NCBI RefSeq assembly: GCF_900046455.1
Contig: NZ_FCOT01000011.1
Span: 496,001 to 560,000, forward strand
Direction: 5' to 3'
Length of the DNA stretch: 64,000 nucleotides
Source of the DNA: Cellulomonas timonensis
GTDB lineage: Bacteria > Actinomycetota > Actinomycetes > Actinomycetales > Cellulomonadaceae
Below are positions 1-64,000 of the stretch, one piece after another. Made by a program: the position numbers and the translations under genes. Below the pieces are notes generated by a model, which was given only the letters and a program-made list of their open reading frames with translations, was not told where the DNA came from and did not search any database. The first letter of the stretch is position 1; each line of letters starts with the position of its first letter.

Positions 1-2572
1 TCGGCAGCTCGACGGCGGCGAACGCCAGCACCACCACGAGCGCGGCCACCCCGGGCGCCAGCCACCAGGGCCCGGCAGGCAGCGGGCGGTCGAGGAACCC
101 GATGCCCAGCATCGCCAACGGGACCACGGACAGCAGCCCTCCGGCCGCCAGGGCGACACCGCTCGCGAGCGCGGCCTCGCGACGCATCATCGACCGGACC
201 TGACGCGGTGTGGCGCCCGCGAGCCGGAGCGCCGCGATCTCGTGGCGGCGCTCCAAGGTGCCGGCGACGAGCGTGTTGACGACGCCGAGCAGCAGGTAGC
301 CCAGCAGGACGGCGAGCACCACGAGGTTGATCCACAGCTCGGGTGGGACGGCGCCGAGCCCGTCCGCGCCGCCGGCCTCGGCTGAAGCGCCTGCTCCTGC
401 CGAGGCGCCTGCGCTGCCGTCGAGGAGCACCACGCCGGGATGCTCGGCGGTGAAGCCCGCGAGCGCCTCGGACGCCGCGGCCGTGCCATCGGTGCGCACC
501 AGCACGCTCTGCGCGAGATGGGCGGAGTGCCCGGCGGCCAGGTCGCCCGCGAGGATGATCGATCCGAAGGCGAGCCCGCGTCCGTGCACGGCGACGACCT
601 CCGCGCGCACGGGCGTCCCGTCACCCAGGACGAGGTCCAGGGTGCTACCGACCGGGTGGGCGCGGGCCGATCCGGCGTCCACGGCGACCGTGTCGCCCCT
701 GAGGTCGGCGAGGTCCCCGTCGCGGAGGTCGAGGTCGAGCACACCGGCGGAGTCGGGGGTGAGGATCGCGGCGGGGGCGCTCTCCATCGTCGTCTCGCCG
801 AACATCGTGAGGGGCGCCACGACGGTGGTGGTGCTGAGCGGGGCGACGGCCTCGACCCCGGGCAGGTCGCGCACGGCGGCGGCCACCTCGTCGGAGACCC
901 CGCCCAGCGCAGGCGCGCTCAACGTGGCCTGGGCTGTGGTGGCGGCGCGGAGGTCGCCGGCCGCCGCGGCGAGCACCGTCGTCTGGGTGAACGCGTAGGT
1001 GAGCGTGAAGACAACCACCAGGGCAAGCGTGCTGACGGCGGCTCCGACGCGTAGCGAGTGGCCATGCGTGTGGGCCACGGCGAGCCATGTGGACGCCGAC
1101 GCCCGAGCGGGCAGCCGGCGCGCTAGCCATCTGCCGACACCGCCCACCAGCAGGGGGCCCACCAGCGCCAGGCCGATCGCCGCGACGATGCCCGCGAGCG
1201 AGGCGCCGATGGCCGCTTCCGGGGTGCGCGCCAGCAGCGGTGTCACGGCGATGCCGAGGGAGCCGACGATCAGCGCCCCGCCGGTCAGCGCGCGCACCCG
1301 CGACGGCGTGCGCGGCTCGGTGCGGGACTCGGCCACCGCCTCCGTGGCGGGCAGCCGCGAGACCCGGCGGGCGGCCGCGCGCGCGGCGGGCTGCACCACG
1401 AGGACGAGCAGGACTGCCGCCGCCACCCCGGGGAGGGGACCGAATGTGAGGGGCAGGTCGGGGGAGAGCATCCCCGAGGAGGCCAGGACGTGCCGGAGCC
1501 GCTCCGCGAGGAGGTACCCGAGCGCGACGCCGGGGATCATCGCCGCCACGGACACGACAGTCGCCTGCCAGGCCGCGAGCGACCGCACCTGGCGCGGCGT
1601 CGCCCCCACGGCCCGCAGCAAGGCGAGGTCGCGACGCTGGGCGCTGATCGACACCGCGAGCGCGCCCGCCACGATGAAGCCGACCACCAGCAGCGTCACC
1701 CCGCTCATCGACCCCGCGATGGCGGGCAGCAGCCCGCGTCCGGCCGTCGCCTGCGGGCTCTCGACGTCACCGCGCGCGTCACCTGTCGAGACGATCAGGC
1801 CGGCGTCCTGGACGAGGTCGCGGACCGTGTCGGCGACCTCGTCCACGGCGCCGGGCTCGACGCGCAGGGCGACCAGGTCGACGGTGGCCGTCGGAGCGGC
1901 TGCCTGGCCGCCACTGCCACCGGCGAGGCGCAGGGCCGTCACGTCGTCGAAGTAGACCCCGCCCATGCCGCCGGGGACGACGGCGGCCACCTCGTACGTG
2001 CCGGGCGTCCCGGCGGCGATGACCTGCACCCGGTCGCCGACGTGGGCCTTGGCGGTGGCCGCCAGGCCTGAGCCGAGCGCCACCTGCCCGATGGCGGGCC
2101 CGGCGGACGTCGCGGCGCTGTCGGGCGGCTCCTCGCCGTCAGACGGGGCCGCGCTGCCGAATAGTGCCGCGCCGTCGAGCAGTGCCGTGGAGGACCAGCC
2201 GTGACCGGCCGAGGCCGCGTCGCCCGCGTCGACCACCTCGCCGTCGGCGCCGATCACGGCCGCCGGGAAGCTCACGTCGCCCACCGCCGCGACGACACCG
2301 GGCAGGCCCGCCAGCTCGGCGACCAGGCTGGCCGGGACGGGCGCCCGCTCGGGCAGCGCGACGGCCAGGTCGCCGGGCTGGGGGAGGGACTGGGACGCGG
2401 TGACCACCACATCGGCCCCGGCCAGGCGTTGGGGCGCCACATGGGAGCGCAGGCCGGACTCGGCGAGCACGCCGATGGCGGTGAGGAACGCGGCGGCGCC
2501 GAGCACGGCGCAGGCGACGGCGAGGAGTGCGGCGGCCCGGTGTCGGGCCATGCGCGCGGCGAGGTGCAGCAT
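1..2572 (-). CDS. FtsX-family ABC exporter permease, 3' end beyond window
   Basis: Open reading frame from an ATG at 2572 running off the window start, at least 857 codons, so the C-terminus is missing. The N-terminus is a short basic stretch followed by a hydrophobic segment at about residues 13-36 and then an extracytoplasmic-looking domain; the last visible residues are again a membrane helix. This length and pattern fit the large two-module FtsX/MacB-type permeases that work with LolD-like ATPases in lipid or peptide export and antimicrobial-peptide resistance. Its start lies one base after the stop of the ATPase gene, so the two are one operon. Substrate unknown. Confidence 0.88.
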   Translation of the reverse strand, partial: MLHLAARMARHRAAALLAVACAVLGAAAFLTAIGVLAESGLRSHVAPQRLAGADVVVTASQSLPQPGDLAVALPERAPVPASLVAELAGLPGVVAAVGDVSFPAAVIGADGEVVDAGDAASAGHGWSSTALLDGAALFGSAAPSDGEEPPDSAATSAGPAIGQVALGSGLAATAKAHVGDRVQVIAAGTPGTYEVAAVVPGGMGGVYFDDVTALRLAGGSGGQAAAPTATVDLVALRVEPGAVDEVADTVRDLVQDAGLIVSTGDARGDVESPQATAGRGLLPAIAGSMSGVTLLVVGFIVAGALAVSISAQRRDLALLRAVGATPRQVRSLAAWQATVVSVAAMIPGVALGYLLAERLRHVLASSGMLSPDLPLTFGPLPGVAAAVLLVLVVQPAARAAARRVSRLPATEAVAESRTEPRTPSRVRALTGGALIVGSLGIAVTPLLARTPEAAIGASLAGIVAAIGLALVGPLLVGGVGRWLARRLPARASASTWLAVAHTHGHSLRVGAAVSTLALVVVFTLTYAFTQTTVLAAAAGDLRAATTAQATLSAPALGGVSDEVAAAVRDLPGVEAVAPLSTTTVVAPLTMFGETTMESAPAAILTPDSAGVLDLDLRDGDLADLRGDTVAVDAGSARAHPVGSTLDLVLGDGTPVRAEVVAVHGRGLAFGSIILAGDLAAGHSAHLAQSVLVRTDGTAAASEALAGFTAEHPGVVLLDGSAGASAGAGASAEAGGADGLGAVPPELWINLVVLAVLLGYLLLGVVNTLVAGTLERRHEIAALRLAGATPRQVRSMMRREAALASGVALAAGGLLSVVPLAMLGIGFLDRPLPAGPWWLAPGVAALVVVLAFAAVELP

Positions 2573-2573
2573 G

Positions 2574-3386
2574 TCAGCGCACCTCCAGCGCGGTGAGGGT
2601 GGTCGCGAGGCGGGCGGGGGTGGGCGCCTCGAGGGAGTCGACGACGCGGCCATCGGCCATCACGACGACGCGGTCGGCGCGGGCTGCGGCCGCCGGGTCG
2701 TGCGTGACCATGACGACCGTCTGGCCCAGGGTGTCCACCAGGTCCCGCAACAGGTCCAGCACCTCGTGGCCGGTGCGCAGGTCGAGGGCGCCGGTGGGCT
2801 CGTCGCCGAAGACCACCGCGGGCCGGGCGGCGAGGGCCCGCGCGATGGCCGCGCGCTGCTGCTGCCCGCCCGAGAGCTCGCCGGGGCGGTGCGTCAGGCG
2901 GTCCGTGAGCCCGACCCGCTCCACCAGGGCGCCGAGCCACTCGTGATCGGGCCGGGCGCCCGCCAGCCGCAGCGGCAGCGTGATGTTGTCCATCACGCTG
3001 AGCGACGGCAGCAGGTTGTAGGCCTGGAAGACGAATCCGACGTGCGTGCGGCGCAGCTCGGTGCGGGCCGTCTCGTCCAAGCGCGTGAGGTCGATCCCGG
3101 CGATGGCGGCCCGTCCCCTGGTCGGCGAGTCCAGGCCCGCCGCGCAGTGCATGAGCGTGCTCTTGCCGGATCCGGAGGGCCCCATCACCGCGACGAAGGA
3201 GCCGCGCTCGACGGCCAGCGTCACGTCGTCGAGTGCGCGCACCCCGCCGGCGTAGACCTTGCTGACGTTCGTGAGCGCCACAGCCGGCGGCGCCGAGCCG
3301 TCCACGGGCGCCGACGGCGCCGCTCCGCCCACGCGCGCCGACGGCGCGGCTGCCGGGAACCCGAGCGCGCCCCTCCTGCCGCCCAT
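2574..3386 (-). CDS. ABC transporter ATP-binding protein (MacB/LolD-like)
   Basis: 270-residue ATPase of the MacB/LolD/SalX branch. It shows Walker A (GPSGSGKS), a Q-loop (VFQAYNLL), the ABC signature (LSGGQQQR), Walker B followed by DEPTGALD, and the switch histidine (VMVTHDPAAAA). It would energise the FtsX-type permease encoded directly downstream. The ATG at 3386 is preferred because it overlaps the stop of the upstream small membrane gene by one base (TGATG), a translational-coupling arrangement; longer in-frame starts would run into that gene. The N-terminal roughly 35 residues before the ATPase fold are Ala/Pro-rich. Confidence 0.92.
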   Translation of the reverse strand: MGGRRGALGFPAAAPSARVGGAAPSAPVDGSAPPAVALTNVSKVYAGGVRALDDVTLAVERGSFVAVMGPSGSGKSTLMHCAAGLDSPTRGRAAIAGIDLTRLDETARTELRRTHVGFVFQAYNLLPSLSVMDNITLPLRLAGARPDHEWLGALVERVGLTDRLTHRPGELSGGQQQRAAIARALAARPAVVFGDEPTGALDLRTGHEVLDLLRDLVDTLGQTVVMVTHDPAAAARADRVVVMADGRVVDSLEAPTPARLATTLTALEVR

Positions 3387-3676
3387 CACCGCCGCCCACG
3401 GGGGTGCGACAGCACCAGCGCGCTGATGCTCGCCAGCGTCAGGCCGCCCAGCGCCAGGCTGATGGCCAGCGGGACGGCCATGGCCGAGGTCACCGAGTTC
3501 GCCACGGCGCTCAGCACGAGCAGCGCCCACAGCACAGCGCGCTGGCCGTCCCGCCGCGCGGCCTCGTCCGCGGTGGCAGCGGTGGCAGCAGTGGCAGCCG
3601 TGGCGGCGGTGGCTCGCGTGGGGCCCGCGTCGGCGGTGCTGCCGGAGGCGTCGGTGAGGCGGTACGGGTCGGACAT
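3386..3676 (-). CDS. small two-helix membrane protein, first gene of the ABC operon
   Basis: 96-residue protein of unknown family. The first 45 residues are polar and contain a Thr-Ala-Ala repeat; two hydrophobic segments follow at about residues 47-62 and 65-89, ending in an Arg-rich tail. The ATG at 3676 has an AGGGAG ribosome-binding site. It is the promoter-proximal gene of an operon with an ABC ATPase (one-base overlap) and an FtsX-type permease, and is divergent from a histidine kinase/response regulator pair. The context suggests an accessory or sensing role for the transporter, but nothing in the sequence proves it. Confidence 0.7.
   Translation of the reverse strand: MSDPYRLTDASGSTADAGPTRATAATAATAATAATADEAARRDGQRAVLWALLVLSAVANSVTSAMAVPLAISLALGGLTLASISALVLSHPRGRR
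3573..3608. repeat. 9-bp in-frame tandem repeat
   Basis: Four copies of a GTGGCAGCN unit (last copy GTGGCGGCG) inside the small membrane protein gene, encoding a Thr-Ala-Ala repeat in its polar N-terminal part. Unit length is a multiple of three, so copy-number change would alter length without a frameshift. Confidence 0.7.
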
Positions 3677-3819
3677 GGCGGGCTCCCTGGTCGAGGTGTT
3701 CCGGACCCCACCGACGCTACGAACCGCATGAGCCCGCGACGATCCCGCCAGCGCCCGAGGCCAGGTGCAGCAGGCTGTACTTCTTGGCCGGGGGCCTGCC
3801 GCTGCGCGCGCGGGTCGCC

Positions 3820-3825
3820 TAGGGT
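3820..3825 (+). promoter_or_regulatory. -10 hexamer for a leaderless histidine kinase mRNA
   Basis: TAGGGT lies seven bases before the GTG start at 3833 and no ribosome-binding site precedes that GTG. This is the usual geometry of actinobacterial leaderless transcripts and fixes the start. Confidence 0.6.
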
Positions 3826-3832
3826 CCTCGAC

Positions 3833-5113
3833 GTGGAGGCCCTGGCTCAGCGTGAGGCGACCGCCGCCCGACGTGGCGGCAGGGTGGCGGGGCGCGCCCT
3901 CGACGCGTTCGAGCAGCTCGCAGGCGGGCTGGCGACGTCGGTGCTCGCCGTGGTGGCGCTGCTGTGGGTGGCGGTGTGCGCTGTCGCCTGCGTGGTGGGC
4001 GTCGGGTTCTGGCTGCTGCCGGGAGCCCTGCGCGCGGCGCGGGCCGTCTCCGACCGGGAGCGCGCACGGCTCACCCGCAGCGGGCGGGAGGTCATCGGCC
4101 CGCATCCCGTGCCGGACAGGCTGCGCGCGGCGCTCGCGGACACGGCGGTGCGCCGCGAGCTCGGCTGGCTGGTGTGCGCGTCGACGCTCGGCCTGGTGCT
4201 GGGCCTGCTCGGGTTGACGCTGCCGTTGAACGCCGCGCGGGACGCCACCTTCGTGCTGTGGTGGCGGTCGGTGGCCGAGGAGTTCCGCTCGCCGTCCTTC
4301 GCCCCGTGGATCGTGCAGGGCTGGGCCGGCGCCTTCGCCGTCACGCTCGCCGGCTTCGCGTGGGTGGCGATCGCGGTGGGTGTGGCGCCGTGGATGGCCC
4401 GCCTGCAGTCCTGGCCCGGGCGGCGGCTGCTGAGCCCCGACCGGGGGACGGACTTGGCAATGCGCGTCCAGGAGCTCACCGCGACCCGCGCCGGCGCGCT
4501 CGACGCCCACGCGGCGGAGCTGCGGCGCATCGAGAGGTCCCTGCATGACGGCACGCAGAACCGCATCGTCGCCGTCAGCCTGCTGCTCGGCGCCGCGCAA
4601 CGGGCGCTCGCCCGCGACCCGGCCGAGGCGGCGCCGCTGCTCGGCCGCGCGCAGGACGCCGCCGAGCAGGCGCTCGTCGAGTTGCGTGCTGTCGCGCGCA
4701 GCATCCTGCCGGCGGTGCTGGAGGACAGGTCGTTGGGCGACGCGCTGTCCGGGCTGGCCGCGACCAGCCCGGTGCCATGCCAGCTCGACGCCGCGGACAT
4801 CGGGCGGTGTGCCGCGTCGGTGGAGGCGACCGCGTACTTCGTCGTCGCCGAGGCGCTGACGAACGTGGTGCGGCACAGCCAGGCGCAGGGCTCCGTGGTG
4901 ACGGTGCGGCGGATCGACGACCGGTTGGAGGTCGCAGTGCAGGACGACGGGGTGGGCGGGGCGGCGGAGATGAGCGCAGGCGCCTCGACGGGCGGCGGGA
5001 GCGGCATCGCGGGCATCCGCCGGCGCGTGCGGGCCCACGACGGCACGTTCACGCTGACCAGCCCGGTGGGCGGGCCCACGCGTCTGGAGGTGACGCTGCC
5101 ATGCGGATTGTGA
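3833..5113 (+). CDS. NarL-type sensor histidine kinase
   Basis: 426-residue membrane sensor kinase. About four hydrophobic segments occupy the first 200 residues. A HisKA_3 dimerisation domain follows with the phosphorylatable His at about 238 in ERSLHDGTQNRIVAV, then a HATPase domain with the N-box (EALTNVVRHS) and G-boxes (DDGVGG, GSGIAGI). It should autophosphorylate and pass the phosphate to the response regulator whose gene overlaps its 3' end by 13 bases. It is divergent from an FtsX-type ABC exporter operon, so that operon is a plausible target, as in antibiotic-responsive systems. Start GTG 3833 is chosen from the leaderless -10 element. Confidence 0.92.
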   Translation: MEALAQREATAARRGGRVAGRALDAFEQLAGGLATSVLAVVALLWVAVCAVACVVGVGFWLLPGALRAARAVSDRERARLTRSGREVIGPHPVPDRLRAALADTAVRRELGWLVCASTLGLVLGLLGLTLPLNAARDATFVLWWRSVAEEFRSPSFAPWIVQGWAGAFAVTLAGFAWVAIAVGVAPWMARLQSWPGRRLLSPDRGTDLAMRVQELTATRAGALDAHAAELRRIERSLHDGTQNRIVAVSLLLGAAQRALARDPAEAAPLLGRAQDAAEQALVELRAVARSILPAVLEDRSLGDALSGLAATSPVPCQLDAADIGRCAASVEATAYFVVAEALTNVVRHSQAQGSVVTVRRIDDRLEVAVQDDGVGGAAEMSAGASTGGGSGIAGIRRRVRAHDGTFTLTSPVGGPTRLEVTLPCGL

Positions 5114-5760
5114 TCGCGGAGGACGACGCGCTGCTGCGCGAGGGGCTGGCGCTGCTGCTGCGCGCCGAGGGGCTGGACGTCGTCGCCACCGCCACCGACC
5201 CGGCCGGGCTCCTCGCGGCGGTCGCCGAGCACCGGCCGGACGTCGCGATCGTGGACGTGCGGATGCCGCCCACGCACACCGACGAGGGGATCGTCGCGGC
5301 GGTGGAGGCCCGCCGCCGGCAGCCAGGGCTCGCGGTGCTGGTGCTGTCCGCGTACGTGGAAGAGGCGTTCGCCACCGATCTGCTGGCGCATGGCAGCGCG
5401 GGCCTGGGCTATCTGCTCAAGGAGCGGGTCGGGCGGGTCGAGGAGTTCCTCGACGCGCTACGCCGCGTGGCCGCCGGGGGCGCGGCGATCGACCCGGACG
5501 TCGTCGCGCAGCTCTTCGCGCGGACACGCTCGGACGGCCGGCTGGACCGGCTGAGCCCGCGCGAGCGCGAGGTGCTCGCGGTGATGGCCGAAGGGCTCGG
5601 CAATGCCGCGATCGCCGCCCGGCTGTTCGTCACCGAGGGCGCGGTGCACAAGCACATCCGCAGCATCTTCGCGAAGCTCGACCTGGCGCCCACCGACCTG
5701 GCGGACCGCCGCGTCACCGCCGTGCTGCGGTACCTGGAGGAGGCGCGCGGGCGCGCCTGA
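5101..5760 (+). CDS. NarL/FixJ-family response regulator
   Basis: 219 residues. The N-terminal receiver domain carries the acidic pair (EDD at 7-9), phosphoacceptor Asp at about 52 (IVDVRMP) and the conserved Lys (LLKERVG). The C-terminal LuxR-type helix-turn-helix starts at about residue 150 (LSPREREVL) and includes the recognition helix region TEGAVHKHIRSIF. It overlaps the upstream kinase by 13 bases, so the two are co-translated. Probable target: the adjacent divergent ABC exporter operon (inference). Confidence 0.93.
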   Translation: MRIVIAEDDALLREGLALLLRAEGLDVVATATDPAGLLAAVAEHRPDVAIVDVRMPPTHTDEGIVAAVEARRRQPGLAVLVLSAYVEEAFATDLLAHGSAGLGYLLKERVGRVEEFLDALRRVAAGGAAIDPDVVAQLFARTRSDGRLDRLSPREREVLAVMAEGLGNAAIAARLFVTEGAVHKHIRSIFAKLDLAPTDLADRRVTAVLRYLEEARGRA

Positions 5761-5762
5761 CG

Positions 5763-6182
5763 TCAGGCGCCCGGGCCCGCGATATTCACCATCCAGCGCA
5801 CCCCGAACTTGTCGGCGCACATGCCGAAGGCGTCGCCCCACGGCGCCACGGAGAGGGGCTCGACGACGGCGCCGCTGCCGCTCAGGCGATCCCAGTACCG
5901 CCGGAGCGGCTCGTCGTCCTCATGCTCGCCGCTCAGCGAGACCGAGGCGCTCGACTCGGGGACCTCCATCGAGTTGGGGACGTCCGCCGCCATGAGCACG
6001 AGCCCGTTCTCAGTGGTGAGCATCGAGTGCATGATCTTCTCCTGCTCGGCAGGGTCCTGGCTGACCTGGAACTCGGCGAAGGTGCTGAGCGTGAGCTCCC
6101 CGCCGAAGACGGACTGGTAGAACGTCATCGCCTCCCGGGTGGAGTCGCGGAAGCTGAGGTACGGGTTCAGGCGGATCGACAT
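5763..6182 (-). CDS. VOC-superfamily (PhnB/glyoxalase-like) protein
   Basis: 139 residues; begins NPYLSFRDSTREAMTFYQSVFGG and ends MCADKFGVRWMVNI, the hallmarks of the PhnB/3-demethylubiquinone-like subgroup of the VOC fold. These small metal-binding proteins are mostly of unknown substrate. It converges on the response regulator gene with two bases between stop codons; a 16-bp perfect palindrome centred on 5761/5762 contains both stops and may act as a two-way transcription end. An upstream in-frame start at 6257 would add 25 unconserved residues and is rejected. Confidence 0.85.
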   Translation of the reverse strand: MSIRLNPYLSFRDSTREAMTFYQSVFGGELTLSTFAEFQVSQDPAEQEKIMHSMLTTENGLVLMAADVPNSMEVPESSASVSLSGEHEDDEPLRRYWDRLSGSGAVVEPLSVAPWGDAFGMCADKFGVRWMVNIAGPGA

Positions 6183-6707
6183 GGCTGCTCCTGCGGTGGT
6201 GGTGGACGCGGGTCTGGCGGACTGCTCAGAGGTGCTGACTCCGCAGCCCCCCCACACTCATCGGCCCCGCGCGGAACTGGTCGGGCGCCCAGGGGGGCCC
6301 TCGCGTCGACGCGACCTCCCGAGGCCCGCCGGGCGGGCGACGGTGCTGGTCAGATGTCCATTCGACCTCGCCGACGGCTCGTGTGGACGGACCTGTGGGC
6401 CCGTGCCAGGCTGAGGCGAGCCCACTCCAGCAGCTCGTCAGGGGACCCCGGGCAGCACGTGCGCCGCACACGACAGGGACGTCGTGGTCGGCTCCGCCGG
6501 GATCGTCGGGGAGTCGTCGGAGAGGACTGCCCGGCGCGTCGGTGCGGACGCGTCGGAACCACGTGCACGCGAGGGGGCGGCACTGCGATGGCGACGATCA
6601 ACCCTGCAGCGAAGGCCTGGCGCTGGGCGCCCTCACCGGAGGGGCGGGGGCCGTCAGGCGCCCTGCCCGTGCCGCGACGCGACGAGCCCGAGGGTCGGAG
6701 GACTGCG
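6183..6707. other. 525-bp intergenic region, no supported gene
   Basis: Between the divergent VOC and mannitol-dehydrogenase-family genes. Open frames exist on both strands, but their compositions look like GC-rich shadows. The only likely function is promoters for the two genes. An in-frame ATG at 6589 could extend the downstream gene by 40 residues. Confidence 0.5.
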
Positions 6708-8225
<1,518 letters not shown>

Positions 8226-9294
8226 GCCGTTGCACCGGGCGCTCGACGAGCCACCAGCTCGCCGTCGCCGCCGCGAGCGTCAGCGTCACCACCAGCACCG
8301 AGGCGAGCAGTCCGCCGATCGGCTCGAGCCAGCGCATGATCGCCGCGTTCCACAGATAGGCGGCGTACGAGATGGTGCCCAGGTGCAGCAGCGGGCGCAG
8401 GAGCCGGCTGGGCAGCGTGTCCCAGTGGCTGGCGTAGGTGATGAGCACCGCGGTGCCGAGCGCCACCCCGGGCGCGATCAGCAGGTACATGAGCGAGGAG
8501 TGGGCCAGGCCGGGGATGGCGGCGACGACGCCGATGGCTGCGAGCACCACGAGCTGCAGTGCGCGCCGCCGGCCGGCGGTGGTGGGCAGCAGCCTGGCGA
8601 GCTCCTCGCGGCCGAGGTACGCCACCGAGCCGATCATGATGGTGAGCCACCACGAGGACGGCAGGGCGTACACGCGGGCGACGTCCGGCTCGGTGAGCTT
8701 GAGCGTCAGCACGCACATCATCACCACGCCCGCGGCGACGAGCCCCACCACGCGCCGCAGCCCCACCCGCCGGAAGCCGAACAGCAGCACCAGCGGCCAC
8801 AGCACGTAGAACTGCTCCTCGGTGGCCAGCGTCCACAGGTGGTAGAGGCTTCCGCTGCCGTTCGGGATGCCCGGGATGTTCGTCGTGTAGGTCAACGCGA
8901 CGGCCACGCTCTGCGGCACCAGGCCACGCTCGCCCAGGTGGTTGAACACGCCCTCGACCACCACGTACCCGAGCAGGAACAGCAGCAGCGCGGGGATGAG
9001 CCGCAGCGCCCGGTTCCGGTAGAACACCGCCAGCCGCACCCCGCCGGTGAGGTAGATGTCGCGGACCAGGACGCCGGTGATCAGGTAGCCGCTCAGCGCG
9101 AAGAACATCGTGACCCCGACCACCCCGGCGCCGCCGAAGAACGGGTGCGCGTGGTTCAGCAGCACCAGTGCCACGGCGACGCCGCGGAGCAGGTCGAGCC
9201 CAGGCAGCCGTCCGCGCATCGCCACCCCCCTGCCGTCATGCCCGTTATCGACCATATGTCACATCTCGCGGGCAAGGGGGCGGAGTGCGGGACG

Positions 9295-9300
9295 TAGGGT
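9295..9300 (+). promoter_or_regulatory. -10 hexamer before the Nei-type glycosylase gene
   Basis: TAGGGT eight bases before the GTG at 9309, consistent with a leaderless or near-leaderless transcript. Confidence 0.5.
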
Positions 9301-9308
9301 GGTGAGCC

Positions 9309-10247
9309 GTGCCAGAGGGTCATACCGTCCACCGCGTCGCGCGCCAATTCCGCCGCGACTTCGTCGGCCGACCGCTTGCGGTCAGCTCCCCGCAAGGGCG
9401 GTTCGCCCAGGGCGCCGCGCTGCTCGACGGGCGTCGGCTGACCGGTTCCCGTGCCGTCGGCAAGCAGCTCTTCCTCGACTTCGACGGCGGCCTGGTGCTG
9501 CGCGTGCACCTGGGCCTGTACGGCGCCTGGGACCTCTTCGGGCAGATCTCGCCCCTCACCGAGGGCATGGCCGCCCTCGGCAGCATGGGGGCGCCGCGGC
9601 TGCGGCGGGCCGGGCGGATGGGCGGGGGGGAGCGCGAGCGCGCCGCCGCCGACGGCGGATCGGGCGCCGACGAGCCGTTTCCGCCACCGCCCGTCGGGCA
9701 GGGGCGGGGGCGCCTGGCCACCGACGCCAGCGTCGCGGACCTGCGCGGCCCCACCGCCTGCGAGGTGCTCGACCCGGAGTCGGCGGCGGCGGCCGTGGCC
9801 CGGCTGGGCCTGGACCCGGCCACCGAGGAGGACCTGGACGCCGCGGGGGCCGAGGTCGCCCGGCGCCTGACCCGGCGGGCGGTGCCCATCGGCCAGCTCC
9901 TCATGGACCAGTCCGTGATGGCGGGCATCGGCAACATCTATCGCGCGGAGATGCTGTTCCGCGCCCGGCTGGACCCGTGGACACCGGGCCGACAGGTGCC
10001 CGTCGAGGTGGCGCGCGGGCTGTGGGACGACTGGGCGGTGCTCCTCGCCGACGGCATCCGCACCGGGGTGATCCTCACCCGCGAGGATCTCGACGAGGCC
10101 GGCCGGGCGCGGGCGCTCGGGGACCGCTCCGAGCAGCACTGGGTGTACGGGCGCGCGGGGCTGCCGTGCCGGGTGTGCGGCACGCCCGTCGTGGTCGAGG
10201 ACATGGCCGGGCGCAAGCTCTACCGCTGCCCGGCCTGCCAGCGCTGA
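9309..10247 (+). CDS. nei2: Fpg/Nei-family DNA glycosylase (endonuclease VIII-like)
   Basis: 312-residue bifunctional glycosylase/AP lyase that removes oxidised bases. After Met removal the N-terminus is PEGHTVHR, with the catalytic Pro and Glu. The conserved Lys is in AVGKQLFLDF; the helix-two-turn-helix is DQSVMAGIGNIYRAEML; a C4 zinc finger closes the protein (CRVCG ... CPACQ). A Gly/Ala/Pro-rich stretch at about residues 100-136 interrupts the region between GAPRLRR and ADLRGPTACEVLDP and looks like an insertion relative to homologues. It ends seven bases before the convergent DUF1684 gene. Confidence 0.92.
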   Translation: MPEGHTVHRVARQFRRDFVGRPLAVSSPQGRFAQGAALLDGRRLTGSRAVGKQLFLDFDGGLVLRVHLGLYGAWDLFGQISPLTEGMAALGSMGAPRLRRAGRMGGGERERAAADGGSGADEPFPPPPVGQGRGRLATDASVADLRGPTACEVLDPESAAAAVARLGLDPATEEDLDAAGAEVARRLTRRAVPIGQLLMDQSVMAGIGNIYRAEMLFRARLDPWTPGRQVPVEVARGLWDDWAVLLADGIRTGVILTREDLDEAGRARALGDRSEQHWVYGRAGLPCRVCGTPVVVEDMAGRKLYRCPACQR

Positions 10248-10254
10248 CCGCTCC

Positions 10255-10920
10255 TCAGTCGCGCGGCAGCAGCTCCGGCCCTGGCGCGAGCTCGCCGACG
10301 GGCGTCTCGGCCTCCAGGACGTTGCCGCGCGTGGCCAGCGGGCACGCCCACGCCGGGTCGTACGCGCAGGACGGGTTGTAGGCGAAATTCAGGTCGAGGA
10401 CGAGCGGGCCGCGGCCGTCGTCGCCGCTGGTGCCCAGGTCCGCGCCCTTGATGGTGTCGAGGACGTACCGCCCGCCGCCGTACGTCCCGTCGGGGCGCCC
10501 GGCGAGCGCGTCCTTGACGGGGAGGAATACTCCACCCGCGTAGGCGCGCAGCGCCCAGACGGACAGCGAGCCGAGCCCCGGGAGCGCGGCGCGGCCGATC
10601 CGCTCGAACGGCACCACGCCGTCGGTGCCGGTCGCCACGTCGAGGCGCTGCATCGACGCCTGGCGCACCCGCGCCTCGAACCGGAACGCGGGGTCGTAGG
10701 GGGCCACCGGCAGGCCGCGGAACGCGGCGCGCGCCTCGGGCAGCAGGGGGGACGCGGGGTGCTCGGCGAAGAGCGTGTCGCGTCGCTCGACCCAGAGGGC
10801 GTGGGCGGCGGCGGGTTCGGTGGCGGCGACGCGGCGGACGTCGGCGTAGAGCTCGGCGATGCGGCGACGCCAGTCGTTGACCGCGAGCACGTCTGCGGCT
10901 GAGCCTCGGGCGTCCGGCAT
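10255..10920 (-). CDS. DUF1684 domain-containing protein
   Basis: 221 residues. DUF1684 is recognised from LDLNFAYNPSCAYDPAWACP, the family's best-conserved stretch, and from the preceding pattern of an N-terminal helix (WRRRIAELYADVRR) and a phenylalanine-rich core. Biochemical function of the family is unknown. It converges on the Nei-type gene and stands alone on its strand. About 155 bases without a recognised gene separate it from the alarmone synthetase gene. Confidence 0.85.
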   Translation of the reverse strand: MPDARGSAADVLAVNDWRRRIAELYADVRRVAATEPAAAHALWVERRDTLFAEHPASPLLPEARAAFRGLPVAPYDPAFRFEARVRQASMQRLDVATGTDGVVPFERIGRAALPGLGSLSVWALRAYAGGVFLPVKDALAGRPDGTYGGGRYVLDTIKGADLGTSGDDGRGPLVLDLNFAYNPSCAYDPAWACPLATRGNVLEAETPVGELAPGPELLPRD

Positions 10921-11075
10921 CTGGCCACCATGCCATGCGCTGCTGGGTTCGGCCGGGGGGCGCCTGGGCGTGTCAGGAGACCAGGTCAGCAGGTCGCGGT
11001 GACGTTCGGGGATCGACCGGGAGGGATGTGGACAACTCGGCTGCGGGCCCTACGGCGCGCCGCTCTGCGGGTCCG

Positions 11076-11855
11076 TCAGCGCTTGTCGGGCTCGTCGCCT
11101 GCCGTGTCGTCGGGCGCCTGCGGCGCGGGGGCGGACTCGCGCAGGAACGCCTCCAGGAGTTGCTGCGACGGGATGAGCCCCTGCATGTCCGCCGAGGAGT
11201 CGCCGGTGGTGGCGCCCTTGATGGTGAGGACGGTGTTGTGCAGGTGCTCCATCTTGATGTCGAGGGCGTTCGCGACGTCGGCGGCGTCCTTGAGCTCGGC
11301 GAGCAGCTCGGCCGGGATCTCCTTGTCGTACTTGTAGTAGATCTTGTGCTCGAGGCTCGCCCAGAAGTCCATCGCGATGGTCCGGATCTGGATCTCCACG
11401 GTCACCGGCTCGACCCGGTCCGACATGAACACCGGCACCTGGACGATCAGGTGCAGGCTCTTGTATCCGTTGGGCTTGGGCTCGGCGATGTAGTCGCGCT
11501 CGGCGAGCAGCGTGAGGTCCTGCTGGCCGACGAGCAGGTCGCGGATGCGGTAGATGTCCGACTGGAACGCGCAGGTCACCCGGACGCCGGCGATGTCGAA
11601 CATCTGGGACTTGATGTCCTCGAGCGTGAACGGGATGCCCTTGCGGTGCGCTTTCTGCAGGATGCTGTCCGGGGACTTCAGCCGCGAGCCGACGTGCTCG
11701 ATGGGGTTGTAGCTGTGCGCGTAGTTGAACTCATCGCGCAGGATCGTCAGTTTGGTCATGACTTCGTCAAGGCCGAACCGGTACGCGAGCATGAACCTGG
11801 TGAAATCATCCCTGAGTTGCAGGATTGAGGTCATGTCCCGGCGATGCTCTGGCAT
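11076..11855 (-). CDS. small alarmone synthetase (RelA/SpoT nucleotidyltransferase domain)
   Basis: 259 residues, single RelA_SpoT domain with no HD hydrolase, TGS or ACT domain, matching the small alarmone synthetases that make (p)ppGpp from ATP and GDP/GTP. The catalytic core includes DIAGVRVTCAFQSDIYRI, the nucleotide-binding Tyr motif EPKPNGYKSLHL and the catalytic-Glu strand VEIQIRTIAMDFWASLEHKI. An acidic/proline-rich tail follows. The ATG at 11855 gives a seven-residue extension over the alternative ATG at 11834, where similarity to the family begins. Divergent from the Fic gene. Confidence 0.9.
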   Translation of the reverse strand: MPEHRRDMTSILQLRDDFTRFMLAYRFGLDEVMTKLTILRDEFNYAHSYNPIEHVGSRLKSPDSILQKAHRKGIPFTLEDIKSQMFDIAGVRVTCAFQSDIYRIRDLLVGQQDLTLLAERDYIAEPKPNGYKSLHLIVQVPVFMSDRVEPVTVEIQIRTIAMDFWASLEHKIYYKYDKEIPAELLAELKDAADVANALDIKMEHLHNTVLTIKGATTGDSSADMQGLIPSQQLLEAFLRESAPAPQAPDDTAGDEPDKR

Positions 11856-11960
11856 GCCGACGACTCTAGTCGCGAGGGCTGGGAGGCTCCTGGGACCCGG
11901 TTCGCCACGGGTGATTCCGGCACATCGCCACTGCTGGAAGTGAGGGCCGCCCTGGCCTTG

Positions 11961-12010
11961 TTCTCGGATATATCCTTAACCGAGAATAGTGGGACCGATC
12001 TTCTCGGTTA
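11961..12010 (+). promoter_or_regulatory. inverted repeat plus third half-site in front of the Fic gene
   Basis: TTCTCGGATA (11961-11970) and TAACCGAGAA (11977-11986) form a 10-bp inverted repeat with one mismatch and a six-base centre. A third copy, TTCTCGGTTA, is at 12001-12010, exactly 40 bp (about four helical turns) from the first and exactly complementary to the second. It ends 13 bases before the Fic start codon, so a protein bound there would block initiation. Likely autoregulatory operator. Confidence 0.65.
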
Positions 12011-12023
12011 CTGGAGGCCCCGC

Positions 12024-13193
12024 ATGTCCGCTCAGCCCATCCCCGCCCACGGCAGTGAGTCGCTGCCGTGGGTGTCCAGCAGCGGGCGCCGCGCCGAGAT
12101 CGACGGGTACAGCGCCTCGATCCCCCCGCTGATCGCCGACCTGAGCCTGCCCTCGTCGGCTGAGACCCTCGAACTCGCCCGCCAGGCAGAGGTCGAGATC
12201 GGCGTGCTCGAGCGCACCTACGCCGGCCAGGTCGCCACCTTGGAGCCCTTCTTGCTGCGCACCGAGGCGATCGCCTCCTCGCGCATTGAGGAAGAACTGA
12301 CCACGGTCGACCAGTTGGCCCGCGCCCAGTACGGCATCCGAGCTCCGAAGACCGCTCGAACCGTCAAGGGCGCGATAGACGGGCTCAACTTGCTCGTGCA
12401 CCGCGCCGCCGACGGCGTGGACCTCCAGGACATCCTCGCCGCCCACGTCCCGCTCATGGCCGACGACCCAGAAGAGCGGTGGGATGCGGGCAAACTGCGC
12501 TCGGCGCAGAACTGGATCGGAGGGTCCAACCGCTCGCCCCGAGGCGCCGTCCACGTCCCCCCGGCCCCCGAGCGCGTGCCCGAGCTCATGGCCGACCTGA
12601 TCGCGTTCATGCGGCGCACGGACATCGACCCAGTGGTGCAGGCAGCGGTCGCGCACGCCCAGTTCGAGTCCATCCACCCGTTCACCGACGGCAACGGCCG
12701 CGTCGGCCGGTCGCTCATCAACGCCCTGTGGCGCTACCGCGGCGTGACCCGGGAGATGGCGGTGCCGGTCGCCTCTGCCATCGTGGCCGACCGCGATCTC
12801 TACTTCCAGCTGGTCAACGACTACCGCCAGGGCGAGGTCGAGCCGTTCGCGGGCTTCTTGGCGGACGCGGCCTCTCGGGCGACGGCGGAGGCCACGGTCT
12901 CGGCTGAGCGGCTGATCGCGCTGCCGCACCAGTGGGCCGAGCGCGTCCGGCCCCGGGCGGGGTCGGCGGCGGCCGCGCTGTTGCCGCTGCTGCCCCGCCA
13001 CCCGATCGTCGATGCCGGCGATGTGGCCCGCCTGACCGGTGCGTCGCAGGCCCGGGCCTACGCGACGGTCGAGCGGCTGGTCGAGGCCGACGTGCTGCGC
13101 CCGATCACGCAGTCCAGGCGCGACATGGCCTGGGCTGCCGGCGAGGTCCTGGACGAGGCTGATCTGATGGTCGACCGGCTCCGCTATCCCTGA
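12024..13193 (+). CDS. Fic family protein with N-terminal inhibitory-type motif and C-terminal winged helix
   Basis: 389-residue Fic protein (AMP/nucleotide transfer to protein hydroxyls). The catalytic motif HPFTDGNGRVGR starts at about residue 218 and is complete. The N-terminal Fic_N region has SSRIEEE at residues 85-91: the inhibitory Ser-x-x-x-Glu is present, but the following Gly/Asn of the usual (S/T)xxxE(G/N) motif is Glu. A C-terminal winged-helix-like domain (residues about 320-385, VDAGDVARLTGASQARAYATV) suggests DNA binding and autoregulation through the repeats upstream. GGAGG six bases before the ATG at 12024 fixes the start; an earlier in-frame start would bury the operators. 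Confidence 0.92.
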   Translation: MSAQPIPAHGSESLPWVSSSGRRAEIDGYSASIPPLIADLSLPSSAETLELARQAEVEIGVLERTYAGQVATLEPFLLRTEAIASSRIEEELTTVDQLARAQYGIRAPKTARTVKGAIDGLNLLVHRAADGVDLQDILAAHVPLMADDPEERWDAGKLRSAQNWIGGSNRSPRGAVHVPPAPERVPELMADLIAFMRRTDIDPVVQAAVAHAQFESIHPFTDGNGRVGRSLINALWRYRGVTREMAVPVASAIVADRDLYFQLVNDYRQGEVEPFAGFLADAASRATAEATVSAERLIALPHQWAERVRPRAGSAAAALLPLLPRHPIVDAGDVARLTGASQARAYATVERLVEADVLRPITQSRRDMAWAAGEVLDEADLMVDRLRYP

Positions 13194-13227
13194 CGGCCAG
13201 CAGGCGCCCACTGCAGGGTGGCGCTGT

Positions 13228-13407
13228 TCACCGCAGGCCGCGTTGCAGGGCGCGCAACTCGCGCAGGCCCACGGCGGCGGCGACGAGCCCGGGAGCCCAG
13301 GCCCACGGGCGGCCGCGCAGTGCCGCGAACGCGCAGATCAGCAGCACGAGCGCGCAGCCGCCCACGGTCGCCACGCTCGCCCATCGGATCGACCTCACGG
13401 GTCGCAC
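13228..13407 (-). CDS. hypothetical small membrane protein
   Basis: 59 residues from a GTG at 13407 (or 13398). Hydrophobic segments at about residues 9-27 and 33-45 are separated by a basic loop (LRGRPWAWAPG), followed by a charged tail (LRELRALQRGLR). No family recognised. It sits in the gap between the Fic and LLM genes on the opposite strand. The regular membrane/loop pattern, unlike the overlapping frames, is the only evidence that it is real. Confidence 0.4.
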   Translation of the reverse strand: MRPVRSIRWASVATVGGCALVLLICAFAALRGRPWAWAPGLVAAAVGLRELRALQRGLR

Positions 13408-13479
13408 GGTACCCGCCGCGGATCGCCAAAGCCGTGCGCCTGGTCGGGTTCGGCCTCCGGGAGATGGCAGGGTACGAGG

Positions 13480-14427
13480 ATGGACGTCAGGATTTTCACC
13501 GAACCCCAGCAGGGCGCCTCGTACGCGGACCTGCTCGCCGTCGCTACCGCCACCGAGGAGCTCGGCTTCGACGGCTTCTTCCGTTCCGACCACTACCTGC
13601 GGATGGGCGAGGGCGATGGCCTGCCCGGCCCGTCCGACGCGTGGACCACGCTGGCGGGGCTCGCGCGTGACACCCAGCGGGTGCGCCTCGGCACGCTCGT
13701 CTCGCCTGTCACGTTCCGGCCGCCGGGGATCCTCGCGATCCAGGTCGCCCAGGTCGACGAGATGTCCGGCGGGCGAGTCGAGCTGGGCCTCGGCGCGGGC
13801 TGGTTCGAGGCTGAGCACACCGCGTACGGCATCCCGTACCCGGACAAGCGGATCGGGCGGCTCGAGGAGCAGCTCGAGGTCGTCACCGGGCTGTGGGGCA
13901 CGCCGGTGGGGGAGCGTTACTCGCATGCCGGCGAGCACTACACGCTGACGGACTCCCCGGCGCTGCCGAAGCCGGTGCAGGCCTCGCCGCTGGACCCGTC
14001 CCGGGCGGGCGTGCCGATCATCGTCGGCGGCCACGGCCCCAAGCGGACCCCGGCGCTGGCCGCCAAGTACGCGTCGGAGTTCAACCTGGGCTTCCCCGAG
14101 CTGGCGGATGTGGCGCCCAAGCTGGAGCGGGTGCGCGCGGCGTGCCGCGACATCGGCCGCGACCCGGAGTCGCTGGTGATGTCGGTGGCGCTGGTGGCGT
14201 GCGTCGGGCGGGATGACGCGGAGGTGGACCGCCGCGCGGCGGCGATCGGCCGGGACCCGATCGAGGTGCGCTCAGTGGGCTTCGCGGGCACGCCGTCGGC
14301 CGTCGTGGACCGGATCGGGGCGCTCGCCGAGCTGGGTGTCTCGCGCGTGTACCTGCAGGTCCTGGACCTGCATGACCTGGACCACCTCGAGCTGGTCGCG
14401 CAGGAGGTCCTGCCCCAGCTCGGCTGA
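13480..14427 (+). CDS. LLM-class F420-dependent oxidoreductase
   Basis: 315 residues of the luciferase-like monooxygenase fold, most like the actinobacterial F420-dependent group. Landmarks are the N-terminal barrel strand with LGFDGFFRSDHY, the loop RVRLGTLVSPVTFRPP, MSGGRVELGLGAGWF and the C-terminal GTPSAVVDRIGALAELGV. Substrate unknown. A CAGGGT hexamer six bases before the ATG at 13480 suggests a leaderless mRNA. Transcription probably ends at the hairpin ten bases downstream. Confidence 0.88.
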   Translation: MDVRIFTEPQQGASYADLLAVATATEELGFDGFFRSDHYLRMGEGDGLPGPSDAWTTLAGLARDTQRVRLGTLVSPVTFRPPGILAIQVAQVDEMSGGRVELGLGAGWFEAEHTAYGIPYPDKRIGRLEEQLEVVTGLWGTPVGERYSHAGEHYTLTDSPALPKPVQASPLDPSRAGVPIIVGGHGPKRTPALAAKYASEFNLGFPELADVAPKLERVRAACRDIGRDPESLVMSVALVACVGRDDAEVDRRAAAIGRDPIEVRSVGFAGTPSAVVDRIGALAELGVSRVYLQVLDLHDLDHLELVAQEVLPQLG

Positions 14428-14437
14428 CCCGGCGTCA

Positions 14438-14471
14438 CGCGGCCCCTCCCGGAACGTTGGGAGGGGCCGCG
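14438..14471 (+). terminator. intrinsic terminator after the LLM oxidoreductase gene
   Basis: Perfect 13-bp stem (CGCGGCCCCTCCC with its complement at 14459-14471) and an eight-base loop, followed by TTCTCTG. Confidence 0.85.
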
Positions 14472-14659
14472 TTCTCTGTGCCTCCGACGAACTGCGACCA
14501 CGTGGTAGGTCTCGTATGTCGAGATTCTCATGGGATGACCCGCTCCGGGCATCGGTGACGTCCCAGTTAGCCCGCTGACCTGCGAGAACGCGGCGAGATT
14601 CACCCGTCGCGCGCGGTCGCCCCCACGCCTCCGGCGACCCGATGCATACCGGACAGGCC
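14472..14659. other. intergenic stretch between terminator and promoter
   Basis: No gene supported. The only structure seen is a weak inverted repeat TCTCG-N5-CGAGA near 14511-14525. It lies upstream of the putative promoter of the polysaccharide operon and could hold regulator sites. Confidence 0.4.
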
Positions 14660-14687
14660 TAGACAAGTTGGCCATCGCTGTTACGTT
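14660..14687 (+). promoter_or_regulatory. putative promoter of the GT2-adaptor-GH81 operon
   Basis: TAGACA (14660-14665) and TACGTT (14682-14687) are spaced by 16 bp and fit loose -35/-10 elements. The predicted start near 14693 would place the folded leader right at the 5' end of the transcript. Confidence 0.4.
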
Positions 14688-14698
14688 CTGTGCGTATC

Positions 14699-14834
14699 CA
14701 CCGGGGGAGATGCGGCTTTTCTCCGCATCTCCGCAATCGAGCGCAGCTCGCCCCGGTGCATCTGACGCCAACGCTGCCGCCGCCCTGGGTGACGGGTCTC
14801 CTGACCCGCCGCCTCCGCACCGGCCCGACGTTGG
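14699..14834 (+). ncRNA. structured 5' leader, candidate cis-regulatory RNA
   Basis: A closing stem CACCGGGG (14699-14706) pairs perfectly with 14751-14758. Inside it are a hairpin with nine to ten perfect pairs (14706-14715 with 14723-14732, loop of seven) and a five-pair hairpin (14738-14742 with 14746-14750), separated by unpaired GCAAT: a three-way junction. Downstream, CGGGTC (14793-14798) pairs with 14803-14808 over a four-base loop, and CCAACG (14768-14773) can pair with CGTTGG (14829-14834), which overlaps the G-rich ribosome-binding site. The layout resembles an aptamer plus translation-control platform. I do not recognise a known riboswitch class. Confidence 0.5.
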
Positions 14835-14842
14835 GGGACCAC

Positions 14843-16501
14843 ATGGCAGCAACGACGTTCGACCGGCTCGTCACCGAGCCACGCACGACCGACGTCCCTC
14901 ACGGGCGTCCCGCCCGCACCCCGGAGAACGAGGCCGCGCACTCGCCCTCGTTCATGCTGCTCGTCGCGCTGGCCTGCGCCGGAGTGCTCCTGTACGCGGT
15001 CTTCCTGCTGAACCCCGGCAACCGAGGCGACTGGCTGCCCTGGTCCATGGTCATCACCGCCGAGGCCGTGCTCATCGTCCACGCGCTGCTGTCGTTGTGG
15101 ACGATGCTCTCCAGCGGGCACAACCCGCGCGGCTTCGCGTTCCACCACGCCCAGGACGCCCTGTACGACATGGACGAGATCCTGCGCGACGGCACGGCGG
15201 ACAACCCGCGCCATTGGCCGATGCGCCTGCACGGCAGCCCGGTGGGCATCGACGTGTTCATCACGACCTACGGCGAGGACCTCGCCACCATCCGCCGCAC
15301 CGTCACCGCCGCCCTCGCGATGCAGGGCGAGCACATGACGTGGGTGCTCGACGACGGCCGCTCGGACGAGGTGCGCGACCTCGCCGCCGAGCTCGGCGCC
15401 CGGTACGTGCGCCGGCTCAGCAAGAACGGCGCCAAGGCCGGGAACATCAACCACGCGCTGACCATCACGCGGGGCGAGCTGTTCGTCATCTTCGACGCCG
15501 ACTTCGTCCCCGAGCCCGAGTTCCTGCACGAGACAGTGCCGTTCTTCGCGACGTCCGACGTGGCGTTCGTGCAGACCCCGCAGACCTACGGCAACCTGCA
15601 CAACCTCATCTCGCGGGGCGCCGGGTACATGCAGGCAGTGTTCTACCGGTACATCCAGCCGGGCCGGAACAAGTTCAACTCGGCGTTCTGCGTCGGCACC
15701 AACGTGATCTTCCGGCGGCGGGCCATCCTCGACGTCGGCGGCATGTACGCCGACTCGAAGTCCGAGGACGTGTGGACGTCGCTGCGGCTGCACGAGGCGG
15801 GCTGGCGCTCCATCTACATACCGATGTCGCTCGCGGTGGGGGACACCCCCGAGACGGTCGAGGCGTACACCAAGCAGCAGCTCCGCTGGGCGACCGGCGG
15901 CTTCGAGATCATGTTCACCCACAACCCGCTGTCGAAGAAGCGCAACCTCACCCTCGACCAGCGGCTGCAGTACTGGGTGACGTCCACGCACTACTTGACG
16001 GGCATCGCGCCCCTGCTGCTGCTGCTCGTCCCGCCGCTGCAGGTGTACTTCGGGCTGACCCCGATGCAGCTCCACATGTCGCCGGTCACCTGGGCGCTGG
16101 CCTATGCGGGCTTCTACGTGATGCAGATCGTCGTGGCGTTCTACACGCTCGGGTCGTTCCGCTGGGAGACGTTGATGCTCGCCACCGTGTCGTTCCCGAT
16201 CTACACCCGCGCGCTCGTCAACGCGTTCTTCCGCCGCGAGCAGCAGTGGCACGTGACGGGGAGCCTGGGCCGTGCCTCCTCCCCGTTCAACTTCATGATG
16301 CCGCAGGTGCTGTTCTTCGCCTTCCTCCTGCTGACCTCGGTGGTGGGCGCCTGGAAGGACCTCGGCAATGGGTCGCTCTCGCTGGCCCTGGCCTGGAACA
16401 CCACCAACACCCTGATCCTCGGCGCCTTCGTCGTGACCGCCGCGCGTGAGGCGCGCGCATCGCGACGGGCCGCCGCCCTGACCTCCGGAGGTGCCGCATG
16501 A
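14843..16501 (+). CDS. processive GT2 glycosyltransferase, cellulose/curdlan synthase-like
   Basis: 552-residue inner-membrane polysaccharide synthase. Two N-terminal hydrophobic segments (about 36-55, 65-85) precede a GT2 domain with every expected motif: DD (D170-D171), DAD (218-220), SED with the catalytic-base Asp (308-309) and QQLRW (345-349, QxxRW form). A multi-helix C-terminal membrane region follows. This is the architecture of BcsA and CrdS, which polymerise UDP-glucose and extrude the chain. The GH81 gene two genes downstream makes a beta-1,3-glucan product more likely than cellulose (inference). No PilZ domain is seen. The start ATG 14843 has GGGGGA upstream; its 3' end overlaps the next gene by four bases. 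Confidence 0.9.
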   Translation: MAATTFDRLVTEPRTTDVPHGRPARTPENEAAHSPSFMLLVALACAGVLLYAVFLLNPGNRGDWLPWSMVITAEAVLIVHALLSLWTMLSSGHNPRGFAFHHAQDALYDMDEILRDGTADNPRHWPMRLHGSPVGIDVFITTYGEDLATIRRTVTAALAMQGEHMTWVLDDGRSDEVRDLAAELGARYVRRLSKNGAKAGNINHALTITRGELFVIFDADFVPEPEFLHETVPFFATSDVAFVQTPQTYGNLHNLISRGAGYMQAVFYRYIQPGRNKFNSAFCVGTNVIFRRRAILDVGGMYADSKSEDVWTSLRLHEAGWRSIYIPMSLAVGDTPETVEAYTKQQLRWATGGFEIMFTHNPLSKKRNLTLDQRLQYWVTSTHYLTGIAPLLLLLVPPLQVYFGLTPMQLHMSPVTWALAYAGFYVMQIVVAFYTLGSFRWETLMLATVSFPIYTRALVNAFFRREQQWHVTGSLGRASSPFNFMMPQVLFFAFLLLTSVVGAWKDLGNGSLSLALAWNTTNTLILGAFVVTAAREARASRRAAALTSGGAA

Positions 16502-17229
16502 CCTGGAGCAACCGCCTTCGCCTGACGTTCGGGCTGCTGACCGTGCTCGCCGTGACCCTGCTGCTCACCTACCACCTGAACGAGCGCGAGGGCCGCGCCG
16601 GCAGCTCCTCCGCGCAGATCGCCGCCCTGACGTACCACGTGGGATCCCCGTACGCCGGGCTGGTCGTCGACCAGCTCGTGGAGCCCGGCGACGTCGTCGA
16701 GGAGGGCGACGCGCTGTTCGTCATCGACAGCGCGGCGCTCCGCCACGACCGCGAGATCGGCTTCGCCCCGGTGGAGACCGCCGCGAGCGCCGTCGACGCC
16801 GAGGGGCGGCTCGTGGTCAAGGCCACCGGCCCCGGCACGATCGTCACCCTCAAGGCGGAGCGCGGCACGTTCGTCGAGGCCGTCGGCGACCTGGCCGTCG
16901 TGGAGAAGGCCGACAGCCTCTACGTGCAGGCCGAGTACACGCTGACCGCCAAGGACTACGCCCGCGTCGAGGACGCGGCAGCCGTCACCATCGTGCTGCC
17001 CAACCAGCAGCGCATCGCCGGGCATGTGGACGAGGTGTCGGTGCAGACCGTCGCGAGCGAGGCGCAGGCCGTGGTGAAGGTGCGCTCGGACGACCTGGTC
17101 AAGGGCGATGCCAACGGGCTGGTGGCGGCGGGGACGCCGGTGACCGCCGAGCTGGCGTTGCGCAACGACGGGGTGGTGACCCGCGCCGTGGAGGCGGTCA
17201 AGGGGTACCTGCGCGGGGCGGGCCTGTGA
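16498..17229 (+). CDS. membrane-anchored HlyD-like adaptor with biotinyl-lipoyl-type domain
   Basis: 243 residues: one N-terminal membrane helix (about 8-26), then a beta-rich extracytoplasmic part. YAGLVVDQLVEPGDVVEEGD (about residues 52-71) is a lipoyl-type half motif and a second half follows at about 100-130 (VKATGPGTIVTLKAERGTFVEA), as in HlyD/membrane-fusion proteins. The coiled-coil hairpin between the halves is almost absent, so this is a short form. It overlaps the synthase gene by four bases (ATGA) and the GH81 gene by four bases (GTGA), so it probably works with the synthase in chain extrusion, like the accessory proteins of other GT2 synthases. Confidence 0.8.
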   Translation: MTWSNRLRLTFGLLTVLAVTLLLTYHLNEREGRAGSSSAQIAALTYHVGSPYAGLVVDQLVEPGDVVEEGDALFVIDSAALRHDREIGFAPVETAASAVDAEGRLVVKATGPGTIVTLKAERGTFVEAVGDLAVVEKADSLYVQAEYTLTAKDYARVEDAAAVTIVLPNQQRIAGHVDEVSVQTVASEAQAVVKVRSDDLVKGDANGLVAAGTPVTAELALRNDGVVTRAVEAVKGYLRGAGL

Positions 17230-19367
17230 GGGCCCGGCGGAGCGTGCTGATCGCGCTGGGAGTCCTCGTGGCCGGGGTCCTGGTGGTCACCACCGCCATG
17301 GTGCTGGGCGGCCAGAAGCAGCGCCGCGTCGACGCCCTCGACGGGGCGGTGCACGTGGACGGCTCCGACCGGCCGGCGGGCCCGCCGGACGCCGCGCTGC
17401 CCGTGGCCGATCCGGCAGCGCTCGTGGCGGGCGTCGAGCACGCCGACGCCGCGAGGCTCGACCCGGTGCGGCTGGCCGACGGGCTGACGCCGCCCACCAA
17501 CCGCTGGTTCAGCGGCCTCGTGTTCGGGGAGCAGCCGCAGCCCGTCTTCGCCCTGCCCACGTCCTTCGCGCTCACCGGCTCCGGCTTCGAGATCGGCCTG
17601 CCGCAGCCGGAGACCAGCGACAAGCTCATCATCGGCGGGCACGTGCCGGACGTCGGCGTCGACGCGGGCGCCGCGCGCGCGCAGGTCAGCGCCTACGACG
17701 CCGCCACCGTCACCGTCGAGCTGCTCGACGCGGCCGATCAGCCCCTGGGCCGCGTGGTCCTCGCGCAGGGGTCCCCGTTCATCAGCTTCACCGCCGCCGT
17801 CGACACCACGCTGACGCTCGGCGCCGCGTTCACGGCGGCCAGCGACGGCCTGGCCTCGAGCACTGTGCGCGGCGTCGAGTGGATGCTCAGCGCCCCGCGC
17901 GGCGCGCTCGCGGGCACCAGCGTGCGGCTCGGCGCGGGCCAGAGCGCGAGTTGGTTCCCCGTCCCCGCCGACCTGCCCTCGGGCGGGCTCGAGACGCTGG
18001 CGCTCGCGGCCGCGGACCCCGTGGTGGGCTCCGAGGTCGCCTATGGCGTCGACGACGGGATCGCGCGCACCACGATCGCCTACCGCACGGCGGGCGGGTC
18101 CAAGACGGTGCACGCGACCATGCCGCACCACCGGCAGGGGGAGCAGCCGAGCCGGGAGGGCTGCCACCTCGGCTCCTACCCGAGCGTCTACGGCGCCCTG
18201 GAGCTGTGCCTGGGCTCGCGGCTCACGTCGTGGGCGCCCGTGGTGGAGGCGGCGGGGGAGCTCGACCTGGCCTCCGTGCCCGACGACCGCCGCGCCGCGA
18301 TCGTCGAGCAGCTCGCAGCCGATGTCGCCGCGACGCCGGCGTTCCCGTCGGACACGTACTTCGGCGGCAAGTCGCTGTACCGCGCCGCGACCCTTGTGAC
18401 CCTGGGCCGCCAGCTCGGCGCCGACGACGTGGTGGCCCCACTGCGCGATCAGACCCTGGCGGCGCTGCGCGAGTGGGCCGAGCCGGACGGCTGCGCACGT
18501 CGTGACGCCCGGTGCTTCGTGTACGACGAGAACGCGCGCGGCGTCGTGGGGCTCACCCCGTCCTTCGGCTCGGAGGAGTTCAACGACCACCACTTCCACT
18601 ACGGCTACTTCCTCGCCACCGCGGGCCTGCTCGCCGCCGCCGATCCGGCCCTCGCCGCCGAGCTGGCGCCTGTCCTGGACCTGCTGGCCCAGGACGTCGC
18701 CGCCGTCGAGGGCACCGAGTGGTTCCCGCAGCTCCGGGCCTTCGACGTGTACGCCGGCCACGCCTGGGCGTCGGGCCCCGCGCCGTTCGCCGACGGCAAC
18801 AACCAGGAGTCCAGCTCGGAGGCGGTGACCGCCTGGAATGGGCTGGGACTGTGGGCGGCCGCCTCGGGGCAGGACGAGCTCGGGGTGCAGGCCGCCTGGC
18901 TGGCCTCCACCGAGGCCGCCTCGACCCGCGCCTACTGGACGTCGCTCGACCTGGCCGACCCTGTGTATGACGGGTTCGGCCATCACGTCATGGCGCTCAA
19001 CTGGGGCGGCAAGCGGGACTACGCCACCTGGTTCAGCCCGGACCCGGCCGCCATGCTCGCGATCCAGCTCATCCCGATGAGCCCCGTCGCGGGGTACCTG
19101 GTGCAGGGCGACGCCGACGACGGCGCCCGGGCGGCCCGGATCACCGCGCAGGTCGAGGAGGCGACGCCCGCCGGGTTCGACGTGAAGTTCGGCGACTACT
19201 TGCTGATGTACCTCGCGATGGCCGGCCCCGACGAGGCCGAGCAGGCGTGGGAGGCCGCGCCCGGGCTGTCCGACACCTCGATCGACGACGGCAGCTCGCG
19301 CGCCTACCTGCTCGCGTTCGTCGCGTCGGTGGCGTCCGGGAGCGGGCCCGGATCGTCGGGGGGCTGA
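17226..19367 (+). CDS. GH81-family endo-beta-1,3-glucanase-like protein, membrane-anchored
   Basis: 713 residues with an N-terminal membrane anchor or signal (about 5-23), then a GH81 fold. Family hallmarks are PTNRWFSGL near residue 85, the region EEFNDHHFHYGYF with the putative acid Asp at about 454, and NNQESSSEAVTAWNGL with Glu at about 528 and 532. GH81 enzymes cut beta-1,3-glucan by inversion. Two-base-shifted overlap (GTGA) with the adaptor gene shows tight co-expression with a GT2 synthase; such hydrolases trim or release nascent polymer in other synthase operons. The 3' end overlaps the convergent GT87-like gene by 64 bases. Confidence 0.88.
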   Translation: MRARRSVLIALGVLVAGVLVVTTAMVLGGQKQRRVDALDGAVHVDGSDRPAGPPDAALPVADPAALVAGVEHADAARLDPVRLADGLTPPTNRWFSGLVFGEQPQPVFALPTSFALTGSGFEIGLPQPETSDKLIIGGHVPDVGVDAGAARAQVSAYDAATVTVELLDAADQPLGRVVLAQGSPFISFTAAVDTTLTLGAAFTAASDGLASSTVRGVEWMLSAPRGALAGTSVRLGAGQSASWFPVPADLPSGGLETLALAAADPVVGSEVAYGVDDGIARTTIAYRTAGGSKTVHATMPHHRQGEQPSREGCHLGSYPSVYGALELCLGSRLTSWAPVVEAAGELDLASVPDDRRAAIVEQLAADVAATPAFPSDTYFGGKSLYRAATLVTLGRQLGADDVVAPLRDQTLAALREWAEPDGCARRDARCFVYDENARGVVGLTPSFGSEEFNDHHFHYGYFLATAGLLAAADPALAAELAPVLDLLAQDVAAVEGTEWFPQLRAFDVYAGHAWASGPAPFADGNNQESSSEAVTAWNGLGLWAAASGQDELGVQAAWLASTEAASTRAYWTSLDLADPVYDGFGHHVMALNWGGKRDYATWFSPDPAAMLAIQLIPMSPVAGYLVQGDADDGARAARITAQVEEATPAGFDVKFGDYLLMYLAMAGPDEAEQAWEAAPGLSDTSIDDGSSRAYLLAFVASVASGSGPGSSGG

Positions 19368-20674
19368 CGCGCCTCCCGCCAGATGCCGTGCGCGGTGCCA
19401 GCCAGGAGCACCACCAGCAGCACGTTGCGCAGCACCAGGGCGAGGGTCCCCGGGACCTCGCCGCGCAGCACGTCGCTGTAGCGCAGGGGGTAGACGACCT
19501 GGGTCAGCACCGCCAGGCCCAGCACCCACCACGCCGTCCGGCGCCAGCGCGGCAGCCCCAGGGCCAGGGCCACCGCCACGGGCGGCGCCAGCCACCCGAT
19601 GAACTGCGGTGAGCCCACCTTGTTGAACACGATGAGCATCGTGGCGACCAGGAGGGCGCCGCGGACCACGAACTCCTCGGAGGTCGCCCAGCGGCGCTCG
19701 GGGTGGCCGCGGTGGTGGGCCCACCACAGCAGCGCGACCGCGCCGGCCAACCCCAGCGGCAGCAGCGCGCCGAGGGCGTCCGCCGCGCCGGCCGTGCCCG
19801 GGGCGCTCACCTCCCACGTGATCAGCTCGACGTTGAGGTAGCGGTCCACCACGGGGGAGAACAGCCCGAACAGCACCCACGGGGTGGCGCCCACCGACTC
19901 GATCTGCAGGCCCCGGGAGCCCTGCTGGGTGAGGAAGCTCGTGAGGTGCGGCAGTCCACCACCCGCCGCCACGGCGCCTGCCACCACCACGCACACCAGC
20001 GCGGCGGGCAGCACCACGTCGCGCCACGGCCGGCGCACCGCGAGCACCAGCGGCAGCAGGATCGCCCCCGGCGCCACCTTGATCCACGCCCCGGCGGTCA
20101 GGAGGGCCGACGCGACCCAGGGCCTGCGGGCGGCGACCAGCAGCGCCACGATCACCACCGGCGCCACGATCGCGTCGAGCCGCCCCACCGCGACGGGGCC
20201 CAGCCCGGCGATGAACGCCAACCACCACCAGGCGCCTCGGGCCGGCTCGACCGGCGGTGGGGAGCCGTCGGCGGTCCGCGCGCGCAGCAGCGCGACGATG
20301 GCGAGCCCGTTGAGCGCCGCCACCAGCAGCACCCAGGCGACCTGGTAGCCCCAGGTGCTCGTCGTGGTGACCAGGGCCGCGACCGCCATCGGCACGATCG
20401 CCCCCGCCGGGTACACCCATTCGCCCGAGAGCACGGGCCAGGCGCCCTGCTCGAAGCCGAGCCGCATCCACTGCCGGTACAACTCGACGTCGTTGAAGAA
20501 GGACCGGCCCTGCAGCACCGTCCCGGCGAAGGCCACCCACGCATGCGCGACCACGAACGCCGTCCACAAGGCAGTGCGCGAGCGCAGCAGGCGGCCGGTG
20601 CTCAGGGGAACCTCCGGACGGCTCAACAGAAGGGGCGCGCGGACGTGGACGTCGCCGACAAGACCTCGACTCAT
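19304..20674 (-). CDS. polyprenol-phosphate-dependent mannosyltransferase-like membrane protein (GT87/DUF2029)
   Basis: 456 residues with about eleven hydrophobic segments. FFNDVELYRQW in the first extracytoplasmic loop carries the conserved acidic residue, and AGAWIKVAPGAILLPLVL and VFNKVGSPQFIGWLAPP are typical of the GT-C enzymes of the GT87/DUF2029 group that add mannose or arabinose to envelope lipids from polyprenyl donors. Start ATG 20674; an earlier in-frame start would run into the intergenic region. Convergent overlap of 64 bases with the GH81 gene. Specific acceptor unknown. Confidence 0.82.
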   Translation of the reverse strand: MSRGLVGDVHVRAPLLLSRPEVPLSTGRLLRSRTALWTAFVVAHAWVAFAGTVLQGRSFFNDVELYRQWMRLGFEQGAWPVLSGEWVYPAGAIVPMAVAALVTTTSTWGYQVAWVLLVAALNGLAIVALLRARTADGSPPPVEPARGAWWWLAFIAGLGPVAVGRLDAIVAPVVIVALLVAARRPWVASALLTAGAWIKVAPGAILLPLVLAVRRPWRDVVLPAALVCVVVAGAVAAGGGLPHLTSFLTQQGSRGLQIESVGATPWVLFGLFSPVVDRYLNVELITWEVSAPGTAGAADALGALLPLGLAGAVALLWWAHHRGHPERRWATSEEFVVRGALLVATMLIVFNKVGSPQFIGWLAPPVAVALALGLPRWRRTAWWVLGLAVLTQVVYPLRYSDVLRGEVPGTLALVLRNVLLVVLLAGTAHGIWREARQPPDDPGPLPDATDATNASR

Positions 20675-20799
20675 GCTAACCGGGCGTCGGTGGACGGGCG
20701 CCCGGGACGCCCACCTCGGGTCGCTACTCTCTGCACGGGTCGCGGCCAGAGGCCGACGGGGCGGACCCGGCCACACACACCACTGAAGGAGTCCCCTAC

Positions 20800-22182
20800 G
20801 TGAGCAGTCTCGGATGGCGAGTGCACGGCGACGGGCGCACAGTCCGCACGGGCGCGGTTGTCGCCCCCGATGAGCGGCTGAGCTGGCCGCGCACCATCGG
20901 CATCGGCATGCAGCACGTCGTGGCCATGTTCGGCTCGACGTTCCTGGTGCCGATCATCACCGGCCTGTCACCCGCGACGACGCTGTTCTTCTCCGCGGTT
21001 GGCACCGTGCTGTTCCTGGTCATCACCGGGAACAAGCTCCCCAGCTACCTCGGGTCGAGCTTCGCGTTCATCGCGCCCATCACGGCGGCCACCGCCTCCG
21101 GCGGCGAGTCCGTGGCACTGGGCGGCGTGGTCGTGACCGGCCTCCTGCTCACCGCCATCGGCCTGGTGGTGCACGTCGCGGGAGCGCACTGGATCGAGAA
21201 GGTCATGCCGCCGGTGGTCACCGGCTCGATCGTCGCCCTCATCGGGCTCAACCTCGCGCCCGTGGCGTGGGGCACCTGCGACCAGTCCGTGGTCGACGGC
21301 GAGATCGTCGAGTCGTGCACCGCGGGCTTCCGCGCGGCGCCCATCACCGCTCTGGTGACGCTGTTCGCGATCATCCTGACGACCGTGCTGTTCCGCGGCA
21401 TCCTCGGGCGGCTCGCGATCCTGGTGGGCGTCCTCATCGGCTACGTCGTCGCGGCGTTCCGCGGCGAGGTCGACTTCACCTCCGTGGAGGAAGCGTCCTG
21501 GTTCGGCCTGCCCACCTTCATCACGCCCACGTTCGACCTGGCGGTGCTCGGGCTGTTCGTGCCCGTGGTGCTCGTGCTCATCGCGGAGAACGTCGGCCAC
21601 GTGAAGTCGGTGTCCGCGATGACCGGCAAGGACCTCGACCCGCTCACCGGGCGGGCGTTGCTCGCCGACGGCATCGCCACCACGCTGGCCGGCGCCGGCG
21701 GCGGCTCGGGCACCACCACGTACGCCGAGAACATCGGCGTCATGGCCGCCACCCGCATCTACTCCACGGCCGCCTACTGGGTGGCCGCGGCCACCGCGCT
21801 GGTGCTGAGCCTGTCGCCGAAGTTCGGCGCCCTCATCGCCACGATCCCCGCCGGGGTGCTCGGCGGCGCCACGACGGTGCTCTACGGGATGATCGGCATC
21901 CTCGGCGCCCGGATCTGGGTGCAGAACAAGGTCGACTTCTCCAACCCGGTGAACCTCACCACGGCGGCCGTCGCGCTCATCGTGGGCATCGCCAACTACA
22001 CGTGGGTGGCCGGCGACATCACCTTCGAGGGCATCGCGCTCGGCTCCGCCGCCGCCATCGGCGTCTACCACCTGATGAACGGGCTGGCCCGCTGGCGCGG
22101 CACGTCGCAGGAGGCCGCGAGCCCGGCGTCCGTGCCGAACGGCACCGAGCTCGAGGGCGTCGAGCGCGCGTCGCAGGCATGA
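20800..22182 (+). CDS. uraA: uracil/xanthine permease, NCS2 family
   Basis: 460 residues, about 14 hydrophobic segments, NCS2 nucleobase:cation symporter fold. Recognisable motifs are GMQHVVAMFGSTFLVP at the N-terminus, the helix-8 substrate-binding region VLIAENVGHVKSV with the conserved Glu, and GGSGTTTYAENIG. It would import uracil or a related base with protons. GTG 20800 has AAGGAG about ten bases upstream. A long terminator with a UUCG loop lies 38 bases after the stop. The adenosine deaminase-like gene lies about 3 kb away and is not linked. Confidence 0.9.
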   Translation: MSSLGWRVHGDGRTVRTGAVVAPDERLSWPRTIGIGMQHVVAMFGSTFLVPIITGLSPATTLFFSAVGTVLFLVITGNKLPSYLGSSFAFIAPITAATASGGESVALGGVVVTGLLLTAIGLVVHVAGAHWIEKVMPPVVTGSIVALIGLNLAPVAWGTCDQSVVDGEIVESCTAGFRAAPITALVTLFAIILTTVLFRGILGRLAILVGVLIGYVVAAFRGEVDFTSVEEASWFGLPTFITPTFDLAVLGLFVPVVLVLIAENVGHVKSVSAMTGKDLDPLTGRALLADGIATTLAGAGGGSGTTTYAENIGVMAATRIYSTAAYWVAAATALVLSLSPKFGALIATIPAGVLGGATTVLYGMIGILGARIWVQNKVDFSNPVNLTTAAVALIVGIANYTWVAGDITFEGIALGSAAAIGVYHLMNGLARWRGTSQEAASPASVPNGTELEGVERASQA

Positions 22183-22219
22183 CGCAGCCGCACTGAGGTC
22201 GTCGCGCAGGTCGTGCACA

Positions 22220-22265
22220 AGACAGCGAGGCCGGGCCGCCTTCGGGTGGCCCGGCCTCGCTGTCT
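22220..22265. terminator. bidirectional terminator between convergent genes
   Basis: 18 perfect base pairs (22220-22237 with 22248-22265), extended by three more pairs onto a TTCG tetraloop (22241-22244). It separates uraA from the convergent LytR-C gene. Confidence 0.9.
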
Positions 22266-22290
22266 GTCGCTGTGCTGGCGACGTCGCGGG

Positions 22291-22986
22291 CTACTCGCCC
22301 TCGACGACCACTTCGCCCTCGAGGGGCTCCTCATCGGCCGGGATGTCCTCGGCGCCGGGCTCGGACGAGGAGGCGACGGACGGCGCGGGCGCCGGGACGA
22401 CCTCCTCGACGGGCCGGCAGCCCGCCGCTCCGACGAGCTCCTGCGCCGGGTCGAGGGTGACCTCGTCCGCCGCGAGCAGGTCGTTGAACCGCTCGCCGAC
22501 GATCAGGTCGACAGTGGCGTCCTGACGCTCGTCGAGCACCATCACCGGGTTGTCGAGGTGCGCGGCGAGCGTGTACGCCGCGGCGACGCCTGACGCGCCG
22601 AAGGACAGCCGGGCGGCGTCGCCCAGCCGGAGCGTCGCGTTCGCGACGGTGGCCACGGCGAAGCCCCGCTCGGTGAGCGAGTTCGCCGTGGAGGAGGCCA
22701 GACCGCTCGCGTTGGAGCCGTTGTAGACGTTCACCGTGACCTCGCCGACCGCCACGGGCAGCGCGCCCGTCGGCGGGCAGGGGACGATGGAGCCGACTCC
22801 CGGCGTGGGGGTCGCAGTGCTGAAGTCGCGGGCCAGGAACGGCAGCTCCACGGCGCCGGAGAACACCGCGGCGGATCCGATGCCAGCCACCGCGAGGCCC
22901 GCGAGGAGCAGGCCGAAGATCCCCGCCTGGCGTTCATGCATGCGGCGCCGGCGCAGGTCTCGGGCGCGATCCGGGTCGGTGGTCAT
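22291..22986 (-). CDS. LytR C-terminal domain protein (Cei-like envelope protein)
   Basis: 231 residues: cytoplasmic Arg-rich N-terminus, one membrane helix at about 20-43, then a LytR_C domain beginning EVTVNVYNGSNASGLASS and ending in an acidic Glu/Ala/Pro-rich tail. LytR_C domains without the catalytic LCP domain occur in mycobacterial Cei and relatives and act in envelope integrity. One extracytoplasmic Cys pair is possible (PCPP near 70, AGCRP near 190). It lies downstream of the VapB-like gene on the same strand with 33 bases between. Confidence 0.8.
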   Translation of the reverse strand: MTTDPDRARDLRRRRMHERQAGIFGLLLAGLAVAGIGSAAVFSGAVELPFLARDFSTATPTPGVGSIVPCPPTGALPVAVGEVTVNVYNGSNASGLASSTANSLTERGFAVATVANATLRLGDAARLSFGASGVAAAYTLAAHLDNPVMVLDERQDATVDLIVGERFNDLLAADEVTLDPAQELVGAAGCRPVEEVVPAPAPSVASSSEPGAEDIPADEEPLEGEVVVEGE

Positions 22987-23006
22987 GGCCTCGTTGCTTC
23001 GTTCAC

Positions 23007-23057
23007 TCGGTCGTCTCGCTCACTCGGTGGTCTCGCCCGTTCGGTCGTCTCGCCCAG
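23007..23057. repeat. 17-bp imperfect tandem repeat across a stop codon
   Basis: Three copies of a TCGGTCGTCTCGCTCAC-like unit (23007-23023, 23024-23040, 23041-23057) plus a partial fourth. The array spans the last codons and stop (23020-23022) of the VapB-like gene and the start region of the next gene. Confidence 0.75.
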
Positions 23058-23355
23058 CGGTCTCGATCACGAGCACGCGGGCGTGCAGGATCGGGCGCTG
23101 GTGCAGGGCCGCCCGCACCGCGCGGTGCAGGCCGTCCTCCAGGTACATCACACCCCTCCACTGCACCACATGCGCGAACAGGTCGCCGTAGAACGTCGAG
23201 TCCTCGGACAGCAGGTTGTCGAGGTTCAGGGTGCCCTTGGTCGTCACGAGCTCGTCGAGCCGCACCTGCCGCGGAGCGACCTCGGCCCACTGCTTGGGTG
23301 TCACGAGCCCGTGGTCCGGATAGGGCCTGCCGTCGCCCACCGCCTTGAAGATCAC
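23020..23355 (-). CDS. conserved actinobacterial protein, VapB-antitoxin-like annotation
   Basis: 111 residues. The conserved part (VIFKAVGDGRPYPDHGL at the start, then RQVRLDELVTTKGTL, SEDSTFYGDLFAHVVQW and YLEDGLHRAVRAALHQR) matches a family widespread in actinobacteria and often labelled type II VapB-family antitoxin, although no toxin gene is next to it and the role is unproven. The last 15 residues (ETAGRDDRTGETTE) come from the tandem repeat and are probably not conserved. GTG 23355 is supported by TAGACT seven bases upstream (23368-23363), a leaderless arrangement. Confidence 0.75.
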   Translation of the reverse strand: MIFKAVGDGRPYPDHGLVTPKQWAEVAPRQVRLDELVTTKGTLNLDNLLSEDSTFYGDLFAHVVQWRGVMYLEDGLHRAVRAALHQRPILHARVLVIETAGRDDRTGETTE

Positions 23356-23406
23356 GGGCGCGAGTCTAGGCGTAGCGCCTGCCGGGTCGAGGCTGCCACG
23401 CAGATC

Positions 23407-23428
23407 CATGCGGGGCGCACCCCGCATG
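23407..23428. repeat. perfect inverted repeat upstream of the SARP gene
   Basis: CATGCGGGG (23407-23415) and its complement (23420-23428) around a four-base loop. It could be a regulator site or an RNA hairpin in the space between the divergent VapB-like and SARP genes. Confidence 0.55.
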
Positions 23429-23465
23429 CGTGCAGAAGCCATCTGCCGCCGCGCGCGCTGGGGGG

Positions 23466-23494
23466 CCGTCACACGCGCGTCACGCGCACGTCAC
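23466..23494 (+). promoter_or_regulatory. three heptamer direct repeats, SARP-box-like
   Basis: CGTCACA, CGTCACG and CGTCACC start at 23466, 23477 and 23488, an exact 11-bp period with four-base spacers. SARP-family activators bind heptamer direct repeats with this spacing. The site is 139 bases before the SARP start codon, so autoregulation is possible. Confidence 0.5.
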
Positions 23495-23632
23495 CAGGGG
23501 CGGCGTGGGCCGTGCGCCGCCGGGCTGCTGACCCGGGCGACGGGTGGTCGACGCGCGCCCTCGGGCGACCTGTGGTCTGCTCGATCTGCCGCGCGACGAG
23601 GAGTGGCGGGGCTCCTGGGGGGGAGGGGTGCC

Positions 23633-24379
23633 GTGGAACCGGTGGTGCGCCATCAGGTCAGCCTGCTGGGCGGGTTCCGGCTCGTCGTCGACGGCCGGGA
23701 CGTCGAGGCCCCCGCGGCCACACAGCGGATCGTCTCGGTGCTCGCGCTGCGCGGTCGCAGCCGCAGGGGCCGGCTCGCGGGGATGCTGTGGCCCGACGCC
23801 TCCGAGGCGCGGGCCCTCGCGAGCCTCCGCACGGCGATCTGGCGGGCCAACCAGCTCGCGCATGGGCTGATCGGCACGGCCCACGACACGGTGGTGCTGG
23901 GGCCCGACGTGGACGTCGACGTCACCCGTCTGGTCCAGGGCGCGCATGCCGTGATGGCGGCCAGGGGCCCGCTGCCCGAGGGCGACGACCCCGCGCGGTA
24001 CGCCTCGGGCGACCTGCTGCCCGGCTGGGACGACGAGTGGCTCGCAGGCGACCGGGAGCGGCTGCGCCAGCTCACGCTGCACGTGCTGGAGGCCCGCGCC
24101 GTGCAGCTCGCCCGGTCAGGGCGCTTCGGGCTGGCGCTGGAGGCGGCCCTGGGCGCGCTGCGCAGCGACCCGCTGCGGGAGAGCGCGCACCGCACCGTCA
24201 TCCGCATCCACCTCGCGGAGGGCAACCAGGCCGAGGCTCTGCACGCCTACGCGGAGTGCGCGGGCGTGCTCCGCAGGCAGCTCGGCGTGGCGCCGTCCCC
24301 GGAGACGAGCCGCCTGGTGGCCACGCTGGCCGGGGCGGTGCGCTCGGCCCGGGGCGCATCCGTCACCATGGGGGCGTGA
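23633..24379 (+). CDS. SARP-type transcriptional regulator (winged helix plus BTAD)
   Basis: 248 residues. The N-terminal OmpR-like winged helix begins QVSLLGGFRLVVDGRDVEAP and includes RGRLAGMLWPDASEARALAS; the bacterial transcriptional activation domain fills the rest (LHVLEARAVQLARSGRFGLALEAA, HRTVIRIHLAEGNQAEALHAYAE, ending in LGVAPSPETSRL). Such proteins activate promoters with heptamer direct repeats. GTG 23633 is chosen for the GGGAGGGG ribosome-binding site a few bases upstream. It overlaps the following kinase gene by three bases of GTGA, so they form an operon. No biosynthetic cluster surrounds it. Confidence 0.85.
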   Translation: MEPVVRHQVSLLGGFRLVVDGRDVEAPAATQRIVSVLALRGRSRRGRLAGMLWPDASEARALASLRTAIWRANQLAHGLIGTAHDTVVLGPDVDVDVTRLVQGAHAVMAARGPLPEGDDPARYASGDLLPGWDDEWLAGDRERLRQLTLHVLEARAVQLARSGRFGLALEAALGALRSDPLRESAHRTVIRIHLAEGNQAEALHAYAECAGVLRRQLGVAPSPETSRLVATLAGAVRSARGASVTMGA

Positions 24380-25008
24380 CCCCTCGACTCTCCGTCACCG
24401 AGCTGCCCGCGCGCGTCCGGTCGCTGGCCCGGGCGCACCCTGGTCGGCGCGTCGTCATCGGGATCGTGGGGCCGCCGGGGGCGGGGAAGTCGACGGTGGC
24501 CGGGCAGCTCGCCGAGCGGCTCGGCGACGCGGCGCGCGTGCTGCCGATGGACGGCTTCCACCTCGCGCAGCGTGAGCTCGAGCGGCTGGGCCGTGCCGAC
24601 CGGAAGGGCGCCCCCGACACGTTCGACGTCGACGGCTATGTGAGCGCCCTGACGCGCGTGCGCGCCGACACGGCCGCCACCGTGTACGTCCCGGAGTTCG
24701 ACCGGGGGCTCGAGGAGCCCATCGCGTGCGCGCTGCCGTTCGGCCCGGACGTGCGCATCGTGCTGACCGAGGGCAACTACCTGCTGCACGACGCGGGCGG
24801 CTGGGAGCAGGTGTGCCCCCTGCTCGACGAGTGCTGGTACCTCGACGTGGACGACGTGGTGCGCGTGGGGCGGCTCGTGGACCGCCACATCCGGTACGGG
24901 CGCCCGGAGGCGGCGGCGCGGGCCTGGGTCGAGCAGGTCGACGAGCGGAACACGGCGCTGGTGGCGCGGGGCCGGGAGCGGGCGGACGTGCTGGTCGCGC
25001 TCGACTGA
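24376..25008 (+). CDS. nucleoside/nucleotide kinase family protein (uridine kinase/PanK-like P-loop)
   Basis: 210 residues. The P-loop GPPGAGKST (about residues 31-39) is followed by VLPMDGFHLAQREL, the substrate-binding segment of the phosphoribulokinase/uridine kinase superfamily, and by EGNYLLHDAGGW, equally characteristic; the lid region is RHIRYGRPEAAARAWVEQVDERN. Substrate unknown; relatives include fructose- and nucleoside-phosphorylating enzymes and small pantothenate-kinase-like proteins. GTG 24376 overlaps the SARP stop, so it is translationally coupled. Confidence 0.82.
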   Translation: MTPRLSVTELPARVRSLARAHPGRRVVIGIVGPPGAGKSTVAGQLAERLGDAARVLPMDGFHLAQRELERLGRADRKGAPDTFDVDGYVSALTRVRADTAATVYVPEFDRGLEEPIACALPFGPDVRIVLTEGNYLLHDAGGWEQVCPLLDECWYLDVDDVVRVGRLVDRHIRYGRPEAAARAWVEQVDERNTALVARGRERADVLVALD

Positions 25009-25026
25009 CCGGGCGCGGCGCCAACG

Positions 25027-25073
25027 GCTGAGCGGCCGCGCTCCCCGACATCCGGGGTGCGCGACCGCTCAGC
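25027..25073 (+). terminator. terminator after the SARP-kinase operon
   Basis: Long interrupted stem: nine pairs (GCTGAGCGG with its complement), then five (CGCGC with GCGCG), then four (CCCC with GGGG) around a seven-base loop, with single mismatches between blocks. It lies between convergent genes and may act on both strands. Confidence 0.75.
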
Positions 25074-25098
25074 GGGCCTGGCTGGTGGGGCCGGGGGA

Positions 25099-26130
25099 TC
25101 AGGCGGTGGCGCGGGCCACGTACGCGTCGATCTCGGCGAGGTAGCCGGCCTTCGCGTCGTCGTCGAGCCACGACGCCTCGAAGGAGTTCTTCGCGAGCCG
25201 CACCACGTCGTCGAGGCTGAGCCCGGCCTTCGCGACGAGGGCGTCGTAGTTGCCGGCGACGTAGGCGCCGAAGTACGCCGGGTCGTCGGAGTTGATCATG
25301 ATCTTCACGTCGTCGTGCAGGAGCTGCACGATCTCGGCGGCCTTCATGTCGTCGGTGACGAAGCTGTTCGACACCGGGCAGGACGTGAGGCCGATGCCGC
25401 GCTCGCGGACCACGGCGACGAGGGACGGGTCCTCGACGATGTTGGTGCCGTGGTCGATGCGGTCGACGCCGATCTCCTCGATGACCTGGCGGATGTTCTC
25501 GATGCTGCCGACCTGGTCGATGTCGCAGTGCATCGTGAGCTTGAGGCCGAGCTCGCGGGCGCGCGCGAACGTGTCGGCGAACTTGCGCGGCGGGTTGTCG
25601 CGCTCGTCGGAGTCCAGGCCCACGCCCACGATGAGGTCCAGGTACGGCGTGGCCGCCTCGAGGGTCTGGGCGGCCGACTCGGCGCTGTGGTCCCGCAGGA
25701 AGCACATGATGAGCGCCGACGAGATGCCCAGCTCGGCGCGGGCGTCGACGGTGGCGCGGTGGTAGCCGGTGACGACGTCGGCGAACGGGACGCCACGGGT
25801 GGTGTGGGCCTGCGGGTCGAAGAACATCTCGACGTGGCGCACGCCCTGGTCAGCGGCGCGGCGCAGGTACGCGAGGGCCAGGTCGTAGAAGTCCTGCTCG
25901 GTGCGCAGCACCTCCATCGCCGGGTAGTACACGGCGAGGAAGCTGGCGAGGTCGTGGAACTCGTAGGTGGCCTGGACCTCGGCGACGGTCTTCTGGTCCA
26001 GCTCGATGCCGTTGCGCTGCGCCAGGGCGAGCTTGAGATCGGGCTCGAGGGTCCCCTCGAGGTGCAGGTGCAGCTCGGCCTTGGGCAGGCCGGCGATGAA
26101 GGCCGGGGTGGGCGCGCTGGCAGTGGGCAT
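25099..26130 (-). CDS. adenosine/adenine deaminase family protein with altered HxGE motif
   Basis: 343 residues of the amidohydrolase fold. Metal ligands HLHLEG (H21, H23) and the late motif NSDDP (D282-D283) are intact, as is IDHGTN with the catalytic His at about 227. Where adenosine and adenine deaminases have HAGE, whose Glu is the proton donor, this protein has HCDIDQ (201-206): the metal-binding His remains but the Glu position is changed. It may belong to a divergent subgroup with another purine or amine substrate. Divergent from the GH31 gene across a CRP-like site. Confidence 0.85.
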   Translation of the reverse strand: MPTASAPTPAFIAGLPKAELHLHLEGTLEPDLKLALAQRNGIELDQKTVAEVQATYEFHDLASFLAVYYPAMEVLRTEQDFYDLALAYLRRAADQGVRHVEMFFDPQAHTTRGVPFADVVTGYHRATVDARAELGISSALIMCFLRDHSAESAAQTLEAATPYLDLIVGVGLDSDERDNPPRKFADTFARARELGLKLTMHCDIDQVGSIENIRQVIEEIGVDRIDHGTNIVEDPSLVAVVRERGIGLTSCPVSNSFVTDDMKAAEIVQLLHDDVKIMINSDDPAYFGAYVAGNYDALVAKAGLSLDDVVRLAKNSFEASWLDDDAKAGYLAEIDAYVARATA

Positions 26131-26188
26131 GGGTGCGTTCCGTTCACTCAGGAGATGGCTCGTGAGGGACGTTATCAGGGTGCCGATC

Positions 26189-26204
26189 TGTGACTGGGGT
26201 CACA
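26189..26204. promoter_or_regulatory. CRP/GlxR-type operator
   Basis: TGTGA-N6-TCACA, a perfect match to the consensus half-sites of CRP-family regulators. It lies between the divergent deaminase-like and alpha-glucosidase genes, nine bases before the GH31 -10 hexamer, so it overlaps the -35 region of that promoter. Confidence 0.65.
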
Positions 26205-26212
26205 TTCGAGGG

Positions 26213-26218
26213 TAGCGT
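26213..26218 (+). promoter_or_regulatory. -10 hexamer for a leaderless GH31 mRNA
   Basis: TAGCGT seven bases before the ATG at 26226; no ribosome-binding site is present. Confidence 0.55.
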
Positions 26219-26225
26219 CGGGCGC

Positions 26226-28691
26226 ATGTCGACGGCCTCCTCAGACCTCGCGGAACCACCCGGCGCGGACCCCGCAGTCGCCGACCCGCGGGCCGTCGTG
26301 CAAGGCCCGGGCTACCGGTTCACCGTCCTCACCAGCCGCCTCATCCGGATGGAGCGCAGCGAGGAGGACGTCTTCGTCGACGCTCCCACCCAGCTCGTGC
26401 GCTCACGCCGCTTCGACGTCCCGCAGATCACCGTCGCGGAGTCCGACGACGGCATCGACATCTGGACCGAGCACCTGCACCTGCGCTACGACCGGGGGCC
26501 GTTCACCGCCGCCGGGCTGTCCGTGTCCATGCGCACCCGCGCGCAGAGCACGCATCGCACGCGGTGGAGCTACGGCGACCCGGCCCGCCCCGGCGACGGC
26601 CGCCGCTCGAACCTGGGCGGCGCCGCCCGCACGCTCGACGACGTGGACGGCGCCATCGAGCTCGAGCCCGGGCTGCTGTCCGTGCACGGGTTCGCCGTGG
26701 TCGACGACACGCGCTCGCTGCTGCTCACCGACGACGGCTGGGTGGCGCCCCGGCCGCCCGGCGCGGGGCAGGACCTGTACTTCTTCGGCTACGGCCGCGA
26801 CTACCAGGACGCGCTGCGGGACTTCTTCGCGCTCACCGGCCCCAGCCCGCTGCTGCCCCGCTGGGCGCTGGGCAACTGGTGGAGCCGGTTCCACAGGTAC
26901 ACCGCCGACGAGTTCCTGGCGCTGATGGACCGCTTCACCGCCGCCGGCATCCCGTTCTCGGTGGCGGTGCTCGACATGGACTGGCACCTGGTGGACATCG
27001 ACCCCGCGCTCGGCAGCGGGTGGACCGGCTACACCTGGGACACGGGGCTCTTCCCCGACCCGGCCGCTTTCCTCGCGGCGCTGCACGAGCGGAACCTGCA
27101 CGTCACCCTGAACGTGCACCCCGCCGACGGGGTCCGCCGCCACGAGGCCGCCTACGCGGACATGGCCCGCGACCTGGGGCTCGACCCAGACAGCGGGCTG
27201 GAGATCGCCTTCGACATCTCTTCACGGGAGTTCGTCGACGCGTACCTGCGCCGCCTGCACCACCCGCAGGAGGAGATCGGCGTCGACTTCTGGTGGCTCG
27301 ACTGGCAGTCCGGCGCCAACGCGCGCCTGCCCGGCATGGACCCGCTGTGGATGCTCAACCACGTGCACTACCGGGACTCCGCGCGGAACGGCCGCCGCCC
27401 GCTCACCTTCTCCCGGTACGCGGGGCTGGGCAGCCACCGCTACCCGGTCGGGTTCTCCGGCGACACCGTCGTGACCTGGGCGTCACTCGACTTCCAGCCG
27501 TACTTCACCGCGACCAGCGCGAACGTCGGCTACTTCTGGTGGAGCCACGACATCGGCGGGCACCTGGGCGGCGTCAAGGACGACGAGCTCGCCACCCGGT
27601 GGTTCCAACTCGGCGCGTTCTCACCCGTGAACCGGCTGCACTCGACGGCCAGCCCATTCAACTCCAAGGAGCCGTGGCGCTTCAGCCTCCAGGCCGAGCA
27701 GGTGATGACGCGGTTCCTGCGGCTGCGCCACCAGCTCGTGCCCTACCTGTACTCCGCGATGTGGGCGGCGCACACCGACGGCATCGGGCCCATCCGCCCG
27801 ATGTACCACGACCACCCGTGGGAGGAGGACGCCTACGAGGTCCCGAACCAGTTCATGTTCGGCCCCGACCTGCTGGTGGCCCCGATCACCACCCCCGCGG
27901 ACCGCCGCACCCACCTGGGCGACGTCACCGCGTGGCTTCCCGAGGGCGCCTGGTTCGACGTGTTCACCGGGCGACGGTACGACGGAGGCCGGCGCATCGT
28001 GCTGCACCGCACCCTGGAGCTGATGCCGGTGCTGGCCCGCGCGGGCACCGTGCTCCCGTTGGCCGCCGACCCGATGGCCGACACCGCGATCGACCCCGAG
28101 TCGCTGGTGCTGCGGATCGTCCCCGGGGCCGATGGGCGCGCGGAGCTGGTCGAGGATGACGGCGGCCCTGAGGTGGAGCCCGCGAACCGCCGGCTGACAG
28201 CGGTCACGGTGGAGTGGTCCACGCACGGCGGCGTCGGCGGCGTGACGGCGGACGCGGTGCTGACAGTCGAGCCGCCCACCGGCCGGGGAGTCCGCACCAC
28301 ACGGACCCTGGCCTTGGACGTGCTGGGCGTCGACGCCGTGCGCCGCGTCACCGCGGGCGGGCGGACGCTGCGGCAGGGCGAGGTGGGCGTGGTCAGCGAC
28401 GCGGGCCGCGGTGGCGGCGGCCAGGGTGTGCTCCGGGTCGACCTCGGCGCGGTGGACCTGACCGATGGCCTCGAGGTGCACCTCGACGGCCTGCGGCTGC
28501 GGGCCGCGGACGTCACCGCGCAGGTGTTCGCGCTCCTCGACGAGGCCGAGATCGCGTTCGACACCAAGTCGCAGGTGATGGAGCTCGTCGAGCGGCAGTC
28601 AGGCGCCGCGCTGCTGTCCACGCTGCACAGCCTGGACCTGCCCGGGAACCTGTACGGCGCGATCGTCGAGGTGGTCGCCGCCGCTGCCTGA
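26226..28691 (+). CDS. GH31-family glycoside hydrolase (alpha-glucosidase/alpha-xylosidase type)
   Basis: 821 residues, cytoplasmic (no signal peptide). Catalytic nucleophile Asp at about 359 in WWLDWQSG, acid/base Asp at about 413 in GFSGDTV, and WWSHDIGGHLGG are classical GH31 motifs; the beta-sandwich C-terminal region is followed by about 90 residues with no recognised domain (ADVTAQVFALLDEAEIAF onward). Probable substrate is an alpha-glucoside or oligosaccharide. A CRP-like site over its promoter suggests cAMP-type carbon control. The stop is 14 bases from that of the convergent SulP gene. Confidence 0.9.
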   Translation: MSTASSDLAEPPGADPAVADPRAVVQGPGYRFTVLTSRLIRMERSEEDVFVDAPTQLVRSRRFDVPQITVAESDDGIDIWTEHLHLRYDRGPFTAAGLSVSMRTRAQSTHRTRWSYGDPARPGDGRRSNLGGAARTLDDVDGAIELEPGLLSVHGFAVVDDTRSLLLTDDGWVAPRPPGAGQDLYFFGYGRDYQDALRDFFALTGPSPLLPRWALGNWWSRFHRYTADEFLALMDRFTAAGIPFSVAVLDMDWHLVDIDPALGSGWTGYTWDTGLFPDPAAFLAALHERNLHVTLNVHPADGVRRHEAAYADMARDLGLDPDSGLEIAFDISSREFVDAYLRRLHHPQEEIGVDFWWLDWQSGANARLPGMDPLWMLNHVHYRDSARNGRRPLTFSRYAGLGSHRYPVGFSGDTVVTWASLDFQPYFTATSANVGYFWWSHDIGGHLGGVKDDELATRWFQLGAFSPVNRLHSTASPFNSKEPWRFSLQAEQVMTRFLRLRHQLVPYLYSAMWAAHTDGIGPIRPMYHDHPWEEDAYEVPNQFMFGPDLLVAPITTPADRRTHLGDVTAWLPEGAWFDVFTGRRYDGGRRIVLHRTLELMPVLARAGTVLPLAADPMADTAIDPESLVLRIVPGADGRAELVEDDGGPEVEPANRRLTAVTVEWSTHGGVGGVTADAVLTVEPPTGRGVRTTRTLALDVLGVDAVRRVTAGGRTLRQGEVGVVSDAGRGGGGQGVLRVDLGAVDLTDGLEVHLDGLRLRAADVTAQVFALLDEAEIAFDTKSQVMELVERQSGAALLSTLHSLDLPGNLYGAIVEVVAAAA

Positions 28692-28705
28692 GTGCTGGGA
28701 GCGGG

Positions 28706-30268
28706 TCAGTGCCCCGCTCCGAGGTTGCCGGTCAGGCGGCGGTGCCGATCCGCGGAGGGCGCGTCGAGCCCGGTGATGGCCACCTGCTTGCCGCGCGCCG
28801 CGTACTTGGTGGTGATGGCGTCGAGCGTCGCGACGGTGGACGCGTCCCAGACCTGCGCGCCGGACAGATCGATGACCACGCGGTCCGGGTCGCCGGCGTA
28901 GTCGAACTGGTAGACGAGGTCGTTCGAGGACGCGAAGAACAGCGCGCCGGTCACGACGTACTCGCAGCCCTCGTCGGTGGCGCGCCGGGTCACCTGGGTG
29001 AGGTGCGCGACGCGGCGCGCGAACAGCACGGTGGCGACCAGCACCCCCGCGATCACGCCGATCGCCAGGTTGTGGGTGGCCACGACGGCGGCCACGGTCG
29101 TCACCATCACCGCCGTCTCGCTGAGCGGCATGCGCCGCAGCGTGGACGGGCGGATCGAGTGCCAGTCGAAGGTCGCCACGGAGACCATGACCATCACGGC
29201 GACGAGCGCCGCCATCGGGATCAGGCCCACCACGTCGCCCAGGCCCACCACCAGCGCGAGCAGGAACACCCCGGCGAGGAACGTGGAGATGCGGGTGCGG
29301 GCCCCGGACACCTTCACGTTGATCATCGTCTGGCCGATCATGGCGCAGCCGCCCATGCCCCCGAAGAACCCGGTGATGATGTTCGCCGCGCCCTGCCCCC
29401 ACGCCTCGCGGCCCTTGTTCGAGTGGGTGTCCGTGACGTCGTCGACCAGCTTGGCGGTCATCAACGACTCGAGCAGGCCCACCAGCGCCATGGCCAGCGC
29501 GTATGGCGCGATGATGCCCAGCGTCTCCAGGGTGAGCGGCACCTGGGGGAGCAGCAGCGTGGGCAGCGCGTCGGGCAGCTCGCCCTGGTCGCCGACGTTC
29601 GGCACCGTCAGCCCCGCCACGACGGTGACCACGGTGAGCAGCACGATCGCCACCAGCGCCGCCGGCACGGCAGTGGTGAGGCGGGGCAGCAGCGCGATGA
29701 TCGCGATCCCCGCGGCGACCAGCGCGTACACCGCCCACGGGACGCCCGTGAGGTACGGGAGCTGGGACAGCACCACCAGGATGGCCAGCGCGTTGACGAA
29801 GCCGATCATCACCGAGCGTGGGATGAACCGCAGCAGGCGGGCCACCCCGAGCAGTCCCATGGCCACCTGCACCACACCCGCCAGGATCACCGTGGCGATC
29901 AGGTAGTCCACCCCGTGGTCGCGCACCACCGGAGCCACGACCAGCGCCACGGCGCCCGTCGCGGCCGAGATCATCGCCGGGCGGCCGCCCAAGAACGCGA
30001 TCGAGACGGCCATCGTGAACGACGCGAAGATGCCGAGCCGCGGGTCCACGCCCGCGATGATCGAGAAGGACAACGCCTCCGGGATCAGCGCGAGCGCCAC
30101 CACCAGGCCGCCCAGCACCTCGGTGCGCAGCCGCTTGCCCGAGCGCAGGGCGCCCAGCACCGAGTGCGCCTGGTCGGCCTCGGGCACGGCGGGGGTCGAT
30201 GGGCGCTGGCTGAGCGCGGCGTCGTCCGGCGCAGTGTCGGTTGGCGTGTCGGTTCGCGGGGTGTCCAT
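28706..30268 (-). CDS. SulP-family anion transporter with STAS domain
   Basis: 520 residues, about eleven hydrophobic segments between residues 60 and 400 and a C-terminal STAS domain (VVIDLSGAQVWDASTVATLD). SulP signature pieces include SIIAGVDPRLGIFASF and FFGGMGGCAMIGQTMINV. Members import sulfate, bicarbonate or other anions. The polar, Thr/Pro-rich N-terminus is 35-40 residues long. ATG 30268 is preferred; a TTG seven codons upstream is the alternative. No sulfate-assimilation or carbonic anhydrase gene is adjacent, so the substrate is open. Confidence 0.88.
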   Translation of the reverse strand: MDTPRTDTPTDTAPDDAALSQRPSTPAVPEADQAHSVLGALRSGKRLRTEVLGGLVVALALIPEALSFSIIAGVDPRLGIFASFTMAVSIAFLGGRPAMISAATGAVALVVAPVVRDHGVDYLIATVILAGVVQVAMGLLGVARLLRFIPRSVMIGFVNALAILVVLSQLPYLTGVPWAVYALVAAGIAIIALLPRLTTAVPAALVAIVLLTVVTVVAGLTVPNVGDQGELPDALPTLLLPQVPLTLETLGIIAPYALAMALVGLLESLMTAKLVDDVTDTHSNKGREAWGQGAANIITGFFGGMGGCAMIGQTMINVKVSGARTRISTFLAGVFLLALVVGLGDVVGLIPMAALVAVMVMVSVATFDWHSIRPSTLRRMPLSETAVMVTTVAAVVATHNLAIGVIAGVLVATVLFARRVAHLTQVTRRATDEGCEYVVTGALFFASSNDLVYQFDYAGDPDRVVIDLSGAQVWDASTVATLDAITTKYAARGKQVAITGLDAPSADRHRRLTGNLGAGH

Positions 30269-30352
30269 CGGGCGGTGTCCATCCCTCAAGCAGGCGCAGC
30301 CGTGGCGGTGCGCGTCAGGTCGTCGTGGGCGCCGTCCAGGCGGGACCCGGGC

Positions 30353-31102
30353 TCAGGTCGCGAGCAGGTCCCGCACGAGCGCCGGCAGGGCCACCTCGAT
30401 GGGCCGCCGGTCGACGGTGTCGGCGAGCCGATCGTACGGTGTGGGCTCCGCGTTCACGATCAGGATGCGGGCGCCCGCCTCCGCGGCGACGGAGGTGAGG
30501 CTCGCGGCCGGCTGCACGGTGAGCGTCGAGCCGACGGCGAGGAACACGTCGCAGGACGCGGCGGCCTCGACGGCGGCGTCCAGCACGTCGGAGGGCAGCG
30601 GCTCGCCGAACATCACGACGTCGGTGGCCAGCGGGCCGCCGCAGCGCGCGCAGTGCGGATCCGGGTCGACGTCGAGCCGCGCCATCACCTCAGCCGTCGG
30701 CTCCGGAGCCCCGCACCGCAGACAGCGCGACCCCGTCAGGCTGCCGTGCAGCTCGAGCACCTTCGACGCGGGCAGGCCGGCCCGCTGGTGCAGGCCGTCG
30801 AAGTTCTGCGTGGCGACGGCCCGCAGCAGCCCCGCCTGGTCCAGGTCCGCCAGCGCGCGGTGGCCCGGGGTCGGCTGCGCCGTCCACAGCGGATGGTCCC
30901 GCCACATCTGCCAGGCCCGGCGGCGGATGTCGGGCTCGGCGAGGTACCAGTCGAGTTCCAGCAGGCGCGAGGCCTGCGGGTCGCGGGTCCACACGCCGTT
31001 CGGGCCTCGGAAGTCGGGGATGCCCGATCCGGTGGAGATACCGGCGCCCGTGAGGACGGTGACCGAGGGCGCCGGGTTGAGGGGTGTCTGCGCGTCTGCC
31101 AC
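30353..31102 (-). CDS. cobB: Sir2-family NAD-dependent protein deacylase
   Basis: 249 residues. NAD-binding TGAGISTGSGIPDFRG, TQNFDGLHQRAG (usual Ile is Phe), catalytic His in LELHGS, a four-Cys zinc site (CLRC ... CARC, about residues 127-154) and FLAVGSTLTVQPAA are all present. It removes acyl groups from lysines using NAD. GTG 31102 follows ACGCTA on the plus strand (TAGCGT on this strand) by seven bases, a leaderless arrangement, which is why the long upstream open frame is rejected. Confidence 0.92.
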   Translation of the reverse strand: MADAQTPLNPAPSVTVLTGAGISTGSGIPDFRGPNGVWTRDPQASRLLELDWYLAEPDIRRRAWQMWRDHPLWTAQPTPGHRALADLDQAGLLRAVATQNFDGLHQRAGLPASKVLELHGSLTGSRCLRCGAPEPTAEVMARLDVDPDPHCARCGGPLATDVVMFGEPLPSDVLDAAVEAAASCDVFLAVGSTLTVQPAASLTSVAAEAGARILIVNAEPTPYDRLADTVDRRPIEVALPALVRDLLAT

Positions 31103-31218
31103 GCGCCCGACGCTACGCCAGCGACCTCGACGCCCCGGCACGCCACCGCCCAGCACGCCACCGCCCAGCGCGCCACCGCCTAAGCGCGCCACGCCCGGGG
31201 GCAACGCGCGCGAGCGGC

Positions 31219-31869
31219 TCAGTCCGTGGCGCCGCCGGCCTCGCGCTCGGCGCGCTGCTTGATGCCGCGCAGCATCCGCTGCGTCATCAGGAGGCTGACC
31301 CACTCGATCGGCTCGACGAGCAGCGCCGACCACGGCGCCGCGTACCCGTAGCGCTCGCGGACCACCAGGCGCGTCGTGCCGCCAGGGCCCTCGCACAGCA
31401 CGAAGGCCCAGCTGAACTCGACGGGCGACTTCCCGGTGGGGTCGTCGGCCCTCAACACGAGCGCGCGCCCGGGCTCCACCACCTCGACGCGCAGCCCGCC
31501 ATCGGGGTGCAGCCGCACCTCGTCGCCGACGGCCAGGCCCTGCCATGCGGGCACGATGCGATCCGAGCTGTGGATGTCGCAGCCCACCAGGTTCTCCAGC
31601 GCGTCATAGCTGTAGAAGCCCGCGCGGCCCTGGCCGAGCTGCACCACCCACGGCCACACGTCGGCGGGGGCCGCGCGCACGGTGATGGCCCGGGTCGCCA
31701 CCAGCCGCGGATCGGGTACCAGGTCGTCGCCCGGCAGGCCCGTGGCCAGCTCGCTGTCGGTGGCGCCCCAGCGCAGGGACGCCCGGCGGGCCAGCAGCAC
31801 GCCGGCCACGCCCAGTCCGGCGAGTGCCAGCCGTGCCGCGCGTCCGCGGGTGGGGGAGCCGGCGGTCAT
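31219..31869 (-). CDS. SRPBCC family protein with N-terminal membrane segment
   Basis: 216 residues. One hydrophobic segment at about 12-27, then a START/Bet-v1-like fold: [28 protein letters not shown] is the recognisable start of the SRPBCC domain and the C-terminal helix is [17 protein letters not shown]. These bind hydrophobic ligands; the ligand here is unknown. ATG 31869 overlaps the stop of the DUF6457 gene (ATGA), placing it third in an operon with the CMD-family and DUF6457 genes. Confidence 0.82.
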
Positions 31870-32204
31870 TCGGCGGTGACCTCGTCCGGGTCCCACGCCG
31901 CCACGAGCTTCTCCACGGCGGCGATGCGCTCGCCGACCACGCGCGCCTGCTCGGCCGGGTCGGTGGAGGCGCTCGCGCCGGCGAGCCCGACGAGGAACGC
32001 CGTCACCGGCGCCCCCGGGCGGCTGGGGCCGTGGGCGACATGGTTGATGAGCTGCAGCAGCGGCATCGTGTTGGCGTCCAGCACGGAGCGGTCGACGTCG
32101 AGCTCGGCGCACACCTGGTCCAGCCAGGCGTTCATCACCGCCATCTTCTGCGTCTCGTCGCCGCGGTCGCGCTGGCCGGCGCCGCCCTGGCCAGCCCCGC
32201 TCAC
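31866..32204 (-). CDS. DUF6457 domain protein
   Basis: 112 residues, helical. The conserved core runs from [15 protein letters not shown] to the motif [20 protein letters not shown], as in DUF6457 proteins, which in actinobacteria often accompany molybdenum-cofactor genes; no such gene is seen here. GTG 32204 overlaps the stop of the CMD-family gene (GTGA) and its own stop overlaps the SRPBCC start. Function unknown. Confidence 0.7.
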
Positions 32205-32524
32205 TCCTGGCCCCCTTCGATGACCTCGGCCATCCACTGCCACGCGGCGACCGTCGCGGGGAAGCCCCGGGTGGTGATGCCCAGCAGGATCACCTGCTCG
32301 ACCTCGGCGACCGTCGCGCCGGCGGCCAGCGCCTTGCGCACATTCGACCGCACCGCGCCGTCGGCCTGCGCGCCCAGGGCGATGCCCAGCTTCACCAGGC
32401 GGATCGTCTTCTCGTCGAGGGGCCCGGCCGCGTCGACGGCCTGCGCGAGGGCGTCCTGGCTCTGGGCGATCTCGGGGAACCGGCTGCGGAACCCGACGTA
32501 CACGTCAGGGAGGTGATCCGGCAT
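32201..32524 (-). CDS. carboxymuconolactone decarboxylase (CMD) family protein lacking CxxC
   Basis: 107 residues, CMD/AhpD-like helical fold (DEKTIRLVKLGIALGAQADGA, VRKALAAGATVAEVEQVILLG). The AhpD redox pair Cys-x-x-Cys is absent; no cysteine occurs in the protein, so peroxidase activity is unlikely and decarboxylase or structural roles remain. ATG 32524 has AGAAGGAG upstream. First gene of a tight three-gene operon. Confidence 0.82.
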   Translation of the reverse strand: MPDHLPDVYVGFRSRFPEIAQSQDALAQAVDAAGPLDEKTIRLVKLGIALGAQADGAVRSNVRKALAAGATVAEVEQVILLGITTRGFPATVAAWQWMAEVIEGGQE

Positions 32525-32803
32525 GGTGACTCTCCTTCTGGCAGGGCTCCCTGCCGCTCGACTGGACCTCGTCATCGTGGCACGGGGCACAGGTGGCGCC
32601 CAGGCGGGCTCCCGCGCAGGTCACATGTGTGCCGAGGTCGTCTGCGACGACGGTAGGCGCCGGTTGGCCTGGACTGTCGGGACGATGGGCCTGGTCGACG
32701 GCGCGTCGACGGCTTGCCGGGGCGGCGGCTGGCGTCGCGGATCGGCCACCAGGGCGTTCATCCGTGGGTCGCGGGACGTCGGGTTGAGCCCCACCCTGGA
32801 ACG
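32525..32803. other. 279-bp divergent intergenic region
   Basis: Between the CMD-family operon and the alpha/beta hydrolase gene. Two GTCGAC palindromes near 32697-32711 are the only structure noted. No gene supported. Confidence 0.4.
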
Positions 32804-33658
32804 GTGGCCACACCGTCGGGGGCGAGGTGGAAGGCGCCGCTGCTGGCGCTTCCCGTCGTCGTGCTCATGCTCGTGGGCGCGGTCTGGGTCGGGCAGCAGT
32901 CCCTCGTCTACCACCCGGACCGGACGCCTGTGCCGCCGGTGGCCGACCGGCTCCCCGGGGCGCATGAGGTGACGCTGCGCACCACCGACGGCTTGGAGCT
33001 GGGCGCGTGGTGGCTGCCGCCCACGGGGACCTGCCGCGCGGCTGTGCTCCTGGCCCACGGCAACGGCGGCAACCGCGCGGGCCGGGTGCGGCTGGCCCAG
33101 GCGCTGAACGAGCACGGGCTCGGGGTGCTGATGTTCGACTACCGCGGGTACGGCGGGAACCCGGGGAGGCCCACGGAGGCGGGCCTCGCACTCGACGTCC
33201 GCGCGGCACGCTCCTACCTGCTCGACGAGGCGGGGGTTGAGGAGCAGGACCTGGTCTACCTGGGGGAGAGCCTGGGCACGGGGGTGGTCTCCGAGCTCGC
33301 CGTCGAGCACCCGCCGGCCGCGCTGGTGCTGCGCTCCCCGCTGACGTCCCTCGATGAGGTGGGCCACTCGCTCTACCGCGTGCCGGTCGGCTGGCTGCTG
33401 CGCGATCGGTACCTGGTGCGCGAGAACGTCGGACGGCTGGGCGTGCCCACCGCCGTGGTCTACGGCACCGACGACGCGATCGTGCCCGCCGCGCAGAGCC
33501 GCGACGTCGCGCGGACCGCCCGGGAGGCCGGGGCCGAGGTCGTCGAGGTCGAGGGGCCGGGCGCGGGCCACAACGACGACGTCCTCGTCGAGGGCGCGGC
33601 GCTGGTGGAGGCGGTGGTGGCGGTGGCCGTGCGGGGCGGGGTGCGGGGCTGCCGATGA
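32804..33658 (+). CDS. membrane-anchored alpha/beta hydrolase
   Basis: 284 residues: N-terminal membrane helix (about 13-31), then an alpha/beta hydrolase core. AVLLAHGNGGNRAGR forms the oxyanion-hole strand, YLGESLGTGVVSELA holds the nucleophile Ser in a GESLG elbow, YGTDDAIVP the acidic residue, and GPGAGHNDD the His. Closest to the BEM46/ABHD-type serine hydrolases; substrate unknown. The GTG at 32804 is inferred from where the membrane helix begins; the ribosome-binding site is weak. Confidence 0.83.
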   Translation: MATPSGARWKAPLLALPVVVLMLVGAVWVGQQSLVYHPDRTPVPPVADRLPGAHEVTLRTTDGLELGAWWLPPTGTCRAAVLLAHGNGGNRAGRVRLAQALNEHGLGVLMFDYRGYGGNPGRPTEAGLALDVRAARSYLLDEAGVEEQDLVYLGESLGTGVVSELAVEHPPAALVLRSPLTSLDEVGHSLYRVPVGWLLRDRYLVRENVGRLGVPTAVVYGTDDAIVPAAQSRDVARTAREAGAEVVEVEGPGAGHNDDVLVEGAALVEAVVAVAVRGGVRGCR

Positions 33659-33725
33659 GGCGCCGACGCGCATCCGGCACTGAGCGGGATGTCCTCCCTG
33701 CCGTATCCAACGTATAGCGCGCCGG

Positions 33726-33744
33726 GGGGCTTGCGGCAAGCCCC
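33726..33744. promoter_or_regulatory. rifamycin-associated element (RAE) upstream of helR
   Basis: Perfect 19-bp inverted repeat, GGGGCTTGC and its complement around a central G, 73 bases before the helR start. The half-site and position match the published RAE found before rifamycin-resistance genes in actinobacteria. A TATAGC hexamer at 33713-33718 just upstream may be the -10 element. Confidence 0.85.
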
Positions 33745-33817
33745 GGATCGGCGCGCAGACTCGTCGCCCGACGCCAGGGCCCGCGGGGGGCGGGTGGCGA
33801 GACGTGGAGCTGACGAC

Positions 33818-36001
33818 GTGAACCCGGTGACGTTGAGTGTGTTCGACCTGCCCGACCGTCTCGCCGCCAAGGCGGACCCCGCGCTGGTCGCCGCCGACGC
33901 GCGGCATCTCGCGGCGGTCGTGGAGAGCCTCGACCTGTCGATCCAGGACCTGTCGCACCGACTCGACGTCGAGCGCAGGGCGCCGGGCGGCCGGGGCCAG
34001 GAGGCGCTGGCCAGGGACCAGGAGGTCCACCGGCTGACCGCCCGGCTGCGCGCGCTGCGTCGCTTCGGCGCGGACCTGTGCCTGGGGCGCATGGTGGGCG
34101 CGGACGATCCCGAGCCCGTGTACGTCGGGCGGCTCGGCCTCGCGGACAGCTCGGGCCGGCGGCTGCTGGTCGACTGGCGCTCACCCGCCGCCGAGCCGTT
34201 CTTCGCCGCGACGCACGCCCACCCGATGGGCCTGACGAGCCGCCGCAGGTACCGCTGGACTGGTGGGCGGGTCAGCGACTACTGGGACGAGGTGTTCGAC
34301 GCCGACGGCGCGGCCGGCATCGACCACCACCCGGCCCTCGACGACCAGTCCGCGTTCATCGCCAGCCTCGGCGCCCACCGCTCCGCCCGGATGCGCGACG
34401 TGCTCGGCACCATCCAGGCCGATCAGGACGCGATCATCCGCGCGGACTCGCGCAGCGCCCTCGTCGTCGACGGCGGCCCGGGCACCGGGAAGACAGTCGT
34501 CGCGCTGCACCGAGCCGCCTACCTGCTCTACTCCGACCCCAGGCTCGGCCATCGCCGGGGCGGCCTGCTGTTCGTCGGCCCGCATGAGCCGTATCTGGCC
34601 TACGTCGCCGACGTGCTCCCCAGCCTCGGGGAGGAGGGCGTGCTGACCTGCACGATGCGGGACCTCGTCGCGGAGGGGGCCGCCGCGGCCGTCGAGGCCG
34701 ATCCGGAGGTGGCGCGCCTGAAGTCCTCCGCCCAGATGGTCGACGCGATCGAGGCGGCGGTCCGGTTCTCCGAGCGGCCGCCCACCGAGGGGATGACGGT
34801 GACGACTCCCTGGGCCGATGTCTGGCTGAGCGCCGGCGACTGGGCCGAGGCGTTCGAGGCGCCCGAGCCCGGCATCCCGCACAACGAGGCGCGCGAGCAG
34901 GTGAGAGACGCGTTGATCGCGATCCTGAGGGACAAGCACGACCTGGAGGCCGACGACCCGCATGACGACGAGGCCGCGCCTGGCCAGGTCCGAGAGTCGC
35001 TCCGGCGGGACCCCGAGCTGCGCGCGGCGCTGCACCGCGCATGGCCGCTGCTCGAGCCGGCCGAGATCGTCGGGGACCTGTGGTCGGTGCCCGCCTACCT
35101 GCGCTTGTGCGCTCCGTGGCTCAGCGTCGACGAGGTGCGGGCGCTGCAGCGCGCGGACGCCCAGGTGTGGACGGTGTCGGACTTGCCGCTCCTCGATGCG
35201 GCCCGACGGCGGCTCGGCGACCCCGGCGCGTCCCTGCGCGCACAGCGCCACGAGGCAGTCGTCGCCGCCGAGCGCGCGCGCATGGCAGACGTCATCGGCG
35301 ACCTCATCGAGGCCGACGACTCCACGCTGGGCGTGATGCACATGCTGCGCGGCGACGACCTGCAAGCCGCGCTGGTCGACGGCTCCAGCGTGCCCGGCGC
35401 CGCCCGCGACCCGCTCGCCGGCCCGTTCGCGCACATCGTCGTGGACGAGGCGCAGGAGCTGACCGACGCCGAGTGGCAGATGCTGCTGCGGCGCTGCCCG
35501 TCGAGGAGCCTCACCATCGTCGGCGACCGTGCCCAGGCGCGGCACGGCTTCATCGAGTCCTGGCATGAGCGGCTCGCGCGGATCGGGCTCGACGGGGTGG
35601 ACCTCGCGTCCCTGAGCATCAACTACCGGACGCCCCAGGAGGTCATGGCGGCGGCCGAGCCGGTCATCCGGTCCGTGCTGCCCGACGCCAACGTGCCGAC
35701 CTCCATCCGCCGCACCGGGGTCCCCGTCATGCAGGGATCGACGCGCGATCTGGACGCGGTGCTCGACGACTGGCTCGCCGCACACGCCGGGGGGACGGCC
35801 TGTGTCATGGGCGCCCCGGCGCATGCGGGGTCCTCCCGGGTGCGCTCGCTGACCCCGGAGCTGTCGAAGGGGCTCGAGTTCGACCTGGTCGTCCTCGTCG
35901 ACCCTGAGGCGTTCGGCGAGGGGGCCGAGGGCGCGGTGGACCGCTACGTCGCGATGACCCGCGCGACGCGGCAGCTCGTCATCCTCACTCCGGACGCCTA
36001 G
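33818..36001 (+). CDS. helR: HelR-like RNA polymerase recycling ATPase / UvrD-like helicase
   Basis: 727 residues. An N-terminal coiled-coil (residues about 20-85, rich in Arg/Leu/Glu) leads into a UvrD-type motor: Walker A GGPGTGKT near 219-226, Walker B VVDEAQEL, motif III SLTIVGDRAQ, motif IV INYRTPQEV and a C-terminal motif VAMTRATRQL. This is the HelD/HelR layout, proteins that displace stalled RNA polymerase and, for HelR, eject rifamycin from it. The RAE upstream supports HelR rather than generic HelD. GTG 33818 has GGAG eight bases upstream; longer frames would run across the RAE. Confidence 0.9.
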   Translation: MNPVTLSVFDLPDRLAAKADPALVAADARHLAAVVESLDLSIQDLSHRLDVERRAPGGRGQEALARDQEVHRLTARLRALRRFGADLCLGRMVGADDPEPVYVGRLGLADSSGRRLLVDWRSPAAEPFFAATHAHPMGLTSRRRYRWTGGRVSDYWDEVFDADGAAGIDHHPALDDQSAFIASLGAHRSARMRDVLGTIQADQDAIIRADSRSALVVDGGPGTGKTVVALHRAAYLLYSDPRLGHRRGGLLFVGPHEPYLAYVADVLPSLGEEGVLTCTMRDLVAEGAAAAVEADPEVARLKSSAQMVDAIEAAVRFSERPPTEGMTVTTPWADVWLSAGDWAEAFEAPEPGIPHNEAREQVRDALIAILRDKHDLEADDPHDDEAAPGQVRESLRRDPELRAALHRAWPLLEPAEIVGDLWSVPAYLRLCAPWLSVDEVRALQRADAQVWTVSDLPLLDAARRRLGDPGASLRAQRHEAVVAAERARMADVIGDLIEADDSTLGVMHMLRGDDLQAALVDGSSVPGAARDPLAGPFAHIVVDEAQELTDAEWQMLLRRCPSRSLTIVGDRAQARHGFIESWHERLARIGLDGVDLASLSINYRTPQEVMAAAEPVIRSVLPDANVPTSIRRTGVPVMQGSTRDLDAVLDDWLAAHAGGTACVMGAPAHAGSSRVRSLTPELSKGLEFDLVVLVDPEAFGEGAEGAVDRYVAMTRATRQLVILTPDA

Positions 36002-36588
36002 CCCTCGGGGTCGCCGATGTGCCCGGGCGCGTTGGCCGCGAGCACGCGCTGGACGAACGCCGCGTACTCCTCGACGAAGTGGCGCAGGAACGCTGCTGTC
36101 GACTCGTCCTTGACCTCGCCGTCCTCCGCGAAGACCTCGGGTCGGAAGGTGATGTACGCCTCGGGCGCGTTCATCTGCGGGGCGTCGAGGAAGCTCAGGA
36201 CGCTGCGCATCGACGCCTGCATCACCGCGGTGCCGATCCCGCCGACCGAGGCCCCGATGATCCCCGTGGGCTTGCGTGCGAAGGCGTTCTGGCCCCAGGG
36301 GCGCGAGCCCCAGTCGATCGCGTTCTTCAGGCCGCCGGGGATGGACCGGTTGTACTCGGGGGACACGAACAGGATGCCGTCGGAGGCGGTGATCGCCGCC
36401 TTGAAGTCGCGCGCCTCGGGCGGGAAGTCCGCGTCGAGGTCGTAGTTGTACAGCGGCAGGTCCTTGATCGGGATCTCGGTGAAGGCCAGGTCGTCGGGCG
36501 CGAGCCTGACCAGCGCCTTCGACAGGATCCGGTTGATGGAACGGCTCGACAGGCTGCCCACGAGGTAGCCGATCTGGTGCTGGGCCAT
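35998..36588 (-). CDS. NADPH-dependent FMN reductase (flavodoxin-like)
   Basis: 196 residues. LVGSLSSRSINRILSKAL is the FMN-phosphate loop and FVSPEYNRSIPGGLKNAIDW is the signature of the NADPH:FMN/quinone reductase family (chromate reductase and ArsH relatives). It reduces FMN or quinones with NAD(P)H in the cytoplasm. The stop codon overlaps the convergent helR stop. ATG 36588 is the only reasonable start; GGACTCCT on the plus strand supplies AGGAGTCC upstream as ribosome-binding site. Confidence 0.9.
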   Translation of the reverse strand: MAQHQIGYLVGSLSSRSINRILSKALVRLAPDDLAFTEIPIKDLPLYNYDLDADFPPEARDFKAAITASDGILFVSPEYNRSIPGGLKNAIDWGSRPWGQNAFARKPTGIIGASVGGIGTAVMQASMRSVLSFLDAPQMNAPEAYITFRPEVFAEDGEVKDESTAAFLRHFVEEYAAFVQRVLAANAPGHIGDPEG

Positions 36589-36730
36589 GAGGAGTCCTCA
36601 TTCCTCGCCGGCGCCGCGGCGACCGGCGCGCCGACGGTGGAGCACTTCCCTCCAGCGTCGCCCCGCGCGCGGGGTGTTGTCGCGGCGGCCCGGGTCCGCG
36701 TCGCGGTGAGCCGAGCCGCCGCGAGGACTC

Positions 36731-37141
36731 CTAGTCGAGGACGGCGACGGCCTCGATCTCGACGAGCAGGCCGGGCCCCGCGAGCGTCGTCACGCCGATC
36801 CCGGTGAACGGCGGCTTCGGCACGTCGATCTCGAGTTCCGCGGCGACATGCTCGATCGCCTCCATGAACACCGGGAGCTTCTCCGGCGTCCAGTCGACGA
36901 GGTAGCAGGTGAGCTTGACGACGTCGTCGAAGCCGGCGCCCGCCGAGGCCAGCGCCGTGGAGATGTTCCGGTAGCACTGCTTGACCTGGGCCGCGAAGTC
37001 GCCCTCGCCGACGAGCTGGCCGTCGGCGTCGACCGCCACCTGGCCGGCCAGGTGGAGCAGCCGCGAGCCGGTGGCGACGGAGACGTGGCGGTACAGCGGG
37101 ACCTCGGGCAGCCCTGCGGGGTTGATCAGCGAGACGGGCAT
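36731..37141 (-). CDS. RidA family protein
   Basis: 136 residues, YjgF/YER057c/UK114 fold. SRLLHLAGQVAVDADGQLVGEGDFAAQ and PPFTGIGVTTLAGPGLLVEIEAVAVL match the family; the Arg of canonical RidA (R105 region) is replaced in the TGIGV context, so imine deaminase activity is uncertain. ATG 37141 has AAGGAGTG upstream. It is divergent from a TetR gene with a shared operator, so the TetR protein probably controls it. Confidence 0.88.
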   Translation of the reverse strand: MPVSLINPAGLPEVPLYRHVSVATGSRLLHLAGQVAVDADGQLVGEGDFAAQVKQCYRNISTALASAGAGFDDVVKLTCYLVDWTPEKLPVFMEAIEHVAAELEIDVPKPPFTGIGVTTLAGPGLLVEIEAVAVLD

Positions 37142-37205
37142 GACACTCCTTGGCGGTGGGGTGGGCAGGGGTCGATCGGAGGGCCGTGGCGGCGCCGTCA
37201 AACAA

Positions 37206-37220
37206 CATAGCATCGCTATG
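37206..37220. promoter_or_regulatory. TetR-type operator between RidA and TetR genes
   Basis: CATAGC-ATC-GCTATG perfect inverted repeat, flanked by AACAT/ATGTT outer arms that extend it imperfectly to 24 bp (37203-37226). It overlaps the AT-rich promoter region of both divergent genes. Confidence 0.65.
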
Positions 37221-37238
37221 CAATGTTACGGTGAGGGC

Positions 37239-37865
37239 ATGGCGCGCGCGAAAGACCCGGCGATCAGGACGCAGATCCTCGAGCGGGCGGCGCATATGCT
37301 CCGCGTCCGGGAGCCCATCACCCTGCGCTCGCTGGTGGCGGGGACTGGTGTCTCCACGATGGCCGTGTACACGTACTTCGGTGGCATGGATGGCATGTGG
37401 AAGGCGCTGCGCCAGGAGGGGTTCACCCGGCTCGCGGCGTCATTCGCCTCCGTCGCCGCCACCCCTGACGCGGTCGCCGACCTGACGGCCTACGTCGCGT
37501 CGTATGTGCGGCTGGCCCTCGCGCATCCCGATCTCTACCGCGTCATGTTCGACGCGAACTTCGAGCTCGAGGACCTCGCCGCCGCGGACGCGACCCTCGA
37601 GTGCATGGTCGACGCCGCGCGGCGTGCCCGTGACGCCCGCCGGTTCGAGCCCGACATCGTGCCGCTCGACCTGGCCACCCAGTGCTGGGCCATCGGGCAC
37701 GGGCTGGTGTCGCTCGTCCCCAACGGGCCGCTGCCCGCCGACACCCTCCGGCATGCGGTCCCGCTGCTCACGGCCGTCTTCATCGGCGTGGGCGACGATC
37801 CCGAGAGGTGCCGTCAGTCCGTCGACGACGGGTGGGGGCGCGACCCCGTCCCGCTCAGCGGCTAG
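37239..37865 (+). CDS. TetR/AcrR-family regulator
   Basis: 208 residues. The N-terminal helix-turn-helix (ILERAAHMLRVREPITLRSLVAGTGVSTMAVYTYFGGMDGMW split over residues 12-50) is typical TetR; a TetR_C-type ligand domain follows. TACGGT lies six bases before the ATG at 37239 (leaderless); an in-frame ATG at 37218 is less likely because it falls in the operator. Its 3' end overlaps the convergent MarR gene by 11 bases. Probable target is the divergent RidA gene and itself. Confidence 0.88.
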   Translation: MARAKDPAIRTQILERAAHMLRVREPITLRSLVAGTGVSTMAVYTYFGGMDGMWKALRQEGFTRLAASFASVAATPDAVADLTAYVASYVRLALAHPDLYRVMFDANFELEDLAAADATLECMVDAARRARDARRFEPDIVPLDLATQCWAIGHGLVSLVPNGPLPADTLRHAVPLLTAVFIGVGDDPERCRQSVDDGWGRDPVPLSG

Positions 37866-38364
37866 GCCCAGGGCCCGGGTTGCTGGGGCCGAGCCCCGCC
37901 TCGAGGCGGGTCAGCAGTGCCACCGCCGCCTCCACGGCCTGCCGTGTGTCGTTGTCACCCGAGGTGTCCCCGAGGCCTTCGGCGACGCGTGCGGCCCACG
38001 CGGTGCGGAGGCGTGCCACCTGCTCGTGGGCCAGCGGGGTGGGGCGCAGCAGCACGCTGCGGCGGTCCTGGTCGTCATGGCTGCGGTCCACCATGCCCTT
38101 GGCCTCGAGCGAGCGGAGCGTGACGCTGAGATTGCTCCGATGCAGCCCGGTCGCCTGGGCGACGGCGGTGGGGGTCGCAAGCGGGTGCCTGTCGATGCAG
38201 CGGATCACGGCGGCCTCGGTGGGTGTGAGCTCGACGACGTCGGCGCGGGCGGCCTGCGCGAGGTCTCGGGCCAGCACCAGCACGAGGTCCGCTAGCTCGG
38301 CCATCGCCGCGTGCGCGCGGTCGGCTGGGGCGGCGGCTGGGGCTCGGACGTCGTCGGCGGGCAT
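37855..38364 (-). CDS. MarR-family regulator
   Basis: 169 residues. A winged helix-turn-helix is visible from ELTPTEAAVIRCIDRHPLATPTA through LHRSNLSVTLRSLEAKGMVDR with the wing DDQDRRSVLLRPT. The C-terminal helix is Ala/Leu-rich and ends in Gly/Pro residues. TAGGCT lies six bases before the ATG (38376-38371), indicating a leaderless mRNA; an AT-rich stretch at 38380-38410 further upstream may be its operator. The MFS gene that appears next to it is separated by adapter sequence, so a drug-efflux pairing should not be assumed. Confidence 0.87.
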   Translation of the reverse strand: MPADDVRAPAAAPADRAHAAMAELADLVLVLARDLAQAARADVVELTPTEAAVIRCIDRHPLATPTAVAQATGLHRSNLSVTLRSLEAKGMVDRSHDDQDRRSVLLRPTPLAHEQVARLRTAWAARVAEGLGDTSGDNDTRQAVEAAVALLTRLEAGLGPSNPGPGPSR

Positions 38365-38426
38365 CGGCTCAGCCTAGCGAAAGTCCTTACTGATATATAA
38401 TTATGTCTTCATCACTATGCCAGGGG

Positions 38427-38650
38427 CTGTCTCTTTTACATATCTCCGTGCCCACGAGACAGGCAGATATCTCTCATGCCGTCCTTTGTTTTTTAAAACA
38501 TGTAACTTAACCAAATCATTTGAATGTCTGCGCGTTGGATGGATGGGGGGGGTGCAGCAGAAAATACGTCAGAGACATTATCGGCATACGAGATTTCTGC
38601 CTGTCTCGTGGGCTCGGAGATGTGTATAGGGGGCTCGGAGATGTGTATAA
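38427..38650. other. Illumina Nextera adapter and index sequence (assembly artefact)
   Basis: 38427-38460 matches the reverse complement of the Nextera read-2 adapter at 31 of 34 positions. It is followed by AGGCAGAT (one base off the reverse complement of index N703) and a degraded P7 tail ending in a poly-A run. 38582-38594 is the P7 end CGGCATACGAGAT, 38595-38602 is index TTCTGCCT (N703), and 38603-38628 is an exact 26-base match to the adapter; 38631-38650 repeats part of it. The bases between are AT-rich and uninterpretable. Open frames here are not genes. Confidence 0.97.
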
Positions 38651-38698
38651 GCGGCCGCGGACACCGCCATCCCCACCACCCCCGCTGCCAGCCGCGGG

Positions 38699-39904
38699 GT
38701 GATCACCTCAGGGCTGCTGCTCGTCCTGGCGCTGCTGTCCGCCGTCGCCCCGTTCGCGACCGACCTCTACCTGCCGGCCTTCCCGACGATGGCCGCCGAG
38801 CTCGCCACCGACGCCACCAGCGTGCAGCTCACCCTCACCGCGTTCCTCGTCGGCGTCGCCGTCGGCCAACTCGTCTTCGGGCCGCTCTCCGACCGGGTCG
38901 GCCGCGTCCGGCCGCTCCTGGCCGGAGCCGTGCTGTGCGTCGCGGCGAGCGTCGTCGCAGCGACCGCCCCCACCGTCGAGATCCTCGTCGCGGCGCGGCT
39001 CGTGCAGGGGCTCGCCGGCGCCGCCGGGATGGTCATCGGCCGGGCGATCATCAGCGACCTGTCCTCCGGCAAGGCCGCCGCCCGCGCGTTCAGCCTCATG
39101 ATGCTCGTCGGCGGCATCGCCCCCGTCATCGCCCCGCTGCTCGGCAGCCTGCTCGTCGGCTCCCTCGGGTGGCGCGGCCTGCTGTGGATCGTGGTCGCCC
39201 TCGCGGTCGCGATGCTCATCGGCGTGATCGTCGTGGTCCGCGAGACGCACCCCGCCGCGCGCCGCGCCGAGCTGCGGGAGCTGCGCGCACGGACGTCCGC
39301 CGGGAAGGGCGAGCTCCGCTCCCGCGCCTACCTCGGCAACACCCTCGCGTTCGGCTTCGCGTTCGCCGTGATGATGGCCTACATCTCGGCGTCGCCGTTC
39401 GTCTACCAGGTCCAGATGGGGCTGAGCGAGGTGCAGTACGGCGTGGCCTTCGGCGCCAACGCCCTCGCGCTCGCGGTGGTCAGCGGCATCTCCGCGCGAC
39501 TTGCCGCGACCCGCTCCGTGCGCGGCCTGCTCGGGCTCGGCCTCACGCTCGTGCTGCTCTCCGCCGTCGGGGTCCTCGTCCTCGCCCTGTCACCCGTGCC
39601 CGCCGGCTGGCTCGCGCTGCCCCTCTTCATCGCCGTCGCCAGCCTCGGCCTGGTGTTCGGCAACGCGACGGCCCTGGCCCTCGCCGCCGCCCGCCACGCC
39701 GCGGGCACCGCGTCCGCGGTGCTCGGCGCGCTGCAGTTCGCCCTCGCCGGGCTCGTCTCCCCGCTCGTCAGCCTGGGAGGCGAGGACACCGCCGTGCCGC
39801 TCGCGGGCATCATGACCGGCCTCGCCGTCATCGCGCTGGGCTGCTTCGCGGTGGCTCGTCGACGCGGTGACCGCCTCGACGTCGTGCAGGCGCTGGAGCT
39901 CTAG
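38699..39904 (+). CDS. Bcr/CflA-type MFS drug efflux transporter, 5' end probably lost
   Basis: 401 residues from the GTG at 38699, about twelve membrane helices. FATDLYLPAFPTMA in the first loop and GPLSDRVGRVRPLL (MFS motif A) identify the Bcr/CflA drug:proton antiporter family. The same frame is open and protein-like (TAIPTTPAASRG) back to 38651, exactly where adapter sequence begins, so the real start codon and promoter are probably missing. Related proteins have a short polar N-terminus before the first helix, in line with this. Confidence 0.85.
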   Translation: MITSGLLLVLALLSAVAPFATDLYLPAFPTMAAELATDATSVQLTLTAFLVGVAVGQLVFGPLSDRVGRVRPLLAGAVLCVAASVVAATAPTVEILVAARLVQGLAGAAGMVIGRAIISDLSSGKAAARAFSLMMLVGGIAPVIAPLLGSLLVGSLGWRGLLWIVVALAVAMLIGVIVVVRETHPAARRAELRELRARTSAGKGELRSRAYLGNTLAFGFAFAVMMAYISASPFVYQVQMGLSEVQYGVAFGANALALAVVSGISARLAATRSVRGLLGLGLTLVLLSAVGVLVLALSPVPAGWLALPLFIAVASLGLVFGNATALALAAARHAAGTASAVLGALQFALAGLVSPLVSLGGEDTAVPLAGIMTGLAVIALGCFAVARRRGDRLDVVQALEL

Positions 39905-39922
39905 CGGCGACCCCGCCGCCGC

Positions 39923-40651
39923 TCAGCCCGCGCGCGAGCGGCGGCGGAAGACGACGACGGAGAGCGCGAAGACGGCGATCGCGTACCCCGCGCACCACAG
40001 CAGCGACCCGCCGATGCTGCCGAAGTCGCCGGTCACCGCCGCGCGGGCGGCGTCGGCCGCATGCACGAACGGCAGCATGCGGGCGACTGCCGCGAACCCG
40101 TCGCCGAGCACTGCCAGGTCCATCCAGTACCCGCCGACGAACGTCGCGAACGTGATCAGCCCGGAGGCAGCCGCTCCCACCTGCGACGAGCTGAGCGCCG
40201 AGCCCAGCAACAGGCCGATGCCCACGAACATCACCGCGGACGGCGCCAGCACGACGAGCGCGAGCAGCAGGTTCGCTGTGAGCTCGAGTCCCATGAACAT
40301 CGCCGCGACGAAGCACACGACGCCCTGGGCCAGCCCGAGCGCCACGAGCGGCAGCGCATACGCCACGAGCAGTCCCGTGGTGCTCAGCGGCGAGGCCAGC
40401 ACGCGGGTGAGGAACGACGACGCCCGGTCGCCCGCGAGCAGCGTCCCGCCGAACAACGCGACGAATGCGAGGCTGAAGACGGCCAGCCCGGGGGCGAGGG
40501 CCTCGATCTCGAAGTCGGAGAGCCCGGTGTTGCGGCCGATCGTGCCGAGCATCAACAGCAGGCCCACCGGCAGCGCCATCAGGATCAGGAACGCCGAGGG
40601 GTCCCGCGCGATCTCCTTGAGGTTGCGGCCGGCGAAGGCGAGCACGCTCAT
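39923..40651 (-). CDS. ABC-2 type transporter permease
   Basis: 242 residues with six hydrophobic segments; starts with a cytoplasmic amphipathic stretch (GRNLKEIARDPSAFL) typical of ABC-2 permeases of the DrrB/NatB kind. ATG 40651 overlaps the stop of the ATPase gene (ATGA). It would form the membrane part of a small exporter, perhaps for lipids or drugs; substrate unknown. Convergent with the MFS gene, 18 bases apart. Confidence 0.86.
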   Translation of the reverse strand: MSVLAFAGRNLKEIARDPSAFLILMALPVGLLLMLGTIGRNTGLSDFEIEALAPGLAVFSLAFVALFGGTLLAGDRASSFLTRVLASPLSTTGLLVAYALPLVALGLAQGVVCFVAAMFMGLELTANLLLALVVLAPSAVMFVGIGLLLGSALSSSQVGAAASGLITFATFVGGYWMDLAVLGDGFAAVARMLPFVHAADAARAAVTGDFGSIGGSLLWCAGYAIAVFALSVVVFRRRSRAG

Positions 40652-41457
40652 GCGCCGGCCTCCTCGTCGGTCAGGGCAAGGAACGCGTCCTCGAAGGTGG
40701 CTGCGCCGGTGCTCGCCAGATGATCCGCGACGGCGCCGACCCCGCGCAGGCGACCGTCGCGGAGGATCGCGATCCGGTCGCACAAGGACTCGGCCTCCTC
40801 GAGCTGGTGGGTCGTCAGCACCACAGTCGTCGTGCCCTTCAGGCCGGCGAGCAGCGCCCACAGGTCACGGCGGGAGCGCACGTCCAGGCCGAGCGTCGGC
40901 TCGTCGAGGAACACCACGTCCGGCTTGGTGATGAGCGCCATGCCCAGGCTCAGCCGCCGTTCGAGGCCACCGGACAGCGACTTCGCCCGATCTCGGGCCC
41001 GGTCGCCGAGCCGCAACGACTCCATGACGTCGAGCGCCCGGGATCGCGCCTCGGCGCGCGACGCCCCATACAGGCGGGCGACGAGCTCGAGGGTCTCGGC
41101 GACCGACAGGGTCGCGGCCACGGCAGTCTCCTGCGGCGACAGGTTGACGCGACGGCTGATCGCGGTGGCGTCCGTCCGCAGCGACATGCCCAGCACGCGC
41201 GCGTCGCCGCTGGCCGGCGCCGTCAGGCCGCACAGCATCCGCACGAGGGTGCTCTTGCCCGCGCCGTTGGACCCCAGCAGGCCGAAGAACTCGCCGCGCC
41301 CCACGGTCAGCGACAGGTCGTCGACAGCGACTCGCTTGCCGTACGACTTCGTCAGGTGATCGAGCTCGATCGCGGGCCCTGCCGTGTCAGGCAGGAACGT
41401 CGGGGCGCGCTCGCCTCCGGGACGCCTACCCGGCCCATGGGTCGCCTGACCAGCCAC
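40648..41457 (-). CDS. ABC transporter ATP-binding protein (DrrA/NatA-like)
   Basis: 269 residues. Walker A GSNGAGKST, Q-loop NLSPQETAV, signature LSGGLERRLSLG (a variant of LSGGxxRR) and Walker B VVFLDEPTLGLD are present, followed by TTHQLEEAE. The DrrA-like C-terminal extension is short. GTG 41457 has GGAG nine bases upstream. Operon partner of the overlapping ABC-2 permease. Confidence 0.9.
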   Translation of the reverse strand: MAGQATHGPGRRPGGERAPTFLPDTAGPAIELDHLTKSYGKRVAVDDLSLTVGRGEFFGLLGSNGAGKSTLVRMLCGLTAPASGDARVLGMSLRTDATAISRRVNLSPQETAVAATLSVAETLELVARLYGASRAEARSRALDVMESLRLGDRARDRAKSLSGGLERRLSLGMALITKPDVVFLDEPTLGLDVRSRRDLWALLAGLKGTTTVVLTTHQLEEAESLCDRIAILRDGRLRGVGAVADHLASTGAATFEDAFLALTDEEAGA

Positions 41458-41540
41458 TTCGCTCCTCCGACGCTGTCGAGGGCGACTCTACGGACGGAAA
41501 TCCGCCCGCACCCGGGACCCTGCGTGCTGACATGACGAAA

Positions 41541-41564
41541 CCCCCCGCTCGGGTGAGCGAGGGG
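41541..41564 (-). terminator. terminator after the ScoMcrA-like gene
   Basis: On the minus strand, CCCCTCGCTC pairs with GAGCGGGGGG over a four-base loop (one mismatch) and is followed by TTTCG. Confidence 0.75.
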
Positions 41565-41594
41565 CTGCTGGTCGTCGCGGCGCCTGGCGGAGGC

Positions 41595-42032
41595 TCAGCC
41601 GCAGTCGTCGCAGACGCCGGTCGCCGGGAGGGTCATCGAGCACGTCGGGCAGATCGCTGTCGGAGCCTCGCGCACGGGGGCCGGGCGCGCGACAGGCGTC
41701 CGGGCGGCACGAGGCGCACGCGTGGGGCGGGCCGGGGCCTCGCGTGACGCCGACGCCGGCTCGGTCACGTCGAAGCCCCGCTTGCGCAGGATCGCGACGG
41801 CGCCGTGCACACCGCCATGGAACTCGTCCGACGTGGCGAGCCGCCCGGTGGCGAACCGGTGCGCGACCCCGAGGATCGCCTTCGAGTCGTAGGTGCGGCC
41901 CTCGTGGATGAGCGTGTAGTCGCGCGATGGGCCGAAGCCGTAGACCTGGAGGAAGGCCTCCCCGCCGCGGGAGTCGTACTCGGCGATCGCTTGCAGGATG
42001 TGCTGTCTCGACACAGAGGAGAACGTGGCCAC
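41595..42032 (-). CDS. stand-alone ScoMcrA-like N-terminal head domain with C-terminal zinc ribbon
   Basis: 145 residues. Residues 1-90 match the head domain found at the N-terminus of ScoMcrA-type modification-dependent restriction enzymes (RQHILQAIAEYDSRGGEAFL, YGFGPSRDYTLIHEGRTYDS, KAILGVAHRF). A Pro/Ala/Arg-rich linker follows, and the last 18 residues form a small zinc ribbon with Cys at 128, 131, 141 and 144. There is no HNH nuclease or SRA domain and no partner gene adjacent. Head-domain recognition is from memory of the family; the function of the short form is unknown. Confidence 0.72.
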   Translation of the reverse strand: MATFSSVSRQHILQAIAEYDSRGGEAFLQVYGFGPSRDYTLIHEGRTYDSKAILGVAHRFATGRLATSDEFHGGVHGAVAILRKRGFDVTEPASASREAPARPTRAPRAARTPVARPAPVREAPTAICPTCSMTLPATGVCDDCG

Positions 42033-42206
42033 GGTGAAAGAGCCTACGACTTGGCAGGCGCTGCCCCGTCCGCGACCTGTGCCCGTGCGACGCCTCCCGG
42101 GGCGGCAGACGGCAGGCCGCGGGCGTTCGTGCAGGTCGTCGCCTGTGGGTTACGTTCACACGATGCTGATGGTCACACCGACGTTCGAGCTCGGCCGATC
42201 CAGCCG

Positions 42207-43442
42207 ATGAGCACAGCGAGTGTGATCGGTGGCGGCCCCGCGGGCCTGATCGCCGCTGAGACGCTGGCCCGGGCCGGCGTGACCGTCACCGTGTACGACC
42301 GGATGCCCTCGGTCGGGCGCAGGTTCCTCCTCGCGGGCCACGGCGGGCTCAACATCACCCACTCCGAGGCCCGCGACCGGATGCTGGCTCGATACGGCCG
42401 GTCGGCCGACCGGCTGGCGCCGATGCTCGACGTGTTCAGCCCGCAGGACCTGCGCGACTGGTGCGCGGGCCTCGGCGAGCCGACGTTCGTCGGGTCGAGC
42501 GGGCGGGTGTTCCCGCAGGCGTTCCGCGCCACCCCCTTGATGCGCGCCTGGCTGGCGCGGCTGGCCGAGCTGGGGGTGCGGATCGAGACGCGCCATCGGT
42601 GGAGGGGATGGGCCGGCGACACCGATCGGCTGCGCTTCACCCGGGCCGACGGCGAGGCTGTCGAGGTCGACCCGGACGTGACGGTCTTCGCGCTCGGCGG
42701 CGCGTCCTGGCCACGGCTCGGCGCCGACGGCGGCTGGGTCGAGCTGTTCACCGAGCGCGGCGCCGAGGTGACACCCCTGCGGGCCGCGAACGTCGGGGTG
42801 CAGGTCTCGTGGACGGACACGTTCGCGGACCGGTTCGCGGGGAGCCCGCTGAAGAACGTCGGCCTGACGGTGCCGGGGAGCGGTCAGCAGGCCCGCGGCG
42901 ACGCCATGGTGACGAAGACCGGCGTCGAAGGCGGCCCCGTCTACGCGATCGGCGCCGCGATCCGCGACGCCCTCGACGCCGACGGGGAGTGCGTCCTCCA
43001 GGTCGACCTCCGCCCCGACCTCGCCGTCGACCAGGTGGCCGATCGGCTACGCCACCGCCGGCCCAAGGACTCAGCCTCGACCTGGCTGCGCCGCCTTGGC
43101 CTCGACCCCGTCGCCATCGCCCTGCTGCGGGAGTCGAGCGGCGGCGCGCTGCCGAGCGACGCCACCGAGATGGCGGGCCTGGTCAAAGCCGTCCCCGTCA
43201 TGGTGACCGCGACGATGCCCATCGACCGGGCCATCTCCACCGCAGGCGGCCTCGCCTGGTCGGAGGTCGACGAGTCGCTGATGATGCGGCGGCTGCCCGG
43301 CACATTCGTCGCAGGCGAGATGCTCGACTGGGAGGCCCCGACCGGCGGCTACCTGCTGCAAGCCTCATTCAGCACCGGCGTGGTCGCGGCCCAGGGCGCG
43401 CTGTCGTGGCTCCAGGGCGACGCGGCGCCGCGCTCAGGCTGA
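42207..43442 (+). CDS. BaiN/HI0933-like NAD(P)/FAD-dependent flavoprotein
   Basis: 411 residues. The N-terminal dinucleotide-binding motif is GGGPAGLIAAETLARAG, then GHGGLNITHSE, ALGGASWPRLGADGGW and C-terminal AGEMLDWEAPTGGYLLQASF, which binds FAD, all as in the HI0933/BaiN family (TIGR03862 type). Members are flavin oxidoreductases of mostly unknown substrate. ATG 42207 is chosen because the fold starts immediately; longer frames reach into the upstream intergenic region. A 16-bp hairpin terminator lies about 95 bases downstream. Confidence 0.87.
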   Translation: MSTASVIGGGPAGLIAAETLARAGVTVTVYDRMPSVGRRFLLAGHGGLNITHSEARDRMLARYGRSADRLAPMLDVFSPQDLRDWCAGLGEPTFVGSSGRVFPQAFRATPLMRAWLARLAELGVRIETRHRWRGWAGDTDRLRFTRADGEAVEVDPDVTVFALGGASWPRLGADGGWVELFTERGAEVTPLRAANVGVQVSWTDTFADRFAGSPLKNVGLTVPGSGQQARGDAMVTKTGVEGGPVYAIGAAIRDALDADGECVLQVDLRPDLAVDQVADRLRHRRPKDSASTWLRRLGLDPVAIALLRESSGGALPSDATEMAGLVKAVPVMVTATMPIDRAISTAGGLAWSEVDESLMMRRLPGTFVAGEMLDWEAPTGGYLLQASFSTGVVAAQGALSWLQGDAAPRSG

Positions 43443-43536
43443 GTGTCCGTCAGGACGTGAAGGGCTGATGGCCGGGGCCGACGAAGCGGATCGACGAGCC
43501 CGAACTCGCCTCGCCTGAGGTGAGCCCGTGGCATGG

Positions 43537-43579
43537 CGAAGGGCCCGTCACCCACATTGCTGCGGTGACGGGCCCTTCG
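43537..43579. terminator. bidirectional terminator between flavoprotein gene and tRNA-Ser
   Basis: Perfect 16-bp stem (43537-43552 with 43564-43579), 11-base loop. It serves the minus-strand tRNA and possibly the plus-strand flavoprotein gene. Confidence 0.88.
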
Positions 43580-43584
43580 GTGCG

Positions 43585-43669
43585 CGGAGGATGGGGGATT
43601 CGAACCCCCGAGGGCTTTCACCCAACACGCTTTCCAAGCGTGCGCCATAGGCCACTAGGCGAATCCTCC
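43585..43669 (-). tRNA. tRNA-Ser(GGA)
   Basis: 85-base cloverleaf: acceptor GGAGGAT with ATCCTCC, anticodon stem CACGC/GCGTG around loop TTGGAAA (anticodon GGA), long variable arm, T-arm GGGGG-TTCGAAT-CCCCC. Discriminator base G as expected for serine. CCA is not encoded. Confidence 0.97.
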
Positions 43670-43721
43670 TGGCCGGATGAGGATACCCGACGTCGCTGCG
43701 ACCTCGGTACACGGCCACCGC

Positions 43722-43765
43722 CGTGTCAGCCGCGTGTCAGCCGCGTGTCAGCCGGGTGTCAGCCG
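43722..43765. repeat. 11-bp tandem repeat, four copies, across a stop codon
   Basis: CGTGTCAGCCG three times, then GGTGTCAGCCG. The last copy contains the stop codon (43759-43761) of the Nudix gene; the others lie downstream of it. Confidence 0.85.
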
Positions 43766-44250
43766 CCCGTGCGGTACGACACGACGGCGGGCAGCGACGC
43801 CCCCGGCCGCAGCCCTTCGAGGACGAGGAGCTCATGCGGCACGACAGGCGACGGCAGCGCGTCGAGCTGGAACCACTCCATGGCGGCGCACTTGGCCGGC
43901 TCCATGATGCGCGGCTCCCCGGTCCAGGCCCGAGCCTCGAAGAACACGTCGCAGCGCTGTTCGACCTGCGCGCCGCCCACCTCGTAGCGGTGCAGCATCG
44001 TGACCGGCACGAGGTCCTCGACGCGCACGCGCACACCGGCCTCCTCCGACAGCTCGCGGGCGGCGGCCTCGTGCACGGACTCGCCGGGCTCGACGTGCCC
44101 GGCCATCGTGGCCCAGTGCTCGTCCATGTAGCCGGTGCCGCGGCGCAGCTGCAGTAGCACCTGGTCGTCGCGGCGCAGCAGCACGTAGGACGCGGCGACG
44201 AGCAGGGCCCGGTCGGTGGCGTGGTCGTCGGGCGCGTAGTGCTCAGGCAT
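43759..44250 (-). CDS. Nudix hydrolase
   Basis: 163 residues with a full Nudix box at residues 51-73 (starts GHVEPGES, REL at 65-67, EEAGV at 69-73). These cut nucleoside diphosphates linked to another moiety, or 8-oxo-dGTP-type substrates; specificity cannot be told. ATG 44250 is supported by CAGACT six bases upstream (leaderless). The last codons and stop lie in an 11-bp tandem repeat. Single-gene unit next to tRNA-Ser. Confidence 0.88.
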   Translation of the reverse strand: MPEHYAPDDHATDRALLVAASYVLLRRDDQVLLQLRRGTGYMDEHWATMAGHVEPGESVHEAAARELSEEAGVRVRVEDLVPVTMLHRYEVGGAQVEQRCDVFFEARAWTGEPRIMEPAKCAAMEWFQLDALPSPVVPHELLVLEGLRPGASLPAVVSYRTGG

Positions 44251-44369
44251 CCGGCGAGTCTGGCACGGGCGCCCCGGCGGGTCTGCGTGCCGGCCGGCAT
44301 GGGAAGCGCGCTCCAGCATGGGATGCCCACAGCGGCGTATTCGCTATTGCGATGGTCTGGAGTGCGGCC

Positions 44370-44452
44370 TAGTCTTCGAAGTGCCCAAGGCAGTAGCCGC
44401 GGGAAGTCGAGGGCCCGAGACAGCTCCGGATGGTGTCTGCGTTCGGGCCTTT
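44370..44452 (+). ncRNA. possible small RNA (promoter plus terminator)
   Basis: TTGCGA (44347-44352), 17 bp, TAGTCT (44370-44375) is a well-formed promoter. About 35 bases after the predicted start, GGCCCGA (44412-44418) pairs with TCGGGCC (44443-44449), with inner pairs AGACA/TGTCT, followed by TTT: a terminator. The transcript would be about 70 bases. A 32-codon GTG frame exists but looks unremarkable. The hairpin could instead end the minus-strand remnant beside it. Confidence 0.35.
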
Positions 44453-44465
44453 CGCGTGTCCGGAC

Positions 44466-44630
44466 TCAGACATCGATGACGTTCCGGATGAGCGGGCTGG
44501 CGAGCAGTCGCCACTCGCCGCCGCGGGCGTGTGCCCAGCCCACGGCGTCCGGCGCCCACAGCAGGGGCTCGACGTACGGAGACTGGTGCCCGTACCGCAG
44601 GTCGAGGCAGTGCCAGTCGCGCCGGGCACC
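44466..44630 (-). pseudogene. protein-like gene remnant without start codon
   Basis: 55 codons between two stops whose translation is protein-like, unlike the neighbouring frames: DWHCLDLRYGHQSPYVEPLL, then WAPDAVGWAHARGGEWRLLA and SPLIRNVIDV at the end. It has no ATG, GTG or TTG near its beginning (first GTG is about 30 codons in) and a hairpin terminator follows. I do not recognise the family. Probably the 3' remnant of a lost gene. Confidence 0.35.
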
Positions 44631-44809
44631 TCAGTCAGGTCACTAGTGTGGCGCGGCTCGCCCACAGCGCGGTTGCGGGCCGGGATTGCTGTGGGGTGAT
44701 GGCGTGCCAGCCTGCGAGCCGTCCTCTGCGGGCCCCTACTCAGCCGGGGCGCCGGGCGCTAGCGTGACGCGAATCCGTCATAGCCGACGGCCTCACCCGG
44801 AGGAGAACC
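44631..44809. other. intergenic stretch before the dehydrogenase gene
   Basis: No gene supported. TAGCGT at 44760-44765 is a possible -10 element for the downstream gene. Confidence 0.35.
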
Positions 44810-46339
44810 GTGAGCGCGCAGCCTTCGATCGACAGCACCGGTGTCACCACGCTCGTCGGCCACGTCATCGGCGGCGCCCCGACGCCGGGCTCGGGGGAGC
44901 GCCGGCAGGACGTGTTCGACCCCGCGACCGGGCAGGTGTCCGCACAGGTGGCGCTGGCCGATCAGGTGGATGTCGACGCGGCGGTCGCGGCGGCCCTCAT
45001 CGCCGCCGAGGGGTGGGCGCAGACGCCGCTGGGCAAGCGTGCGGCGGTGATGTTCGCGTTCCGGGAGCAGCTCATCGCCCGGACGGCCGAGTTGGCGGCG
45101 GTGATCACGGCGGAGCACGGCAAGGTGCTCTCGGACGCCGTGGGGGAGATCGGCCGGGGGCTGGAGGTCGTGGAGTTCGCGTGCGGCATCCCGCAGTTGC
45201 TCAAGGGCGAGTACTCCGACCAGGTCGCGACGGATGTGGACGTGTTCTCGTTCCGGGAGCCGCTGGGGGTCGTGGCGGGGATCACCCCGTTCAACTTCCC
45301 GGCGATGGTGCCGTTGTGGATGGCGCCGATGGCGATCGCCACGGGCAACGCGTTCATCCTCAAGCCGTCGGAGCGCGACCCGTCGGCGTCGTTGCTGCTC
45401 GCGCAGATGTGGGCGGACGCGGGCCTGCCCGACGGTGTCTTCTCGGTGCTCCAGGGCGATCGGGTGGCGGTGGACGGGCTGCTCACGCATCCGGATGTCG
45501 CGGCGGTGTCCTTCGTCGGCTCCACCGCCGTCGCGAAGCATGTGCACGCGATGGCGACCGCGCAGGGCAAGCGGGTGCAGGCGCTGGGCGGCGCCAAGAA
45601 CCACGCGGTGGTGCTGGCCGACGCCGACCTCGACCTGGCGGCCACCCACCTGACGGCTGCGGCGTTCGGCGCGGCGGGGGAGCGGTGCATGGCGGTGTCG
45701 GTGGCTTTGGTGGCCGACGAGGTGGCTGACGCGCTGCTCGAGCGGCTGCGCGCCGCGGCGCTGGCGGTGCGAGTGGCGCCGGGTTCCGACCCGGCGTCCG
45801 ACATGGGCCCGATCATCACGCGCGCCGCCCAGGAGCGCATCGAGCAGATCGTCACGGAGGCTGTGGACGGCGGAGCGCGAGCACTCGTCGACGGTCGCGG
45901 GCACACCGTTCCCGGCCACGAGGGCGGTTTCTTCGTGGGGCCGACGGTGCTCGACGGCGTGTCCACCGACATGCGGGCCTACGCCGAGGAGGTCTTCGGC
46001 CCGGTGCTCGTCGTTCTCCGCGTCGCCGGGCTCGCCGAGGCCATCGACATCGTCAACGCGAACCCCTACGGCAACGGCACGGCGCTGTTCACCGCCTCCG
46101 GCGACGCCGCGCGCACGTTCCAGCGCTCGGTGAGCGTCGGCATGATCGGCATCAACGTGCCGATCCCGGTTCCGGTCGGCTGGCACTCGTTCGGCGGATG
46201 GAAGGACTCGCTGTTCGGCGAGAGCCACGTCTACGGCCCCGAGGCCGTGCGGTTCTACACGCGGGGCAAGGTCGTCACGAGCCGCTGGCCGCGCTCGGCG
46301 GCCACGTCCTTCCACTTCGGGCGCACGACGGCGGGGTGA
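44810..46339 (+). CDS. mmsA: CoA-acylating methylmalonate-semialdehyde dehydrogenase
   Basis: 509 residues, ALDH superfamily. It converts methylmalonate or malonate semialdehyde plus CoA and NAD to propionyl- or acetyl-CoA in valine or inositol catabolism. Diagnostic features are ITPFNFPAMVPLWMAPMAIA, the NAD-binding GSTAVAKHV, LGGAKNHAVV where other ALDHs have their catalytic Glu, and nucleophile Cys at about 293 in GERCMAV. GTG 44810 has AGGAG five bases upstream. It stands alone, with no valine or inositol genes beside it. Confidence 0.93.
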   Translation: MSAQPSIDSTGVTTLVGHVIGGAPTPGSGERRQDVFDPATGQVSAQVALADQVDVDAAVAAALIAAEGWAQTPLGKRAAVMFAFREQLIARTAELAAVITAEHGKVLSDAVGEIGRGLEVVEFACGIPQLLKGEYSDQVATDVDVFSFREPLGVVAGITPFNFPAMVPLWMAPMAIATGNAFILKPSERDPSASLLLAQMWADAGLPDGVFSVLQGDRVAVDGLLTHPDVAAVSFVGSTAVAKHVHAMATAQGKRVQALGGAKNHAVVLADADLDLAATHLTAAAFGAAGERCMAVSVALVADEVADALLERLRAAALAVRVAPGSDPASDMGPIITRAAQERIEQIVTEAVDGGARALVDGRGHTVPGHEGGFFVGPTVLDGVSTDMRAYAEEVFGPVLVVLRVAGLAEAIDIVNANPYGNGTALFTASGDAARTFQRSVSVGMIGINVPIPVPVGWHSFGGWKDSLFGESHVYGPEAVRFYTRGKVVTSRWPRSAATSFHFGRTTAG

Positions 46340-46347
46340 GCGGGTCG

Positions 46348-46386
46348 CGCGTCGGTCCCGGCACGCTGGGGGCCGGGACCGACGCG
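46348..46386. terminator. bidirectional terminator between mmsA and the surface-protein gene
   Basis: 15 perfect pairs (46348-46362 with 46372-46386), nine-base loop, between two convergent stop codons. Confidence 0.9.
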
Positions 46387-46391
46387 GACTG

Positions 46392-47744
46392 TCAGTGCTG
46401 CTCTGAGGCCCGACGGCGAGCGGCCACGAGCGTGCCGCCCAGCGCCAGGAGCGCCACGGCTCCCACGCCGTACAGGCCAGCCGGGGCGCCTGTCGCGGCC
46501 AGGACCTCGCTCTTCACCGCGGGGGCCTTCTTCACCACGGCGGGTGCGGCCGGGGCGGCGGCGGGCAGCGGCGCGGCCAGCACCTCGCTGAGGTAGGTGA
46601 CCGTCGGGTTCGGCACAGCAGCCGGGTCGGCGGCGCAGACCACAGGCGCGACAGCCGGGACCTCGGCCGTGAGCTGGCGCTTCTCCCAGACGGCGTTGAC
46701 GGCCTCGACGGCCGGGACGGCGGGCACGAACGCCTGGTCGATGACGGTGCGCTCGTCGACGAGCTCCCAGCCCTCACCCTCCGGCGCCTCGGTGACCCAC
46801 TCGGTCGTCTCCTCGTGGGAGACCTCCTCGATCGGGGCGACGGCCTCCTTGACGACCTGCGTGTGCAGGTACTCGGGCTTCGTCACCGCCGGGTGGTGCT
46901 TGATGAACTTCTGCACCGTCTCGCCGGTGGGGGTCCAGCCGTGGCCGGCGTCGCCCTTGCCGTTGAGGTCCTCGTGGCCGGAGACCCGGCGCTCGGTGGT
47001 GAAGGTGGGCGCGATGTACTCCTGGCCGGGGTTGTCCACGACCTCCTTGTACGTCGCGGGGTGCTCGACCTTCTCCACCCAGGCGGCCTTCACCAGCACC
47101 TGCTCGTCGTAGGCCTCCTTGAGGACGACGGTCTTGCACTCACCGGTCTTGACCCACCCGAAACCGGGGTCCGTCGCGGCCCACTGCTTCTTCCAGTGGG
47201 CGAACGCGTTGATCCACTCGTACTGGACCTCGGTGACCGCCTCGTGGTGCACCGTCGTGTACTCGGCGTCGTGGGGGATCTCCTCGGTCCACGCGGGCTG
47301 GTCCACGACCGTCTTGTAGGTGGGGGCGATGTACTCCTGGCCGGGGCTGGTCTGCACCTGGCGCTCGTGCCAGTAGAGCGTCTTGTACTCATCCCACGCC
47401 GGGGTGATGACCTTCGTCCGCACCTGGTCGGTCTTGGTCCAGCCCTTGATGAAGGTGGAGATCGACCACTTCTCCCGGATGGCCGCGTCCTCGCCGGGCA
47501 CGTACGGCTGGTCGATGACCGTGCGGGCGTACGTGTGCTCGGTGTGGCTGACCTCGTCGATGGCCGGGATGGCGGGCGTGGCCTCCACGGCGGGCGAGAC
47601 GGGGAGGGCCTCGTAGGTGGCGGGGATCAGCGGCGAGCCGGGGGAGGGCAGGCAGCCAGCGGCCTGGGCGGCGGGCGCGAACAGCAGCGCGGCGGTGACG
47701 CCGAGGGCGCCGATGCCGAACGTCGTGGAGAGGCGGCGAATCAT
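46392..47744 (-). CDS. repeat-rich cell-wall surface protein with LPxTG-like anchor
   Basis: 450 residues. Signal peptide with cleavage after about residue 28 (APAAQA); C-terminal sorting region LAATGAPAG, hydrophobic helix and Arg-rich tail, an LPxTG-like signal with Ala for Pro. Between them are degenerate modules rich in Trp, His, Tyr and Glu: the phrase PGQEYIAPT occurs twice, and (V/T)VVDQPAW, VIDQPYVPG, VIDQAFVPA, HHEAVTE and HPATYKEVV recur. Similar repeats occur in other actinobacterial wall proteins of unknown role. ATG 47744 has AAGGAG upstream. No sortase gene in the window. Confidence 0.8.
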   Translation of the reverse strand: MIRRLSTTFGIGALGVTAALLFAPAAQAAGCLPSPGSPLIPATYEALPVSPAVEATPAIPAIDEVSHTEHTYARTVIDQPYVPGEDAAIREKWSISTFIKGWTKTDQVRTKVITPAWDEYKTLYWHERQVQTSPGQEYIAPTYKTVVDQPAWTEEIPHDAEYTTVHHEAVTEVQYEWINAFAHWKKQWAATDPGFGWVKTGECKTVVLKEAYDEQVLVKAAWVEKVEHPATYKEVVDNPGQEYIAPTFTTERRVSGHEDLNGKGDAGHGWTPTGETVQKFIKHHPAVTKPEYLHTQVVKEAVAPIEEVSHEETTEWVTEAPEGEGWELVDERTVIDQAFVPAVPAVEAVNAVWEKRQLTAEVPAVAPVVCAADPAAVPNPTVTYLSEVLAAPLPAAAPAAPAVVKKAPAVKSEVLAATGAPAGLYGVGAVALLALGGTLVAARRRASEQH

Positions 47745-48081
47745 GTGCGTGCTCCTTCGAGGCGTGCCCCACGCGCAGTCGGCAGGGCTTTTCTGGATGC
47801 GTTCTCGGTGTGCGGGCATGCCGAGGAGCCGTGCGGCGGAGTGTGCGGAATGGAATGCCGGACGGGTCGTCGAGGACGGGTGCTCTGTGCCGCTGGCCTG
47901 GCGCTCTCCGGTCTGCAGCGACGGAGAACAGCCTGGGGGATTTAGCGGCGTGTGCCCTTGTATATCCGATTCATCCGAACCGCGGGGGCGATGTTCGACC
48001 GCGCGAGTGAATGCGACCGGGTGAAACTCCGCCCATTCCCGGAGAAGTCATCCATTCGTGGGGCGCGCGGCTTCGGGCGCC
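47745..48081. other. 337-bp intergenic region upstream of the surface-protein gene
   Basis: No gene supported. On the minus strand a small hairpin CTCCG-N8-CGGAG followed by TTT (48026-48043) may end the flavin operon, and TATACA (47964-47959) may be a -10 element, giving the surface-protein mRNA a leader of about 200 bases. No known riboswitch recognised. Confidence 0.4.
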
Positions 48082-48855
48082 TTAGGCGGGATTCGCCCAA
48101 CGGTGCACGGCGCCGCCGGCCATGACCAACAGCCCGCTGGTCCCGGCGAGCCCATCGACCCACCGGGTGGCGTCGGCGCCGCGGGCCACGGCAGCGGTGG
48201 CCCACACGTCGGCCCACATCAGCGAAGGCCCGCTCACAGTGGCGGACAGCACCTCGGTGACCGCCCTGCCGGTGTGCGGGTCGATGATGTGGGCGCCGCG
48301 GGCAGCGATGCCGGACGTGGCGACCCCGCCGTCGTGCACGGGCACCGACGCGAGCGTGCGGCTGCGGTCGCGCGGGTCCTCGATGCCGATGCTCCACGGC
48401 GCCGGGTCATCGTCGGGCAGCACCAGGATGTCCCCGCCGGCGCCCACCGCGGCGCCTAGGCCGGGCAGCGCGCTGAGCGGACGGGCCGCCCGCTCGAGCG
48501 CCCACGTCTTGACCAGGCCCGTCGGGTCGAAGCCTCGCGTGGGCGCCCACGCGTCGAAGTAGCCGTCGGTGGCGGCCCGCGCCTGGGCGCACAGGCCGTG
48601 GACCTCGCGGACGGCTGGGCCGCACCCGTCCAGGTCGAGCTCGCCGCGCCGCAGGCGGCTCACCTGCGAGTCGGCCCGGTAGGTGCTGAACATCGCGTCG
48701 GCGTCGCGCAGGCTCGCGAACAGCTCGGCGACGGCGTGCTCGGCGTCGGCGCCGCGCGCGGCGGGCCCCCGCACATGGACGCTGACCGGCATCCCCATGA
48801 TCTGCTCGACCCAGGCGCGCCGCCCTAGCCCACTGCTCACAGTCCCACCGCTCAC
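48082..48855 (-). CDS. apbE: FAD:protein FMN transferase
   Basis: 257 residues. ApbE attaches FMN to a Thr of its partner protein outside the membrane. GYFDAWAPTRGFDPTGLVKTWA, GAGGDILVL, the Mg-binding region GPSLMWADVWATAAV and HIIDPHTGRAV are family signatures. No signal peptide or lipobox is evident, so localisation is uncertain; the first residues are short and polar. GTG 48855 overlaps the stop of the FMN-binding gene by GTGA. The flavinylation target is surely that neighbour. Confidence 0.9.
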   Translation of the reverse strand: MSGGTVSSGLGRRAWVEQIMGMPVSVHVRGPAARGADAEHAVAELFASLRDADAMFSTYRADSQVSRLRRGELDLDGCGPAVREVHGLCAQARAATDGYFDAWAPTRGFDPTGLVKTWALERAARPLSALPGLGAAVGAGGDILVLPDDDPAPWSIGIEDPRDRSRTLASVPVHDGGVATSGIAARGAHIIDPHTGRAVTEVLSATVSGPSLMWADVWATAAVARGADATRWVDGLAGTSGLLVMAGGAVHRWANPA

Positions 48856-49334
48856 AGCCCTGCTTGGTCCAGCGCGTCCTGCAGTGACTCCCGGTAGGCG
48901 TCGCTGGTCAGGGTGGCCCCGGACACCATGTCGAGGTCCCCGCTCGTCGCGCCGATGGCCTCCTCGTCGAGGATCGGGATCGCGCGGGTGTTGACCTGCC
49001 GGGCGCGCGGGTCGCTGGTCGGGTACTGGACCGCCTCAGCCTCGACGACGGCGCCGTCGGCCACGGTGATCCGCACCTGCACGTCTCCGTGGCCGTTGGG
49101 CACGGCGGCCCCCGTGTACGTGCCGCCCGCCCCGTCGTCGCCCGCAGTGTCGTCGCTTGCGGTGTCGTCGCCGGACGGCTCGGCGGGCACGCCCGGGTCG
49201 ACGGCCTCGGGAGACGGGTCCGCGCCGGGCCGCCCGCCCGCCCCGTCCACGGGCCGGTTCCAGCTGGTGGGCCAGGAGAAGAGCAGCACGAGGCCCACGA
49301 CGGTGCAGCAGGCGGCGAACAGGATGCGGCGCAC
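48852..49334 (-). CDS. FMN-binding domain protein with covalent-flavinylation motif
   Basis: 160 residues: N-terminal membrane anchor (about 4-21), a linker rich in Asp, Pro and Gly (25-70), then an FMN-binding domain ending in DMVSGATLTSDAY. Thr 141 in SGAT is the expected FMN acceptor for ApbE. It carries electrons on the outer face of the membrane. It lies between the ferric-reductase-like gene (31 bases upstream) and apbE (overlapping). Confidence 0.9.
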   Translation of the reverse strand: MRRILFAACCTVVGLVLLFSWPTSWNRPVDGAGGRPGADPSPEAVDPGVPAEPSGDDTASDDTAGDDGAGGTYTGAAVPNGHGDVQVRITVADGAVVEAEAVQYPTSDPRARQVNTRAIPILDEEAIGATSGDLDMVSGATLTSDAYRESLQDALDQAGL

Positions 49335-49365
49335 GGTCAGTCCCCTCTCACGAGTCTCAGCGGTC

Positions 49366-50772
49366 TCACCAGGCGAAGCGTTCGAGGTGCAGCGACGACC
49401 GGGGGACCCCGGCCGCGCGGGCGTCTGCCGCGACGGCGTCCACCCACGGCGCGGGACCGGCCACGTACACGTCGCAGGAGTCGAGGTCGGGCACGATCGT
49501 GCGCAGCGCGTCCGGCCCGCTCAGATGCCCGAGCTGCACAGGCAGCCAGGAGGTGCCGGTGACGCTGCGCCGTCCGACCAGGTCGACGACACGCAGGCCG
49601 CCGTCGCGCACCAGGGCCTCGACATCCGCCTCGAGCGGCAGCGGTCCCTCGGCGCCGGTGCGCCGCACGAGTGTCAGCGGGCCGGCGGCGTCACCGCGTC
49701 GCGCGGCGTCCTGCAGCACGGACAGCAGCGGCGTGATGCCCATCCCGCCGGCCAGGGCCACCATGCCGGGGCGGGTCCGCGCGGCCGGGACGAGCCGCCC
49801 GAACGGGCCCTCGATGAGCACCGCCGTGCCCGGAGCCACCCCGGCGAGGCGGGCGCCGTCGTCGCCTCGGATGCTGAAGGTGAAGCGCAGCGCATCGGGC
49901 CGTGGCGCCGCCGACAGGGAGAACGGGTGGCCGCGCGTCCAGCCGGGGCCGGTGCGGAACCGGAGCACGAAGAACTGCCCGGCCTCCACGGGCAGCTCGT
50001 GCAGGCGCGGCCCGGTGAGCAGCACCGACACGACTCCGGGCGCCTCGGGCACGACCTCGCTGACCGTCAACCGGTGCCGCCGGGAGCGCAGCAGCGGCCG
50101 CCCGACGCGGAACACCAGCACGCTGGCCAGCGCCACGCCGTACAGCGTCCACCAGTAGGCCGTGGCCACCGGCGAGGCGAGGAAGTCCGCGCCGGTCCAG
50201 AGCTGGTGCGGCAGCGCCAGCCCGGCGCCCAGGTACGCGTACAGGTGCAGCAGATGCCAGGACTCGTACCGCATCCGCCGGCGCGCGACCCGCACCGAGG
50301 TGACGGCGATCAGGATGAACAGCGCGAGGGCGGCCGTCGCGAGCAGCACCCCCGGGAAGGTGGTGACCAGGGTCCATGCCTCGGGCCAGAACCCGATCCC
50401 GTCCAGCAGCGAGTACCCGAGCGCCACCGCCACCGCATGCGCCAGCATCAGGGTGATCGACGTGAAGCCGAGCAGCCGGTGCCATCGGGCGATGGCGTCC
50501 TGGCCCAGGGCGCGCTCGGCCCACGGGATGCGGGCCATGGCCAGCACCTGGAGCAGCAGCAGGTCGGAGGCGACCAGGCCGCACAGCCGGCCGAATGACG
50601 TCAGCGCGGCGCCGGGCCCGTTCGCCAACTCGGCCACATTGCCGTTCGCCGCCCACAGCGCCACCACCACGAGCACGGTCGCCCCGGCGGCTAGGGGAAC
50701 CAGGGCAGCCGTCGTCGGACGGCGGACGCGCGTGATCGTCGCGACGCGCGGGCTGTCCGTCGGCGGCCTCAT
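49366..50772 (-). CDS. ferric-reductase-like transmembrane FAD/NAD oxidoreductase
   Basis: 468 residues. The N-terminal half has about six membrane helices with haem-ligand histidines (WHRLLGFTSITLMLAHAVAV, ESWHLLHLYAYLG), as in FRE/NOX ferric reductases. The C-terminal half is a flavodoxin-reductase-type module: FAD-binding RGHPFSLSAAP, NAD-binding GGMGITPLLSVL and a terminal HLERFAW. It would pass electrons from NAD(P)H across the membrane to the FMN-binding protein encoded next. Promoter-proximal gene of the operon; ATG 50772. Confidence 0.9.
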   Translation of the reverse strand: MRPPTDSPRVATITRVRRPTTAALVPLAAGATVLVVVALWAANGNVAELANGPGAALTSFGRLCGLVASDLLLLQVLAMARIPWAERALGQDAIARWHRLLGFTSITLMLAHAVAVALGYSLLDGIGFWPEAWTLVTTFPGVLLATAALALFILIAVTSVRVARRRMRYESWHLLHLYAYLGAGLALPHQLWTGADFLASPVATAYWWTLYGVALASVLVFRVGRPLLRSRRHRLTVSEVVPEAPGVVSVLLTGPRLHELPVEAGQFFVLRFRTGPGWTRGHPFSLSAAPRPDALRFTFSIRGDDGARLAGVAPGTAVLIEGPFGRLVPAARTRPGMVALAGGMGITPLLSVLQDAARRGDAAGPLTLVRRTGAEGPLPLEADVEALVRDGGLRVVDLVGRRSVTGTSWLPVQLGHLSGPDALRTIVPDLDSCDVYVAGPAPWVDAVAADARAAGVPRSSLHLERFAW

Positions 50773-50850
50773 GCCGTAACAGTGCCGTGTCGACCTGGGA
50801 TTTCGCCATGAGGCGCGGCGGGCACGTCGCGGACTGGGCTAGTCTGGTGG

Positions 50851-50944
50851 CAGACCCCTCGTGCGGCGTCATCTCGCTGAACTCCCCCAGGGCCGGAAGG
50901 CAGCAAGGGCAGGCGAGCTCTGGCGGGTGTGCGGGGGGTCCTTA
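50851..50944 (+). ncRNA. ffs: signal recognition particle RNA, small bacterial type
   Basis: Contains the conserved apical domain (GGGCCGGAAGGCAGCAAGGG at 50889-50908) closed by long pairing of the 5' GACCCC with the 3' GGGGTC. TAGTCT at 50840-50845 is the -10 element, seven bases or so before the RNA. It targets membrane proteins with Ffh. Ends are approximate. Confidence 0.92.
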
Positions 50945-50979
50945 TATTGCCTCGACTATTGCCTCGACCCGGCACCGCG

Positions 50980-52581
50980 TCAGCCCTGCGAGCGCCAGCC
51001 GCCCCGGCGTGCCACCCAGAGAGCAGTCAGGCCGCCCACCAGGAGCAGGCCTCCGAGCAAGCCCAGCGACGCGCCGGCTGACGGCCCCGTCGCCGGGAGC
51101 GTGGCGCAGCGCGGGTCACTGGCCGAGAGCGCGCCTCCGCCGCCCGCGGTGGGCGCGGGCGCAGTGGTGGTGGGCGAGGGGCAAGTGGGCGTCGGCGTCG
51201 GCGTCGGCGTGATGAGGGTGTTGACGATCCGACAGGTGACGTCGCCGCCATCCGGCACGGTCACCGTGCTGCCGTTCAGCGTCCCGCCCTCGCAGGTCCA
51301 GGAGCCGGGCGCGTACCCCTCCGGGCCGGTCTCGCTGAGCTCGTAGTCGCCCGGCTCGACGACCACGTCGGTGACCTCGCTCGACCCCGACGGCCCGCTC
51401 ACGTCGACAGGGCCGGTCGCGCCCAGCGTCCAGTCGCCGGGGGCCGCCGTGCCGCCCACGACCTCCTTGATCAGCGTCAGCTCGGCGAGCACCGGAGCCG
51501 AGCCGCAGGTGATCGTCGTCGCGAACGGGAAGTCGTGGACCTCGCGGACGAGCCGGCCGGGCGGCCCGTGGTTGAAGTTCGCGGCGATGACGTTGCCCTC
51601 GATGTTCGCCGTGGGGAGCCAGGTCAGATCGGCGTTGGGTGCGTACAGCGTGCCCTCGAGGCTGTCGCCGCCGGTCACGGTCACCGTGCTCATGCCGGCG
51701 AAGTTCCACAGCATGTACGGAGCCTCCGCGCCGCTGACGCCGGGCATGTTGGGCAGGTCGCCCTCGAAGGACGAGCCCGTGACGTTGACGACCAGCGGCG
51801 TGTCCGCTGTCGGCTGGTTCCGGAACGTGATCTCCGAGAGGTTCGCCAGATCGGCTGCGCTGATCTGCAGGACGTTCGTCTCACCGGGGATCAGGGTCAC
51901 GAATGACTGCTGACCCGGGGTGATCGAGGTCAGGGGCGTCCCGCTGGCGTCGGTCAGCTCGATGGTGGGCGCGCAGCCGGCGATCTCGGTGGTCAGCGCG
52001 CGATAGGTGCTGAACGCGCTGGGGATGTCGATGAGGTCGGTGGGCACGGGCGTGCCGATGGACGCCGGGGTCTGGCGGTTGGTGCCCGTGATCGCCGGGG
52101 TCGACTCGTACGCGGCGCCCGGCAGGACGAGCCGGTAGTTCACCTCCGCCTGGTTGGAGTCGGTGTTGAGGGCCGTGTACGTCGAGGTGTCGGCGACCTT
52201 GGTGTTGCCGCGCAACACCTGCAACAGGGACGAGTTCGACGGCCAGATGATCCCGCCGCCCACGTAGAGCGTGGTGGGGTCGCTGTCGCCCGGGGCCGTG
52301 AACGTGGGGAACACGCCTGCGCCGAGCGCCACCTGGTAGTTCGTCTCGAAGGCGAGGTTGCCCCCGGTCGCCACGGTGCCCTCGGACTCGTCGAGGTTCA
52401 GCAGGGTGTCGCCCTCGACGAACACAAGGAAGCCGCTGTTCGCCGGATGGCCGCCCACCTCGACGCGCACGGGATTGATGTCGACCACCTGGGCGGCCGC
52501 CGGGGCGGCGGTCAGCGTGACGACGGCAACCGCGAGGGCGGCCGCCGCCGCGAATGACGAGGCGAGCGCACGAGGACTCAT
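50980..52581 (-). CDS. choice-of-anchor A family LPATG surface protein
   Basis: 533 residues. Signal peptide cleaved near AAPAAAQ (about 30); a choice-of-anchor A domain over roughly residues 35-340 (NSGFLVFVEGDTLLN, MLWNFAGMSTVTVTGGDSLE, GTLYAPNADLTWLPTANIEG, NVIAANF); a prealbumin-like domain (about 350-450, ELTLIKEVVGGTAAPGDW); a Thr/Pro linker; and an LPATG sorting signal with hydrophobic helix and basic tail. It should be attached to peptidoglycan by a housekeeping sortase. ATG 52581 is favoured since TCTACT lies seven bases upstream; ATG 52587 is the alternative. Confidence 0.88.
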   Translation of the reverse strand: MSPRALASSFAAAAALAVAVVTLTAAPAAAQVVDINPVRVEVGGHPANSGFLVFVEGDTLLNLDESEGTVATGGNLAFETNYQVALGAGVFPTFTAPGDSDPTTLYVGGGIIWPSNSSLLQVLRGNTKVADTSTYTALNTDSNQAEVNYRLVLPGAAYESTPAITGTNRQTPASIGTPVPTDLIDIPSAFSTYRALTTEIAGCAPTIELTDASGTPLTSITPGQQSFVTLIPGETNVLQISAADLANLSEITFRNQPTADTPLVVNVTGSSFEGDLPNMPGVSGAEAPYMLWNFAGMSTVTVTGGDSLEGTLYAPNADLTWLPTANIEGNVIAANFNHGPPGRLVREVHDFPFATTITCGSAPVLAELTLIKEVVGGTAAPGDWTLGATGPVDVSGPSGSSEVTDVVVEPGDYELSETGPEGYAPGSWTCEGGTLNGSTVTVPDGGDVTCRIVNTLITPTPTPTPTCPSPTTTAPAPTAGGGGALSASDPRCATLPATGPSAGASLGLLGGLLLVGGLTALWVARRGGWRSQG

Positions 52582-52735
52582 GCGCATCAGTAGACACACA
52601 AAAGCGACAAAACGCACCTCGGTGCCCGTCCACCCGTAGGCGGAGGCCCCGCGCGACCTTCGGCGCACAACCGCCCTCGAGGTGGGGCCCGGGGGCGGAC
52701 GCGCGGCGGGCGTCGGGACGCCGACCCTGGGATCC

Positions 52736-53482
52736 ATGACCTTCCCACCGCTCCCGGCAGTCCCCACCCAACACACGGCGGTCCGTGTCGCGGCCGCCAC
52801 TGCGCCGCGTGCGGGCATCCGCCTCGCCGCGCGCGGCCTGGTCAAGCGCTTCGGCCCGACGACGGCGCTCGCCGGTGTCGACGTCGAGCTCGCCGACGGG
52901 GAGGCGCTCGCGGTCACCGGACCCTCCGGATCGGGCAAGTCGACGCTGCTGCACTGCCTTGCGGGCATCATCTCCGCCGACGAGGGCGCCGTGCTGCTGC
53001 GCGGTGACGACGTGAGCCGCCTGAGCGAGCGGGAGCGGTCCCTGCTGCGCCGCAAGCACTACGGCTTCGTCTTCCAATTCGGCCAGCTCCTCGCCGAGCT
53101 GCCCGCCCAGGAGAACGTCGCGCTGCCCGCGATGCTGCTCGGCGCCTCCCGCAAGGACGCCACCCGGCAGGCGCGGCAGTGGCTCGGCTCCCTGGGCCTG
53201 GGCGGCATGGAGACGCGCCGCCCCGGTGAGCTCTCGGGCGGGCAGGCGCAGCGGGTCGCGGTGGCGCGCGCGCTCATCGCCCGGCCGGACGTGGTCTTCG
53301 CCGACGAGCCGACCGGCGCCCTCGACCAGGCCACCGGCGCCGAGGTCATGAAGGTCCTCGTCGAGGCGACGCGCGCCGCCGGGGCGTCCCTCGTCGTCGT
53401 CACGCACGACGAGAACGTCGCCGCGTGGTGCGGGCGGCGCATCGAGGTCCGCGACGGTCGCGTGGTCGGCGCCGCCCGATGA
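52736..53482 (+). CDS. ABC transporter ATP-binding protein (MacB/LolD-like)
   Basis: 248 residues. Walker A GPSGSGKST, Q-loop VFQFGQLL, signature LSGGQAQR, Walker B FADEPTGALD and switch VVVTHDENVAA. The first 35 residues are Pro/Ala-rich and not conserved. Partner of the overlapping FtsX-type permease; paralogous to the exporter at the window start but with a shorter permease and no adjacent two-component system. ATG 52736 is preferred over a GTG 18 codons upstream. Confidence 0.9.
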   Translation: MTFPPLPAVPTQHTAVRVAAATAPRAGIRLAARGLVKRFGPTTALAGVDVELADGEALAVTGPSGSGKSTLLHCLAGIISADEGAVLLRGDDVSRLSERERSLLRRKHYGFVFQFGQLLAELPAQENVALPAMLLGASRKDATRQARQWLGSLGLGGMETRRPGELSGGQAQRVAVARALIARPDVVFADEPTGALDQATGAEVMKVLVEATRAAGASLVVVTHDENVAAWCGRRIEVRDGRVVGAAR

Positions 53483-54840
53483 GAACGGTGATGGCCCTCG
53501 CCCCGGTGCTGCTGCGCGCCGGTGGCGCGAGCGGGGTACGCCAGCAGGCGCGCAGCACCGCGCTGGCAGTCCTGGCATTCGCGATCACCACCGCCCTCGC
53601 CTTGAGTGTGCTCGGAGGCCAGCGCGCGTTCACGGTGCGCGCCGCCAATGGCGACCCCTTCCAGAAGGAGTGGGGCGACCTGTACATCGTGCTCGCGTGG
53701 GTCGCCGTGATCCTGCTGATGGTGCCCCTGCTGTCGCTGGGCGGCGCCGCGGCCCGGCTGGGGGTGGCACGACGGGACGCGCGCCTCGCCACCCTGCGGC
53801 TGCTCGGCGCGACCCCCAGGGAGGTGGTGGCGCTGACCGTCACCGAGACCGCTTGGCAAGGGCTGGTGGGCGCCGCGTTCGGCATGGTCGGCTATGTGTT
53901 GCTGCTCCCGGTCTGGACGCTCGTGCCGTTCCAGGGCGACCACCTCGCCGTCTCCGAGATGTGGGTGGGCCCCCTGATGCTCGTGGCGCTGCTCGTGGCG
54001 CCCGCGCTCGCGGCCCTCAGCGCCGCGTTCACGCTCCGACGCGTCGTCGTGTCCCCGCTCGGCGTCGCGCAGCGCACCACACCCGCGGGGCTCAAGGTCA
54101 TCCGCCTGATCGTCACGGTGGTGGCCGTGATCGGGTTCCTCGTGGTGACGACGCTCTCCGGGCTCGACAGCGCCGCGCTCACCGTGCTCATCCTCGGCAT
54201 GCTCGCGGCCGTCTTCGGCAGCATCAACCTGGTGGGACCGTGGCTGATCTGGCTGCTCGGCAAGATCGCCGGCGGGACCGCCCGATCCGCGGCGGGCCTG
54301 CCCGCCGCCCGGCGCCCGGCCGACGACCCGAAGGCTGCGCGGCGCGTCGTCGGCGGGCTGGGGCTGGCGAGCTTCGTCGCCGCAGTGCTGTCCGTCCTCC
54401 CGATGATCTCGGAAGTGCAGGGAATGGCCCCCGGCGAGCGGCTCTTCCTCGATGACCTCGTCATGGGCGCCATGCTCACGCTGGCCATCACCTTCGTCGT
54501 CGCGGCGTGCTCGGCGGGGATCATCCAGGCCGCGTCAGTGCTCGATCGGCGGCGCGACTACGCGCTGCAGGCCCTCGCCGGGGCTCCCGCCTCGCTGCTC
54601 GACGCGGTGCGACGCCGTGAGGTGCTGACGCCGCTGCTCTTCGTGTCCGTCACGTCCGCCGGGATGGGATTGCTCGTCATCACGCCGTTCCTCGGGCCAG
54701 GGGTGCAGATCGGGACGTCTGGGCTGCTGATGCTGGGCGGATGCCTGGTCGCGGGATGCCTGCTGGTGCTCGCGGCCAGCGAGGCCAGCCGCCCGCTGCT
54801 GCGGACGGTGCTCCGTGAGACGAGCGTGCGGCCGGACTGA
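53479..54840 (+). CDS. FtsX-family ABC transporter permease
   Basis: 453 residues with about eight hydrophobic segments in two FtsX-like groups (ARRDARLATLRLLGATPREV and DRRRDYALQALAGAPASLLD are the two cytoplasmic coupling loops). ATG 53479 overlaps the ATPase stop (ATGA). The large extracytoplasmic MacB-like domain is missing, so it is closer to the short lipid/antibiotic-type permeases. Substrate unknown. Confidence 0.88.
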   Translation: MRTVMALAPVLLRAGGASGVRQQARSTALAVLAFAITTALALSVLGGQRAFTVRAANGDPFQKEWGDLYIVLAWVAVILLMVPLLSLGGAAARLGVARRDARLATLRLLGATPREVVALTVTETAWQGLVGAAFGMVGYVLLLPVWTLVPFQGDHLAVSEMWVGPLMLVALLVAPALAALSAAFTLRRVVVSPLGVAQRTTPAGLKVIRLIVTVVAVIGFLVVTTLSGLDSAALTVLILGMLAAVFGSINLVGPWLIWLLGKIAGGTARSAAGLPAARRPADDPKAARRVVGGLGLASFVAAVLSVLPMISEVQGMAPGERLFLDDLVMGAMLTLAITFVVAACSAGIIQAASVLDRRRDYALQALAGAPASLLDAVRRREVLTPLLFVSVTSAGMGLLVITPFLGPGVQIGTSGLLMLGGCLVAGCLLVLAASEASRPLLRTVLRETSVRPD

Positions 54841-54894
54841 CAGCGAGGAGCCCGCACCGCTAGGACGGCGGATGACCCTGTCAGGCGTGGCGCA

Positions 54895-54900
54895 TAGGGT
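54895..54900 (+). promoter_or_regulatory. -10 hexamer for leaderless dnaX
   Basis: TAGGGT six bases before the GTG at 54907. Confidence 0.6.
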
Positions 54901-54906
54901 CTTCCC

Positions 54907-57249
54907 GTGACCACAGCCCTGTACCGCCGTTACCGGCCGGACTCCTTCGCCGAGGTGATCGGTCAGGACCACGTCACCGCACCGCTCCGGCAGGCCCTGC
55001 GCAGCGGGCAGGCGAACCACGCCTACCTGTTCTCGGGCCCGCGTGGTTGCGGCAAGACGACGTCCGCGCGGATCCTGGCGCGCTGCCTCAACTGCGCGGA
55101 GGGCCCGACGGACACCCCGTGCGGCGTGTGCGCGTCCTGCGTCGAGCTCGCGCGCGGCGGCCCCGGCAGCCTGGACGTCGTGGAGATCGACGCCGCCAGC
55201 CACGGTGGCGTGGACGACGCCCGCGACCTGCGCGAGCGCGCCACCTTCGCCCCCGCGCGCGACAGGTACAAGATCTTCATCCTCGACGAGGCCCACATGG
55301 TCTCCCCGCAGGGCTTCAACGCGCTGCTGAAGATCGTTGAAGAGCCGCCGCCGCATATCAAGTTCATCTTCGCGACGACCGAGCCCGACAAGGTCATCGG
55401 CACGATCCGCTCGCGCACCCACCACTACCCGTTCCGGCTCGTGCCGCCGGACGTGCTCTCCGACTACCTCGCGCAGCTGTGCGCCGCCGAGGGCGTGCAG
55501 GTGGGCCAGGGCGTGCTGCCACTGGTGGTCCGCGCCGGCGCGGGCTCGGTGCGCGACGCGCTGTCCGTGCTCGACCAGCTCATCGCCGGATCGGGTGAGG
55601 GCGGCCTGGACTACGAGGGCGCCGTGTCCCTGCTCGGCTACACGCACGCCTCGCTGCTCGACGACCTGGTGGACGCCATCGCCGCGAATGACGGCGCCAG
55701 CGCGTTCCGCGTCGTCGAGCGCGTCATCTCCACGGGCCACGAGCCCCGCCGGTTCGTCGAGGACCTGCTGGAGCGCCTGCGCGACCTCATCGTCATCGCG
55801 GCCTCCGGCGACGCCGCTGCCGCCGCGCTGGGCGACGTCCCCGGCGACCAGCTCACCCGCATGCGGGCGCAGGCCGCCCACCTGGGCGCGGCCGAGCTGT
55901 CCCGCTCCGCCGACCTGGTCAACCTGGCCCTCACCGAGATGGTGGGCGCCACCTCGCCGCGCCTGCACCTCGAGCTGCTGATGGCCCGACTGCTGCTGCC
56001 CGCCGCCGACGACACGACCACAGGCGTCGCGGCCCGGCTCGACCGGCTCGAACGACTCGGGTCCGCTGGTGGCTCAGCGGTGGCGCCCGTCTCCGCGCCG
56101 GCGGTGGCATCGCCGCCCGCACCGATCCCGGCGCCGGTCACCGCGCCGGTCGCCCCCGCGTCTGTGACTGCGCCGCCTGTTGCCGCTCCGCCGGTCGCGC
56201 AGCCCCCTGTCGCCGCGCCGCCTGCCGAGGCTCCGAGCACCGTCGATCGGCCGCGTGTCGAGCGCCCGGCCCCGGTGCCGGAGCACGCGCCCGTCGCCGA
56301 AGCGGCGCCTGCGCCTGGCCCGACGGCGCCGGCGCCCGTGGCCTCTCAGGCGCCTGCCGCTCCCGCGCCTGCCGCTCCCGCGTCGCCCGCTCCCGTTGCT
56401 CCTGCTCCGGCGCCCGCCGCGCCGGCTGCCGCCGCGGCATCGGGCCCGGACACCGAGATGCTGCGCCGCCGCTGGCCCGAGGTGCTCGAGACGCTGAGCC
56501 GGCTGAAGAAGACCACGTGGGTGCTCGTCTCGCAGAACGCCCAGGTGGCCGAGCTCGACGCGACGACGCTGAAGCTGTCTTTCATCGCCCCCGGCCTCGC
56601 GGCGTACTTCCGCGCGGGCGCGCACGCCGAGATGGTGCAGCGGGCCGTGCGGGAGACGCTGGGCTTCGACGCCCGTGTCGAGGCTGTGCTCGCCGAGCAG
56701 GCGCCCACGGCGTCGGCCGCGGCGTCGACTCCCGAGCCGCCTGCCCGGGCCGCCGCTGACACTGCTGGCGGGCGAGGCGCGGCTGCGGCCGCCGCGGCTG
56801 CCGCGTCCTGGGACACCCCGGCGCCGACCCCAGCGCCCGGGGCCGCGCCTCGGCCGACGGCAGCCCCCGGCACGCCAGGCGGCCAGGGCGCCGGGGGGGC
56901 TTCGGGCCCGGCGACCGGGGTCGACGACGAGGACCCGGGCGCGCCCGAGCCGCACGATGACGACCCGGGGGAGCCGGGTGAGGCCCACCACCCGGGCGTC
57001 GGCCAGGGCGAGGACCCGTGGGCGGCGCCGCAGCGACCGGCGCCTCAGGCGCAGGCGTTGAGCGCGCGGGAGGCGGGCGCGCGGGCGCACGCCGCGAGCA
57101 TGGGCGGCCGTCGGGCTCCGATGGAGGAGGACTCTCCCTCGCCGGACGACCCGGACCTGGCGTCGTCGGGGCTCAATGGCGCCCCGCTGGTGGCCCAGAT
57201 GCTCGGTGGCGTGGTCATCGACGAGCAGGTCGACGGCGGGATGGCCTGA
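54907..57249 (+). CDS. dnaX: DNA polymerase III subunit gamma/tau
   Basis: 780 residues. AAA+ clamp-loader module in residues 1-375: Walker A GPRGCGKTT (44-52), zinc ligands C63, C72, C75, C78, Walker B with LDEAHM, sensor-1 FATTEPDKV. A long Ala/Pro-rich linker (about 390-510) follows, then a domain of about 100 residues (LRRRWPEVLETLSRLKKTTW) resembling tau's polymerase-binding part, and an acidic, low-complexity tail. No slippery heptanucleotide was noticed, so gamma is probably not made by frameshifting. First gene of the dnaX-recR-DUF5063 group. Confidence 0.95.
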   Translation: MTTALYRRYRPDSFAEVIGQDHVTAPLRQALRSGQANHAYLFSGPRGCGKTTSARILARCLNCAEGPTDTPCGVCASCVELARGGPGSLDVVEIDAASHGGVDDARDLRERATFAPARDRYKIFILDEAHMVSPQGFNALLKIVEEPPPHIKFIFATTEPDKVIGTIRSRTHHYPFRLVPPDVLSDYLAQLCAAEGVQVGQGVLPLVVRAGAGSVRDALSVLDQLIAGSGEGGLDYEGAVSLLGYTHASLLDDLVDAIAANDGASAFRVVERVISTGHEPRRFVEDLLERLRDLIVIAASGDAAAAALGDVPGDQLTRMRAQAAHLGAAELSRSADLVNLALTEMVGATSPRLHLELLMARLLLPAADDTTTGVAARLDRLERLGSAGGSAVAPVSAPAVASPPAPIPAPVTAPVAPASVTAPPVAAPPVAQPPVAAPPAEAPSTVDRPRVERPAPVPEHAPVAEAAPAPGPTAPAPVASQAPAAPAPAAPASPAPVAPAPAPAAPAAAAASGPDTEMLRRRWPEVLETLSRLKKTTWVLVSQNAQVAELDATTLKLSFIAPGLAAYFRAGAHAEMVQRAVRETLGFDARVEAVLAEQAPTASAAASTPEPPARAAADTAGGRGAAAAAAAAASWDTPAPTPAPGAAPRPTAAPGTPGGQGAGGASGPATGVDDEDPGAPEPHDDDPGEPGEAHHPGVGQGEDPWAAPQRPAPQAQALSAREAGARAHAASMGGRRAPMEEDSPSPDDPDLASSGLNGAPLVAQMLGGVVIDEQVDGGMA

Positions 57250-57341
57250 CGCCCTCGGCCTTGAGGGTGAGGTTGCCGACGTCGGGCGTTCTGCTCGGCG
57301 TCGGCCCGGGGCGTCCGACGCGGCTCCCAGTCCTCGCACCG

Positions 57342-57347
57342 TAGGCT
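57342..57347 (+). promoter_or_regulatory. -10 hexamer for leaderless recR
   Basis: TAGGCT six bases before the GTG at 57354, so recR has its own promoter within the dnaX-recR gap. Confidence 0.6.
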
Positions 57348-57353
57348 GGCCGG

Positions 57354-57953
57354 GTGTATGAAGGCGCGGTCCAGGACCTGATCGACGAGCTCGGGCGGTT
57401 GCCCGGAGTCGGTCCCAAGAGTGCCCAGCGCATCGCGTTCCATGTGCTGGCGGCTGACCCGGCTGATGTGCGGCGGCTCGTCGACGCCCTCACCGAGGTG
57501 AAGGCGCGCGTGCAGTTCTGCGAGGTCTGCGGGAACGTGTCGCAGGAGCCGCAGTGCCGCGTGTGCCGCGACCCGCGACGCTCGACGGCGGTGCTGTGCG
57601 TGGTCGAGGAGCCGAAGGACGTCGTCGCGGTGGAGCGCACCCGGGAGTTCCGCGGGAGGTATCACGTGCTCGGCGGCGCCATCAACCCGATCGCGGGGGT
57701 GGGGCCGGACGACCTGCGCATCAAGGAGCTGTTGATGCGCCTGCAAGACGGCGTCGTCACGGAGGTCATCCTGGCGATGGACCCGAACGTCGAGGGTGAG
57801 GCGACCGCGACGTACCTGGCCCGGATGCTCGTGCCGATGGGCCTCACCGTCAGCCGATTGGCCTCGGGCCTGCCGGTGGGCGGGGACCTGGAGTACGCCG
57901 ACGAGGTGACGCTGGGCCGGGCGTTCGAGGGCCGGCGCCGGATCAGCGCGTAG
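57354..57953 (+). CDS. recR: recombination mediator protein RecR
   Basis: 199 residues, full length. Helix-hairpin-helix [18 protein letters not shown], a C4 zinc finger (C56, C59, C68, C71), and a Toprim domain ([30 protein letters not shown]). It loads RecA onto gapped DNA with RecF/RecO. Conserved order after dnaX. GTG 57354 is supported by the -10 element; the in-frame context starts V-Y-E-G as in other actinobacteria. Confidence 0.97.
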
Positions 57954-58006
57954 CCGGCACAGCACAGCACGCCGCAACCGGGAGACGTAGAGGGAGCGTG
58001 AGGGCG

Positions 58007-58600
58007 ATGACAGAGGTCGATTTCCAGGGCGAAGCGCAGGACGCGGAGGTCGCGGACCTACTCGAGGTCGCGCACACGATCGCGGAGGAGACCCGCAGCT
58101 TCCTCACCACGGTGACCGAGGTGGGCGCGGGGACGGGCCCGGACTCGTCGATCCCTCTGCTGCTGCTCGCCGTCTCGGACTTGCTGGCCGCGGGCGCCCG
58201 CGCGGGCGCGATCGTCGACGTGGTGCCCCCGGAGCGGTTCGAGCCGGATGTGGGCCCCGACCCGGATGTGGACCCGCTGCGTTCCGCGCTGGCGGAGATC
58301 TTGCAGGGCATTGACGAGTACGCCGAGGTCGTGGACCCGTTGCTGGGCGCCGAGGTCACGGCGTCGACGGTGTCCGGCGACCTGGTGGCCGTCGCCGGGG
58401 CGCTGCTCCAGGGGCTGCGGCACTACGAGTCCGGGCATGAGCTCGAGGCCCTGTGGTGGTGGCAGTTCTCCTACCTGTCGAGCTGGGGCGAGCGCGCGTC
58501 GAGTGTGCTGCGCGTGCTGCAGGTGCTGCTGGGCCATCTGCGCCTGGACGTGGACGACGACGTGGCCGCCGAGGCGGAGTACGAGGCGCTGCAGCCCTGA
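58007..58600 (+). CDS. DUF5063 domain-containing protein
   Basis: 197 residues, mostly helical and acidic. DUF5063 is recognised by position (between recR and lysC in actinobacteria) and by the segment SGHELEALWWWQFSYLSSWG. Function unknown. ATG 58007 is preferred; a GTG three codons earlier is in frame. Confidence 0.8.
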   Translation: MTEVDFQGEAQDAEVADLLEVAHTIAEETRSFLTTVTEVGAGTGPDSSIPLLLLAVSDLLAAGARAGAIVDVVPPERFEPDVGPDPDVDPLRSALAEILQGIDEYAEVVDPLLGAEVTASTVSGDLVAVAGALLQGLRHYESGHELEALWWWQFSYLSSWGERASSVLRVLQVLLGHLRLDVDDDVAAEAEYEALQP

Positions 58601-58629
58601 CCGCCGCAGCCTGAACGGCGCGGTCCGCG

Positions 58630-59757
58630 TCAGGCGACGCGGGTGCCCCGGGCCAGTTTGTGCTGGGGGACGCGCAGCCGCCGCACGGCGGTGATGGCGC
58701 CCGCCGCGCCGAGCAGCACGTTGACGCCCAGGCCCCACGGCCACACCGGGCTCGCGTCGGGGTCGTACTCCTCCACGGGCGAGGTCGTCGCCGACGAGTA
58801 GCACCGGTCCACCTCGGGAGGGGAGCCCGCGCGCAGGTAGCGGATGCCTGTGCGGATCCCGCCGAGCGGGTCGACTGTCGACCTGTCATTCATCGCGACA
58901 CCCGCGCCATCGGCCACCACCACGAGCGGGTTCGCGCCGAGCAGCCACCAGGTGCGCTCGGTGTGGACGACCGTCTCTGTCGTGGTCTCCCAGCGGCACT
59001 CCTCCGCCATCCCGTCGGAGGAGTCGTCCCACGGAGTGGCCCACACGCGGATCTCGCTCTCGGACGAGACGGAGGGCAGCGTCACCACGAACAGGATCGG
59101 CGCGATGATCGTGACGGTTGCGACCATCAGGAACGTGAGGACCGTCGACCCGGCCGGGCGGGCCACCAGGGCGGAGAACCCGAGCCCGACGGCGCACACG
59201 CAGGCGAGCAGGACCGCGACGAGCAGCAGCACGAGCACAAAGGACAGGATCGGCGTGCCGCCCATCGCGAGGGCCAGGCCGAGGAACGGCAGGCTCGCGA
59301 CGAGGAACGCGAGCGACGCGGCCCAGGCGGCGAGGAGCTTGCCGAGCACGATCTCCGCGGGGCTCAACAGCGTGACCTGCAGGGTCGCGAGGGTTCCGGC
59401 GTTGCGGTCGCCGTTGATGGCCGTCGAGCTGAGTGTGGGGGTGACCAGCAGGCCGAGGCCCAGCACGAGGATCACGACGGCGGCGAACAGCAGGGGGCCG
59501 CGTTGGACGCTCGTCGGGGCGGCGCCGGTGAGGTAGCCGATCGCCCCGGAGGTGAGCAGCGTGATGCCGCCCACCACGACGAACCACACCACGAGGGCCA
59601 CGATCCAGCGGGTGGAGCGCACCCGCTGGCGCAGCTCGAGGGCCGCGACGGTGCGCACACCGTGCCAGGTCACGTGCCAGGTCCCGCCGGTGGAGGGCGG
59701 GGGGATCCGGGGTTCGGGTTCGGGGGAGACGTCGATGTCGTGCGTGATGGTGCTCAT
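58630..59757 (-). CDS. ABC-2 type transporter permease
   Basis: 375 residues with about six hydrophobic segments; the segment STAINGDRNAGTLATLQVTLLSPAEIVLGK, split by a loop, is typical of ABC-2 permeases that read through the ATPase interface. A periplasmic region between the last two helices (about 250-340) is Cys-containing and larger than usual. ATG 59757 overlaps the ATPase stop (ATGA). Substrate unknown. It interrupts the usual recR-DUF5063-lysC synteny on the other strand. Confidence 0.86.
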   Translation of the reverse strand: MSTITHDIDVSPEPEPRIPPPSTGGTWHVTWHGVRTVAALELRQRVRSTRWIVALVVWFVVVGGITLLTSGAIGYLTGAAPTSVQRGPLLFAAVVILVLGLGLLVTPTLSSTAINGDRNAGTLATLQVTLLSPAEIVLGKLLAAWAASLAFLVASLPFLGLALAMGGTPILSFVLVLLLVAVLLACVCAVGLGFSALVARPAGSTVLTFLMVATVTIIAPILFVVTLPSVSSESEIRVWATPWDDSSDGMAEECRWETTTETVVHTERTWWLLGANPLVVVADGAGVAMNDRSTVDPLGGIRTGIRYLRAGSPPEVDRCYSSATTSPVEEYDPDASPVWPWGLGVNVLLGAAGAITAVRRLRVPQHKLARGTRVA

Positions 59758-60761
59758 CGCCGCTCCTCGTCGAGGGTCAGGTAGGCCTGCTCGAGCTCGC
59801 CGCCGACGGGCGCCAGCGACGTGACGGGCACTCCGGAGCCGACGGCGTCGCGCACCAACTGGGCGGCGCCCGCATCGCCGGCGACCTCGAGGAGCACCCC
59901 GCCGGGGACGTCGTCGGGCGATCCGGGCGGCGGCGCGTCGTCGTCGGGACGCCACGCCGACCCCGTGGACGAGAGCCAGCGTGTGAGCGCGCCGTAGGAC
60001 AGCGCCCGCACGCGCCAGGTGCGCTGGGCGGGAACGCTCCCCGCGAGCGCCTGCGGTGTGACGGTGCGACCACGTGAGAGGAACACCGCGTCGTCGACCA
60101 GCTCGTCGAGCTCGGACAGCACATGGCTCGACACGAGCACCGTGGCGCCCTGTGCGGCGAGGGCGCGCAGCAGCTCGCGCAGGTCCACACGCGAGCGGGG
60201 GTCGAGGCCGCTGGCGGGCTCGTCGAGCAGCAGCACCTTCGGGGAGTGCACGAGCGCGCGGGCCAGGCCCAGCCGCTGCTTCTGACCGCGCGACAGGACG
60301 CTCGCGGGGCGGTCGGCGTACTCGGTCAGGTGCACGGTCTCGAGGAGCTCCGCCACCCGGGCCTGTGCGCTGTCGCGCGGCATCCGGTACGCCGCGGCGT
60401 AGGTGGTCAGCACCTCGCGCGCGGTCAGCGAGTCCCAGGTGCCGAACGCGTCGGGCATCCAGCCGGTGAGGGCCCTCGCCGCGCCGCCGTCGGTCACGGG
60501 GTCATGGCCGCCGACGCGCACATGGCCCGCATCGGGCACCAGCAGCCCGGCGAGCACCAGCAGCAGCGTCGTCTTGCCGGAGCCGTTCGGGCCGATGAGC
60601 GCGGTGACGCGCCCCGGGCGGGCGTCGAGGTCGACCCCGTCGAGGGCGCGGACGGCGCCGAAGGAGCGGGTCACCCCCCGCACGACGATCCCCGCGTGGT
60701 CGGCCGGGGAGGCGCCCGGAACCGGCCCGGGGGTGGCGGTGCTCTCAACGGTGGGAGGCAT
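59754..60761 (-). CDS. ABC transporter ATP-binding protein
   Basis: 335 residues. Walker A GPNGSGKTT, signature LSRGQKQRLGLARAL (Arg for Gly in LSGGQ), Walker B VLLLDEPASGLD and switch VSSHVLSELDEL. A C-terminal extension of about 110 residues after the ATPase core resembles that of exporters such as CcmA/NatA relatives. TAGCCT lies six bases before the ATG (60773-60768), a leaderless start. Operon with the overlapping permease. Confidence 0.9.
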   Translation of the reverse strand: MPPTVESTATPGPVPGASPADHAGIVVRGVTRSFGAVRALDGVDLDARPGRVTALIGPNGSGKTTLLLVLAGLLVPDAGHVRVGGHDPVTDGGAARALTGWMPDAFGTWDSLTAREVLTTYAAAYRMPRDSAQARVAELLETVHLTEYADRPASVLSRGQKQRLGLARALVHSPKVLLLDEPASGLDPRSRVDLRELLRALAAQGATVLVSSHVLSELDELVDDAVFLSRGRTVTPQALAGSVPAQRTWRVRALSYGALTRWLSSTGSAWRPDDDAPPPGSPDDVPGGVLLEVAGDAGAAQLVRDAVGSGVPVTSLAPVGGELEQAYLTLDEERR

Positions 60762-60838
60762 CTGCCCAGGCTAGGGGCCTGCGGTCGTCGCGTCCGGTGA
60801 ATCCTGTGGGGAGGATGTGACAGATACGGTGGCGAATC

Positions 60839-61621
60839 ATGACGATCTCGGGCCTCGAGCTGACCGCCGCCACGTTGGCGCTGCTGGTGCTGGCCGCGTT
60901 CGCCGCCGGGTGGGTCGACGCGGTGGTCGGCGGCGGCGGGCTGCTGCAGCTCCCGGCGCTGCTGCTCGTGCCCGGCATCTCCCCGGTGCAGGCCTTGGCG
61001 ACGAACAAGGTCGCGGGCATCCTGGGCACGTCGGTCAGCGCGGCGACGTTCTACCGGCGGGTGCAGCCGGGGCTGGCCACGGCCGGCCCGATGGCACTCA
61101 CGGCCCTGGTGGGGGCTGGCGGCGGCGCGGCGCTCGCCGGGGCGCTCCCGGAGGGCGTGTTCCAGCCGGTGATCCTGGTGGCCTTGGTGACGGTGGCCGT
61201 CTACACCGTGGCGCGGCCGCAGCTGGGTAGGGCCACCGAGTTGCGGTGGCGGGGCCGCCGGCACCTGCTCGTGGCGCTGGGCCTCGGCGCGGTGATCGGC
61301 GTCTATGACGGGCTGCTGGGGCCGGGCACCGGGTCGTTCCTGGTGATCAGCCTGGTGAGCGTGCTGGGGTACGGCTTCCTCGAGGCGTCGGCGCAGGCCA
61401 AGATCGTCAACGCCGCCACCAACCTCGGCGCCCTGATCGTGTTCACGCTGCAGGGGGCGCCGCTGTGGGCGCTGGGCCTGGTGATGGGTGTCGCGAACAT
61501 CGCCGGCGCGTACACCGGGGCCCGGATGGCCGTCGCCCGGGGCAGCGCTTTCGTGCGGGTGGTCTTCGTCGCCGTGGTGGCCGCGCTGATCGTGAAGCTG
61601 ACCGCCGATCTGCTGGGCTGA
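60839..61621 (+). CDS. sulfite exporter TauE/SafE family permease
   Basis: 260 residues, about eight hydrophobic segments. AAGWVDAVVGGGGLLQLPALL and YDGLLGPGTGSFLVISLV are the two signature repeats of the family, both complete. These move sulfonates, sulfite or other organic anions; substrate unknown. TACGGT eight bases before ATG 60839 may be the -10 element. Confidence 0.9.
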   Translation: MTISGLELTAATLALLVLAAFAAGWVDAVVGGGGLLQLPALLLVPGISPVQALATNKVAGILGTSVSAATFYRRVQPGLATAGPMALTALVGAGGGAALAGALPEGVFQPVILVALVTVAVYTVARPQLGRATELRWRGRRHLLVALGLGAVIGVYDGLLGPGTGSFLVISLVSVLGYGFLEASAQAKIVNAATNLGALIVFTLQGAPLWALGLVMGVANIAGAYTGARMAVARGSAFVRVVFVAVVAALIVKLTADLLG

Positions 61622-61728
61622 CGGGTCAGTCCGCCATGCGAACCCGGGGGAGTCCGAAGTCTGGGCCGTCCTAGACTCGACGGGTCCGTGAGCGCGACCC
61701 GTTCGACCCCTTGTCCGGAGACACAAAC

Positions 61729-64000
<2,272 letters not shown>

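What the first reader, a model, noticed from the sequence alone, without database searches (positions are those of the whole stretch)
38427..38650. Sequencing adapter with sample index embedded in the assembly
Both orientations of the Nextera read-2 adapter, the N703 index (TTCTGCCT and its near complement) and the P7 end are present, with a 26-base exact adapter match at 38603-38628. This is not biology. It means the MarR and MFS genes may not be neighbours in the genome, the MFS gene lacks its real start, and any open frame between is spurious. The contig may be a false join.
Basis: partly seen in the sequence, partly recalled or inferred. Interest (0 to 1): 0.85.

Follow-up and report, generated by a model that had tools for sequence, protein, structure and literature searches.

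The report
Sequencing adapter filling an assembly gap
A 229-base stretch between two neighbouring bacterial genes is not natural DNA but leftover Illumina Nextera adapter that the assembly used to close a small gap; the gene order is right, but the start of a transporter gene is missing.

Summary
Observation confirmed; interpretation partly right. Window 38425-38653 is an artefact: two Nextera i7/P7 read-through tails in opposite orientation (38427-38491 on the - strand, 38582-38628 on the + strand, then a partial second copy at 38631-38651) with AT-rich junk between. The longest exact match to the N703 oligo is 47 bases, not 26. Some 28 places in this 4.06-Mb assembly match the i7 or i5 oligo at E<=1e-5; the indices read as N703 and S517, several with errors.

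The inference that MarR and MFS may not be neighbours is not supported. A sister species (G006) is collinear on both sides, with 28 native bases between the points where alignment stops. Divergent MarR-MFS pairs also occur in 3 of 9 other relatives examined. Of 8 adapter sites compared with G006, 7 are collinear; 1 has no homologue.

Most likely adapter-bearing reads filled real short gaps between correctly ordered contigs. Damage is local: the start of the MFS (Bcr/CflA-type) gene is lost, and the adapter puts a TAA in frame before the surviving codons. Not a biological feature.

The parts
38425..38653 (.). Artefact block (229 bases) standing in place of 28 native bases of the sister genome
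   Evidence: Alignment to G006 stops at 38424 and resumes at 38654
38427..38491 (-). First adapter tail: mosaic end, read-2 adapter, index (one base off N703), P7, with errors
   Evidence: score 82, control maximum 31; index reading
38492..38581 (.). AT-rich junk between the tails (41% GC)
   Evidence: no match in E. coli genomes
38582..38628 (+). Second adapter tail: P7 end, N703 index, read-2 adapter, 47 bases exact
38631..38651 (+). Partial second copy of read-2/mosaic-end sequence; holds the TAA (38648-38650) in frame with MFS
37855..38364 (-). MarR-family regulator gene, intact flank
   Evidence: 92% identical in G006
38654..39904 (+). MFS transporter gene, Bcr/CflA type, 5' end missing; longest frame from GTG 38699

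Best explanation
Untrimmed Nextera reads whose inserts were shorter than the read length ran through the mosaic end into the i7 index and P7 oligo. At a short uncovered stretch between MarR and MFS, two such reads, one anchored on each flank, were used to close the gap, tail to tail. The two flanks are true neighbours; about 28 native bases, among them the MFS start, were replaced by 229 bases of adapter and low-quality sequence. Shown: adapter identity, index, collinearity with a sister genome, recurrence across the assembly. Inferred: that gap closing (rather than contig building) was the step, and that short-insert read-through was the source.
For: Adapter and index match far above control. 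The i7 and i5 oligos match at 28 places of G000 at E<=1e-5; the index reads TTCTGCCT (N703) exactly at 5 of 9 i7 loci and GCGTAAGA (S517) exactly at 5 of 20 i5 loci, the rest with errors or unread. G006 is collinear across the block with 28 native bases. Of 8 sites compared with G006, 7 are collinear. In the 58 other genomes the i7 oligo is found only in G006, twice, within 35 bases of contig ends. Poly-A runs follow P7 at site L008.
Against: No raw reads were available, so depth and spanning pairs were not seen. The window's own strain could differ from G006 in the replaced bases. One of eight sites could not be tested, having no homologue in G006. Six of the ten relatives show no MarR gene beside their MFS match within about 1.5 kb, one of them (G004) in the same genus; their MFS proteins are only 40-46% identical and may not be orthologues. 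If the tails simply overlapped during contig building the result would look alike locally.
Confidence: 0.95

Rival explanations
1. False join: adapter tails of two unrelated contigs overlapped, so MarR and MFS are not neighbours in the genome.
For: Adapter on both sides of a junction can in principle join any two contig ends.
Against: The sister genome is collinear on both sides, with aligned pieces 87-96% identical in one order over window 32763-54840. A divergent MarR-MFS pair exists in G009, G010 and G022, three other genera. Of 7 further adapter sites, 6 join places that are neighbours in G006 and 1 is untestable.
Confidence: 0.02
2. A real insertion of foreign DNA, such as a Tn5-like element or a laboratory construct, in the chromosome.
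For: The mosaic end is a Tn5-derived sequence (recalled).
Against: It carries synthetic P7 and sample-index sequence, recurs at 28 places, and the same oligo with various indices lies in unrelated genomes. No Pfam match in three frames of the block.
Confidence: 0.01
3. Chance resemblance or native DNA.
For: None found.
Against: Control maximum 31 against 78 and 82; no match in 100 shuffles.
Confidence: 0.001

Closest known systems
Illumina Nextera i7/P7 adapter contamination of assemblies (N703 index)
   Same: 47-base exact match to the oligo with index TTCTGCCT. The oligo with any index lies in 120 stretches of public genome contigs, a lower bound since the scan hit its limit; 11 of their 124 matches have this same index.
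   Different: In that public set 121 of 124 matches lie within 250 bases of an end of the fetched stretch. Here the adapter is internal, as in the other 3 of 124: Streptomyces mexicanus Marseille-Q0842, S. specialis GW41-1564T and S. achromogenes NRRL B-2120.

Membership tests
Nextera adapter contamination | match to read-2 adapter, index and P7 oligo in register | tested here: met
   47 bases exact; oligo in PMC10569791 and index in PMC7589761, passages seen
Nextera adapter contamination | same sample index pair throughout the assembly | tested here: met
   TTCTGCCT exact at 5 of 9 i7 loci, GCGTAAGA exact at 5 of 20 i5 loci; the others with errors or unread. The queries held these indices, which favours such sites; one search read them with wildcards.
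Nextera adapter contamination | absent from the homologous place in a relative | tested here: met
   28 native bases in G006
Nextera adapter contamination | raw reads show clipping at the block and none span it | not testable with these tools
   no raw reads on hand
False contig join | flanks are not neighbours in relatives | tested here: not met
   collinear in G006; divergent pair in G009, G010, G022

The most novel reading that the evidence does not exclude
The artefact is systematic for one sequencing and gap-closing workflow: it replaces short stretches, sometimes gene starts, in many high-GC draft genomes while leaving gene order right, so that gene counts look complete but N-termini are wrong.
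Probability: 0.3. Interest if true: 0.2.

Novelty: not a real feature. Interest (0 to 1): 0.05.

Why it matters
For users of this assembly: trust the gene order here, but treat 38425-38653 as unknown bases, ignore the open frames in it, and do not use the predicted N-terminus of the MFS protein. The same caution holds at some 28 places of the assembly. Because most of these are inside contigs, trimming contig ends would miss them.

Tried and rejected
False join: tested by synteny with G006 and by the MarR-MFS pair in other relatives; rejected. Biological insertion: rejected because of index and P7 sequence. The junk between the tails as a piece of a contaminant: no match in E. coli genomes. 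A phage search with the whole block matched 26 records, 10 listed; 9 of the 10 match only query bases 1-67 or 3-67, the adapter part, and no place covers 80% of the query. The junk was not searched for in other organisms. Site L186 has no homologue in G006 and says nothing.

Papers: the listings gave general genome and contamination papers; I saw titles and abstract starts only and make no claim about what is in print. Passages seen: PMC10246020 (a table note counts adaptors among common contaminants), PMC9677457 (no mention of adapters found), PMC3441570 (its pipeline removes adapters before assembly), PMC7589761, PMC10569791, PMC5570097 (oligo or index lists).

Caveats on counts. The figure of 28 places comes: 9 i7 sites (10 matches) and 20 i5 matches at E<=1e-5, one i5 match lying at an i7 site. 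Left out: 12 of 32 i5 matches above 1e-5, two of which lie beside counted sites C12:247651 and C12:1061847 and one inside C13:380861; and one weak i7 match (C13:424251). The 28 loci read are not the same set: they leave out C1:54 and add C12:571775 (E 3.7e-5). They were chosen because earlier searches had matched them, so that all 28 score 46 or more is no independent test; one search used stiffer gap costs than the control. The index of the two G006 matches was read by eye (GCTACGCT in one, an error-laden form in the other); its kit name, N709, is recalled. I checked 8 of the 28 places against G006, and 10 of the 58 relatives for a MarR neighbour.

Full report
What is there. Between a MarR-family gene (37855-38364, - strand) and an MFS transporter gene (+ strand) the GC content falls from a window mean of 0.73 to 0.44-0.51 in 100-base pieces. 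The stretch holds the Nextera i7/P7 adapter twice, in opposite orientation. The right copy is exact over 47 bases, 38582-38628: P7 end, index TTCTGCCT, read-2 adapter. The left copy, 38427-38491, is the same oligo in reverse, with errors. The scores are 78 and 82 against a maximum of 31 for i7 in 1000 random pieces of the window. Part of the read-2/mosaic-end sequence is repeated 21 bases further on, at 38631-38651.

It is one of many. The i7 oligo has 12 matches in the own genome at E<=0.01, three of them in this block; the i5 oligo has 32 at E<=0.1. Counting matches at E<=1e-5 and merging those at one place gives 28 places. In the 28 loci read (27 of these places plus one weaker one) the i7 index reads TTCTGCCT exactly at 5 of 9 i7 loci, this one included, and the i5 index GCGTAAGA exactly at 5 of 20 i5 loci; the others show errors or no index. 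PMC7589761 lists these sequences as N703 and S517 (passage seen). Of the 58 other genomes searched, only the sister G006 has matches to the i7 oligo: two, both within 35 bases of a contig end, with what reads by eye as another index. The oligo with any index also lies in at least 120 stretches of public genome contigs, where the scan stopped at its limit; 121 of their 124 matches are within 250 bases of an end of the stretch.

The join is right. In G006, whose MFS protein is 96% identical, window 37400-38424 and 38654-39950 align to one contig in the same order at 94% and 96% identity, with 28 native bases between. The order continues, with breaks, over window 32763-54840 on L029 and 10823-32608 on L030, pieces of the same sister contig. 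In one search I looked for a MarR gene beside the MFS match in 11 stretches from 10 relatives: it is there and divergent in G006 (92% identical), G009 (48%), G022 (35%) and G010 (30%), and absent from the fetched flanks in 6 of 10, whose MFS proteins are only 40-46% identical. Of 8 adapter sites compared with G006, 7 are collinear. The native distance between the aligned flanks is 28 bases here, 127 at L004, 197 at L005, 442 at L008, 23 at L003; at L002 the aligned pieces overlap by 12, and at L180 one alignment runs through at about equal length. At L002 and L003 the match passes, further on and away from the adapter, to the end of another sister contig. The eighth site, L186, has no homologue in G006.

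What is damaged. In G006 the MFS frame opens at an ATG (431 aa), with a second ATG seven codons on. In the window the first ATG survives at 38417 but now opens a spurious 70-aa frame into the adapter. The second ATG is among the 28 bases lost. The adapter's TAA at 38648-38650 is in frame just before the surviving MFS codons, so the longest frame left starts at GTG 38699 (401 aa), at a codon that is GGG in the sister. That is 27 residues short of the sister's first ATG, or 20 short of its second. The protein matches the Bcr/CflA efflux family (TIGR00710, 274 bits, cut-off 200.9).

How it arose. That reads with short inserts run through the mosaic end into index and P7 is established knowledge of this library type (recalled). 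That such reads closed short gaps between correctly ordered contigs is inferred from tails meeting tail to tail between true neighbours, here and at other sites. Whether a gap closer or the assembler itself did it cannot be told without the reads.

Noticed in passing
G000 contigs C1, C8-C13 (loci L002-L005, L008, L032, L033, L055, L180-L199): Other places of the same assembly hold Nextera i7 or i5 adapter; with the window's block they make 28 at E<=1e-5, most of them inside contigs.
   Followed up: partly
L085 (NZ_LR732544.1) 4243-4289; L104 (NZ_LN929895.1) 4458-4504: Two public Streptomyces genomes carry the same N703 adapter, with a poly-T or poly-A run beside it, inside long scaffolds.
   Followed up: partly
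L037 and L039 (sister genome G006): Two contigs of the sister genome end in Nextera adapter with what reads by eye as another index.
   Followed up: partly
window 38380-38424: Native AT-rich intergenic DNA, conserved with G006, between the divergent MarR and MFS genes; a plausible place for a MarR operator, not tested.
   Followed up: no
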